Shown piece after piece: positions 1 through 64,000 of a stretch of 64,000 nt of DNA. The stretch lies in contig OX387195.1 of the NCBI GenBank assembly GCA_947561395.2, positions 24,319,126 through 24,383,125 on the forward strand. Reading direction: 5' to 3'. Origin of the DNA: Buxus sempervirens. Its lineage: Eukaryota; Streptophyta; Magnoliopsida; Buxales; Buxaceae. Under the pieces are notes generated by a model. That model searched no databases and was not told the DNA's origin. It saw only the letters and a program-made list of their open reading frames with translations. Both the position numbers and the translations under genes were made by a program. The stretch's first letter is position 1; each line of letters begins with the position of its first letter.

Positions 1-1115
<1,115 letters not shown>

Positions 1116-1521
1116 AGTTTTTCTGTTCCAGAGTTGGAACTTTGGACTTTGATAGAGATATTTGCAGCCATTTTGTTTGTGTTTAAGTGAGGTACACTCC
1201 TTGAGGTCTCTTTTTTTACTCATCCTTTTCCCCTTCTGTCTCCCTTTTGAGATGGATCTTTCGGAGAATTGTTCGGTTTTTTTTTCCCCTTTGATGCCAA
1301 AGATTAGCGTTATCTGATTATTAGCTGGCAGTGCTGTATGACATTTTATCCCGAAATTTTAGCCATTTAATTAGATAATATGCATGCGCACGGGCTGCAA
1401 TAAATTGAGAGTGCTTGATGTGAGACAATAGTTTTGGCACGACCTTGCCTCTGAACGTAGGCTACAGTTGGCTCCAAATGCATACTGTTTTGAGTTTGGG
1501 ATTAATTTCGAGTAAAACTTA

Positions 1522-2702
1522 GGTGGCGTTTGGGATTGCTCATCCTTATGGTTAAGTACTTAATAGTTAAGTTATCTTATTTAAGAACTTATCCACGGTC
1601 ATAAACAGTTGCTAATTTGAAAATTTTAATCTTTGGTAAATGCTTGTATTACGCATTTATAGAGAGAGATGAATCAAACACAGAAGGAACAAAAAAATTG
1701 CGCACGGGTGCCTTGAAGCCAGATTCCAATACCGCTGCCCAATTTATCTCTCTCTCTCTCTTCAGGCAACTCTTTGCATTGCGGGCAACGATATCTCTCT
1801 ATTTTACAATTTCTTCTCTCTTTTTAGGGTTCTTTCACTTTCTCTTAGCTTATCACTGAAATCAAACTCACACCCAATTGCCCTCATGAAATCAATGTTT
1901 CCATCAGACAACAACAGCACCTCATCCCCAATCTTCAGATCCTCCCTCCATGCAAGCGACCGTATCTGACGCCCTCGGCCTTCAATTATCCGGGTTTCTC
2001 GATGAATCCTAGGAGGTGCTTTTGTGAACAAGTAGGAGTGATAGTGCCGGGGATGGCAAAGAGCACCACTTTCTTGGACTTTGTGAGGTCAGAGACGGTT
2101 ATAGTTTGGACCTCGCCGGCTGAATCTAGGTAAGAGAAGGTGGATTCCAGGGGCTTGTTGCCGACTGAAATGGTGGTGGAGATGTGTTTAGTGGCGGTGG
2201 CAAGTTTGAGGGTTTTAGGCGAAATTTGAGGGGAAGAAAGGGGGAGTAAGAGAGGGTCGAAAAGAGGGTGGTGGGTGAGATGCGATTGGTGGATGACCGA
2301 GAGATGGATGTTGGAGCTGATACCAGCCTCGCCATGTTTAGAGAAGCTGCAAATGCCTCCATTGCTATGTATGTGGATGCAAATCAGCGTCTGAGAGTGT
2401 GGCGATGGAGGGTAGACGAGAGAAGAGATTAGTAACAAGATCAGTGCAACTTCTGCTCCATCGAGTTTGGAAGATTATTTGATATTGATAGTCTCTCGTA
2501 TGGAAGAATGAGTACAAGACAAATCAGGTGCTTAAGGAGAAGCGGTAATGAGAAGTTGCTCTCTATAGCTTCTCCTTACGGGTAATCTTCCCCTACTCAT
2601 TATGGATAAGAGCTCACCCATTTAGTGTTAGCAACTTAAAAAGTGCTTTATTAAGCTATTAAGTTGATATAAACATTTAATTAAGCAATCCCAAACACAG
2701 CC
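1522..2702. mobile_element. PIF/Harbinger-like non-autonomous element carrying a PRXIIE copy
   Basis: The left end GGTGGCGTTTGGGATTGCT and the reverse complement of the right end, GGCTGTGTTTGGGATTGCTT, match as imperfect terminal inverted repeats. Both ends are flanked by TTA (1519-1521 and 2703-2705), the target duplication typical of PIF/Harbinger elements. No transposase was seen. The interior holds a decayed peroxiredoxin IIE copy on the minus strand. The subterminal part near 2535-2600 has paired GGAGAAGC/GCTTCTCC motifs, also present in the related element at 6004-6475. The element therefore looks like a TIR element of the Pack type with captured host sequence. Confidence 0.75.
1845..2362 (-). 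pseudogene. PRXIIE: Peroxiredoxin IIE (chloroplast type) pseudogene inside a TIR element
   Basis: Three minus-strand frames give pieces of a plant type II peroxiredoxin in order. About 2362-2200 gives a transit-peptide-like start ([19 protein letters not shown]). About 2260-1990 gives [20 protein letters not shown], then [19 protein letters not shown] and [19 protein letters not shown]. About 1950-1845 gives [19 protein letters not shown] and [11 protein letters not shown]. The peroxidatic cysteine context PxxxTPTCS survives. The region expected to encode CVSVNDAFV is largely deleted, the frame shifts at least twice, and the C-terminal third is missing, so it cannot make an enzyme. As I recall, plant PRXIIE genes are often intronless, so the lack of introns does not separate DNA capture from retroposition. 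Its position between TTA-flanked TIRs favours capture by the element. Confidence 0.85.
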
Positions 2703-3246
2703 TTAAAATTTAGAGTATTTAACTGGAACTTATTATAGGTGACGATCATCACTTGTTGCTATGATTAAAATTAAAAAAAAAAAATCCAGTGGCCTTAAAA
2801 TCGTATTTATATAGTATAAAACTAATACTGGATCGACGAGTGTTCTTAGTACAAAACCCAAACTAAAACGATGGTTAGTTTTTGATGAATTGAACCAAGA
2901 AATAGTTTCAGTTAACTGTTAACTAGAAAACTTGTTTAATGGGTAAATAACTCCCATTAAAAGAGTTTTTTGAAGAATTTGGCCAAGTTGCACTTGCACC
3001 CCTAATTTCTAATTTCTAACATACATGATTACCAAAGATGACTTGAGGGTAGTTTGGGAAACTAATGAAACGAAAATGCGAAAATATAAAAAACCATTTT
3101 GAGTGCTCAATTCCTCTGTTCTCTCCCCTCCTTTCCGATCTTCCTCCCGCTGTTCCTCTTCTTTCTCATTCTCTTCTCTCTTCGATTTTTTTTTCTTGCA
3201 GAATTTCTATGATCTTAAATACCCAGATCAAAATCCTCAATTTTTA

Positions 3247-3270
3247 ATGAGTTTTGATTGTTGCTTTTAA
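3247..3270 (+). promoter_or_regulatory. Upstream ORF of seven codons before the 3288 gene
   Basis: ATG AGT TTT GAT TGT TGC followed by TTT TAA encodes MSFDCCF. It ends 17 bases before the main start codon at 3288. If it lies in the mature 5' leader it would be read first and could damp translation of the main ORF. Confidence 0.45.
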
Positions 3271-3287
3271 GATTTTCATCAAATACG

Positions 3288-3773
3288 ATGAGGATTCAAG
3301 CTTCTTCAATCAGTTCTTCTTATTCAGCATCTTTTTCATCAATGTCTACTTATCCTCTCGCTTCATCTGCTAATTGTATCTCCACATCCACGTTAAATTC
3401 TCCTCCGTCATCTTCTTCAATCGATTGCGGAACCCGCTGCGAAGGTCTTGATCTCTTGGTGAAGGCAGTGCTCTATGTGGCAGGATCCATGTTGGTTGTT
3501 CCATTTACTCAGAGAAGGGTTATCAGACGAAGAAAGAGAGCTCTGAGCTTCAGCAAAATCTTTCTTAGCGAAATTGCGAAGGAAGACGAAGAAGAAGTAC
3601 AAGAAGAAGACAAGAAGACAAAGAAACAGAGAGGCACTGGGGCGAGTTCAATGCCAAAGAAACGAAATCGAGTCATGGCCTTGCCTTCGAAGTACCATGA
3701 TTCGGTTCTTCAGCCATGGAAGCGACGCACCCGTCGAAGGAAATCAATTGAGGTCGATGATGGATCGCGTTAG
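3288..3773 (+). CDS. Small basic, serine-rich unknown protein (161 aa)
   Basis: I do not recognise this gene. The first in-frame ATG is at 3288, and the open frame upstream of it has only a TTG. Residues about 1-50 are Ser/Thr-rich and could be a transit peptide. A short hydrophobic stretch follows (LLVKAVLYVAGSMLVVPF, about 60-77). After that come a basic run (RRVIRRRKR), an acidic EDEEEVQEEDKK tract and a basic C-terminus with LPSKYHDSVLQPWKRRTRR. The upstream region 3110-3190 is CT-rich and leader-like. A single hydrophobic segment next to Arg runs could be a membrane anchor. The long tail after the stop looks like 3' UTR or intron. Codon use and composition support a real plant gene, but no function is claimed. 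Confidence 0.6.
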   Translation: MRIQASSISSSYSASFSSMSTYPLASSANCISTSTLNSPPSSSSIDCGTRCEGLDLLVKAVLYVAGSMLVVPFTQRRVIRRRKRALSFSKIFLSEIAKEDEEEVQEEDKKTKKQRGTGASSMPKKRNRVMALPSKYHDSVLQPWKRRTRRRKSIEVDDGSR

Positions 3774-6000
3774 GTTTGTTCTTCTGATGTGGGTTGTGTT
3801 GCAATGCTTTCACCGTGATCTTTATTTCCTCAGATGATAGTTCAAAGATGGAATTCGGAATGTTTTCTACTTTTCTTTGATTTTGCGGAAAAAATTCAGA
3901 AGAAATGGAAAATAATTGGAACTGGGTTTTCCGGATTCAGATCCTTACAATCTCATAAGAATCTGAAAGAGAAGATCTTGAATTCCTGAAGATCTTTGAT
4001 TCTTTAAATTCTTCTTAATGGGGTCTTTCAGTTTCCAGTATAATTCCAGAATAGTCAATCTTGCGGCAAACACAGAGAGAGAGAGGTCTACTTCTCAGAA
4101 AAATGCAATCTTCATTTGTGTTTGAAAAGTATACATTTGGTCCTGCCACTTGTATCAGTAAGTTTACAGTCTCAATAATGATTTTGGAAGAAGGTTAAAT
4201 CTTAGAGTCTTGTTTTTAGGCAACTTCTGGTAGAACATTAGTTACTGGTTTTTGTATTTTTTATGGGAATGCAAAACACATTTTGGTTTTTTTTTTTTTT
4301 TGGAAGCTGAATTACTGTAATTTCGATCCAGTGAATCTGTTTCTCAGCAGGAATGATTCCTATCACTTGCTGAATTTGTTCTGAGCTCAATACATGGAGT
4401 GGATTTTACTTTCAGTGAGCTTTTATGATGTTATTAGTTCAGCATTGTCCTGGGATCGTTTAACCTGTAATTTTCAGCACAAAATTCATTCTTTGAGTTC
4501 AATGAAACAATAATGTGCTGAATCAAAGTGCAGTTGAAGCTCATTGTGACAGCGATGTGCTAAATCAAAGTGCAGTTTTAATGGACTTTTTTGACATTTT
4601 TATGCCATTGTTATGTTCTTGAGCCTCCAGATTGCAGTTTGCAGTTTGCTCTCTATGTTGATTCATGCAGGAAGTGGAAGGAAAGGGTAAAAATAGCAGA
4701 AACATCTCCATTTACTTCACTGCACAAGAAGCAGTGATTTGGTGCTATAAGCCTATAACATATGAAGGTTGCAACTTTTTTTTGATGAATTTTCTGCTTC
4801 AATTTTTTTGTGTACTGTGCAAGATGGGCTAGGCCTTGGAATTTTGCAGGCCAGACATACCTCTGATTGGCCATTCTGATTTTGGATTGTTAAGATTATT
4901 GGGCTGTGAAATGGGCCGGATTTACACGGTCTTAGGCCTCGGTCAACTGGACACAGCAAAGACCAGTTGGGCTGTACTGGGCCTTGTGTCAATGCTTGGC
5001 ATCAGTGCAGAACAGGTTGATTAGGGGTGTAACTTGGAAACCTAACATCCCGTTGACCCAAATAGACCTTGGTGGGTTTGGGTTGGGTTTCAACAAATTT
5101 GATTGGGTTTTGGCTCTAGAATCTCTAACCAAACAAAATCCGATCCTAAATCACGGATGAAGACCCGGTAAGATATAAGAGTTCACCAAGTTAGGAAGAA
5201 AACTTGATTTAGTGAGACGGCTTTTAGGTATAAAACCATGCAGGCTTAGGCCAAAGCAGATAATACCTAGGTATAAAACCATGCAGGCTTAGGCCAAAGC
5301 AGATAATACCTTGCTGAGTTAGTGAGACGGCTTTTGGATACAAACTCAGTTTAATGTGTTAAATTGGCCTAAATTGATTCAAACTAATTGAATTTGTAAT
5401 TTGAGTTGGGCTAGTTTGGTTTTAGAGTTTCAAATTTAATTTCCATTCAGTTTCAGATTGACGGTTAAAATCGGAACTGAGTGTTGGGCTTGGATTGAGA
5501 GTCTTTGGGTTGTTGTTGTTCTACTACCAGCTCAAGTTGAAGTTAATTTGGACTGGGTTGGGCCGTATCCTGAGCATGTAATCATGGACTTAGAACTTGT
5601 GTTTGCCTTAACCCCAGCCCAACCTGTACCCTCATATAGGGAAGGCAAGAGGGTGGGTAAATAAATAACTCGCCCTACCCAACCCCTAAAGGTTAGGGTT
5701 TGGTATGGTATAAATCGAGTTAAGAGAAGGTTAGGGTTTAGCTCAACTTACCTTGAATCTGACTAAGACCATTAAATAGTATATTATATTATTTTTTATA
5801 TATATCATAAAAAAAAATATTTTAATGAATATATTTATTATTAATCATATATATTTCATTTAAAATTCAAAATTTTGTACTTTATAATACAACCAGGTCA
5901 ACTCCAACTCTCCATGTATTCAATCGAATACGATTAGGTTTAGCTCAATGCTGCGGTCCACACCTGCTGATCATCGGTTGGTTCATGCACATGAGAATAG
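3774..6000. other. Gene-poor AT-rich spacer with nested direct repeats
   Basis: No coding region is supported. 3774-4900 looks like 3' UTR or intron sequence. 5000-5900 contains degenerate GGGTTGGG/CCCAACCC motifs and AT-rich runs, perhaps old transposon debris. A 43-bp unit is repeated in tandem at 5226-5268 and 5269-5311. It is bracketed by copies of AGTGAGACGGCTTTT at about 5211 and 5321. Confidence 0.6.
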
Positions 6001-6003
6001 TTA

Positions 6004-6475
6004 AAGGAGGCGTTTGAGATTGCCGGTGATTATATATGAAGTATTTTTCCATAAAATAACCTCATCGTCATCATAAGCCAGTTCCCATCAGAGTGGGGTC
6101 AGCGACATGAATCTTGTCTCCCCATCTTCTAATGTCATTTTGTCTTATATACTCACATAGGTAAATTTGTCTTTTTCCTTTTTCACTTTAATAATTCCTT
6201 ATCCCTTTACATGTCCTAAAATTTTAATATTCATACATGCAGTCTTATTTAAATATTTATCCATAATTGTAAAATGTTGCTTATCTGAATAAATTATTGT
6301 TTGACAGAATTACAAAAACCCACTAACTTCCCCAAGCATTAAGGAGATTCTCCCAGTAGCTTCTCCTTCTGGGTTCTCCTTCTCTACTGCTTGCCGTTCA
6401 TTTATATTAACAAATACCATTTTAACTTGCTTTAATAAGCTATATACATAAGTATTTAATTATCCCAAATGCAGC
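6004..6475. mobile_element. Non-autonomous PIF/Harbinger-like element with nested SINE
   Basis: The left end GGAGGCGTTTGAGATTGCC and the reverse complement of the right end GCTGCATTTGGGATAATT resemble the termini of the element at 1522-2702. TTA (part of TTAAA) flanks both sides (6001-6003 and 6476-6478). The subterminal GGAGA/TCTCC motifs at 6340-6395 are also shared with that element. An Au-like SINE interrupts the interior. Confidence 0.55.
6058..6160 (-). mobile_element. Au-like SINE fragment
   Basis: On the minus strand the segment reads like the 3' half of plant Au SINEs: a GTGGGGTCAG block near 6093-6102, a GACATGAATC block next to it, and a decayed trinucleotide tail (CATCGTCATCAT at 6063-6074). 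The family call rests on remembered consensus features. It lies inside the 6004-6475 element, so it inserted later. Confidence 0.5.
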
Positions 6476-7462
6476 TTAAAAGGAACAAGAGAGCCTGAAA
6501 AGAAATTCTTGGGGTATTCTTTTGGAGGCACCGGGAACCCGAATTAAAGCATATTCTGAACAACGATTGAGGGAATAATTTTGTCAAGCCTTCCCGTATA
6601 ATTTTGGTCCCTTTTGACTCATATGCTTGTTTCTCAAGAACCCCCCAAAGCTGAATGTCTTGATGCTCTCTCTTGAATAATTCCTGCTCACAAAAGGATA
6701 AAAGAAGAAAACTTTTTGTGTGTGTTTTATTTGTTTGTTTTTTCCTTTGCAGGTCTCAACTTGGAAAGGCTTCTTCAACACATTTCTTAAAAGTCAGCAC
6801 TTGAACTTTAGTGTAAGAGGTAACAGGGGAAGATTCTCATAATGTTCTTCTAGAGAAGAATACACAAGGCTATGTGGAAAAGGAACACTCAAAAACATCA
6901 AAATCTTACCCAAGAATCATATATAAGCTAGTTAGAAAAATTGTATACCTAAATAAGAGTGCAAATATATTGTAAAGGCTAACCAGCACCAAATTCCACC
7001 ACACCATCCTACAACAGCATCTGCACCTTCAACATAAATGCGCCGAAAAGGGCATAATTTTTTGGGTCATTGTTTGAATTGCACACCAAATGAGCAGCAC
7101 ATTTGTAATATAGAAGCGAAAACATAAAAGCTTGCTTAAAAGATGCTAAAAAGGTTAGGCAAAAGATATTCAATTCATTCTCAAAAAACTGATTTGGAAA
7201 ACATAATTTGTAATGGAAGAAAGAGCAAGTTCTTACAATCCCAATCCTCTTTTCTTTGTGATTTGAGGGATCCAAAAAGGCCAAAAGACCTGAAAAGTCA
7301 TACTTTGCATGCCAGAAAATGTTGCTCCATCATCTTAGCCTAGAGCCCAAACCATATAGATTATATACAGCAGCATTTCAGAACCAATCATACACAGGGT
7401 GTTGAAGTATATGCACAGTTGAGGCACCTGAAGTGATCTTGACGAAGTAGTTATTTTGAAGT

Positions 7463-9075
7463 CTATGTCTGGGCAGACTGTAACATTAACCTGGAATGGC
7501 TATGCTCGCCCTCATAAGTTACAATAAGCATCGCAGGGTCGTCCAAGCACCTCTCGACATGCTTCCTTGCCGGGCAACCTCTCATGCTACTACATTTATA
7601 GTATCCCCTGCATCAGTTCAGGAAGACCATCTCAGTATGAAATACCCCCAGAAAAGTTGAATATAACTGAATTTTAAAGTTCGTCTACAGGCATCATGGT
7701 TCCATAAAAATGTAAATTTTGTTTTTTGATAAGTTCACAAAAAATGTAGTTTCAAACTTGAACATCCAAAGACATCCTTCCAAGATAATAAGCAAGGGTA
7801 ATTTTCAGACACTTCTATCAAACTATACCATAATAGATCAATGAAATTTCCACCAGGATGGACAGAAATTTCTCCAAGAATGGTAAGGAAAAACCATACG
7901 CATCCACAAACAGAACAGTGCAACGTTCTTTTAGATGGAGGCCAAAAGTACCAAACAAATCATACCCTATTGTGCAAACTGCACCCCAAAGTTGTGAACA
8001 GAGAATTAAATTAAAAAAAAAGGGATGCTATGTCAAAATTATCCACCAAAACCAAATCATGTACAAAAAATGAGTGAAGATGAACAAGTACCTAGGGTGC
8101 GGAGAACCCTTGATTGGCTTCTGCCCATACTTCCTCCATGAAAACTCATCAGGAGGTATATCTGCAAGCTTGCTACTGATTGCAGGCACCCTGATTGATC
8201 TTTTAATCCTCAATTTCCTGAAAAAAGAAAGAAATAGCTATCAAAACAAATCAAGCATAACCCCAACCAAGAATAAAGCGAAGGAACAAAACTGACCTTC
8301 TCTTTGAACAATGACATCTACCACCACTGCTTCCACATTTCACACTCCCTTCTTCTCCTCTTCCAGAACACCTCTTCCTGGCATTCTGATTGGAGCCTCG
8401 ATCAGACGATTGTGGTGCACCAATCAAATGGAAGGCCTTTCCATCCAAGTTAGCTACACTGCCCTCCATGCTCAGAGAGGAGATGAAAGACCTGGTGGAG
8501 GACATTGTGGGTGTACAAGTGGAGCTATCAAACTTGAGGTTTATGCCACTATTGCTTCTATGGTACATCATATCAGGTTGGAATTTCAGCAGCTGTTGCT
8601 GCTGCTGCTGCTGTTGGAGGAACTGATAGTTTGTTGACGATGTTTGTTGGGCGAGTTGGGGTGGAATCTTGGAAGCTGAACCCATTTCTAATGCCTGATT
8701 CTCTAAAAACAACTTCTGGGTAAGTTGTAATTGCAAAGTACTTTTTGCTCTTGGATCTTTCTCCATAGCTGGGTTTTCAAGCCAATTAGTTTCAAGAAGT
8801 TGGAGAGGCTTGGTTGAAGAACCGGTCTTTGTTCTGGGGTAATCTAAGGTAATGTTCTGAGGAACAGGGGATTGAAATTTCTTCAGTTTTCTCACTCTTC
8901 CATGACCTAAACCGGTACTAAGAAGAGACACGACTCTCTTAAACTTGAACTCAGCATCCCTCGTTTCCACCATTAGATTCCTGTACTGAACTTGATCTTG
9001 AGGGTGAGATAAGATACTAAGAACTCTATGACAGCTCTCCACGGCTGCTCTGTTAGCTTCTTCAACCTCCTCCAT
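7463..9075 (-). CDS. WRKY39: Group IId WRKY transcription factor (WRKY39/74-like), 349 aa
   Basis: Three exons join in frame: 8297-9075, 8092-8217 and 7463-7607 (GT-AG introns, 349 aa). Residues 1-60 carry the IId N-terminus [19 protein letters not shown] and the calmodulin-binding C-motif region [20 protein letters not shown] poly-Gln run (CTG repeats near 8592-8615) follows, then [11 protein letters not shown]. Next is the IId zinc cluster [16 protein letters not shown]. The WRKY domain has WRKYGQK at about 287-293, and zinc ligands C-X5-C-X23-HXH are all present (CSSMRGC...HSH). The WRKY intron falls at PR|GYYKC, as usual for this group. It is a nuclear W-box-binding factor. The start was chosen at MEEVEE because the seven codons before it are not family-like. 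WRKY74 or WRKY21 orthology is possible. The nearby TPR10-like gene favours WRKY39 by remembered Arabidopsis synteny. Confidence 0.93.
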
Positions 9076-9701
9076 GATCCCCCAACCCAAAAGCACCCTT
9101 CTCGTCAGAATCCCACAAGCCCCAGATCACCAAACCAACACAACAACTACAAAACTACATCACACGAGACGGATCTCCAGACACCCATTTCCTCAAATCA
9201 AAAACCCAGATGGGCCTTGACTGAAATTTCACCACTTCCCAATCACACACAAATCTTTCTCGCAGATAGCTCAGCCACAGAAGAAGAAGTATCAAACTGG
9301 GTCAATAAGCAAAACCCCAAATGCGGATTAAACCCACCCGAAGACTAGCATTCAAAGAGAAATCAAAGAGAAACAAGACCAAGACCAGACCTGGTGTGAA
9401 ACCCTAGATTATCCATCCGTAGCTGTGCGATTGAAATGTGTGAAAGAGAAGACTTTCTCGCTTAAGGTTTTACACGAAGAAGAAAAATAAATAAATAAAT
9501 AAACAAATCACCATTTTTCATATTTTATTATTAATAAAAAGCGAACTGCCGTTTCTGTCAGAAATCCTCATCTGGGCCCCACCAAAGACCTCGTTATTCC
9601 CTGCTCTCTAGTTTTATTTTTATTTTTTTTCTCTTCTTTTAAAAAAAAAACATTTTTGCTCTTTTGCCTTTCATTCCCTGCCACAACTCCATAGGATACG
9701 G

Positions 9702-9736
9702 CCACGTGGAAAATTCCATTTCCGTTGACACGTGTC
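9702..9736. promoter_or_regulatory. G-box pair with overlapping W-box core, WRKY gene promoter
   Basis: About 630 bp upstream of the WRKY start codon there is a palindromic CCACGTGG (9702-9709). Next to it is GACACGTGTC (9727-9736), which overlaps TTGACA (9725-9730). A TTGACT W-box lies at 9883-9888. This combination suggests bZIP/bHLH (ABA or light) and WRKY self-regulation. This is inferred from motifs alone. Confidence 0.4.
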
Positions 9737-10410
9737 TAAACATTTGGAGGTATCACTATCAGATGTTTCGTAGAATTCGATTGTACCGTTGATGATGAGG
9801 TGGCGCCTACTGGTTGGTTTTTTAAATCGATTTTACTGTAGACGTGGTGACACCAGGTGGGTCAGAGTTGTCAGAAATCCAATTGACTTGAGAGAGAGAC
9901 TCTCTCTCTCTCTATTTTCATGAGATTGAAATCAAATAAGACGGAGCCATCAATTAAATTTATGACCAAAATGACATCCATAAATGGACATTTGAAGAAT
10001 TCTGTCTGGTAGCCAGCCCTGTTAGGATGGTCCCTAGCCTCATGTTCTCCCTTTCCACTATTGCCTCTTCATGCTTTGTAGCCTGTTCCAAGAGATTATT
10101 ACGCCCATGTGTTGTATATGGTTATGGAAACTCATTTTCCAAAGAGCCCTTACGAAATCAAAGAGAGAATGCTTTATAGCTTTTACCTAGCTGAGAAATT
10201 TCAAGTTGTTCGTGTTGTTGCTATATGTAAATCCTTAATACATCGTTTATGGTCGATGTACATCAAGATATATGATGTGGGACCCACCAAATTGAATCAG
10301 CTGCAGCCGATGGGCGTTGCAGAAGATGTGAACTCATCTACTATGAAGCCGCGCTCTCACTAAAGTGTAATGATGTGCACATGCATGTATATGGATTGAG
10401 ATCATTTACA

Positions 10411-10590
10411 GTTGAACCCGCTCACGGGTTCAATTGTAGCAGCTTGATAAAAAAAGTGAAAAGAAATATTTCACTTTTCAAAGTAGAAGAGAGAAAAGTG
10501 AAATATTTTTTTCACTTTTTTTATTGAAGTTACTTGCCATATAACTATTGGCTATAGTTGAACCCTCTTACAAGTTCAACTGTAGATGAT
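10411..10590. mobile_element. 180-bp foldback MITE
   Basis: The ends ATCATTTACAGTTGAAC and (reverse complement) ATCATCTACAGTTGAAC match at 16 of 17 bases. The inner arms AAAAGTGAAATATTT and its inverse near 10455-10520 extend the palindrome. Each end also has its own small GTTGAAC...GTTCAA hairpin. No coding sequence. Superfamily undetermined, because no clear target duplication was seen. Confidence 0.65.
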
Positions 10591-12317
10591 CTGAATCTGC
10601 GTGTATATTGGCTATATATTGAGTAGGTAGTAGTGCAGTACCCATAACAAACATACAAAAAAGAAAAACAAAAAAAAAAGGAAAAACAAAGCCAATTTTG
10701 GAAGATATTTGTTATAGGCTTACACAAGTTAAATTTTTTGTATTTATGGTGAGAGGAATTAGTTGGTGGATTGGTTTGGCTAATATGGGACATAGGTTGA
10801 GGGTTGTTTGTCTAGGAACAATGTCCCAAACTCAATGCAATGGCTTGTGCCTTCTGTTGAAGATAATATAAGAGCTTTCAATTATTAAATATATATAAAA
10901 CAAATAAATGAAACTTAGCTTCTTGGTACTCGCATAAGGGATCGTATTAAAATATGAGTCAACCAAATGGTTAGTGGAGAACCATTTGCCTCACAAGATT
11001 TCAAAATTACAAATCATACTCAATTAGAACTGACCTAATCCATTTAACAAAAATTATGTTTTAATAACAAAATAATGATCATTATAATGAAATATTATGC
11101 TAATTGAAGCTGAATTGTTCCAATAAGGTACCTAAAAAGGTTGTATATAAAGTCCAATCTTGGACATTTGGAACTCAAGTTTTTAGGATTCCTTTGATAA
11201 TGTAAACTGTCTTTTATCCATTTGTCCTGAACTTTGAAGAAGGCATGTGAGAGGATCTATATGGCCAAAATATTCTCATTGGATATTATTACATTGTTAG
11301 CATTGCTTGGGTATAACCCATAGTAGCAAGACCAAGCTGATAAGTTTGATGCTAAATTCAAAGTTATGATGCATAAACTAATTCCATCAACTAGTATATA
11401 TTATATTTTATATTTATATTGATAGAACGGGATGGAGAAACAAGATTTGTGTCGTCGATTCCACTTTGGTGGGAACTGGCTTTTGAAGATGATGATAAAT
11501 AATGATAATTTAATAGTTATATCTAATTATATCTTTCTCTCCTCTGATATAACTATGAGAAAACAAGCAAACAAACACACGTGCTCGCACGCACACACAT
11601 ATATATCATATAATTAAGTCATGTCAATGACACATTTTAGCCCCAAAATGGGATTAGAAAGTTGTGGTTTTGGTGTATGACATCATCCAATATGCTTCTT
11701 GTCTAATGCATAGAAAAAGACAATTAGTATAGCATTATTGATAAGGTGAATAGTAACCATTAATATAAAATAGGGTACTATTTAATTCTCATTTGCTCAT
11801 AGTTGATTCATTCTAGAAAGTTAATGACAATTCCTTGCATACATAAACACGCAATTAGAAGTGATTTGATTGGTTTTGTGGTCGAAGGCACAGATTAGAC
11901 GGTCTCCCTTTCATGGGATATTTTATTTTATTTTTTTTGTTTTATTTGGATTTGCTTAATCACAAGATCAAAAAATGGAATCAAATATCAATTAGGATTG
12001 ATATATAAGCTCTAAAGTGATTGAGTTAATTTTGGGGAAGGAAGATCAAAAGTAGTGTATTAAATTAGCATAGTATGATAAATTAATTAAAATCTTCATG
12101 TAAGAGATAAGTAATATGTGCACTAGGTTAATGTAATTGAGATGAAAATGTTTATATTGAAGTATGTGAAAATTAATTAGGAAAGGCACTAAATATCAAG
12201 GATAAGGAGACTAAAAGTAAATTGAATAAAATGGATTAGAAGAGATTTAGATTTTAGATACTTATTAAGCATTTGTTGTTGTCAATATCTTTTGTATGTG
12301 TGTTCGTGTAAGCTAAA

Positions 12318-12872
12318 CTAGGGGAATGCACGCGCTATGTGTATAGCAAATTTGAAAGAGAATTGAAGGCATTTTAGGTATTAAGATGTTAGGTAGTTAG
12401 TTAGTGATACACTTGGCATTGACAAATGAATGTAGGGGTTAATTTGATAAAAATTAGATGGTGTTTTAGGCAACCCCAAATCGCATACAATTTCATCTGT
12501 TATGATAGTAATGTTGAGTGTAAAATAATAATAAAAAAGACATGGGGTAAAAAAATTGTAAAATGAGATTATTTGGAGGATATTTTCGGTACAAAATGTC
12601 AGCTAAAAAACCCCTCTTCTATAGTGTAATAGATGATATATATATATATGTAACCCCTCTTCTGTAGGGTTTTCTTGCTTCGTCAAAGAGAAGGGAGATA
12701 GAGAGGGTTTCAGGAGCCTTCTCGATCCTTCTTGATGAAAAAGAAAAAAAACATAGAACGATATTTTAATAATAAAAAAACAAATAATAATAACTCCCGT
12801 TAGAGGCTTGGACGCTCGAGGCTGGCCGAGGCGGCCACGTTAATCCGAGGCAATCAACCTTAATATAATAGA
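12318..12872 (-). mobile_element. Small non-autonomous Helitron, possibly composite
   Basis: On the minus strand the 3' end is CTAG followed by T (12318-12321, with the T at 12317). It is preceded by a GC-rich stretch, GCGCGTGC, with a decayed hairpin. Two possible 5' ends follow an A: TCTATTATATTAAGG at 12872 and TCTATTACACTATAG near 12634. Each is near a related AGAAGAGGGGTT motif. The element is therefore either 555 bp with a duplicated head or about 318 bp next to a second head fragment. No Rep/helicase. Confidence 0.5.
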
Positions 12873-13499
12873 TATATATATATATATATATATGAGTGAG
12901 AATTTGTGAAAATGAGCATTTTATATTGAATATAGTGTAACCTTTTGTGTAAAATCATTTGGGGCTGTTGTATTGATTTTGCATTATTTTTAAATATATT
13001 TACATAGGATGCCTCTGTCTGAACAAGCAATTGACGTTTGGGACTTAAAAAAAAGGAGGAGCCAATGTTTCAAACGTAAAACGGCAAACGGCGTAAAGGG
13101 AAGAGAGTGAGCGTATTTTGTCTTTTCCTCTCTCTCTCTTTCATACCTTCAGCTACAAGCCGTTGGACTCCGAGACTAAAGCAACGACGTGGTGCACATC
13201 AACATGCACTGAGTCAAGACCAAAGCCACAAATCACAATTATGTATGGGGAAGAAAGAGGGGCTGATCATGAAAGGAACGAAATTCATGCATGCGGGTCC
13301 CACAGAGCAATCCTTATTTGACTTTAAGCTATGTATCATTCAACTTAGAATTCAATTATTCGCCTAACCGTGTCTAATCTCATCAATTTTGTATTGAAAC
13401 CCTTGACTTGACCTAAAGAATGTCTTGCATCATAACACTTGTCTCATTAGGACCTAACTTTTTGAACATGTTCAAAGTTGGAACCAAATTTCAAAAGAA

Positions 13500-13868
13500 T
13501 TAGGAAGAATTTGTTTTTAGTGATGTTTTTTCGAATAAATTCAGATTCAATCGCCTAATTCTTGTTAATTGAGAATTAATGATATGTTTTAAAATAATTG
13601 AGAATCATAGTCATTTTATTGTTCATGAAGTATTTCTTCCAAAAATACTCTCAAAAGACTTTGAAAACCTTTTTATTCATTTTGTTACAAATGAAGTTTG
13701 CAAGTCTTTTGAGGGCATTTTCGGAAGAAATATTTCATGAATAGTAAAATAACACTGTTTTCAAATTAATTTAAAAAAAGTATCACTAATTCTCAATTAA
13801 CAAGAATTTATCGACTGAATTTTAATTATGTAGAAAAAGTATCACTAAAAATCAATTTTCCCCGAATA
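13500..13868. mobile_element. Foldback MITE (long terminal inverted repeats)
   Basis: Left arm motifs TTTTTAGTGATG, CTTGTTAATTGAGAATTA, GTATTTCTTCC and AAGACTTTG reappear as inverse complements in the right arm (AAGTCTTTTGAGGG, GGAAGAAATATTTCATGAA, TAATTCTCAATTAACAAG, GTATCACTAAAAATC). A short central loop lies near 13670-13700. No coding sequence. The outer motif is shared with the element at 27791-27983. Confidence 0.65.
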
Positions 13869-14014
13869 TGCCTTGTTTGTCGTTTATTTTGGTATTTTGG
13901 AACTTATTCGATGGCTTGGAATGAATTCAAAGTTAGAAACAAACTCCAAAAGAACGAGTTTTATAATAAAATTATGGTTTGATTGCAATTTGGGAATGAG
14001 TTTTTAAAAATCTA

Positions 14015-14286
14015 TCTATACTAATATAAAACGAATAGGGGAGATTCGGGCCTCACAATCTATGCCACGAATAGAGGAGATTCGGGCCTCACAATCTATG
14101 CCCAAATCACCCTTCATCTTTTTTCCATTTTATAGATTTGTTATGTCACGTTAGTATAACTAACTAAATGAAACAGCATACAATCTATTTTAATGTTGGT
14201 TGTTTTTTTCTAAGTGGGCCTACAAAAACATTTACAAATTAGGAGTTTTGTAATATGCTACACACGCAGCGCGTGCAGTCCTCTAG
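14015..14286 (+). mobile_element. 272-bp non-autonomous Helitron
   Basis: The 5' end is A|TCTATACTAATATAAAA at 14015. The 3' end has a GC-rich hairpin (CACGCAGCGCGTG) nine bases before CTAG|T at 14286. There is no terminal inverted repeat and insertion is between A and T, as Helitrons do. A 36-bp unit is duplicated in tandem near the 5' end (14031-14066 and 14067-14101). Confidence 0.75.
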
Positions 14287-15506
14287 TATATTGAAAAGAT
14301 AAATAAACTCTAAACACGTTTTTTGATTTTGAAAACTCATTTTTTGATAATAAACTTGTTATATTTAAAAATCCGGAAAGATATTCTTGAAGCTTGTTAT
14401 AAAGACCTCTTTATATGATAAGGATAACATTTATATTCATAAATATTTTAAGTTAAAAGAGAGCAACAATCTTGAAATATTTTTAACCTAAAAGTGGGTT
14501 ACCAAATATCCAAACCCAGCTTCTCTTAACTCACAAAGTTGAGGGCAGATATACATGGATAACTATGACAAATGATTTCTCTCAACTATTTGATAATAGC
14601 ATGAATCTTGTTGCCCATTAAAGGGAGATAAAAGGTTGAAATTTTTGTTCCCATAATTATGACTTCCAACATATGGGCCATGCCATAATAACATTTTACT
14701 GGTGGGTTTCTTTTATGGCCCTACATAGACAAACATCCTCAAAAAGGATGATCAAGACTCAGGGTGCAACTAGGGTTGACGTTAACCCAAGACCAAACTG
14801 AGGTTTATGACTGTTAATCCAAATCGAATTCAGGGAGATCTGGGATAGGGTTTGGGGTGGCAAGGAACTGCCATTCCATCACATTAAGAAAAATGAACAA
14901 TCAACAAGGAATTGTTGACTCCTACAATTGTCTTGATTTGCTGAATTCAGAAAGATTTGCTGAATTCGAAAAACACCTCCCTTTGCTTTGGTTATTTCTG
15001 TGAAAAGCCTCTGCCCAAAGATGATCTAAGGAGCATCTTCTCTAATTGATAGAAGAAATTAAGAGATTAAAAAAAGGGCTAAGTTTGTTGCAGTGTATGT
15101 AGTCCTTTGTAATTTGACCATCTTGTATTTATTTTCCTTTATTCCAGTTTTTTTTTTTTCTTTTTTGGGTTTTGCAAAGTTCCAACTTTTAGTAACTCAA
15201 AATATAGGTAAGTAGCATAATTTGTAACGATAGTATCTAAGAAGCAAATTTATGATTTTGATGCTATCATGTGAATCAAATGGTTTTGCTTCATGAAAAG
15301 ATCTTCACGAAAACAATCTAATTGCTTCTTTTTTTCTTTTGCTTTTTGTAGTAATTTTTTAGAAGCAATGCCAAATGCAGTCATACTCTTTGAATTAATA
15401 AGGGGGTAAGGAAAATGTTACAAAACTATAAAGTTTGAGATTGTGGTAACTTACTCGATCTTAATCTTATTGATCAGTTTGGTAACGGGACGGATCATGG
15501 TTGAAC

Positions 15507-15519
15507 CAAACCCTAACCC
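15507..15519. promoter_or_regulatory. Telo-box-like motif upstream of the AAAP transporter
   Basis: AAACCCTAACCCT lies about 490 bp upstream of the transporter start. This is the telo-box found in many plant promoters. Motif evidence only. Confidence 0.35.
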
Positions 15520-16004
15520 TCCCATAACCCAATTTGCGCCATGGATTTTGACATGAAAAACTGCAATAAAAATTAGGGTTCCAGCAGCAAGAGGGCGTTT
15601 CGATATTGAGAAAGGAAAGAATTGCACCGAGCCTTTTTGAAAATGCCGACTGAAAAAATAAGCCCAAGATTTTGTTGGGTTCGGGAGGTCTGACGCTGGA
15701 AGAAACTGCCATTGTTTGTCGTTATCTAAAAGCAGTCTTCAGCTTGCAAACGACATCAGCCTAATCCAACCAGTTTTACGGCTACCAACCCTCGAATGGT
15801 CACTTCAATTGACTTTTTTATTCTTGTATGTGTACTGCTTTCAAACTTTTGTCTCTTTTGAAATCTGAAATTTGAATTTTATACAACAAGAGTCAAACAA
15901 AAGAGAAGAATCCAAAATCCATTAATGGCCTTCTCTCGGAAAATCTCATCATTATCGGAAACAGTAACGGAAACAGTAACGGCACCACGAATTGCAGAAC
16001 TGAA

Positions 16005-19000
16005 ATGGGATCTCACAGTTCTTCTGAAACAACACCATCAGAAGAGAAATCTAGATTTAACAACGAAGGAGAAAGTGGAGGAGGAGACCCTGTTGTTCAC
16101 GAAGGGAGAGGAACATGGAAGCACGCGGCTTTCCACGTCGCTACAACTATTGCAACGCCAGCTGCCTACGCGCCATTGCCTTTTGCTCTCTCTTCACTCG
16201 GTTGGCCTTTTGGTAAACATTTCACAACCTGATCTTAAAAGTCACAATTTTCGAAGTACCAAGAAAAGAACAAGATCATAATTTTTTTTTCTCTTTTTAT
16301 ACTTGATTTGAAAATTTGCCTGAAATTAAATTATAATAATCCTACCATTTCAACCCCTTTTGCCTGCAAGGATCTGGGGTTTTATGTTCTACCACTGTGG
16401 AGTTACTGTTGTTTGGAAGACAAATCTTGAAACCACCATGAACATGACCATGAGTAGAAATTTTATTGTATTGTATTTATCTCAATTGGAATACTTATCT
16501 GAAAAATGAATGGAAGCGCTTGAACAAAATCATGGCGATCTGGTTGTTTCGATTTGGGGTTTTGTGTTCCACCACTTACCATCTGGATGTCCCCTCCAAT
16601 ATCAGAATAATTTTACTGAGAATTTGGAGTTATAATTTGTTTATTTGTGCCCCTTCATGGCCCTTGCTTCCAAAAATTTAAACTCTGTGGTTTCTTATGT
16701 GTTTTTCTCAGTTTTATCTTTGGATGCCTAAAGTTTTCTTGTTCTGATTCCAAAAGAAAAAAAAGATACGTATATTTCAAGCTTTTGGATAAATCTGATA
16801 TGGGTACTTCAAGTTCAGGTGTAATCAGTCTAGTTGGTGGAACATTAGCAACATGGTACTCTAGTCTTCTGATAGCATCTCTATGGAAGTGGAATGGAGA
16901 GAAGCACATTACATACCGGCATCTTGCAAAGAGCATTTTTGGTTGGTATTATGGCCTCTGCAAAAACTTCAGATTTGGTTCCTTCTTGTTTGTATTAATT
17001 ACATATTCATGTGGTATTTTGAACTGTTCTTGTCTTGAAGAAAATTTCAACTATAACATTTGCATCTTGAAAGCATCGAAATATCATGCATTTCATTGGA
17101 TGGTCTGGTCCAGGAATCTATTTCAGACTAGTTAACCAAATTAATATCAGTATCTTTGATAACAATGATGATAGTAACAATGGTCAATTTGTCTCTACTC
17201 TCTAGTAGGAATTGGTATAGGAATCTTGTTGTTCTGTTTCAACTTGTTAGAAACAACTTCTTACAATTGGATTATGAGCATTTATTGTCTCCGTCAAGCT
17301 TATTTTCAGTCTTATTCTAGCTCTTTAGATTACTTCAACCCAGAGATTCTCATATCACGACCTTAGGTTTTTATTTAATATGTTTGAATCGTCTCACCGA
17401 ATTTCCTAGTCTATTAGATATGTTTATCTTTTTCCATTATTCCTCTTATCTATCTCAAATCTACATCTCAGTCATGCTCATCATATGAATGTGTTGCTAC
17501 CTAATTACCTAACATACTAATCAATGTATCATAGCTAGTCATATTGAGGTCTCATAGAATTTACCTTTCAAGTTGAGTAGAATGCATTGTTCACATAGTG
17601 TTTTAGAAGCACTTCCATGCAAAAACCATCCAACACTAATTTCATATGCAACATCCCAATTGATATCTCCCTCCTTGTGAATTGTTCTTCAAACATGTTA
17701 AAAAAGTCATCATCCTGGGGCATTTCTTAACTGCTAATTTTCACTAGTATTTTGATGCCTATTTCTCGATTGAAAAAAATTTCATGATATATTTTTGGAC
17801 CAATATAGCCTGCAAAATTCTAGTATTGCATCATTCTGACTCTAGCTCGGCTCACGAACACCTAATCTTCTCAAATAACATATACCAAGGAACCTTCTCT
17901 TATCTTTGAGTTGCCAATTTGTTGATGTTAGTTGCTTTTGTTGCTCAATGGAATGTATAGAGTTACTACAGGCATCAGTCTCTCTGTGTCATTACCTGAT
18001 GTGCAAATCCTATGCATCTTGACAGGGTTAAATTAATCTACTTGTATTTTTGCATCTTAAATTCAATTTGTTTTGTGCTTTTGTTACATCAGACCCTCCC
18101 CAGAACCCGTGCAGTGGCAGGAGCCTCGTGCACTGGGCTAGCCCTTTTTCTGTTTTCTTAGGAGAAAACTACTCACATTCAGATAAGCCATCTAGAATTT
18201 GACTTTCAAAATGCTTACATTGCCTATGTTCTATCTTCTTCTTGAGTATTATCATCTTTCTTTATTTCCCTTTTCCTTTTCTAAATTTTTGAAGGGTCCT
18301 GGGGTTACTGGTCTATTACGTTTTTTCAGCAGGTGGCATCTTTGGGCAATAACATTGCCATTGCTATTGCCGCTGGAAACAGCCTAAAGGTTGGTTAAGC
18401 TGGAAATCTACTTGCCCAGCTATTTAAACCAATAAATTGACCGTTATTTTTCTAATCTGTTGCAGGCAGTTTACAAGTACTACCACAAGGATGGTTCCTT
18501 GACATTGCAGTATTTATAATTTTCTTTGGGGCCTTTGAATTGTTTCTCTCACAGCTCCCAGATATCCACTCATTGCGATGGGTAAATGCATTGTGCACGT
18601 TCAGCACAATTGGCTTTGCGGGTACAACCATAGGTGTAACCATATATAATGGTAAGCTTAGAAGATACTTATTATGTCTGATTTCTTCTTTGCTGTGTGG
18701 ATCAGCAATTGCATTAGTTTCTGCAATGCATAATACAAGTAATTTTCGCATTTGAAACTTCATTATTCTTGTAGGGACAAACATCAATAGAAACTCAGTT
18801 AGCTATAAACTGCAAGGAAGCTCCTCTGCTAAGGCATTTAAAGCTTTCAGTGCATTAGGTGCAATTGCCTTTTCATTCGGAGATGCGATGCTTCCAGAAA
18901 TACAGGTAAAGCACTCATCTCAAATTAGATGTTCATTTTCTGAGACTCATCTTTGGATATTTGGCTGGTTATGAAGGAAAACAGGGAGAACACGTCCATT

Positions 19001-20047
19001 GAGTGACTAATGCATGTACCTATCCTTATCAGAATACTGTGAAGGAGCCCACAAGGAAGAACATGTATAAAGGTGTATCAGGAGCATATGGCATAATTGT
19101 TTTGACCTACTGGCAGCTGGCTTTTACTGGTTACTGGGCATTTGGATCAGATGTCCAGCCCTATATTCTGGCATCTCTCAGAAATCCTGAATGGACAATT
19201 GTTATGGCAAATATATTTGCAGTGATCCAAATATCAGGATGCTTTCAGGTATCTATCAGATGCATCTAATCGAGTGTTAAAATGTTTCAATAACACACTC
19301 CCTTTTTTCCAATTGGAGTAATAATGTTAAAAGATCTGAATAACATAATGCCCTTTTGTTTTTCTTAAGATCAAATGAGGAACATCTGGATCTGTAAATC
19401 TTTTTATGATGAAGTACCTAAAGAGATCCTGTTAAGGATCTGCAGACAACAGATTTAGTATTCATAAACCGAAACTACACTTTTTAGTTTAGTTTAGAAT
19501 TGTAAAAATGAAAATATGAAAACCAAATTGCTTTTTATTTTATAATTTTTGTCTTCTAATCTCTGAACATCATGTTATGCATGTAACATGAATTAAAAAT
19601 ATGAATCTGTGAACTTGTCTTTCCTTGTCTGATTCAATTCTATTTGTTTAGATATATTGCAGGCCAACTTATGCCTATATTGAGGAAAGAATAATTCCTA
19701 ATAATACTAACAGTGCCAATGCTGTTCGAAGTTATCTGCTGCGCATTGCTCTCACTTCAGTGTACATGGTTATTATTACAATGGTTGCTGCAGCCATGCC
19801 TTTCTTTGGGGATTTTGTCTCCATCTGTGGAGCCGTTGGATTCACTCCTCTGGACTTTGTTTTCCCTTCTTTAGCATTTCTAAAAGCTGGAAAGATGCCC
19901 AAGAACTCAAGATTTCGCTTTTCAGTGCAGGTCCTCAACTTCACTATTGCTACTTGTTTTTCTGTTGTAGGAGTGCTGGGTTGCATTGGTTCAGTCAAGC
20001 TTATTATAGAAGATATAAAGACTTACAGGTTCTTTCATGATATGTGA
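16005..20047 (+). CDS. AAAP-family amino acid (GABA-transporter-like) permease, frameshifted
   Basis: Seven exons: 16005-16212, 16819-16941, 18295-18389, 18466-18651, 18775-18905, 19033-19248, 19652-20047. The intended product is about 451 aa. It is a plasma-membrane amino acid/auxin permease with about ten membrane segments. It contains ATTIATPAAYAPLPFALSSL, VGGTLATWYSSLLIASLWKW, FGDAMLPEIQNTVKEPTRKN, SGCFQIYCRPTYAYIEER, and FFGDFVSICGAVGFTPLDF near the C-terminus. All junctions are GT-AG and in phase. In exon 4 the frame breaks: AVYKYYHKDGSLTLQ is in one frame and IIFFGAFELFLSQLPDIHS in the next. This fits a single missing base near 18513-18518 with an early stop after it. The remaining exons look constrained, so an assembly error or a recent null allele is as likely as an old pseudogene. 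The exact substrate cannot be told from the sequence. Confidence 0.88.
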
Positions 20048-21091
20048 TTGCAATCATTTTGGAAGATGAGCTATTTGAATATGAGTTGATCACAGCATGT
20101 GGATCACCATTAGATTGCTGGACACAGTTTAGCTATTCCATAATGATTGGTCTGAGAAGGTTGCAATTAGAGCGCCATGGTCGCTTTTGCATGAAATGTA
20201 ATATTTTCAGAAAAATTTGATAGCACGAAGATACTTACAAAGATTGCAGAGATTGCGACGTCGTGATCAAAGATGAAATTATGTGTACTGTATATAATAG
20301 TAAAAAGTACTTTCAGTGACATGGTTGATGGAGACAACCACATTTAATTTGTCTGTGGCTTATTTTTCAATATTTATAATCAACATTTATTGGATTACTG
20401 ATAAAGTGGTCAACCCTTTGGCCCTGAGTTTTATTATGAACGTTGCAATAAGATGAGTTTCTAGAATGTGATTTTTCTATTCATGTGAAGAAATCACCTT
20501 TTCCCCAGAAGTGCTTTCATGATCATCTAGTTCATTGTTGTCTGGTGTGTAAACAAACCAATCCCCCCCTGGGGAGTGTTCCAATTCAGCAGACAAGACT
20601 TATTATTAATTGCAAACAATAACTTTAAAATGTCAACAATATTGGAAGTAATAATAATCTTAATTGTTAATTGATAGACAAATAAAATAAATAAATCCCT
20701 TCTAAGGACAAGTTGAATGTCAGAAATAAGCAACAACCTTAACAAGCTAAAATACCATGAAATTCTCCAATCTAGTGACTTGATGATCATGTTCAGCTTG
20801 CACAATGTCAAAATGCAATTTATATGGCTACAAAGGCAAGCATTACCATGTACAAGAATTGATTCACAAGCATTCTTTGACAGCTAAATCAGCTTTGAGC
20901 TTAAAGAATTGAGGTGGCTTCTGTAATGCATACATCAGTGTGCTTATAATGTTATCCCTGACAATATATACATGGTCTCTCCAAGCTTTAGACAGAGGGT
21001 GGTCAGTTTAGGCCTTGGTTGGTCTCTGATCTTCCATTCAGTAGTTATGGTACATGATGCGATAGACATTCCTCTCTTATCTATCATAAGC
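20048..21091. other. Convergent 3' spacer between transporter and CFM3
   Basis: Holds the 3' flanks of two genes that point at each other. No gene, RNA or repeat recognised. Confidence 0.5.
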
Positions 21092-24000
21092 TTATGCAAT
21101 TCTGGTACATGATGCATTTGGCTCAAAAATGGCATGTTCTTTAGACATATCAGCGCCTGTTTGTGATATTTCATGCTGATTGTCATTGGAGAAATTTATT
21201 TCTGATTGTCCATCCCCATCACCTTCATTGTCGTTGTCACTGCCATAGGTCTCAAGATATGCCTCAACACCTTCATCCTATAAGAAGGCAAAGAGAAAAT
21301 GAAAGTACGGTTATTGTAATTAACTTTCTGTTTATACAAAGTCAATATATAATTATATGACTTGAAAGGCCAGATAGAATACAACCTCCATATCCTCATC
21401 TTCAGAAGAATATGCAGAATCCAACTTGGCATACAACTGTTCATCTCCCCTGTCCTTTATTATTTCCATTTTACTCTGCACATGGAAAATGGCAGGAATC
21501 AGTTGCTAAGAGATTAAAACTTTTAATGAAAACATATCTAACACCACAATTTTATACTAAAGCATATTCGGTAGTGAACGGTCAGACAAGGAAAGTTAAA
21601 GATGCGAAAGCTCATACAATTTCAGATCTTAGGGTCCCAATTCTTCTCTGCAGAGCCGAAATATGATTATAAAATGCCTGTTTGTCAAGATCAAGAGGAA
21701 TCAGTTAGAAATCAAATGATCATGTAGTAAAACCAAATGGTAAAACTCAAATGGTAGTAATAGTAACAGTAGTGATAACAACAACAACAACAATACAACA
21801 ATGCTGGAAAAATCCAACATGGTGAATAAAATGTAGAAACAACTATTCCTCTTTCTCTCTATTTTATGGCGAAAGAATATATGACGGCGTTGGTGTATAT
21901 AATGTACTCAACCAATCTTACTCCTCATGTTGTCCATGTGACACCTCAAGACGGAGTAACTTGATTACACGTATTCTCTGTATGGGTGGAATTTTGAGTG
22001 GAGCATTGACTAATTCTTTTCTTTTAATTTTTTTAATTTTCCCTTTTTTAAATAATTTCTGGAAGGTGCAATCAATGAGAAACCTCATGCTTTTTGAAAA
22101 TACCTCACGTCTTTGAAGCTCAATTGAGCGTGCCAAAGCCTTCCTCTTTGTCAAAAGATTCTTGGGCCTTAGTGTGGGAGGTCGGTGATAGTCCTTCCCC
22201 CTGAAGACAATTATGGCAAACCCTTTGGAGACTTTATCAACAGAAACTAAAATACCGCCGCTCTCAGCCTCCAGCGATAACGCGATGCTCCTGACCTGGT
22301 CAAAAGTTTTAGCCTTCACAATGACCTTAACCAATTCTCGGTACTTCCAATGCAAGTGCATATTCTCCACTGTACCATCAAATACTCCACGTCTCCCTGC
22401 AGCAAGAAATCAGTGCATATAATGATCCCTACAGTCTCAAAAAGAGCAGGAGAAAAAGATTCAACAGTTGTCCATTTTTTATAGTATATTGATGGGTTAT
22501 TACCAAGAAGTAGAAAAGCTTTCATTCGCAGTCCAAGTTTGCGGAACATAAACCTTTCCTCATCAGTAATGCTTTGTGGATCTGCTGATTGTTCCAGTGG
22601 TTTTAAAAATGCCTCCACCTTAGCTAAAGCTTGTTCTGCTTTCATCATCTTGCGTTCTGCCTATTATCACCATGACATTAAAAAAAAAAAAAAAGTAACA
22701 TCAAATAAAAATCAGATGAGGGGCTCATATAAAATACATACACCTGGGAGATTGTGCTTTTCAATGCTAATTCTAGAAGTATAACTTCTTTTTTTATGTC
22801 TGCTTTCCATCCATAGGAAAGGAGCTCTTGGTCTAATCAAATCCACATTAGGTCTCCTTCATTGACATTTACCAAAAAGCCATTGCACTCATACAGAGTC
22901 TTTTTCACTTTCTGATTGAATCCACCGAGTGAATTCCATTGAGAAACCTGGTGCACCAACAAAAGGGTAGCAACAGCCATCCATCAAATACGAATCTTTA
23001 TTGGATCTTTGGATCTATAACTACTCCCAGATCAGCAACAATGCATCATATCTGATTCTAACACAGATCCAGACCCAACCTTTTAATAGCCCTGACTAGA
23101 AGAACTCTAGTGGGTCGGTCCAATCAAGTAATGGACCAGCTCTTTCTACATGTTTAAAATATGCACCAAACTGTTTCCACATGGAACTGTAGCTTTCGAA
23201 CTTGCATCACCAAGAAAGTTGGAAGAATCATTGTGAGTGAATCATAGAAGAAATGTATTAAATACATGACAAACACATGGAGGAGGGAAAAAAAAACATT
23301 CCATCCTTTCAGATAATAGGAGCATGTTGAACGTTTCCACTTTTCAGGAACATTAGCAGAAGGAAAACATAGTTTAACTCATACATTCCAAGTGTTGAGG
23401 AACTTACAAGAGTAAGCTTCCATTCAAGCTTTCTCACAAGGTTTGCATGCCTAGCTACTTCTGCAGCTCTCATCACCTTCTCTTTGTCACTCTCGTCAAG
23501 CCTCTTCCCCCAGCGGGCATCCGCTTCTAGGGTTTCACCAAGTGTGCCAGTAGTAGCATATTGCTCAGTTGTTTCAACACTTGGTATAACCAAGGCTGAG
23601 GCTCTTAATCGTGCTTTTTCTTCTTCGTCTTGCAGGGCCTTTGCTAGACTTTCCTTCTCTAGCAATGCTTCAGTCACATCCGGAGACAAAAAATTCTTTC
23701 CCCGATAGAATACCAAGTATTCTTTGTTTCTGGAAAGAAGTGTACCACCTGTCAATTTCTGCATCCAACAACCACGAAGATCTAATCAGTTGTCCCATGT
23801 AGTTCTACTCATAATACTAAATACATTCACATACTATTAATGTGAGACTTACAGGTTTCGAAGGGGAAAAAACAAAGCTTTCACATGAAAATAAAAAATC
23901 ATGAGATCCAGTCATTAATGCATAACTAGCAGTTTTAGGTCAAACAATTTAATAGAAGTTTCAATCGGCTAGGTTTCAAACTGATCAAATTATTAGCTTA

Positions 24001-27000
24001 GATTTTTTAAGAAAATTGACTTATAGGATCAGAGGCCATCCTTTCTAATGATTTTTTGGTTTTAAAGATTTCATTTTAATTTATTGAAAAATGAAAACTG
24101 AAATCTGACATACTGCATGATATATGACATACTGCACGAGGACAATGATCTCATAGTTTTTTATTTTGTTGTAATTTTTAGATAAATTATAACAATAGTT
24201 TCAAAAAGCATAACATAACTATATTATAAGTAGATTAAAACACAGAATATTTTCTGCATGGTTGCATAAGCAGATAGCTGATCAAGTGCCTGATCTTTAA
24301 AACTTTTAAGCAGCGGAAGAACAAAACAGAGTTAAAAAAAGGCTGCAATAGCTTGTGGTAACTATTCAAATTAAGCATCTATTTTGTACATCATGGTTAA
24401 TGCCCAACAGGTGGTAGGTGGAACTCAATTTTTTTCCCAGTGAATAAGTCAATGGCTGAGTTTATATTGTTAATTTTCTGCTTTTTTTCTTTATCTTTAA
24501 TAAGAAAATCATTGACTGAGTTCAATCCAATGTTAAGGATTGGTTGCAGCTCAGTAAAATAAAAAAAAATCCAGACAGGATACAAAGGTGAGTGATGTGG
24601 CCTAGAATCACAAAAACAAGACTTTGTCAAATGAACTGCCATGAATAAAGAAGAACAAACAACAATGAAAGATTATACAACAGAACAATAGATTTTTCAA
24701 ACTCATGAAAAAAAATGGTTGTGTGGATTTTACAAAAAAGAGGCAAAATACCTTTCGTTTTTCTTAATAGATCTCTAAAATCCCATGCAACTTCCATCTT
24801 AATTAGAATTCTAAAGCAAAACCAAAAAAGTATTGAAAGATCAAAAAGAAAAAAAAATCATGACTAAAAGGGAAAATGAAAATTTGTTAAGCTATCAATA
24901 GTTATCGAGTGCATTCCTTAGCGTCAAGAATGTTCCTTTTCATTTCTATACTCATGAACGATCAAGTTCGCCTTTCTCCCCTACTCTAGTCAGTCTGTAA
25001 AAGGAAAATATTAAGACCAACGAAGCTATAGTCCATACTCTGTTTCAGTGTGTATACAGTAAAGTAGGAGTCACAAAAAATATATCAAGAATCACAATAT
25101 GAAACCAGAAAACTGAAACCATAGTTGTTAGTTGTTACACAGAAAATTCTAGCTTTCTCAAGATAGAAAACAAAAATATACAAGCAGATCCCTGCAAACA
25201 AAAAACTAGGGAATCTCAAAAAAGACTCCAAAACATGGCCCCTAGCAAGCAAATGTTTCCTATGATTAGTTTACATATCATGAGTTCTTCAAATGGTTTA
25301 TTTTCTAAGTTTGCTGCCTATTTACAAATAAGTGACTATGGAATATGAGAAAGCCTAAAGATGGAGACACAATGATTATCTGGAAGGCAACTAGGCAAGT
25401 CAATAATGAAGACTAACGTCTTCATCCTACACATAGGATACAGAGAATGTGCAGAAATGCGTATATTAACCATATATTTCGTATAATAAAATGTGTATAT
25501 TGACCACATTTTGTACTAACATTATCACGAAAATAAAGTATGTCATTACCTTGATATCTTCAGCCATTCTTTCACTAGTAGTTAGTTGCACACCACGCTT
25601 CAGTGCAATTTTTGCTATTGAACTTTTTTCCCATAACTTAACCATAGCCATGGCCAACCCTTCATGCTGCCGGCTTCTACCTGTAGATTAAAAACCTTAA
25701 TTCACAGCCTAAACGTAAAATGGGAACCAAAAGATAGTTGACGAGAACAGGGATACCTAGGGCAAAATGTGGAGGTATGACTCTGGCAAGTCTTCTCAGA
25801 GCTGTTGCTTCCTTTATTCCAAGTGTAGCTCTCACTCCATATGGAAGTATTCTGAAGGGGGTTTTGTAACCAGGAACAACACCTGGCAGCAAATCAGCAT
25901 CTACAGGTAATGGATCGCCTCCAGGCCAATCCGTATACCTTGGGCCAAGATCATCCAATAGCTTGTCCACTTCATGTTCGTACTTCACTTCTGGCAGTGG
26001 TTTGTCATCATTTTTATCCTTAACGGTATTACTTAAGCTTGGCTGAGGAACCTTAACAATGCCATAAGGACCATGTTCTATAAGATCCTTTCTCACTTCC
26101 TCTTTATTTGTTAGAGAGGAGTTATGGGAAAACTCATTGGTGTTCTGAACCTCTTTCTTTTGCTGTTGCATTGAAGGAAGCTCATAGCTCACTCCTCTAT
26201 ATAAGAATACTGAAGTTCCAGACCTCCAAATCACCAGACCACCTGTTTTCCTCTGACAATATATACAAAGATAAATTTCAGACATATATTTGAAACCAAA
26301 CGCAAAGAAGACTCTTTGTATAATCTGGAAAGAAGAAGCTAGTGGAACTCCCAGATATCTCCATTTGGTATGTTTATTAAGTCATGAATTCAGCACTTCC
26401 ATACATAAGCAGCATGAACCATGTAGAAGAATGAAACGGGACTTGGAATCTCAAAATTTTATCAGAAACGGTTGGATCAATAGAAATAAAATTTAAGGAG
26501 AATAGAAAAATAAAAATAAAAAATAAGAAAAAGATCACAAATACAAGGACACAGAAGGATGGATTGTACTTTGATTGAGAATGAAAGTGGCCCACATTCT
26601 ACCATCTCTTTGGGGAAAAGAAAATAAGGAATTCCAAATGGAACAAAAAAGTGATTGTTAATTTCATAAGGAAATTTACCTCCAATATCTCATGCATCCT
26701 CTTCATATTAAGCGCGGGAGGACCCTCGCATTTGAGTCTTACTACCTCTGATGTCTTCCACTTTTCATGAATCACATCTACCATGGCCTGAGTAACTCCA
26801 GCACCTCCGATTTTCGTCTTATTCTTTGTCCTAAAAGCCAAATTTCTCAGCCTTCGCAGCTCAGACTCGGGCAATGTCAATTCAGCCAAGGAAGTCCTAC
26901 TCCTTCGCCTTACCGAATTCCTTTCCTCTTCTTTCACCAATGGCTTCTCCCATGGAAACCTAACATCCCCATTGCTTCCCAAACCATCTTGAACTCCCAA

Positions 27001-27597
27001 TGGAGAATCTACCGAAAACCCACCTTGTGCATTCGGCAACATCCCCTCCTCAACATAGAATATATCTTCCACGGATCCTTTCTCGGGTACTCTATCCTTC
27101 TTCTCATTAACATCATCAACATATCCAAATCTCTTCAGTTTCTCCACAATCTTATCCATTGTACTACTACTTGTACTTGTACTAGTACTAGTACCCTCGT
27201 CATCTTCACTCGAAATGCCTCCACCCCTCCGATAGTCCACAACAGCTTGTGGCCGTTTTTGAAGAGTTTGGACATGGGATTCACTCCAATTATCAATCCA
27301 ACTACGACTCGATAAACTGCTACTCTGAACAGATTGAGAAACGTGCGTTTCTTTAAAAAGGGGTCCTCTATCCTTATCGTTTTTCAACAGAAACCTAGAT
27401 TTCTTTTGTGGGGTTTTTTCTGTGTTTGAATCTGGACTCACACTGCCCTGGGTTGGAAAAAAATTTTGTTTTCTGGATGGAATTGACGACCCGTACCTGA
27501 AAATGTGCAGGCGAGAGCCATTAAGCTTTGAGAAGGAGCTCTGAAATGAGTCTAAGAAGTTTGGTGGACAGATTTGACAACTGGGTACGAGAGCCAT
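21092..27597 (-). CDS. CFM3: CRM-domain splicing factor CFM3, chloroplast type (893 aa)
   Basis: Nine exons join in frame: 26680-27597, 25757-26252, 25550-25680, 23408-23758, 22504-22660, 22104-22396, 21618-21677, 21386-21475, 21092-21277. The start [14 protein letters not shown] (27597) opens a transit-peptide-like leader. An upstream ATG (27663) adds 22 residues unlike the family. A Ser/Thr run (about 130-140) comes from TAC/AGT repeats. Three CRM RNA-binding domains follow: about 237-330 ([37 protein letters not shown]), about 448-550 ([34 protein letters not shown]) and about 662-765 ([39 protein letters not shown]). The tail is acidic ([20 protein letters not shown]). CFM3 proteins promote splicing of subsets of group II introns in chloroplasts (some also in mitochondria). 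All exons are open. Confidence 0.95.
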
Positions 27598-27790
27598 CGC
27601 ATAACCAAATGAAATACCTCGATCACTTACAGAAACGGATTCATATTTTCGTAGTAGAAACAACTGTTGAGTGATCAGGACAAGTTAAGGGCTCTCAGGA
27701 ATTGCAGGTTTTGGGTTTTTGTGTGGCACCAGGATTTAACAACTGTTACGCCGGGAAAACATCTTCATATCTACCCAAGAACGAAGGGGC

Positions 27791-27983
27791 AGCAGGGGGA
27801 AATTAATTTTTAGTCACATCTTTTAAATATAATTAGTATTAAGTTAGCAATATTCTGAGTGTAAAATGTTACTGAGGGTTTAATTATTTTGTTAAAATTT
27901 TCTCAAAAGTTAAAAAATAGAAAAGTACTGACTGAATGTTAATTATGTTTTAAAGGTATCACTAAAAGTTAATTCCCCTGCAT
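27791..27983. mobile_element. Short MITE related to the 13.5-kb element
   Basis: The left end GGGGGAAATTAATTTTTAGT and the inverse of the right end GGGGAATTAACTTTTAGTGA form terminal inverted repeats. The ends resemble those of the MITE at 13500-13868. It lies about 200 bp upstream of the CFM3 start codon. Confidence 0.55.
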
Positions 27984-28101
27984 TTAAAAGGCTTTTATTT
28001 AGGCCTCAGAATGCAAAAAAACAAAAAACAAAAACAAACCAAAAAAAAAAAACACCAATGGAATTGAAAAACGAAATACTCTCAGGAATATGTGGAAAAT
28101 T

Positions 28102-28333
28102 ATTGGAATGAAATCGTCTATCATGTTTCCTTTAAGTGCTCTCTGATGTGGTCGTGAGATGCTGCCATGTGGAGCATCTCGCGGTCACTATTTTTTCATG
28201 TGTTATAAATTTATCAAGTGAGCTCTGCATGAAAAAAAACAGTGGCTATGAGATGCTCCACTTGGCAGCATCTCACTACCACATCATAGAGCAAATCAAG
28301 GAAGCATGACAGACGATTTTCAACTCATTGGAA
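28102..28333. mobile_element. Foldback MITE
   Basis: Two arms of about 100 bp are inverse complements with few differences. GTGAGATGCTGCCATGTGG with AGCATCTC on the left matches the inverse of GAGATGCTCCACTTGGCAGC on the right. The loop spans about 28206-28235. Non-coding. Confidence 0.7.
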
Positions 28334-28439
28334 GGGGTTGCTTTTTTAACACATTTACAAAAAAAGAATACTTGGAAAAGTCAATGGCCACAAAACATCC
28401 TACTTTCCCAAAGTTAATGCCACTAAAGTCTAAAAACAT

Positions 28440-29162
28440 TTTGCTTAATGTTTTTATTCCATAAATGTCCCTACGAAGAACGTACTAGTATCCTGTTATG
28501 ATTGGACTGATATCCTTGTCTTATATCCAATGATGATAACAATATTATTCTACAAAAAGGGTGCTAGTATCCCTCGATGATTAGGATAATATCCTTACCT
28601 TGCATCTAACAATGATAATAATAGTGTCCCATGAAGAACATGCTAGCATCCTACAAGGTATCGGTTAATTATTTTCTTGTTGAATTAAATATCGACTATT
28701 TTTTACAATTATTAGTATATGTTTTCTTTTATCGTAGATGTATTCCATTAATCAACATCCTATTTTGTCCATTAATCGTAGATGTATTTGACTAATAAAG
28801 GGTTAATTGGAATTTTTTGTAGGATATTGTTTAAATAATCATGGGATACTAGTGTTATCATCGTAAGCTACAAGCCAAATCTTCCTAGGACATTTATTCA
28901 ATTATAGTAGGATACTAGTACATTCTTCATAGGATACAATTTGATATTCATCTAATCATCATAGGATACTAAAACGTATTTCATGGTATATAACTATTTT
29001 CTTAGTAGGATACTAGTTGATTCAATGGTGAGATATATATAAATGTTCTTTGTGAATACTATTATCATCATCATTGGATACAAATAAAGATATCAATCCA
29101 ATCATCTTAGAATGGTAACACGTTCTTTTTAGGGCATTTAGGCAATACAACATTAAGTTACA
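28440..29162. mobile_element. Foldback element with tandem-repeat arms
   Basis: The outer ends TTAATGTTTTTATTCCATAA (left) and the inverse of the right end (TTAATGTTGTATTGCC) pair. Inside, both arms consist of degenerate repeated units containing CTAGTATCC, GATGATTGGA-like and TATCCAATGATGATAA-like words, in opposite orientation in the two halves. Arms built of subrepeats are a hallmark of foldback-type elements. No coding sequence. Confidence 0.55.
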
Positions 29163-29767
29163 GTGCTTTTGGATTTATTAACACTTACTTTTGAAAAGTA
29201 AGATGTGTTTGGGACAATTGATTTTTTTAAATATGCTTTTGTAAATAGATTGGAAAAGTAGCCATTTTCCATAATGTTCCCTTTTTTTTAATTTCAATCC
29301 ATATTGTAAATATTGAACCACCAATAAAGGATAATCTTGGTATTTAATTTTAAATAATTAGAATAATAAAGGAAAAGGTGTTAATGTATGTTTTATGTTT
29401 TGTTACATCATCATCAACATTGTTGAAATTTCAACGATCAAATCTGTAGAAGAGGGAGACTGTTACGACTCACAAGTAGCAAACCCCAGTTTCGTAAACT
29501 GGTATTTCAAAAAACCGAGGGGAAAAGTAGAGTTTTCTAAAACCTCGAGGGGTAAACTTTTAAATATCTTTTTTTTTTATTTCTCTCTTTCTTTCTTTTG
29601 TCCCTTTTTTTGTATAAACTTCGCTTAACATCGTATGGTCCGGACTCCAGAGTCCAGGCGCTTCTACTCGGAGAACCAACGGAGTAGAAGTTTTTAAACT
29701 GAAAGCCGAAAACGACCAAACCAAAAGGATTTCCAGGGGTTTGGAAGTTCTCTCTCGTAACCTAACA

Positions 29768-32700
29768 ATGGCGCCCGATGCGTCCGAGGCTCTTGCAGGT
29801 GCAATTGTTCAGTTCACTTTTTCAGATTCTAGTTGCACTTAATTTGTATCTGTTCCGAGTTTTTGAACTGGTTTGATCGTTATTTTTCTTCTAATTTTTC
29901 CGGATCCAGTAAGAGAGAAAGTTCAGCAGTTCTTGAATGCCGCTCGTACTGGAAATCTTGATCTTTTCAAGAGTAAGTTGGAATGTTACCGATTTCTCTA
30001 TTTGATTCTTTTCTCGATGTTTGTGAATTTTTTTCTCTATCCATCTTCGGGTACTTCAAGTTGCGATTTTTGTGGAACTTTGTTTCCAAAGAACTTTCGT
30101 CGCAGCTTGACGAGGGAAAAGGGTTGGCAAAAACTGTAGCAGATGTTAAGGACGCGAATAAACGAGGAGCTCTTCACTTCGCTGCTAGAGAAGGGAAGAC
30201 TGAGGTCTGCAGATATTTGCTGGAGGAATTGAAGCTTGATGTGGATGCAAAAGATGAAGATGGTATGTTTGTATTTTGTTTTATAAGTAATAAGAAGAAT
30301 GATATTAATGTATGATAAAGATGATTTGGAGGTACACGGATCGTGTACCTAAATGACAATGCTAAAAGCAAACCCCCCCTTGCAACACATATGGATATCC
30401 ATCCCACTCCCTTCCCTAATCTGAAAAGGAAGACCCCTCCACGAATTCTTGGAAAGGGATGCTATCCATTTTATTTTATTGAGATTATTGTTCTTTACGA
30501 TTCCTTTGCCCGTGAGATGTTTTACTTGGAATTATTGGTAATGAAGAATTTGTAAAAGGTTGGGGAATTATCTTTGGAATAAGAAGCTTTAATGTCAAAT
30601 CTACACCTCAAGTTGGATTCTTACGAGACATATCCTGGTGTTATTTCACTTCATTCACCGTGAATGTGGTATTCACGGAGGCTCACTAGCATGGTTCGTA
30701 TGATTGATGTGATGGGATTTGTTTATTGTGCATACTGTGTTTTTGATCAGGAAAAGTATGAAATTGATAGTGTGCTTATTTAATAGTTTAAACTATGATG
30801 GGGATATGTTGTTGCTTGTGGTTCATCTAACAAATATTTGTCGGGGTTGATTAAAACTGTTGATCCCAAATGCAGATGATGGAGTACCGTGTCAGGGTAA
30901 TGTCCAGCATAACCATTTGCTAAATTCTTTCATCTTTATATTTAAACAGGCTGAGGATGTTGCTGGGATATTATTTTTCCTGCCAACTCCACCTAGTCAG
31001 GAAAAGGCATTCTTGACTGATTTTATCCCGTGTCCATAGAAACGATTATTGATTCACATGAATTTTTGGAAAAAAATTACTATTAGGAAATATAGAATAA
31101 TTTACTTGTATGTTGATGTTTTCACTCATCTTGTGTAACTCATTCTCTACTTCACAGGTGAGACTCCTCTTCTTCATGCTGCTCGGCAAGGTCATGTGGA
31201 CACTGTCAAATATCTTGTTGAGTGTGGCTCAGATCCTACTGCTTCTAGTGACTTGGGAGTGAGTGCCTTGCACCATGCTGCTGGAATAGGTATGCTGCCA
31301 TTTTTTCATTGTAATAAGTGGCTTCTTGTGGCTGGTCCAATCTTTGTTATTAAATAATTTTACAAGATCTTGAAGCAATTTGTTATTGCTTTGATTATCT
31401 TACTTTTGATATTTATGAATATGTGAAATGCTTATTGATTTAAGTTGCATACATGGATTTATATAAGAACTTTTGTACGAAACATGAATGAATATATACA
31501 TTCATCTTCATTATTCATCAAAAAAAAAAACATGAATGAAAATGGTGAGCATACTAATTGCATTTAAATGAGAATTTTAGGATTTATGAATAAGAAAACT
31601 GGTGCATATGAAATTGCATTAAATGGAACAATGCGTGATTTGCATATATAGTGAGAGAGTGAGGTGTGCAGATCTGAGATCCAACAATCATCAACAACTC
31701 TATATATCTGGTGCTGTTTGAGGGCGGAGTCCAACAGTCACTAACAACCTGATATTATTGATTATTCCTATATCTCCTGGCGAAGATATCTGCGGTGTCT
31801 AAGATTGAGCTTATAGGATGTCGTATATGATGAAAGCTTGGGCTTAAGATTTAGTTAGACACTGCTATGGATGTGACTATATTGTGTTTTAGAATTGGGC
31901 TATCATAGAGATAGTGGCTCAACATTGTGATCCAATTGGTTGAAAGCCTGTAGAACTCCAATATACGTGTGTGTGTGTATATCGATTGGGGGGGTAGTTC
32001 TTACAGTCAATACTTGTATTTGTTTTGAGTTGCATGTCAGTTTTAGAAGGTATTATTTAAGACATACATGCATCTTAGCGTTGCACTATTGCATGAAAAC
32101 ACTTTGAATATTTTAAATTATGTTTTGCATGAGTATGAATTTTTTTGGGTATATTTTACAAGTCTAAAGTTTTTAATGCATTCTAAATATATTGAATACT
32201 ATCTTGCTTTCTTTTTTTTTTTAATGAGTAATGAAAGCTTGTATTACAATCAACGAGAAGGTAAACGGTACACAGGTATCGTATACTGTCTACTAACAAT
32301 AGGTCACTCTATTTATGTGAACTCTATTTTTATCACATACATGTATTATTCAGGAAGATTCGGATTGGATACAGTAGATCATAATGGGATCTGTTTATTG
32401 AGATGTCGAGATAAGTTTACACAGAATGGATAGGGTTTTTCTTTGATCATTAACAGTTATGAGTTGGGCTTTTCATTTTATTGGAATTGTGCTTATTATT
32501 TTTTGGTGAAAATTTATTGTTTATGGGTTGAAATAATTGTTTAATTAACATCTTACTTTGATAGAATTTTAATTGTGTCTAATTTTAGTTTATTTTAATT
32601 TAAATTAGTTCTCTATAATAATTTAAATTGGTTACGATGGTATAGGATCACATATTTGATTAATTCTCACATGAGGAGGGAGTTACAGCCACATCTTTGA

Positions 32701-35700
32701 ATCTGAGGTTTATTATATTTATTACACCGGATCTGGGGCATAACCTTTTTTTTATTTTAAGGAGGGGGCGCGGGGGGGCGGAATGGGTTTGTGGGTGGGT
32801 GCGAGTATAATGTGTGTGGTCATGCAAATAATTTCTTATAAATTCTTGAAAGATGAATGACTTAGTAATGAGTATTCATTTAATGGCTTTCTAGACAAGG
32901 CTCATATGCCTTGAGCAGTCATCATGTATAATTACAAGCAACTGTTCTTGCACGCATGTTATGCTAAGTGTTTGTTTAAAATTCTTCAATTTGATGGGTC
33001 TTTATGAAACACTGATGGAAGCTATTGTCTTACAAACATAGCTTTAAATGTCAATAACAAAATTTTTCCTCAAAAATTTCAGGGAAATTTTACTATTTTG
33101 TGATATTTTATGTAGAAAATTATATTGAAATTTTAAGAGAATGGGGAATATCAATGGAAGGAAAAGTTTTGTTACCCTTCACAAATTGAAAATTTGGGGG
33201 AAATTTTGATATGTTTTTGGAAATGTGAAACCATGCTTTGATATGCAATAAGCTGATGCATTTCATTTTCCCCACTGACTTAAGGAACGATTATAATGGC
33301 GGTAAGTGATATTTTGTTCTAAATCTATTCATACTTGGTTTGTGATTGCAATCGTAGGAACATATTTTTTTGACCTTAGGATATTTGTTTGATATTTACA
33401 TGAGATCCTGCTGTTTCACACCTTTAATCTGTGGTAACCATTTATTTTTAATCAAATTCTTCCAGGACATGCTGAAATGATGCAGTTTTTACTTTCAAAA
33501 GGAGTTGATGTAGATTCACAAAGTGATGCTGGTACACCTCTGATTTGGGCTGCTGGTCATGGTCAACCAGATGCTGTAATGGTTTTGCTAGAGCATCATG
33601 CCGATGTAAGCTCACATATTGCCATTCAACACTCATCATTTTTTCTCCTTAATTCTTTGGTATTGCTATGGTTTTTATATATTTTGAGGGTAATTCCAGC
33701 AGCATAATATGTCAGGGTAAGGAGAAAAAGTAGATTATTTGGAGATTTCTTTTTGTTATTGTAGGAAGCTTGGCATTCTCTTTGAACATTTCATTTTTTG
33801 GATCAGCTAAATGATTTGTTGAATTGTTGTGAAAAGATTTTTGAACTTAGGCTTTAGTTTTACCGCAAATTGTTAAACATATTAAAGTGATATTGGGTCC
33901 TTATTCACAATGACTACAGCTCAGACCTTGTATGGTCCTTATATATATTTGGAATTGCTCATCCCTTATTTGTATATTTCTGTGCTCAAGCCAATACCAT
34001 TGTTCTCTTAATTTATAGTGTGAAACATGTTTAAGTTATTTCTTAATTTTTATTGGGTTTGCCCCTTTATAATTGAAGTAAAGAGCAAAAAAAAAAAAAA
34101 AAAAACAATCGCTTCTTCTGTTTTTAAAATTTGTGGTCTATTTCTGGTTTCATTTAAAATTTTTTTTTATTTGTTGATTGTTTCGCAGCCAAATTCTGAA
34201 ACCGATGATAATATCACTCCATTATTGTCATCTGTAGCGGCTGGTTCACTGCCATGTTTGGAGCTTTTAATTCAGGTGAAGTACTTTCTTTCTATCTTCT
34301 GACAATAATAGTTTAATAATACACGGCACAACTTAAGTTCTCTGTTTCTTATATGTGGGTGCTATCCATCTCCTTTCAAAGGATAGAATTCTCTCTCATG
34401 TACTTGCATATTTTCTATTTAACTTTGCCTAAACTTTTTGAATTTTATCCCTTGCACCCAATATGTAGTATCTAATCATATGAATGGAATCTCTCCTTTT
34501 ACTCCAATTTCATTCTATATATCTTGTTGAGTTTCATTTGTAGATTGCTCATTCGTCTTCTTGAAGTGCTCCCACATTTTAACAGATGCAATGCAATGCC
34601 TTTCTGTACCACTTGGAAGTTGGAATCACCATGCAATTGTATTAATCAAATGGATAAGGCTTTTTTGATCTCTTAAGTTTGTGGTTCTCTTCTATCTAGA
34701 ATGGTTAGTGTCTAACCTCTATAATTAATATCCTTCCTTTGATAGGGCAATCCCATCATCTTTCTTTTCCTGTCTAAATAATCTTTTCAAGCAGTATCTT
34801 GTACAATCTGTAGAACTCACCAATGATGGAAGACTGCTGAAAATGGGTGTAGAAAATATCTAGAGTTTTCAAAAGCAAGGGCAGTTTAGAGGGCTGAGTT
34901 TATTATAACTTCTAGGGATAGTTGTTTTTTTAAGGATTTATCTCATTTACCATTAAAGCGAGGTTTTAAATATCAATATTGTTCAGTGGAATTGCCTACA
35001 ACCGTTGTATGTACAATGGCCTTCTAATTGGTCAATTGCATTTGAAAAGAAAAAAAAATATGGTCGCAGTGGGAATTTTTCTTGTAGCTCAGCTTCTTCC
35101 TCTTTTCACAGTCATACCTTACATAATGAATCTAATTACTTTGGTAGGTATAAAAAAAATGATTTTGAAATTTGAATGTGTCTCGTTGTATGTGTGGTTG
35201 CACTGTGGGAGTATAATGGGTATGGTCATGCAAATAATTTCTTTCCACTTGAAAATAATTTCTTACAAATTCTTGAAAGATGAATGACTTAGCAATGAGT
35301 ATTCATTTAATGACTTGCACCGTCCTTGTTGTAGAGGATGTGTGCTCGTATTGTTAGATATATTGCCACCTAGGGACAGGAAGTATCTCTTGAAACACAA
35401 GTTTACACTAATGGATTTATATTACCTCCCGGGGATATATCAATATTTAAAACCATGCATAAATATAAGTCATGTGAATGAAATTGGTGGTGGTGTCAAA
35501 TATCATGGCTATGAAGGGATGTAAGAGTGAAAGACAGTTTCAGTTTAATAAGAGAATTGATGAGGATTTCAGTACTGGATGAAATTCAATCTACAGAGGT
35601 TTCCACTGTTTTTGAATTTGAAATATTTTCCTATACATATAGTTGATTGACAAAATGATGTGCTTAAGCTCGATAGTTGTTCATTGGTTCTATTAGGTTT

Positions 35701-38700
35701 GATGCGATGCTGTGAAAAATATTTTTGGCTTTACATGTGGGCCAAGCTGTGGCAAACAATTGAACCTGATGTCCTATTATGTAACTTAGAAATAGACAAG
35801 TTCGTCTATAACTAGGTGCCTGTCATGGGAAAGTCTTTTCAACATGCCCGTGAGGCACTTGCACACCCACGAGTCAGACTGTTAGATTAGAATTAAATCC
35901 AAGCAAACACAAAGACAAGAACACTGGAAAGAAAAAGGAAAGCTTTGTTGATGCAATGAAAGCAATTACAGTGTCCATGTAAAACAACAAGAATGCTAAT
36001 CTAGGCATGCTATAGAGGCAGGTTGGATAACAATTTGACCCTCTCTCTCTCTCGTATATTTTGCTTTGGTGCGTATTAGTTCATTATTAGTACAGTATTA
36101 CTTTTTTCCTTTGCCTTTTGTGTTCCCTTTTTCTTTTTTCCTTTTGCTTTTTTGGAACCAGTCATATTATACGCTCTGACACTAACTTTTGGATTCTTTT
36201 ATATAGGCAGGGGCTAATCCAAATGTTAGTGCAGGTGGAGCAACTCCTTTGCATGTTGCTGCTGATAATGGGAGTGTGGATATTATTAATTGCTTATTGA
36301 AAGCTGGAGCTGATCCCAACCGTGTGGATGAGGTGAGTCTACTGACGAATCTGAGATATTGTCAGGAGTGATGATTTTTGTCTTAGCAAATGAATTCTGT
36401 TGATGTATGTAGTCAAAGTGTCGTTTTTTCTGCAGTTAACTTGGTTATCTCAGCTAATGATCCTATTCTGTTATTCTTGGTTTAATCAAATTCTGCCAAG
36501 GATGGTGTGGCTGTTGTCATTTTGTTTGTTGATTTTTGCTATATTAAGAGGTCAGTGTAGTCATTTATCTGGTATGTGTAGATTCATCAGAGGCAACTAC
36601 ATCAAGATTGTAAACAAGGCTTTACAATTATATATATATTTTTACTCTCACCATATATGAAATTGATTATCAAACCCCATTAATGAAGTATGCCCCCTTA
36701 TTGGAATAAATCATCTCATTTTATGCGTGTAAACTTGTGAAGAATGCAAGATCAATTTATCAGGTGATTCCCTGTAAAGCTGCTGATAGTGGGTCTCATT
36801 TGATGTCATTGATGCTGTTTCCCTCTTCAATTCAACACACTGACAAAAGAAGGAATACTCCAAATGGTTATACCACTCAAACCAAACAACCCAGTTTCCC
36901 AAGAGGTAAACAACTCATCAGTTGAGATGGGGGATGTCCATGAAATGCTGGAGAGGAGGAGGCGGACCTCTCTGAGTTACTTGTTCCACATTTAGGAGTT
37001 TGTCCTGTGTCAGTGAAATGGGCTTCCTGATGTGAAGAAGATGAACAGGAAACCCCTTCTTTCATTTCATGTGGGCCTGGCATCAATGGAATTAGTTATA
37101 TGGTGTACACTCTACAGGTGTGCAGTGTTATTTGAGGCTGACCACAAGTAAACAAACTAAAATCAAATTAAACAACCAAATCCTGAAAAGCATGGTTTCT
37201 TGTTTAAACCAAAACAAAGATATTATGATTACTATTTTGTAAGTTATTATTACTGTTTTATGCATTTATGATTACTTTGCTGTTCATTTTCATGCTTTGG
37301 CCTATTCGTTTCTGTTTTTGTAGATACCACTCTCAATCCAAAACCAAAAAATTTATAATGTCACTAATACTTCGTTAGTTCACTCCGATTTTTCATTGTC
37401 TTGGCTGATAGGTATCAGTTTTGGTAGGATTTGGAACCAGATGTGAAATCAAGATGTAAAACAATGCTTGTGAGTTGAACTTTATTTTTTAGGTCTTTAA
37501 AAATTTTACACTGGTTCTACTGGAGATTTTGTTGAATTGCGTATTGACTGCCAAAAGGGAATGTGAATTATCTTTGTACTTGAGCTATACGGAGCACTTC
37601 ATGTCCTAGGAGATGAACTAATCCAGTCATGATCATGCTGTTAATGTGATATCTATATGTATCTAATGCAATACTACAATGAATTTATTCATATTATTCG
37701 GCCCAATCAACAGATTGTTGTCCCTTTTTTTTCTGTCTGCTATTGTTCATCTAGAAGCAATTAAATTTTTTTTTTGTACCACAGGATGGTCTGAAGCCGA
37801 TACAAGTTGCAGCAGCAAGAGGAAATCATGGAGCTGTTGAGGTTCTTTTTCCCTTGACACCTCCAGTTCAAACAATTCCAGACTGGACTGTTGATGGAAT
37901 CATTGAACATATGCAATCTGAACTAAACAAAGAACAGGTATCTGGTTCATGTTTTCAGTGTTAGGGTAAAGAATAAATTCAGTACGTCTCTCAATGATCC
38001 TGAAGACAAGCATGTGGTGCAAGTTTACCTTTTCCTTTCTTGGGGTGGTATACGCCCATGAAAGCAAATATCATTCTGCATTAGAAATTCTTTTGTATTG
38101 GTACTTATTTGAAGAAGTGATCATAGTGACTATATGACTCAGGCATGTAATTCAGTTGATAAACTATGCTAAATTATTGCAACTCAAGAGCTGTTCCTGG
38201 TTACAGTTCCACTTTGTAATGTCTTACTTGCCAAGATTTGTTTCCAAATTACTTTATTAATTTTGAGGTGCAAACATTGCAGGAACAAATGCGACATTCA
38301 AAGGAAGTTAATGTGCCAAAGCCTGAGAACTTACAGAAACAGGAAATATCTGAGGTGCTACCTGTATCCAATCATTTTGTTCCATTTTTAGAATCTTTAT
38401 TCAGCCTCTGTTGCGTAATATTGAGTCTTGAATTGTGATTCATAATGCTTCCCTTGCTTTTTCCGCTGTCCTCGTTAGTAATTTCCTTCTGTTATAGCGT
38501 ACGTCATAGCTGAGCACCATCCTGTTAACTTGCAAGTCAGATGCAAAATATCTTGCAGTTTCCATGGAAACTTTTTCCCCCTTCTAATTAATGTAGATGT
38601 ATCAAAGTACGCACTATAGCAACCATGCAATACCAATATGACCACAAATCAATTGTGCATTTTCTTGACTAGTTGGTCTGTAGCACAAATCCTTTTCTTC

Positions 38701-41700
38701 TTTTCCCATTCCAACTTGTGAGGAGGAGGGGCACAAATCAATAAATGGTCTGTAGCACAAATCCTTCTCTTCTTTTCTCAATCCAACCTACTAAGTGGGT
38801 TGGTGTAAGTTGGCGGCTGATATAAACTTTGATTGAATCTCTTATTAAATGTATCTTAACCCATTATTGCTGACCCCTACTAGATGGGATAAACAATGAT
38901 GTTGTTGTTTTTGTAAACCTACTTGGAGTGTCCTTTTTCACCAATTTCATCATTATCTTCTATAATGCTAACCTTTCCATCTTTGGCCTTCAATTCAAGC
39001 CAGTCCACCCTTTCTCAGTGGTGTCATTGAAGGTTGTTTAACATTTGCAAATATCGTCATCGCCTCCATTATGACTTTTGCCGAGATACTAAAAATTATT
39101 GCTTCAATTGTAACTCCTAGCTCCAATCCTCACTATCTGCTTATCTGTTCTTACTAAATTTGCATTCAATATATTTCATGTCAGGCATATTGGACATCAT
39201 GAGTGTTGTTTCTTTTTAATGAGCATTTATTTTTGTGTTATATAATTTCTCTTTTCATTTGAACAGCGTATAAATCTCTTAATTTTTTGATACAGGTTAA
39301 TTGTGTAACCTTAGATATACTTTATATATATTTATTGCTCTATTCCTTGTTATCTTAGATATAAAACTCCATCCTGTTTGTAATTTGAAGAATCTTTTTA
39401 CATTTAAACAACTATATTTGATTGTAACCGGTGCTTCAAAATTTTTAATAACTCTCAGGTCACACCTGAAGCTAAAGCTAATGCTCTGGAGGCGAAATCG
39501 AGAGGAGAAGATGCTTTCAAGAGGAAGGACTATCTTATGGCTGTCAATGCATATACACAGGTAATTTATCTACCTCATGATGATAATCATCGCTCTATCC
39601 ATAGACATTTTTATTAAGAAAACTTGTTGGAATAGTTTTACTTTTTTGAATTTCCAATGTATCCTGAAGCAAACATGAAATGATGCATCTTGAACAAAAT
39701 AATTCTATGACGCAGAGTTGCATTTCCATGATGTATGAATACCAAGGAGATTACGACAAAACTCGACAGAAAAATAGGTTATGGAAGTATACTAAACAGC
39801 CAGTTACTGGATGTTGCATATTGAGACAATCTTTGTTTAATTATAAAATCTGCAACAAATAGGTGCCCAGTTCTATGAACATATTAAAATCTAGATTGCA
39901 ATCTTACTTTTATTATCTTAAAATAATCAGTTCAATTGAGAATGAAAAAGTTTCTGGAGTGTGTTCTGCAGTATTATGATTGAATGCTTGTAGTGAAGAA
40001 CAGTTTCGAATATATCAGCCAATGATGTGCTAAGAAAGTCACTCAAGAGCAATCATTCATGATAGAATTTAGAGAAGATATGCTATTAATGTCAGAAACT
40101 TCTATAGCCATGATATGAATCAGAGAATGGCAAGTATATAAAGAATCAGATAGAGCGATAATAGCACGGATAAATTACTAGGCCCAATGTTTATAAAATT
40201 TTAAAAGAGATTTGAAGATGAAAAATTAACTGATGATATATTCCATAGAAGATATGAGGGGGAAATGGGGAGAAAAAGGGAAAAAAGTTGCAATGATGTT
40301 TGAGCTGGTGAAGGACGACAGATTATTTATTATGTAATATATCAAAGGAACCACTGAAACTCTAAAGCAAAGAACATTTTCAAGCTATTGGCTGACTATG
40401 AGGAAGCTAACCTTTTAGCAAAGCAATTGCCTTTTTTCTTTGAATTGTCTGTTTTGTTGGACATTATGGTTCACTATTATGTTAGTCTAGATTGAGAAAG
40501 AGAAACCTTTAAAATTTAAAAGGCCAATACAGTTTCTGGGAAATTAAAAATAAAAAAGGGAAGAAAGACTTGATGAAATGCCAGTATTGTGTTGATAGAT
40601 TTAAAGTGCAACAGTAGTCACTTGAAAATCAATTAAAGTACTAACAGAAGATAATCCATGAAACTATAGATTTTAAATGAAATCTAAAAATTATGAAAAA
40701 GGACATTTACAATATTATCACTAATCAGTGATTAATTTTTGCAGAAAATCCAGAATTTGATTAATTAGAATAAATCAATATAAACTCAGATAAGTGAAAA
40801 TAGGATTTTTCTACATGCTTACAAGCTGCAACTATGACAAGGTTCCTATAACACAGACTTCAAAGAGAACAATTATGTTTAGATATATATCTTATGCTTT
40901 CTTGACTGAACTCTGTAAGTCAGAAAGCAACCTGATAACGAAGATTGCTAAGCAATTCAATATCTGTAACAAGAGAATTATAATGCAAATAAAAGCATAA
41001 TTGAACTTTAAAATAAAGAGAGACTTTGGAACTCCCAGGACCTGTGATTGGTTGAATTTGGTGCATTATGAAGGTATGTGTGATTTGTAGAGAATTTTGG
41101 AAGTATGTGGTAAAGACACAAATAATCAAGGGTTATTGCCACCCACGCAAGATGTGGGTTTGTAGAAGAAAATGGAATGCTGAAAATTTTATGTTGCTTA
41201 AAAATTTTTTCATGTGCTCAGAATTTTTTGTCTTACAAAGAAGGTCTGAGGTTTATATAGAGAGGAAAAGGTGTGTAAATTAGCAAAGAATCTTACCTTG
41301 AGCTTGATTGAGGAGGGATGCTTTGCATGCTGTTGATGCTGAAATTTCTTTAGAAAAGTGCCTTATTTGCTCAAAATCAGACTTGTTGAGGATGTCGAGA
41401 TAGATTGTTGAGGATCTTGGTAGACGTGTGTGTGTGTGTAGACAGATACTGCATAATGAAGGTCCAAATGGGAACTCTTCAATCATGCCAGCCTCCCTCA
41501 TTGCACGACTTTGTTACATGAGAAAGGGAAGGAAGGTGGGTCATTCCCCCTCCCCCTCGTTGCACGAATCTGTCTCCTTCCCCCGGAGAGTCTCCCTGCA
41601 TTGAACACATCTTCCCACATTTATTTTCTGAATGGAACACACCAAGTTTTCCAGGAATTCCTCAGATGTGGTTGCCAAAATAGAAGTGTTTTCTTTTTCG

Positions 41701-42751
41701 TTATTGAATTATCCTGTGGTTATTGAATTACAGGCTATTGATCTGAACCCTGCCGATGCTACCTTACTCTCCAATAGAAGCTTATGTTGGATCCGACTTG
41801 GACAAGCTGATCATGCCTTAACTGATGCAAAGGCCTGCAGATCACTGAGGCCGGATTGGCCAAAAGCCTGCTACAGGGAAGGTGCAGCATTACGTTTACT
41901 ACAAGTATGGATCTGGATCTTCTCATTAACTTTTAGCCTCAATTTGAAATATGATTTCTCTCATCGGAGATTGTGCATTTTGCTTGCCCCTTCCATTGCA
42001 GAGGTTTGATGAAGCAGCCAATGCTTTTTATGAGGGTGTAAAGCTTGACCCTGAAAATAAGGAGCTTGTAAATGCCTTCAGGTTATAATCTAATGCGCTT
42101 CCTTTTTTGGCTGTTCTTTTTCAGATTTGTACAGTTTCAGGATAAGTGAACCAGTTGCCATTCTGTTTAAACCTACAAATGGTTTTCAAATTCGATATGG
42201 GCATATGTTACCCCAGAGAATACAAGGGATTACCTATTATATCTCTTTATGGTTTCACAGTGCCCTACATGTATTCTCATGTATAAATCCGGGACGCATA
42301 CTTCTCATACCAAGGCCTACTCTCCACACACGAGATACATGACGCATTATGCTAAAATGCATGCACAAAGAGACCGATTTCCTCATATGTTGTCCGTATG
42401 ATTAATTATTCATATCGGTGCATGAAATGTGCCTGCATGTTATTGATAAAATCTCATATTATTTTTTAAAGTCACCTTTTCTCAATGAAAACGAGTGCCT
42501 AGACTTGATGGGTATAACCTGGAAGTCAACCGAGAATGCTGTGGGGCTCGGATCATTTAATCCGAGCCAACTGAGTGATTTGCTCAGAAATGAAAGAACT
42601 TTACCCTTTGAAACAAATCTAAACTTACTAGTAGAAAAAGTTCAACATCTCAAAATCTCTGTTGCTTGCCTTCTAAAACCTGTTTCATCATTCTTACAGG
42701 GAAGCAGTTGAAGCGGGGAGAAAATTTCATGGCTCAGAACAGCAGAAGTAA
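29768..42751 (+). CDS. TPR10: Ankyrin-repeat plus TPR co-chaperone-like protein (TPR10-like), 459 aa
   Basis: Thirteen exons join in frame: 29768-29798, 29910-29972, 30092-30262, 31158-31289, 33466-33605, 34189-34275, 36207-36332, 37785-37937, 38283-38354, 39459-39560, 41734-41904, 42002-42081, 42700-42751. Residues about 54-262 form six or so ankyrin repeats ([100 protein letters not shown]). Residues about 326-445 form three TPR motifs with carboxylate-clamp residues: Asn in LLSNRSLCW and Lys/Arg in [10 protein letters not shown]. That layout predicts binding to the EEVD tails of HSP90/HSP70, as proposed for Arabidopsis At3g04710 (456 aa as I recall it). It is probably cytosolic. Introns are large (up to 2.2 kb) but every exon is open. 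Confidence 0.95.
32803..32888 (+). repeat. Intronic repeat, copy 1 (TPR10 intron 4)
   Basis: GAGTATAATG, GGTCATGCAAATAATTTCTT and AATTCTTGAAAGATGAATGA match the copy at 35209-35313 in intron 6 of the same gene. That copy has a short internal duplication. Confidence 0.7.
35209..35313 (+). repeat. Intronic repeat, copy 2 (TPR10 intron 6)
   Basis: Same words in the same order as 32803-32888 and the same orientation. AATAATTTCTT occurs twice here, separated by CCACTTGAA. Confidence 0.7.
38674..38915 (+). mobile_element. Au-like SINE with adjacent direct repeat in TPR10 intron 9
   Basis: The 3' part (CTGACCCCTACTAGATGGGA, then GATGTTGTTGTTTTTG) resembles the end of plant Au SINEs. Just upstream, TGGTCTGTAGCACAAATCCT occurs at about 38674 and 38748, a 75-bp direct repeat. 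The family call is by remembered consensus. Confidence 0.45.
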
Positions 42752-43926
42752 AGGGATTAGCAAGCTTCAGGGAGCAGACCGATTTTGGTACGGATTGAGG
42801 GCTCGGCATTTTTGGTCCCATGTGAAATATCGTATCATTGAATTAATCATCTTGTTTCATGTATTTAAAGTATAATTAATACCACTTCAAAGTCTTTAGA
42901 GGCGTGTACAGATATATCAAGTGGCTTTGTTTTACTTCGTTACACTAATAATTAGAATCTATATTTTTTTTCCCTTCATTTGTTGATTTTTAAGTTTAGG
43001 AGATAGAAGCACGTTCTTCTTTCGGGAAAGGAGGATTAGGGAAATCCTATTGATTGAAGCTTTCTCCAAACCTCTGGGAAAAGCATGAAAAAAAAAAAGG
43101 CTCGAATGGTACGATCCATCTGTCGCCCTAGAATGAAAGGAGTGATCTTGTAGTTCTTAGTCTATGAAGATGCGTTGTTAGGTGTTCCATTTGATTTTCC
43201 CATTAAGACCGAATCTAGCCGAGTTTACTAAGTAGTGGCAAGAACAGTGCTGCGGCTTAAGGATAATGAAATGTCATGTCAAAGAGAAAAACCGAAAGAA
43301 AAAGATAATAAAAGAAATAGGTTTTCAAACCACAAGTCTCGTTTAATAACAAAATCTCTGAAAAGCTGGATTTAAGATTAGTTTTTAGGGTTTTTGCCAT
43401 CCTAATTCCTAATCGTAGAAAACGATCCTCAAGATTTACGCTAAGTGATGTTCGTGATGCGGATCATGTTTTTTTTTTTTTTTTGAAACTCAGGGTTTCA
43501 GGTCCGCTTACGCTCAATCTACTAATCCCTAAGGTCCATGCAAAACTCTGCAATCCACATGGTCCGGTTAAGTCCAAGGCCCATACACTTTATGCAAGTC
43601 TTTCTTTACTTCTACCATGATGAACTTCTAGTGTTGTGTTTGAGTCTTCTGATCATTTCATGGTCTAACCCCATATATTAATAAACAACAAGTATATGGT
43701 TTAATGAAATAAAGAAAACCTTGGATAGAGTGAAGAAAGGAGGGACTCCGGAAACATTCAAATAGGAGCACTTCTGAGATGGAAAACCGGAATTACACAA
43801 TCCCATAGAACCATCCAAATTGTCGTCGCACTCACTGCAACAGAATGAGTGTCCAAGGCCATTGATGAGAAAATAAAAAGATTTCATACCCACATGACAG
43901 AAAATTATGCTCTCATTGTAAAACAG
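42752..43926. other. Convergent spacer between TPR10 and PFD4 copy 1
   Basis: Contains the 3' flank of TPR10, the probable plastid insert and, from 43702, the start of the duplicated PFD4 segment. No further gene is supported. Confidence 0.55.
43011..43220. other. Probable plastid DNA insert (NUPT) in the TPR10 3' flank
   Basis: TTCTTTCGGGAAAGGAGGAT, AGGGAAATCCTATTGATTG, GGCTCGAATGGTACGATCC, GAATGAAAGGAGTGATCTT and GATGCGTTGTTAGGTG resemble the conserved spacer of the plastid inverted repeat near trnV/rrn16, as I remember it. Several differences look like C-to-T or G-to-A changes, as expected for an aged, methylated nuclear copy. It carries no gene. Recognition is from memory and needs alignment. 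Confidence 0.6.
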
Positions 43927-46900
43927 TCATTCCTCTTCCAAATTGATGGAGTCATTGAATTTCATATACAAAATCTTCTTTAACTCGGCCATCTGTGCAA
44001 TAATGGAATCCTTCTCCTCTTCTAGTTTCTCCAAGTTTTTACTAGTTACTTCTTTCATCTGCTCTATCCTGCTCTCAACTTCTTCCTTGGGCATTTGAGC
44101 AAAAACCTCACCTATCTGAAAGCGCAACACTTCCTCATCTGTCAGAATCAACTCATTGCTTGCATCCTCCAGGTTATCATTTGTTTCCTGAAAAACATAG
44201 AACATTTAATTGAAAAAAAGAAAAAAAAAGGGCAAAAGAATGCATCTGGAGAACATGAAAGGACCTTGGTTAGATAAACACAATCAGGCAACATCAAACG
44301 ACACAAGTAGTGCCGTATATTCTCATATTCTCAAAGCAAAACAAATTTGATACTTTCATGACAATAAGTAAATAACAACAAAGACCTAAAGCAATGAAAG
44401 AGCATTGAAAAGCAAACAAAGAGAGAGAGACCAAAAAATAATGGTTGTGACTCGTATAATCCAGAACTCCAGTGTAGATTAAAAAGCAGCTATGAATAAG
44501 ATAACAATAATATGTTGCAAGCAACATATCTCAGGTAACTAAAAATCAACCACTTCATACGAACAGATATACACCCACAGCCATTGTTTTTTCCCAAGTG
44601 ATACAGTTAAAAATTAATTGGCATATAAAAGATAACCACAGGATCACTAGATAACGTGAATATTTGCTTTCCATAAAGCCCTTTTCCTTTTTCCCCAATT
44701 GATCCTTTAATGGTAGTGATCGTAGCACAGAAAAATGTAATGTAGTTTATTGAAGGTAGTATTTGCAGTTTATTGAACTGACTTCGGTTATCTTTACTTT
44801 TGAATTCATCTCCCCATACTCTTCTCCTATACTGCTGATCCAGGTATTTATACATTCAAATACTTATGTCAATGAATATCGCTGAAAAAGCTTTCTACTT
44901 TTCAAAAGCTTCTTTTAAAGTTCATTTAATCACAGAGAATATTTTTAATGTCTACTTGTTCTATTACATATCATTGTTTGCTATTTACCTAACCTTTTCA
45001 GCATTAAAACTCAGAGCATAACAGATGGATCTATTGAGCCATTGACATCAAATCAAGGTAATGGGAACCTATATGAAAAAAAAAAACATACCTTCATCTA
45101 GTGTAAAACACGAGAACATAAAAAATAATATATACACGATAAGCCATTTGCTTTACATACTTCAACAATCCTTTAAAAAACCAAAAAAACAAATTCCAAG
45201 TGCTGGATATCTAATAAACTGCAATAATTGAACCTGAAAAGCAAGAAATGGAGAACAATTGGCATTGATCCTTTTGTTGTATGATCACATACACAGAAAT
45301 ATTTCTCCAAAACAATACCTATTTTCATTGTCCATGGTAAATAAGAAATAACACAAGAAAAATACTTTAATTTATTTAATATAGAAAAGGTGAACTTGGC
45401 ATTACTCTCGTAAACCAACAAACAAAAGCCTCATTCCTTATTTCCCCTGCAGAAACATAATATGAAGCAATTTCTCTTAAGGTAGAAATGTTCCCCAAGG
45501 AGGATCTGGAAGAAAATATTTGCTTCAGAAAAAAAGTATGCCAAAAAGTCATTCAGATAACCCTTGAAGCTGAATCCCAACAAGAGGATGAAGGTATCCA
45601 TAACTGACTTGAGCATTGTTAAATAGTTCATGTCCAGTTCTTGGCTAAACTAGGGTAGATGTTGTCAGAAGACCAATAAAAAGGTGGGAAGGATTAGAAT
45701 TTCCTTAAGTAACCAAAGAACAATTACAGACGAATGAAAAATGGAATTTGTGCATAATATGCGAAAGTTTCTTGCAGAACAGTAAAGATCTACTGTAACT
45801 TATTTAACAAACAGCCAGAAGCAAGTACGCAAAACAACCGCTAATCAGATGGACAACTTGCGGATTAAGGAAGCAACACAAAATCATCAAGGATTGCTCA
45901 GCTTGACTACTTTTCATATATTGGACAAACTGCACTTACCAGGGGTGAGCGCAAGTTTTGTTTAATGAAAAACCATTGAGTTCAACGATTCATAAGATCA
46001 ACTAATTCATCCTTTGGGACACATCCCACTACTATTTCCATCAATCCGTCCACAGATCCAAAATCAGAAGTTGATAAGTGCAATAGTCCTTGCACACCCC
46101 ATTCACCCATTCATTGAATTATACCTAAGTGTATTAAAATCCAGTAAAATGAACTTAAAAAAGACAGGAATACAACGTGTGCCTCCACACTGTGGTAACC
46201 CAAACATGGAACTCTCACTATCGAAATCAAATCAAAATCGAGCATCAAAAGCTGAATTCCTAATCATATTTCATCAGCACAAAATATCCTAATCTGCAAC
46301 TTCTATTGCTTAATCTGAATTCTCAAACCACAAGCATCTAAAGTGTGTTACGCTAGAAATTTCATCAATATTTATTCAGATAAATCCATACTAGTAAAGA
46401 ATGCACCCATCAGATTTCGAGAAAATAAGGAGGGTTCAAATCATCAAACATAACCACCTATCCCGAAAAGATTTTAGAAACAAAGTTTCACCAAAGACCA
46501 AAACAAGAGAGCTGATGGTTAACTACCTTAGCGATCCTGATCTCGTCTTCGAGCTCATGAAACCTGTTGTTTAATCTTCCAAATTTGTTGATATTCTGCT
46601 GATCCTCCCATGTCACCTCCGTCTCCGATCCTCCGCCCTTAAAATCGATTCAAGACATTTCATTTTCCCATAAATGAGTAAAATTAAAAAGATTTCTTAC
46701 GTAATGAGATGAAGAGAACTAGGGTTTTAAGTTTCTACCTGTTGCATTCTTATTTTTCCTTTTTTGTCTCGAAGAGGTCGAGAGAAGCTACCGCAGTTTC
46801 TAAGGTTCTCTTTAGTTTTCTCAACGAGGCCTCTTGACCGTTCCTACTTCCGATGCAACTATAAGAACCCTCGAGGTGCAGTGTGACATCGCAGAGCCAT

Positions 46901-47010
46901 ATTTTGTTTGTTTTTTCATCGATATTCTTATGTTATTTTATATTTGTATTTATATCATCTTGTTTTTATATTTATATTTATATCTTTTATTTTATATAAT
47001 TGTTGCAATT
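43702..47010. repeat. PFD4 segmental duplication, copy 1 (3.3 kb)
   Basis: From TAATGAAATAAAGAAAACC at 43702 to the ATATAATTGTTGCA region near 47007 this sequence is collinear with 51861-57123, through exons, introns and flanks. It lacks the three insertions present in copy 2, and each insertion point is intact here. Confidence 0.9.
43927..46747 (-). CDS. PFD4: Prefoldin subunit 4, copy 1 (126 aa)
   Basis: Three exons: 46739-46747 (MQQ), 46527-46637 and 43927-44187. The product is a beta-type prefoldin subunit, part of the hexameric chaperone that hands actin and tubulin to CCT. It starts [20 protein letters not shown] after MQQ and has two coiled-coil arms ([16 protein letters not shown] and [20 protein letters not shown]) around the beta-hairpin region [18 protein letters not shown]. 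Length is close to the usual ~129 aa. Compared with copy 2 it has KFGRL (copy 2 KFERL), MPKEE (MPREE), DSIIAQ (DSITAQ) and KKILYMKF (KKSLYAKF). From memory, G, K and I match the usual plant sequence better, while M in YMKF is unusual. The frame is fully open. Confidence 0.95.
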
Positions 47011-47125
47011 ATCATGTTAAATAGACCATTATTGTGTTAAACGGGTCATTATCAGGTTGAACGGATAATTATCGGATTAAACAGATCATTATTGAGTTTA
47101 ATGGATCATTATTGGGTTAGATTCG
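47005..47125 (+). repeat. Degenerate ~22-bp tandem repeat at duplication edge
   Basis: About five copies of a unit like GTTAAACGGGTCATTATC occur in tandem (ATTATCATGTTAAATAGACC, TTGTGTTAAACGGGTC, AGGTTGAACGGATAA, GGATTAAACAGATC, GAGTTTAATGGATC). They begin where similarity between the PFD4 copies ends. Confidence 0.6.
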
Positions 47126-48743
47126 AGTTGACTCGAATACAAATGGGTTCTTAAATCCCCAACTTGAAACCGACCCAAATATTACACAAGTCAACCTGAA
47201 CCCATTTACTCGGTTGGATTGTACATGATGGATCAATTTTTTCCCGATCTAGTTTTGTGCCGAGAGTTTTAGAAGCAAGAAAGCAAATTTATGATTAAAG
47301 TGAGAAGCAACATTTCTATGCTTCTTTTGAAAAGCAATGAAATTGCTTTTTTACTTACTAGTTAGCCCCCCACGTGCTACGCACGTGGAGGGCCTTTGAA
47401 TAAAACAAAAAAAGAAAAAAAAACTTTTTAAAGATTTATAGAAAAGAGTCAAAATTGGTTAAATTAACTTTCTAATGGTTTCTTTAGGTATGAAACTTAA
47501 TAAATCTACTTTTAAAATAAAGTGCATGCTCAAACAATAAGAAACAATTATGAAAAATTAATATGTGAAATACTAATGAAACAAAATATATGGGAATTGG
47601 GATATTTAAATATAAGGCATTTAAAAGTAAAAATCCATTGTAATAGGATCATAATATGCAAGAGCTCTGATCAAAACTTTTCCTTAGGCATCAACTTCAT
47701 GTAGGTGCATCTTGTAGATATTTCCTTACAATTCGGCCCATACATATCCATGCAAATATCCAATAAAGGCCCAACAAATAGCCTATAGGTCTAAACTATT
47801 TTTCTTGAATATGGATATTGTATACCCATCATGCTACCATCACGAACAAGAATGTAAACTCATCATAAGCTTCACTAAGAGGACCTAGTCGAGACCAACT
47901 TTTCTTTGAACAGATATTTTAATTTATCTTGACAATTTGTTGATAGTAATATTTGTGGCTTCAAATATATTAATCACCAGCCAAGTTAACCAAACACCTA
48001 ACCCCCTTAGCTCAAATATATTAATCAAAATTTAAGTTATTCAGATATATCTATGCCATGGGATAACGTTAGTTTGTATATGCATAGGATCTCATATAAA
48101 GGTTTCACCTATTCAATGGCATAGACGAAATTTGGTCAATACATGCTGTTAACATCGCAAAATAGAGAGTATAAGTTATTTGGATATATCTATCCCAATG
48201 GATTTTATTACTTTTCATATACACAGGATCTCACATAAAGGCATGATTTTTATAATGGCATAGGCAAAATTTAATGATCAACCCATCACACTAGCATCAC
48301 AAAATGGATTTCATCATCATCATGGTCAACCACACAAACACATTTTCAAGATCCCGGCCAAAGAACTACTATAACAGTCATGAAAATTGGTTTATTTATT
48401 TTATTTATTATTTAAGTCCACAAAACTAATTAGAAAAAGAATGAGGTTACCAAAAGTATGGTTGTTCATTGGATAGTCTCCAACCAGTCTGCAAGAGCTG
48501 CTAAGGAAGGTTGTGCTTGTTGAAAAATGACCAAAGTTGTTGATTAAGAACCTTGAGTGGACCCAACCTACCTATTTAAATATAACTCATGATTTTTTCA
48601 GAGCTAATAATGAAATAAATTGTATAATACAAAGTTATGTTGCATGATTTTGAAATGAATCACCATTCACCAGTACTCACAAGGAATCTGCTAGCTCCCA
48701 TACAGAAAAGGGAAGATGAAATGAGCACATAACCTAAATATAT

Positions 48744-48747
<4 letters not shown>

Positions 48748-48802
<55 letters not shown>
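48748..48802. repeat. (GA)n microsatellite
   Basis: A run of about 27 GA units inside the Helitron. Confidence 0.95.
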
Positions 48803-48804
<2 letters not shown>

Positions 48805-49531
48805 TACAAAATCCTGACAATAGGAGGCCATCATGATGCAAATAAAATAGGTTGCATAAGGAAATAGCCAATGTAGTAGTGCTTCTTGTGGCTTTGTTTA
48901 ACCGCCTGCAACACCATTACATATAAGAATCCACCAAATAGCCAATTTGGATTACTCATAGCCAAATATCATCAGGCCAACAATAACATGTTTACAATAG
49001 TAAATCTATTTCAATAATAAATTTTGATTTCCAATAAACTTTACTTTCAAATACTCTTGTATTCCCGGGTAGATCTCTCGTAAGCAAATGTAAATATTAT
49101 GTGCCATGTAACAGAATCATGGTAAAGAAGATGAGATGTAGCAGTTTGTACAACTAAAAGTAAAGTTTTTTTTTTTTTTCGGTAATGAAAGTAAAATTTA
49201 TTACTAACAATAGTTGAAACATCTTCAATAAATTCGTTTCTAGCTAGCTACGGAAAAGACAATAAAAGAAATAGATCTATTTAAAAATAAAAGAGGAAAA
49301 CAGAACATATAAAAAAAAAGAAAAAGAAAGAAAAGAAACAGTGAACTTTTTTTGGCTTTCTTCCTTGCTTCTTTCTTCATTGAAACTTACAGGGAGAAAC
49401 CGTGAAACTTCAGAATCTCTATATATAAAGAACAACAGGAACAAGAACTATAACGAGCGACAAGAACAAGTCGGGTCTTCTCCTCATCAATTTTTTTAAA
49501 ACCCATGCAATGTTTGCCTTGACGCACAGCC

Positions 49532-49666
49532 GAAGAAAAACCGCTTTATGGCAAGCAACACATTCCCAAGCAATACATTCCCAACACCAAGAACCGCTTG
49601 CGGACTTGGGGCAATCAAATCGCCGAGATGTACCGCATGAACCTCCTCGATGATTCAGAAAGTTAG
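49532..49666 (+). other. Protein-like open stretch inside Helitron, unknown
   Basis: A 44-codon open frame ending in TAG reads EEKPLYGKQHIPKQYIPNTK and continues NRLRTWGNQIAEMYRMNLLD before DSES and the stop. It has no ATG near its start. The composition looks like a real C-terminus, so it could be a second captured gene tail, antisense to the LAX fragment. I do not recognise the family. It may be chance. Confidence 0.25.
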
Positions 49667-49773
49667 CTAGTTGCCCAACGAGAAATCGCAGTGATATTCT
49701 TGTCTGTTACCAGGGCCAAAGTTTTAGGAGTTTTTACCCTGCTCGACAAAGAACTTGGGATAAAAAACCTTAC

Positions 49774-50450
49774 CTTGCGCAAGGTACAAGCCTTATAAAG
49801 GATCCAAACAAGAGAAAAGCACAGATAGAGGCGAGTCCCATGACTTTTCAGTAGGGACCAAGCAATCCGTCCATTACTTCGAACCAATGCTGGCCAAAAG
49901 GAAGTTTTTCTTTCGTTCATTAGTGGAATTGAAAATAGAAGAGTTAGAACCAGAACCAGAAGTATCTGTCAAGTTGATCTAGGTAGGTGTGAGCAGCTAA
50001 CCTGTATGACATGGTCCTTGAAGCTAACATTCACTTTATATCTTTCCGGCTTCGGTAGTCGACATACAAAACCCTGATGACGTATGCTGTCCAGCTACCA
50101 ACAAGACCGTAGAACAGCTAAAGTAAGATGCCGGAAAGCACACCCATTCAAGAGAAGAATATAGTAGCGTTAACAGTACCTGGGCGACTTGTAAATGAAT
50201 TGAAGAGAAATTAGAATTCGTTAAATGATTTGAAAGGAAGCAAAGGGGATTTTCGTTTTCTACATTTTTTTCGATCTGGGATTTCGCAAAGTTACTCGAT
50301 TCAAAGCGCAGTTAACACAAAGCCGCCATGTGAGAGAAAGCTCTTGAAGCTCAAGTTAGATTGATCCCCCATTTCTTCCTTTTTCTCTTCATGCTACGTC
50401 TCGTTAATGCTTGAGCCGTTCGATTCTACGGCCTGCTTCTGAGTTAACAT
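49774..50450 (-). pseudogene. LAX: Captured 5' part of an AUX1/LAX auxin influx carrier
   Basis: Three consecutive exons of an auxin influx carrier survive with introns. Exon 1 (50450-50296): MLTQKQAVESNGSSINET, then EEMGDQSNLSFKSFLSHGG. Exon 2 (50187-50002): AQVLLTLLYSS, then MGVLSGILL, LFYGLVGSWTAYVIRVLYVD, YRSRK and VNVSFKDHVIQ. Exon 3 (49889-49774): HWFEVMDGLLGPY, then KVMGLASICAFLLFGSFIRL and CA. The intron positions (after the SNQ equivalent, after HVIQ, after CA) agree with my memory of AUX1/LAX genes, and donor/acceptor dinucleotides remain. Several in-frame stops and at least two frameshifts make it non-coding. Exons for the remaining membrane helices are absent. Sequence upstream to about 50600-50900 may be captured LAX leader or promoter. 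It lies sense to the host Helitron. Confidence 0.88.
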
Positions 50451-52087
50451 CGTTTTCGCTATCTTTAACGGAGATGCATAAATGGTCCAGGGTAGATCTG
50501 AAACATAAAAGGGACCTCAAAGTAAGACAATAAAAATCGAAAAAGAAACGAAGAAATCAAATGAACCCCAGAATACGAAAGATAACAGAGGCCTCGATCC
50601 AAGGAAATAAGTGTGTCCCTCTACTCTAAGGCAAATATGACCATAGCGCAGCATAATACAAGGGAAAGATCTTTTCGAACCGAAGAAAGATAGAGAACAG
50701 GAATAAAGAGGAGGAATCGGATCTCACTCTTACCTTGTTCGAGATGTGTATTTCGTGTACATATTGAAGAAGGAAGTGTGAATCAATCCGACTCACCCAG
50801 GAAGTCTTGAACGAAGGTCGGTCTTGGGAAGGAGAGCAGAAGAGAAAGTCCGTAGAACAAATAGAAACACACAGATCTTATCTTGGGGATGAAGTTACTG
50901 GGAATGCATTACGCAATCTTGGAGAAGAAGATAATCAATCTTGGAGAAGACGTTAAGCAAATTTGGGGAGTAAGTGGACCTTTTATCTTCATGCCAAACT
51001 CACTGAAGGACTTCCTGACAGTATTAGAAATGAAGCCCACCAATGGTGGAGGAAGGACGCTGACATGGTAAATATTGAGAAACTTTGCAGCCCCGCCCAA
51101 TGGGCGAAGGCGGTCTTGGCTGACCAGGCATGTGAATGAACATGGTTACTTGGGGAAGAAGGCAAATTATAACGGATGGCAAGCTGATCACTTGAAGAGT
51201 TGGGTAAATAGTTGGGATGATGGAGGGCAATTTGGTCCGTTCGAAAAATGGAACGAAGAAAAAGAGGTCTATGCTAATTCCGTGAATATGTGGGGGAGGA
51301 AGGACAATTTGGTCGGTTCGAAGAGTCGGACCAAAACCAGAAAACCTTCCTTTTAAGTATAGGTTTGTAGAAGAGTTTGGGGAAGAAATAAGCAAATAGT
51401 GGAGGGTACTTTTGGAATGTAAAAGTGCCCAAACACTTATCGAACAGGAGATACTTGGGGAACAAGTATCGAAAAGGAGGAAAGGATTTACTGAGCCAAT
51501 AAAAATAATGGTTACTGACAACATAAAAAGTGGCTTAGGGAACAAGTACGGAAGTACCTCAAAAAGAGGAAGGGATTCACAAAAACAATATGCAAAATGG
51601 TGGAGGGCACTTTGGGAATGCAAATGTGCCCAAACACTTAAGCCCCTTCGTGCTTTTTAAGTAGTAGAGATAAATTGTTTCATTTGTGTATAACCAAACA
51701 ACACTTTTGCTTTTGAAAGCAAAATATCGAAAACAATTTTTTGCTTTCAAAAGCAAAACAACACTTCTAAGAAGCATTACCAAACAGTACCTACATCTAC
51801 CCCGAAATATAAGAATTGTGTGTGATTTCCTGTCCAAAAACAAAAAAAAAACAGAAGTACTAATGAAATAAAGAAAACCTTGGAAAGAGAGAGAAAGGAG
51901 GGACTCCAAAACATTAAAAAAGGAGCACTTCTGAGATGGAAAACCAGAATTACACAATCCCATAGAACCATCCAAATTGTCGTCGCACTCACTGCAACAG
52001 AATGAGTGTCCAAGTAAGGCCATTGATGACAAAATAAAAACATTTCATACCCACATGACAGAAAATTATGCTCTCATCGTAAAACAG

Positions 52088-55000
52088 TCATTCCTCTTCC
52101 AAATTGATGGAGTCATTGAATTTCGCATACAAACTTTTCTTTAACTCGGCCATCTGTGCAGTAATGGAATCCTTCTCCTCTTCTAGTTTCTCCAAGTTTT
52201 TACTAGTTACCTCTTTCATCTGCTCTATCCTGCTCTCAACTTCTTCTCTGGGCATTTGAGCAAAAACCTCACCTATCTGAAAGCGCAAAACTTCCTCATC
52301 TGTCAGAATCAACTCATTGCTTGCATCCTCCAGGTTATCATTTGTTTCCTGAAAAACATAGAACATTTAATTGAAAAAAAGAAAAAAAAAAGGGCAAAAG
52401 AATGCATCTGAAGAACATGAAAGTACCTTGGTCAGATAAACACAATTAGGCAACATCAAACGACACAAGTAGTGCCGTATATTCTCATATTCTCAAAGAA
52501 AAACAAATTTGATACTTTCATGACAATAAGTAAATAACAACAAAGACCTAAAGCAATGAAAGAGCATTGAAAAGCAAACAAAAGGAAGCGAGACCAAAAA
52601 ATCTCGGCAAAAATGGTTGTGACTTGTATCATCCAGAACTCCAGTGTAGATTAAAAAGCAGCTATGGATAAGATAACAATAATACGTTGCAAGCAACATA
52701 TCTCAGGTAACTAAAAATCAACCACTTCATACGAACAGAAATACACCCACAGCCATTGTTTTTTCCCAAGTGATAACAGTTAAAAATTAATTGGCATATA
52801 AAAGATAACCACAGGATCACCAGATAATGTGAATATTTGCTTTCCATAAAGCCCTTTTCCTTTTTCCCCAATTGATCCTTTAGGTTGTGTTTGGAGCCTT
52901 GGATTTGTGGAGAAAAGAAAAGAAAGCTAAAAAGGAAAAGAAAATATGAGAAAAGAAAAGAAAAATACTGATTTTCTTTTCTTTTCCGATGTTTGGATGA
53001 GATGAGAAATGAGAAGAAAAGAAAAATATATTTTAGTAAGATGACGGGTTAGGGTGGTGGGCAAGTGAGAGTGGGCGGGTGCTGATAGGGTTAGTGGGGT
53101 AACAGTGACGACAGCGGTGATGATGGCAGTGGCGGGTGGCGGTGGGTGTTGGTGGGCGGTGGTGGCAGTTAGTGTGGGTGGTGGTGATTGGCGGTGGTGG
53201 TGGTGGGCAGTGGTGGCAAATGATGGTGGTGGTGGTGATGGGTGGTGGTGGTCAGCGGTGGTGGCGGGCGATGGTGGGTGGTGGGTTGTGGTGGTGGTGG
53301 TGGATGGTGTTAGTGGTGGGCTGGGTGGGTGGTGTGAATAGTGACAAGTGATGGTGTATTTTCTTTTCTTCCAAAATTCCTACCTTTTAGGAGAGAATTT
53401 TTTACATTGGAAAGAAAGGAGAGAAAATCTCATTTTCCTTCATTTAAATCAAACAAGAGAAAAGAAAATTTTCACATTTTCTTTTCTTTTCTCCCCAAAT
53501 CCAGGGTTCCAAACACAGCCTTAATGGTAGTGATCGTAGTACAGAAAAATGAAATGTAGTTTATTGAAGGTAGTATTTGCAGTTAATTGAATTGACTTCA
53601 GTCATCTTTACTTTTGAATTCATCTCCCCATACTGCTGATCCAGGTATTTATACATTCAAATACTTGTGTCAATGAATATCGCTGAAAAAGCTTTCTACT
53701 TTTCCTAAGCTTCTTGTAAAGTTCATTTAATCACAGAGAATATTTTTAATGTCTACTTGTTCTATTACATGTCATTGTTTGCTATTTACCTAACCTTTTC
53801 AGCATTAAAACTCAGAACATAACAGATGGATCTATTGAGCCATTGACATCAAATCAAGGTAATGGGAACCCATATGAAAAAAAAAAAAAAAACCATACCT
53901 TCATCTAGTGTAAAACATGAGAACATCACAAATAATATATACATGATAAGCCATTTGCCTTTCATGCTTCAACAATCCTTATTAAAAAAAATATATAATA
54001 AGTGCTGGATATCTAAATAAAATGCAATAATTGAACCTGGAAAGCAAGAAATGGAGAACAATTGGCATTGATCCTTTTGTTGTATGATCACATACACACA
54101 GAAATATTTCTCCAAAATGACACCTATTTTCATTGTCCATGGTAAATAAGAAACAACACAAGAAAAATACTTTAATTTACTTAATATAGATAAGGTGAAC
54201 TTGGCATTACTCTTGTAAACCAACAAACAAAAGCCTCATTCCTTATTTCCCCTGCAGAAACATAATATGAAGCAATTTCTCTTAGGCTGTGTTTGTTTCA
54301 CCGGAAAATTGAGGGAAAAAAAATATTTTTCAGAATTTAAGGTTTTCCATTTGTTTGTTTTAGTGGAAAATAAAATATGAAGAAAAATATTTTCCAACAC
54401 TACTAAAAATCGGAGGAAAATAACTTCCGCCATTTTTTTGTGGAAGTTATTTTCCGGATTTCTGGAAAAAACAAAAGCGGGCTTCGCACGATCGAGCTAG
54501 GTTTGCAGCTCCATTTCCAACTGATATAGAGACATTCAATGGCTCAAAGAAGGGCGGCAATTGCTTCGGAGGAGCAACTCTGCACAATGAGTATTGATTT
54601 CTGACACCATCACTCCTAAAAATCTTACTGGTTTCCTGATTAATTTTACCGGAGAAGAATTGTATTCTGAAAAAATATATTCGGTCTGCCTTGTTGTTGG
54701 AATCAGAGAAATCAATTAGGTAGGTAGAGCTGATGATCCGAGTATCTGAATTTGGATGATTTGAGTATCTAGATCTAGATTGGAAGTGATAGTTTGACGT
54801 ATGATGAGCTGATGATCTTGTGTTGTATCGTGGTTCTTAATGTGGTTGGAAAATGCTACTGCAGCTTGTGTTGTATCCTGGTTCAAGATGAACTTTACAG
54901 AATTGTGGTGTTCTATTTAACTATACTTATCAGTGGATGATTATCATTCTCACCTTCTATATCGCATGACTGAAATTGCAAGAATCATTTTGGTAATTTG

Positions 55001-56653
55001 CACTGTATAAGATAGAATTAATTTAGACATCTAAGTATTCATTTAAAACTGAAAGCTGGATTAGCCACAAATTTCAGAAATTTTTTCCGGCTCAATCCGA
55101 TTACCATTCGAACAGAGCTTGGGCCGATTTTTTGTAAATTTGATAAAGTTTGACACCATCTTTGATATATTTAAAAGTTAGGATTAAAAACTAAATACTA
55201 AAATTTCACCTTTTCCCTCACATTTCAAACTTTATTTTCAATCCTCACTTTTCTCTTTTTTACTTTCATGTTACTTCCAAACACCTGAAAAAGGAAAGAA
55301 GGAAAATCTTTTCTCGGAAAATTTTCATCCGGAAATTATTTTCTGATAAAAAATATTTTCCGTTGAAACAAACACACCCTTAAGGTAGAAATGTTCCCCA
55401 AGTAGCATCTGGAAGAAAATATTTTGCTTCAGAAAAAAGGTATGCCAAAAAGTCATTCAGATAACCCTCAAAGCTGAATCCCAACAAGAGGATGAAGGTA
55501 TCCATAACTGACTTAAGCATGTTAGTTCATGTCCAGTTCTTGGCTAACCTAGAGTAGATGTTGTCAGAACTCAGAAGACCAATAAAAAAGTGGAAAGGAT
55601 TAGAACATCCTTAAGTAACCAAAGAACAATTACAGACGAATGAAAAATGGAATTTATGCATAATAGGCGAGAGTTTCTTGCAGAACAGTGAAGATATACT
55701 GTAATTGATTTAACAAACAGCCAGAAGCAAGTACACAAAACAACCACTAATCAGATAGACAACTTGCTGATTAAGGAAGCAACTCAAAATCATCAAGGAT
55801 TACTCAGCTTGACTACTTTTCATATATTGGACAAACTGCACTTACCAGGGGTGAGCGCAAGTTTTGTTTAATGAAAAACCATTGAGTTCAACGATTCATA
55901 AGATCGACTAATTCACCCTTTAGGACACATCCCACTACTATTTCCATCAATCGTCCATAGATCCAAAATCAGAAGTTGACAAGTGCAATAGTCCTTGCAC
56001 ACCCCATTCACCCATTCATTGAATTATACCTAAGTGTATTAAAATCCAGTAAAATGGACTTAAAACAGACAGGAATACAACGTGTGCCTCCACACCGTGG
56101 TAACCCAAACATGGAACTCTCACCATCGAAATCAAATCAAAATCGAGCATCAAAAGCTGAATTCCTAATCATATTTCATTAGCACAAAATATCCTAATCT
56201 GCAACTTCTATTGATTAATCTGAAGTCTCAAACCACAAGCATCTAAAGTGTGTTACGCTAGAAATTTCATCAGTATTTATTCAGATAAATCCATAATAGT
56301 AAAGAATGCACCCATCAGATTTCGAGAAAATAAGGAGGGTTCAAATCATCAAACATAACCACCTATCCCGAAAAGATTTTAGAAACAAAATTTCACCAAA
56401 TAGCAAAACAAGAGAGCTGATGGTTAACTACCTTAGCGATCCTGATCTCGTCTTCGAGCTCATGAAACCTGTTGTTTAATCTTTCAAATTTGTTGATATT
56501 CTGCTGATCCTCCCATGTCACCTCCGTCTCCGATCCTCCGCCCTTAAAATCGATTCAAGACACTTCATCTTCCCATAAATGAGTAAAATTAAAAAGATTT
56601 CTTACGTAATGAGATCAAGAGAACTAGCTTTTTAATGTTACTACCTGTTGCAT
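52088..56653 (-). CDS. PFD4: Prefoldin subunit 4, copy 2 (126 aa)
   Basis: Three exons: 56645-56653 (MQQ), 56432-56542 and 52088-52348, with the same structure as copy 1. The frame is fully open and all splice sites are kept, although the second intron is enlarged by two transposons to about 4.1 kb. Five residues differ from copy 1 over 126. KFERL replaces KFGRL, from a single GGA-to-GAA change and the only difference in exon 2. In exon 3, MPREE, DSITAQ and KKSLYAKF differ. No sign of decay. The proximal promoter is shared with copy 1 only for a few hundred bases. A mini-Helitron sits about 200 bp upstream of the ATG, so expression may differ between copies. Confidence 0.94.
52883..53520. mobile_element. 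PIF/Harbinger-like element with GGT-rich core
   Basis: The ends GGTTGTGTTTGGAGCC and (inverse) GGCTGTGTTTGGAACC are flanked by TTA at 52880-52882 and 53521-53523. Copy 1 of the duplication has the empty site with one TTA (CCTTTAATGGTAG, near 44703). Subterminal arms are rich in GAAAAGAAAAG and its complement. The core, about 53040-53340, is a strand-biased GGT/GGC/GTG tract with no real gene. Confidence 0.85.
54285..55379. mobile_element. PIF/Harbinger-like element (1.1 kb)
   Basis: The ends GGCTGTGTTTGTTTCACCGG and (inverse) GGGTGTGTTTGTTTCAACGG are flanked by TTA at 54282-54284 and 55380-55382. Copy 1 keeps the empty site (TTTCTCTTAAGGTAG, near 45475). The arms repeat GGAAAATA-type words. 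A short ATG-containing stretch near 54538 ([18 protein letters not shown]) is open for only a few codons and is not claimed as a gene. Confidence 0.85.
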
Positions 56654-56848
56654 TCTTATTTTTCCTTTTTGTCCGTAGATGTCGAGAGAAGCTGCCGCAG
56701 TTTCTAAGGTTCTCTCTAGTTTTCTCAACGAGGGCTCTTGACCGTTCCGACGCAATTAAAGGAACCCTCGAGGTGCAAAGTGACATCGCAGAGTCATATT
56801 TCGTTGGTTTTTTGCATCCATGTTCTTATGTTATTTCATATCTAGTTA

Positions 56849-57054
56849 TCTACTATACTATACAGAAGGCGCCTCCTTGGGAATCGTGCCAAGCATCATA
56901 TGCAACTTTTCACATTTACCCTTATACAATACTACCAAGTTTCATTAATAAAACGATAGAATTGTCAAAATTGTCACAGAACTTTTGAAACCGAACAATC
57001 GATTAAACAACTATTCCCTCCCACGACGTGCAATACTGCACGTGTACCTGCTAG
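56849..57054 (+). mobile_element. 206-bp mini-Helitron in PFD4 copy 2 promoter
   Basis: The 5' end is A|TCTACTATACTATACAG at 56849. The 3' end is hairpin ACGTGCA-ATAC-TGCACGT followed by GTACCTGCTAG|T at 57054. The corresponding place in copy 1 (near 46940) lacks the insert, which confirms the boundaries. It lies about 200 bp upstream of the copy 2 ATG. Confidence 0.85.
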
Positions 57055-57123
57055 TTTGCATCTATATCCTCTTATTTTTATATTTATATTTATATCTTTA
57101 TTTTATATAATTATTGCAGTTGT

Positions 57124-58312
57124 ACTTGACGCTACCCTCATTTTATTAAATTATTATTTATATATGTTAAAAATTTTATTTTTATGAATATCATGTACAA
57201 AAAATATATATTTTATTTTTTATTTTTTAAAGAAAACCTTTTATATGAATTTTTCATTGTAACTGGATCAATCCCGACCTGCCTTGTTATCAACAAATTA
57301 AGGACGCGTTAGGGTTAGGGTTTAGTATTGGCAAAACCCTTGACGGGGCAGGTTGCCATTCTTAATTGGAGATATTTTCTTGTTTCTTCTCATGGTCTAA
57401 TCCCAAAGAATATCAGCCTGGCTAAAACAGGCCCCTTTAAGTTAAACCATTCAATGAGCTGTCATTAACAAAGGAACATTCAATCAACTTCCGTGTATTG
57501 AGATTATGTTGAATTTTTTTCATTTCACATTTGAATGATTTTTAAGTATCATCTACAAAATTTTTCTAACAAGAATTTCATTGAAAAAGAAAACATACTT
57601 TTTAGTACAAAAATGATCAGTTAGAGGACTTAGACGTTCCCTCCAGTTACAAGACTTGCGTTTGGTCCTTATTCATTGGTGTGATCTTTTTTATTAAAAG
57701 CTACAGATGAGTCTATTATCATTTTTGTGGGACATTCGCTTTCATTACATCGATGTAGATTACCTCGTGAAATACAATAGAGCTTTTCTAGACATTTGTA
57801 ATTCGTGGTAACCCAGCGGACTCGCAGTCCTATCTGTCGCTGATCGGGATCTTCAGACCCCCCAATTCAAACACTCATATGACCATATCCATGAAGTCGA
57901 TTGGGACAAAAAGGAAGAAGGAAAAAAGCTTGTGATTGAGTCAGAAAAGAGAAGATATAGCTTACTAGCCATCCTGCATAATGAAATGCATAAAAGCATG
58001 TAATAAATTACTCATTCCAGTAACAATGGTCCAGTCTAAAACAAAAGCAAGCAAATTGAAGGAGAGAACCGAAAAGGGGGAGGCTCCGAGATAATGTAGA
58101 CATACAGTAAAGCTCCCCACATGGTATGTTAATGGGATGTAGAACATGTGGGTACACATAAATCATAAAAATAAACTGAAAAGGTTTACCTCAGAAATCT
58201 TAGGCCAGTAGCAAGTTTTATCTTGGAACAGCTGACCCGGATTGAGATTGCCATTCAGATCCAAAGAGAAGGAGAGAGGTTACAGGAGACGAGGAAGAGT
58301 AAGAGATGTTTT
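57124..58312. other. Spacer between PFD4 copy 2 and DRIP-like gene
   Basis: AT-rich, with a telomere-like TTAGGGTTAGGGTTTAG at about 57310. A short stretch at 57813-57885 has weak tRNA-like A-box and B-box words. No gene supported. Confidence 0.45.
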
Positions 58313-58925
58313 CTAAGGGGCCTGCACCTTTCGAGCGTAGGCCAGAACCATGACAAAGTCCTTTGCTGAGGTGCTCACAGTTGCTGCTACCCTTTGAGAG
58401 GTTGATGCCGTCCGTAACCACAAGTCTATTAAGTTATGTAGTTGTAATGTGGGGACTACCGGCTGACCGTGACACAAAATTTCCACCTGTGAGAAAATCA
58501 AATGAAAACTTTTAGAAACAGTACTTGGCAACTGCAGAGACATCACAAAGCAAATCCAATTTTATACAAGCGTGAAAAACTGGCCTGCAGCATACAACTA
58601 AATAAGATCAAGGATTTGAATGTGTAGTTTCCAGAGAGATCCTTTTGGGAAGTCCGATAACAAATTTACTTGATCCACGACATATTTATTTATAATGCTT
58701 CATCTGAAATTTAACCTGAGAAGTGGTATCATCAGTGTCATCCACATGCAAATTCAGAGATGATCACAAATTAGAATTCAAAAAGTTAAGGCTATCTCAC
58801 AAAGGCAATGGACGGCGTCATTATAGGGTAACCCCTCCCTATTATATCAATTTTGGTTCCAGGTCAGGTTATGTGCCAAACCTTGCTCCACCCTGTCACT
58901 GTTCAATTATGTGTTTGTCTTATAT

Positions 58926-58998
<73 letters not shown>

Positions 58999-61098
58999 TT
59001 ATTTATTTATAAAGAAATATGTTAAAAATTTATTAAATTTAGTAGAGAAAATATGCCAAAGTCGGATCTCCTTTTGTACTATAGGTATAGAGTTTGCCAA
59101 ATCTTGCTCCCTTGCCATTCCTAAGCCTATACAAATATAATTCACCAAAGGCTCATTATGCTACGATTTCTTCTTGAACTTCAACAAGGCTAGCCACATG
59201 AAGGTACACTTATCTTTTCCAACAACAACAAAAATGACTCAATCCCAACCAGTTGGGTAGGCAATACTACAGCTCCTGCTCCCACACCCCAATATGTCAA
59301 AATCATATCTTCCTTCAGTTAGATCATGAGTATCTGCATCATTTCTAACTCTATCCAAAATCAGCTCTTCTTTTCCACTAGCTCAAAACTTGGATTCACA
59401 ATTTTGACCCTACTTGTCAACCGCATTTTTTATTGACCCACCATTTTCATGAATAATTATTGAACTTGTGGGGTTTTTCACCAATTGGATGTGGTTGTCC
59501 CATGTCCCAACCAATTTATCATGACGTAGTTTAATTAGTGGAAGTATTTTAGAATCAGCAATATATTCTTGTTGGTCTTACATTGCATATATTATTTTGT
59601 TATATCTCATACATATGGCAGATGGTTTTCATGTATAGGCACACACACGAATAGGTGAATAAGGCTCATGTGACAACCTCAGCTTTTTGGGATAAGGCAG
59701 TTGTTTAGTTATTCACTGTTAATAGTTTTAATTATGACTCTAGGCAAGGTTGAATTTTGGAGTAGGATTCGAATAAATGGAACCAAATACTCGGGATAAG
59801 ACTGACAATGATGAATTTTTTTTTCCTTTTCACTTATTTTTATTCTTTTGGTAGTTTCTGTTAAAAAAACTAAAGGCAGCCAAAGAATTTTACAAACACT
59901 TTGACAATCTAACAGAATCCTCAATACTGAAAAACCATAGCCACATCTCAATTTTTAAAAGAAGGTTTCCAGTACCAAGCAGAAGATGCAAAAGGATAAA
60001 GTAGACATAGGTGTGTAAAATGCCTGAGAAATTCAGCAAAGGGCCACTAACATACTATGATAACACCTTATTTGTTTCTCAAGCAGTCTCAGCTATATCC
60101 ATCCTTGCTATTGAAGGGATTTAAATAAGGAAACCGCCTTTGATCTTAGATGGTTGTACAAATGGCTTGCAGCTAAAGGCTTTCCTTGAGAGTAAGAAAG
60201 CTTCCCTGGTTGCTCAAGGCTATGAACAAGAGCATGGTCTTTAAATAAGATGTCTTATTCATTCCAGCTGCCCAAAATGGTTAATATCCACACCCACTTG
60301 CATTCATCACTGACCCAACTCTCATCCCAGTTAGACATCCAGGAGTTTTTCCTTCTCAGGTATCTCAAAGATGAGGTCAAAGCCAATCTCCCAGTTATGA
60401 AGACTATTCATCTTGTGTATGCTTTTGAAGGCTCTACATAGGCAACTCAATATATTATCATCCATGAAGGCAGCACAGCGCTTCAATGCTGGTGAAGATC
60501 AGGTGTTTCATGAATTTGGAAACCAGTTTCATTTGTTCAGAGCCTTTGAAACTTCTATGAAGATAGTCATGAGGATCAGAAGCTTCTCTAGCTACACTTA
60601 TATGGAAGCAAGGAGATTTTCAGTGGTATCTTGACAAGCCAATGACCATATTAGTATTAGTGTAAGACAGGGAGAGTTCCTACCATTTGGAAAATAGTTC
60701 CTCCTTCAATCTACTGGCTTATGGAAGGTGTGCAATAGATGATCTTTGATGATCAGGAATCCTTGGGCAGGAGCTGTGCAGTTCTATTGATTATGTTTTG
60801 GCTTGAGTTTCATTCTTTTCCATCTTGGGATGATTCTTTCTATAGAGAAGGTGTCTAGTTGTCTGTGGAGCCCTCATTAATCTTTAGTATGAAGTGAGAG
60901 TTTTTTTTTTCTCATGTCCAGTCATATGTGAATCCTTATAATAAAAATAAAATTTCTAAAAAGGATAATTAAAAATATGACAGTCAAATAACCAAACATG
61001 AAGAGGCAAACACAAAGTCACTCACCTCAGCTTCGCTCATAAGATTAAGTTTCTTCACTAGGTACTTCTGGATAAGTGAAACAGGAACATTACCATCC
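58313..61098 (-). CDS. DRIP: DRIP-like RING E3 ligase, last two exons (RAWUL domain)
   Basis: Exon 61026-61098 encodes DGNVPVSLIQKYLVKKLNLM, then SEAE. Exon 58313-58486 encodes VEILCHGQPVVPTLQLHNLI, DLWLRTASTSQRVAAT, then AKDFVMVLAYARKVQAP and stop. Together they form the C-terminal RAWUL (ubiquitin-like) domain of DRIP1/2-type E3 ligases, nuclear proteins that in Arabidopsis ubiquitinate DREB2A. The exons join in phase 0 with GT-AG ends. The 2.5-kb intron between them contains a TA microsatellite, a SINE scrap and a copia fossil. The N-terminal RING exons were not found up to 64000 and should lie beyond the window. The final length and start are therefore unknown. Confidence 0.85.
58929..59010. 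repeat. (TA)n then (ATTT)n microsatellite
   Basis: About 32 TA units followed by four ATTT units, in the last intron of the DRIP-like gene. The Ile/Tyr-rich ORFs across it are artefacts. Confidence 0.95.
59221..59275 (-). mobile_element. Au-like SINE scrap
   Basis: CAACAACAACAAAAATGACT followed by CAATCCCAACCAGTTGGGTA resembles the reversed 3' end of a plant Au SINE. Short and uncertain. Confidence 0.4.
60168..60490 (+). mobile_element. Copia-type reverse transcriptase fossil
   Basis: Short words typical of Ty1/copia reverse transcriptase occur in the expected order, for example SLVAQGYEQEHGL, then QLDI...FL, then KALHRQL. Only part of the RT domain is present and no LTRs are seen nearby. 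It is an old, broken fragment lying in the DRIP intron. Confidence 0.55.
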
Positions 61099-63529
61099 CT
61101 AAGGCAACAAATGAACTAAAGTAAGTATAAGAAATCAGAGAGAGAGAGATTTTCTGACAGGACAACATTGATAGCCATAAAAAGAATATCCATTGTACAC
61201 ATGAATTTGTGATTAGTTCAAAATACATTCACAATACACAAGCTCAAAAAAATACCTTGCACAAAAACATTGATTTATACCAGGAAAAATATTGTCCATA
61301 TCCCAAAGAAGTACAAGATACTGAATGAAAAGTTAAAGATCAAATTAAGTATGGAAAACCTAGCCACCAACGGGTTGCAAGAAAAACACTCTTAAGACAA
61401 AAGATGCATAGATCTTAGTGAATATATAGCAATTAATTTCCAATCACTCCTGCTTCTTGGCATGTATTTGTCTGTATTTTCCTCTTCCACTTTTTGACTT
61501 TTCTTTTTGGTATATATTGGTAGTATTGCTGAACATATGTTAATTTCATATGTGTTGTTCAGACTTACAACCATCAAAACAAAGGAAAAAAAACACTAAA
61601 TAAATTGAGGTTAAGACAGGTGGGGTAAGGTCACCGATATGGGGAAAATTTTCCTTCAAAGTTGCCCTTGGAAGGGAAAATTTTCAAGGTAATCTTGCAT
61701 GTGTTTAAAGACATGTATGAAATTCCACCATGCCCCATGAAATTTCAACTAAATGAGCAAAAATTTTTGACATGCCACTGAAGACAATGTGACAGAAAGT
61801 GGGGAATATGAGTACAGGACCGTTTCCTGTGCTACCAAAAGGGCAAATGACAAAATTTCAACAGAATGCAGCTGAAATGTAAACTGCTGGTATCAATCAC
61901 TTAATATGAGAGAACATCCAACGTATATATATCTTACTCCTATTCTTTTCTTCACTTCTCTTCTTTCTTGTCCTCATTTTCTCAACCAATTTCTTATAAA
62001 TTCTGTTTTTCATGCAATAACTTGGTATGAAACCCATACTATTCATGCTGCATTCTTAAGGTGTATTATTCACCAAGGAAATCAATTGTTCAATTACGCA
62101 CTGGTTATTTTGATCTCACGCTCTGGTTTGACTTAAATAACCAAGAATAAGTGGTTGGTTCCTAAAATACATACAATGTCATGATACATCACATTGGTGA
62201 TGACTAGGGTTTAGGTAAGGATTGGAAATTTGGAATTGATTTTTTGAGAGGAAGTTTTCTTGACTATCTGAAAGAAGAGTTGAACAGGTTGTTCCTTGAA
62301 TATTTACAGTAGAGTTTACTGTATTTTTTTTTTATCACAAGTTATAGTATCTGTAGTCACAGATACTGCAAATATTGAGAAGTAATCAATCACACTTTAC
62401 AAAGTAGACAAAGATCTAAGTGAAGGACCTACAAATTCCCTATATAAACTTCGCCATCTGATCATGTTTCTGAATTTTTGGTAAGAACCATTACTTCATC
62501 ATGTGCTCAACTTGTTGTAGTCAAATTGATAGCAATTCTTAACTTTCTTCTAACATGAGCGATCTGAGTAATGCTCAAGCAAATGGGAGTTGTTGACAAT
62601 CCAATCTTCTGAACAATTCAGTCAGATTGGATTAGGCTAATTTCCTAGAGAGGTCCCACTTGGCTAAATTGCAAATTGGTGGATGTGAGAAGTTAGGGTA
62701 CCTAACAGAAAGCAAAGTGGCTCCAATGACTAATCCTCAGTATAAGAAGTATAAGCTAGACAACCAGATTATTTTGTATTGGATTCTTAACTCAACGAAA
62801 AAAACCAGTTCAAAAGGGTAATATTTCTTGCTTTCACAGAAAGAATTTGGAACAAGGCCAGTGCTATTTATCATAAATAAAATTTTAGGAGTATACTAAC
62901 TTCATGAAAAAATACCTAGTCTACATCAGGGGGAGCGCAATCTTGCATCTTATTCCTCAGCTCTACAAGCCAGATGGAAGTAACTGAAAATGATCCCTCG
63001 GAAGTGTTCAGCTGATGCAGAGGAATATATGGAACTCTTAGTACAGAATCGAGTGTCTGAATATTATTGCTGGATTAAATCAAGAATCTAAAGGTATGAT
63101 GGTCAAAAAAGTGTTGGCTGAGTTCCATCTTTGGATGAGGTGTAATCACTAGTTCAGAGTGATGAAAACAAAAGGTGAAATTTCATCAGCCACAAGCTGA
63201 GGAAGACTTCTAGCACTCATACCCAATCCTAAGAACTTCACCCTGATCCTCTCCTAATAAACTAAATTTCACACTTTTGACTCTATCCTTAAAAACCCCC
63301 ATTCCATATACCATTTGGAAATAGTTTGTTGATACCCAACCTGAGAACTTTTGGAAACAAGGCAGCATGAATGAGTTGACTTATAGATAATATTAAAATA
63401 TTGGTGGGCCAATAGAAGTTGAAGCATTCCCAATGGGCTTATGATGAAGGCTTGGAGAGAAATATCATTTCCTATCTCACCTCACTCCACCTTCCAGGTG
63501 CCTAGGTTGCTCTCTCTCCAACCATAGCT
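61099..63529. other. Probable DRIP-like gene intron, no exon found
   Basis: AT-rich sequence upstream of the penultimate DRIP exon. I looked for RING and linker exons on the minus strand and recognised none. No repeat family was recognised. Confidence 0.4.
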
Positions 63530-63960
63530 CCATTAAACCGAAATTTGATGGGATTTCTTTCGATATTCTAGGCTAACTTGGAGTTGGCAATGACTTTAAA
63601 TATCATAGAAATAATATCTTACATGTTTTCAGGTCCAAAGAAAGAAGGTTTTCCTATTAGAGCTAGAGTGGAGAAATTTCACTCTCTAATTTGTCCCCAA
63701 ATAAGGCTGGGAAATTTCACTTTCTAATTTGATTGTGGAGGGAGATTCAGTTCCCATAATAGAATGGCTGAAAAGTTGAGATATTAGATCTTGGAGACTG
63801 GAAGAAAATACTAGATTGGCTAGAGCCTCAGCTTCTTCTATCACATGGTGTTTAGATTAAAAGTAACGGCATATTGACTTGGGTTTGGAAGATGCTTGGT
63901 GTCCTTTTAGGTCATTAATCAGTGTAGTGTTCATTTTAGCCATCTTTTAAGGCTCTAAGG
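63530..63960 (+). mobile_element. LINE-type RNase H domain remnant
   Basis: KFDGISFDILG, then after a degenerate stretch FSNLIVEGDSVPIIEWLKS and RLARASASSITWCLD resemble the RNase H-like (RVT_3) domain at the end of plant LINEs, which usually reads FDGSS-G-PGPAG... then VEGDS-VI-WL. Frames are interrupted by stops. It could also derive from a host RNase H-like gene. Confidence 0.5.
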
Positions 63961-64000
63961 CTCCAAATTTTGTACCAACTTGGTGCTATAGTTTGAGGGC

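Follow-up and report, generated by a model that had tools for sequence, protein, structure and literature searches.

In the established model, proteins of a related autonomous element would move a Helitron of the present type, which can take host sequence with it. The features described for these elements in PMC6591975 and PMC3288121 are a 5'-TC, a CTRR-3' end, a GC-rich hairpin, an AT target and the capture of gene fragments. For maize, PMC13317346 cites about 2,791 Helitrons that are transcriptionally active and contain captured sequence, drawn from 376 genes. For Arabidopsis PMC2575219 gives only five gene captures in 565 Helitrons, so that the frequency of capture varies between species.

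The locus considered here lies in a 64-kb stretch of Buxus sempervirens DNA (the window), whose genes (plant zinc cluster, CRM domain) mark it as plant nuclear DNA. On the minus strand is a Helitron of 4,313 bp with canonical ends, the 5' one at 51670 and the 3' one at 47358. In common with the gene-capturing non-autonomous Helitrons of maize, rice and Brassica it has TC and CTAG ends, a hairpin and an A|T target, it carries host exons and no transposition protein was detected; a difference lies in the captured gene, here of the AUX1/LAX auxin influx carrier family. We consider it very likely that this is a non-autonomous plant Helitron which acquired the 5' portion of an AUX1/LAX gene, as a DNA-level copy with its introns, and inserted at A|T in a foldback between tandem prefoldin-like genes, and that the captured piece has since decayed and is most likely functionless for the host.

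The 5' terminus, located by sequence search, is TCTCTACTACTTAA (51657-51670, minus strand) with an A before it. The TC starts at 51670 and the end reads A|TCTCTACTACT, also written A|TCTCTACTACTTAAAA, or in a longer reading of the minus strand A|TCTCTACTACTTAAAAAGC. At the 3' terminus (47358-47393, minus strand) a 29-nt hairpin is followed by TAA, CTAG and then T, the terminal CTAG at 47361-47358 being the usual form of the CTRR end of Helitrons. The hairpin is GC-rich, with a 13-bp stem, a 3-nt loop and a folding energy, as DNA, of -15.5 kcal/mol (z-score -6.6); none of 200 shuffles was as stable. At 29 nt, and with 7 nt separating it from the terminus, it differs from the description in PMC3288121 (16-20 bp at 10-12 bp) in its greater length and its position closer to the end. 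According to PMC2575219, 16 of 35 maize Helitrons have no obviously strong 3' hairpin, so that a strong one, as seen here, characterises part of the group and not the whole. The minus-strand bases flanking the element are A on the 5' side and T on the 3' side, an A|T insertion. Host gene fragments are carried also by Pack-MULE and Pack-TYPE transposons, which have terminal inverted repeats and target-site duplications. Unlike the situation in those elements, no inverted repeat joins the two Helitron ends among the best 25 of 33 pairs, taken longest first.

Could the two ends have been paired by chance, with no Helitron present and the LAX piece a degraded gene duplication? The 5' end alone carries little weight, since its 14-mer with two mismatches allowed is expected 0.59 times per window and was matched in 43 of 100 shuffles. 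Each end occurs in one copy within the window. The combination of ends is another matter. A scan of the window for a hairpin followed by CTAGT gave three candidates, the 3' end at 47358 being the strongest. When the 64-kb window was simulated 200 times with a first-order Markov model, a single hairpin with CTAGT of equal strength arose, and in none was ATCTCTACTA found up to 20 kb upstream. A literature search with the 5' end sequence gave no match. The termini proposed in the preliminary description for 47358-51670 lie at the coordinates given, and such a pair was seen in 0 of 200 simulated windows.

The sequence around the element also argues against a chance pairing. When the flanks are joined at A|T the left part (47218-47357) and the right part (51671-51810) of an AT-rich, MITE-like structure form one imperfect foldback of -40.0 kcal/mol, compared to a mean of -18.8 and standard deviation of 3.6 for 100 mononucleotide shuffles. 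This fold is an indirect indication that an older MITE-like foldback was the landing site of the Helitron and was split by it, the insertion having occurred, on this view, between A and T of a foldback placed between two tandem prefoldin-like genes. No homologous empty site for the LAX Helitron is present in the window. Taking these observations together with the simulations, we regard chance pairing of the ends as extremely unlikely.

The Helitron contains, in collinear order, pieces of a gene for an AUX1/LAX auxin influx carrier; they lie on the minus strand and hence in the element's own sense, as had been proposed. The stitched exons match Pfam Aa_trans (E = 7e-9) and, among PDB sequences, the solved structure of Arabidopsis AUX1 best (E = 5e-42). 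Four distinct PDB sequences match the stitched relic at E of 0.001 or below, all of them AUX1 (one a fusion) or LAX3, and by this comparison the fragment is specifically AUX1/LAX and not merely an amino acid transporter. At 16 residues that differ between AUX1 and LAX3 the relic agrees with AUX1 at eight and with LAX3 at two; judged on sequence it is nearer to AUX1, and more cannot be said.

The individual exons were scored by frameshift-aware alignment to AtAUX1 with 30 shuffles as the null. Exon 2 (about 50002-50191, minus strand) has 45 of 61 residues in common with AtAUX1 and scores 206, the shuffle maximum being 59; exon 3 (about 49774-49886, minus strand) has 25 of 37 and scores 132 against a maximum of 49. 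Together they are collinear with AUX1 residues 59-158. Exon 1 (50291-50450, minus strand, the 3' edge placed to within a few bases) starts with an ATG at 50450-50448, the frame of which reaches a stop after 18 codons. Here 22 of 45 residues are those of AtAUX1, with three apparent frameshifts, and the score is 57 against a shuffle maximum of 45. Exon 1 is absent from the tblastn matches of AtAUX1 to the window at E up to 10, and with exon 1 alone as the query no chain is retrieved from the PDB within the same E limit, a weak test because the N-terminus is the variable part of the AUX1/LAX family. A literature search using a LAX N-terminal motif gave no match. Of the three ordered exons described beforehand, the second and third are firm, with exon 1 weaker and moderately supported.

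Non-coding spacers of approximately 105 bp and 115 bp separate exons 1 and 2 and exons 2 and 3, respectively. GT follows directly after exons 2 and 3 and AG is located 3 nt ahead of exon 3, while the acceptor of intron 1 is indistinct. Such remnants of introns indicate DNA, and not mRNA, as the source of the copy, the non-autonomous Helitron having copied the 5' portion of an AUX1/LAX gene, probably one belonging to the host, with introns included. That the relic is a processed, reverse-transcribed pseudogene which came to lie in the Helitron by chance would account for a broken gene copy, but it leaves the two spacers and the GT after exons 2 and 3 unexplained, and the likelihood of this is close to negligible.

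The capture had been said to end after exon 3, and a splice-donor-like edge, CAAG|GTAAGG with the last exon G at 49774, is found there. Upstream of the ATG, in the order appropriate to a 5'UTR intron, are AAG|GTAAG at 50736-50729 and TTTCAG at 50503-50498. From these splice-like signals the segment 50451-50736 (minus strand) may represent the LAX 5'UTR with its intron, and the capture likely started at or upstream of the LAX ATG, in the 5'UTR. It had been recognized that LAX similarity extending beyond 47358-51670 would speak against capture by the element. A tblastn search of the window with full-length AtAUX1 (485 residues) gave no LAX match outside the Helitron, at a sensitivity too low for a relic of the faintness of exon 1. 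The next-best match, 26.6 bits at 19658-19882, compares with 25.8 bits for the best of 20 shuffled queries; that segment is part of another gene of the amino-acid-transporter family (Pfam Aa_trans, 2e-14) and not LAX.

Exon 2 contains two stops and two frameshifts and exon 3 one stop. The three in-frame stops and two frameshifts in exons 2 and 3 together identify a pseudogene, in agreement with the earlier view that the copy is non-coding. On our reading the captured piece would have decayed after capture. Alternatively it may already have been a decayed pseudogene when the Helitron captured it, in which case a live LAX gene was not sampled. The level of change is relevant to this question. 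At residues common to AUX1 and LAX3 the relic is altered at 20 of 82 comparable positions and the block is still CpG-rich, as might be the case had the decay come first. The CpG ratio of the captured block is 0.88, the mean for 1251 windows of 1.5 kb being 0.44, and only 23 of the 1251 reach 0.88 or above. Seven of the 23 overlap the captured block, and the remaining 16 begin at 12.55-12.75, 28.6-28.7 and 55.8-56.45 kb. Heavy, lasting methylation is expected to erode CpG, and a high ratio despite 20 of 82 changes is not easily reconciled with a silenced transposon under such methylation. The tension is only mild because ratios as high occur elsewhere in the window, and it gives no more than a slight hint that heavy methylation was absent from the captured block. 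We considered the CpG ratio of 49400-50900 as a special anomaly and dropped the idea given the 16 windows elsewhere with equal or higher values. The existence of equally CpG-rich stretches also reduces the case for prior decay, and the collinear exons with a donor-like edge after exon 3 fit an intact donor as well. We judge decay before capture to be unlikely and favour decay after capture.

The captured exonic LAX sequence is in the sense orientation and the Helitron might, as previously proposed, yield transcripts or small RNAs matching LAX mRNA and so lower LAX expression. Crosstalk through siRNA between Helitron-captured fragments and donor genes is described for Brassica napus in PMC11986588. 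In the present case divergence and frameshifts make it likely that perfect 21-24-nt matches to a living LAX gene are few, and the CpG ratio shows no sign of methylation, making such an effect distinctly improbable. A further notion is that the Helitron spreads the LAX 5' end (putative 5'UTR, intron and first exons; CpG-rich and perhaps unmethylated) around the genome as an auxin-carrier regulatory region or a source of LAX-related sense RNA; we hold this to be highly improbable. The captured LAX piece is most likely without function for the host.

Does the element encode the means of its own movement? The Helitron has 27 open stretches of 55 codons or more, the longest having no more than 210 codons, and a Pfam scan of them all gave no match at E of 0.001 or below (best 0.016). 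The same scan gave no match for open stretches containing single LAX exon pieces, and being blind to these it excludes an intact Rep/helicase but not decayed remnants. With no Helitron protein detected the element is probably non-autonomous. It would then have been moved in trans, presumably by a rolling-circle process, by Rep/helicase proteins supplied by another element.

Adjacent to exon 3 a GC-richer stretch at 49400-49773 (GC 0.43, CpG observed/expected 0.92) may derive from LAX intron 3 or represent a further captured piece; it has no significant match in Pfam or the PDB. No second captured gene is proposed for this stretch, as the matches to TRCF (E = 0.11), ribosomal protein S4 (0.36) and DUF5332 (0.016) are below the cut-off. 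Elsewhere in the Helitron MSS51_C (E = 0.13), DUF6760 (0.037), Kbp-5 (0.074) and RAMP4 (0.067) were likewise below it. An Rfam search of 43000-58000 gave no match, nor did 49400-50900 against a plasmid collection. In viral contigs the hairpin had no matches and an AUX1-relative pattern had 24, none of them confirmed. Neither the plasmid collection nor the viral contigs are expected to hold plant nuclear DNA, so these results say nothing against the Helitron reading.

Repeats were also noted inside the element. Near the 5' end (51387-51640) a 54-bp stretch is present twice, 200 bp apart and 87% identical. A 101-bp stretch (48033-48272) also occurs twice, at 75% identity and 139 bp apart, and further on is an (AG)27 microsatellite at 48748-48801.

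A search of the literature, covering titles and the beginnings of abstracts, found no Helitron capture of AUX1/LAX, and this donor gene is possibly unreported, though it does not represent a new principle. The event is an ordinary one in plant genomes and adds an example, one more clear plant Helitron gene capture whose two termini, target site and captured exons can all be read from the raw sequence. Were the donor and further copies found, the capture could be dated and the effect of captured auxin-carrier sequence on the donor could be tested.

The surroundings of the Helitron present several features of their own. It lies between the copies of a tandem duplication, 43702-47007 (copy A) and 51861-57118 (copy B), which are 92-95% identical over three main blocks. 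Each copy contains, on the minus strand, part of a prefoldin-subunit (prefoldin-like) gene. A Helitron-like insertion of 206 bp is present in copy B at 56849-57054, plus strand; it reads A|TCTACTATAC, then a hairpin, then CTAG|T. Copy A is without the insertion near 46943 and displays the empty site. The hairpin of this small insertion is not strong evidence by itself, as 28 of equal or higher score occur in 200 simulated windows and one of 200 shuffles folds equally well. Two further insertions in copy B, at 52883-53520 and 54285-55378, are absent from copy A and have TTA at both borders. Their inverted ends are of the kind GGTTGTGTTTGG/CCAAACACAGCC and GGCTGTGTTTGTTTC/GAAACAAACACACCC, and we take them to be like Tourist/Harbinger elements. 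Elsewhere in the window the segments 13503-13861 and 28111-28319 display 78% identity to their own reverse complement and are probably foldback elements.
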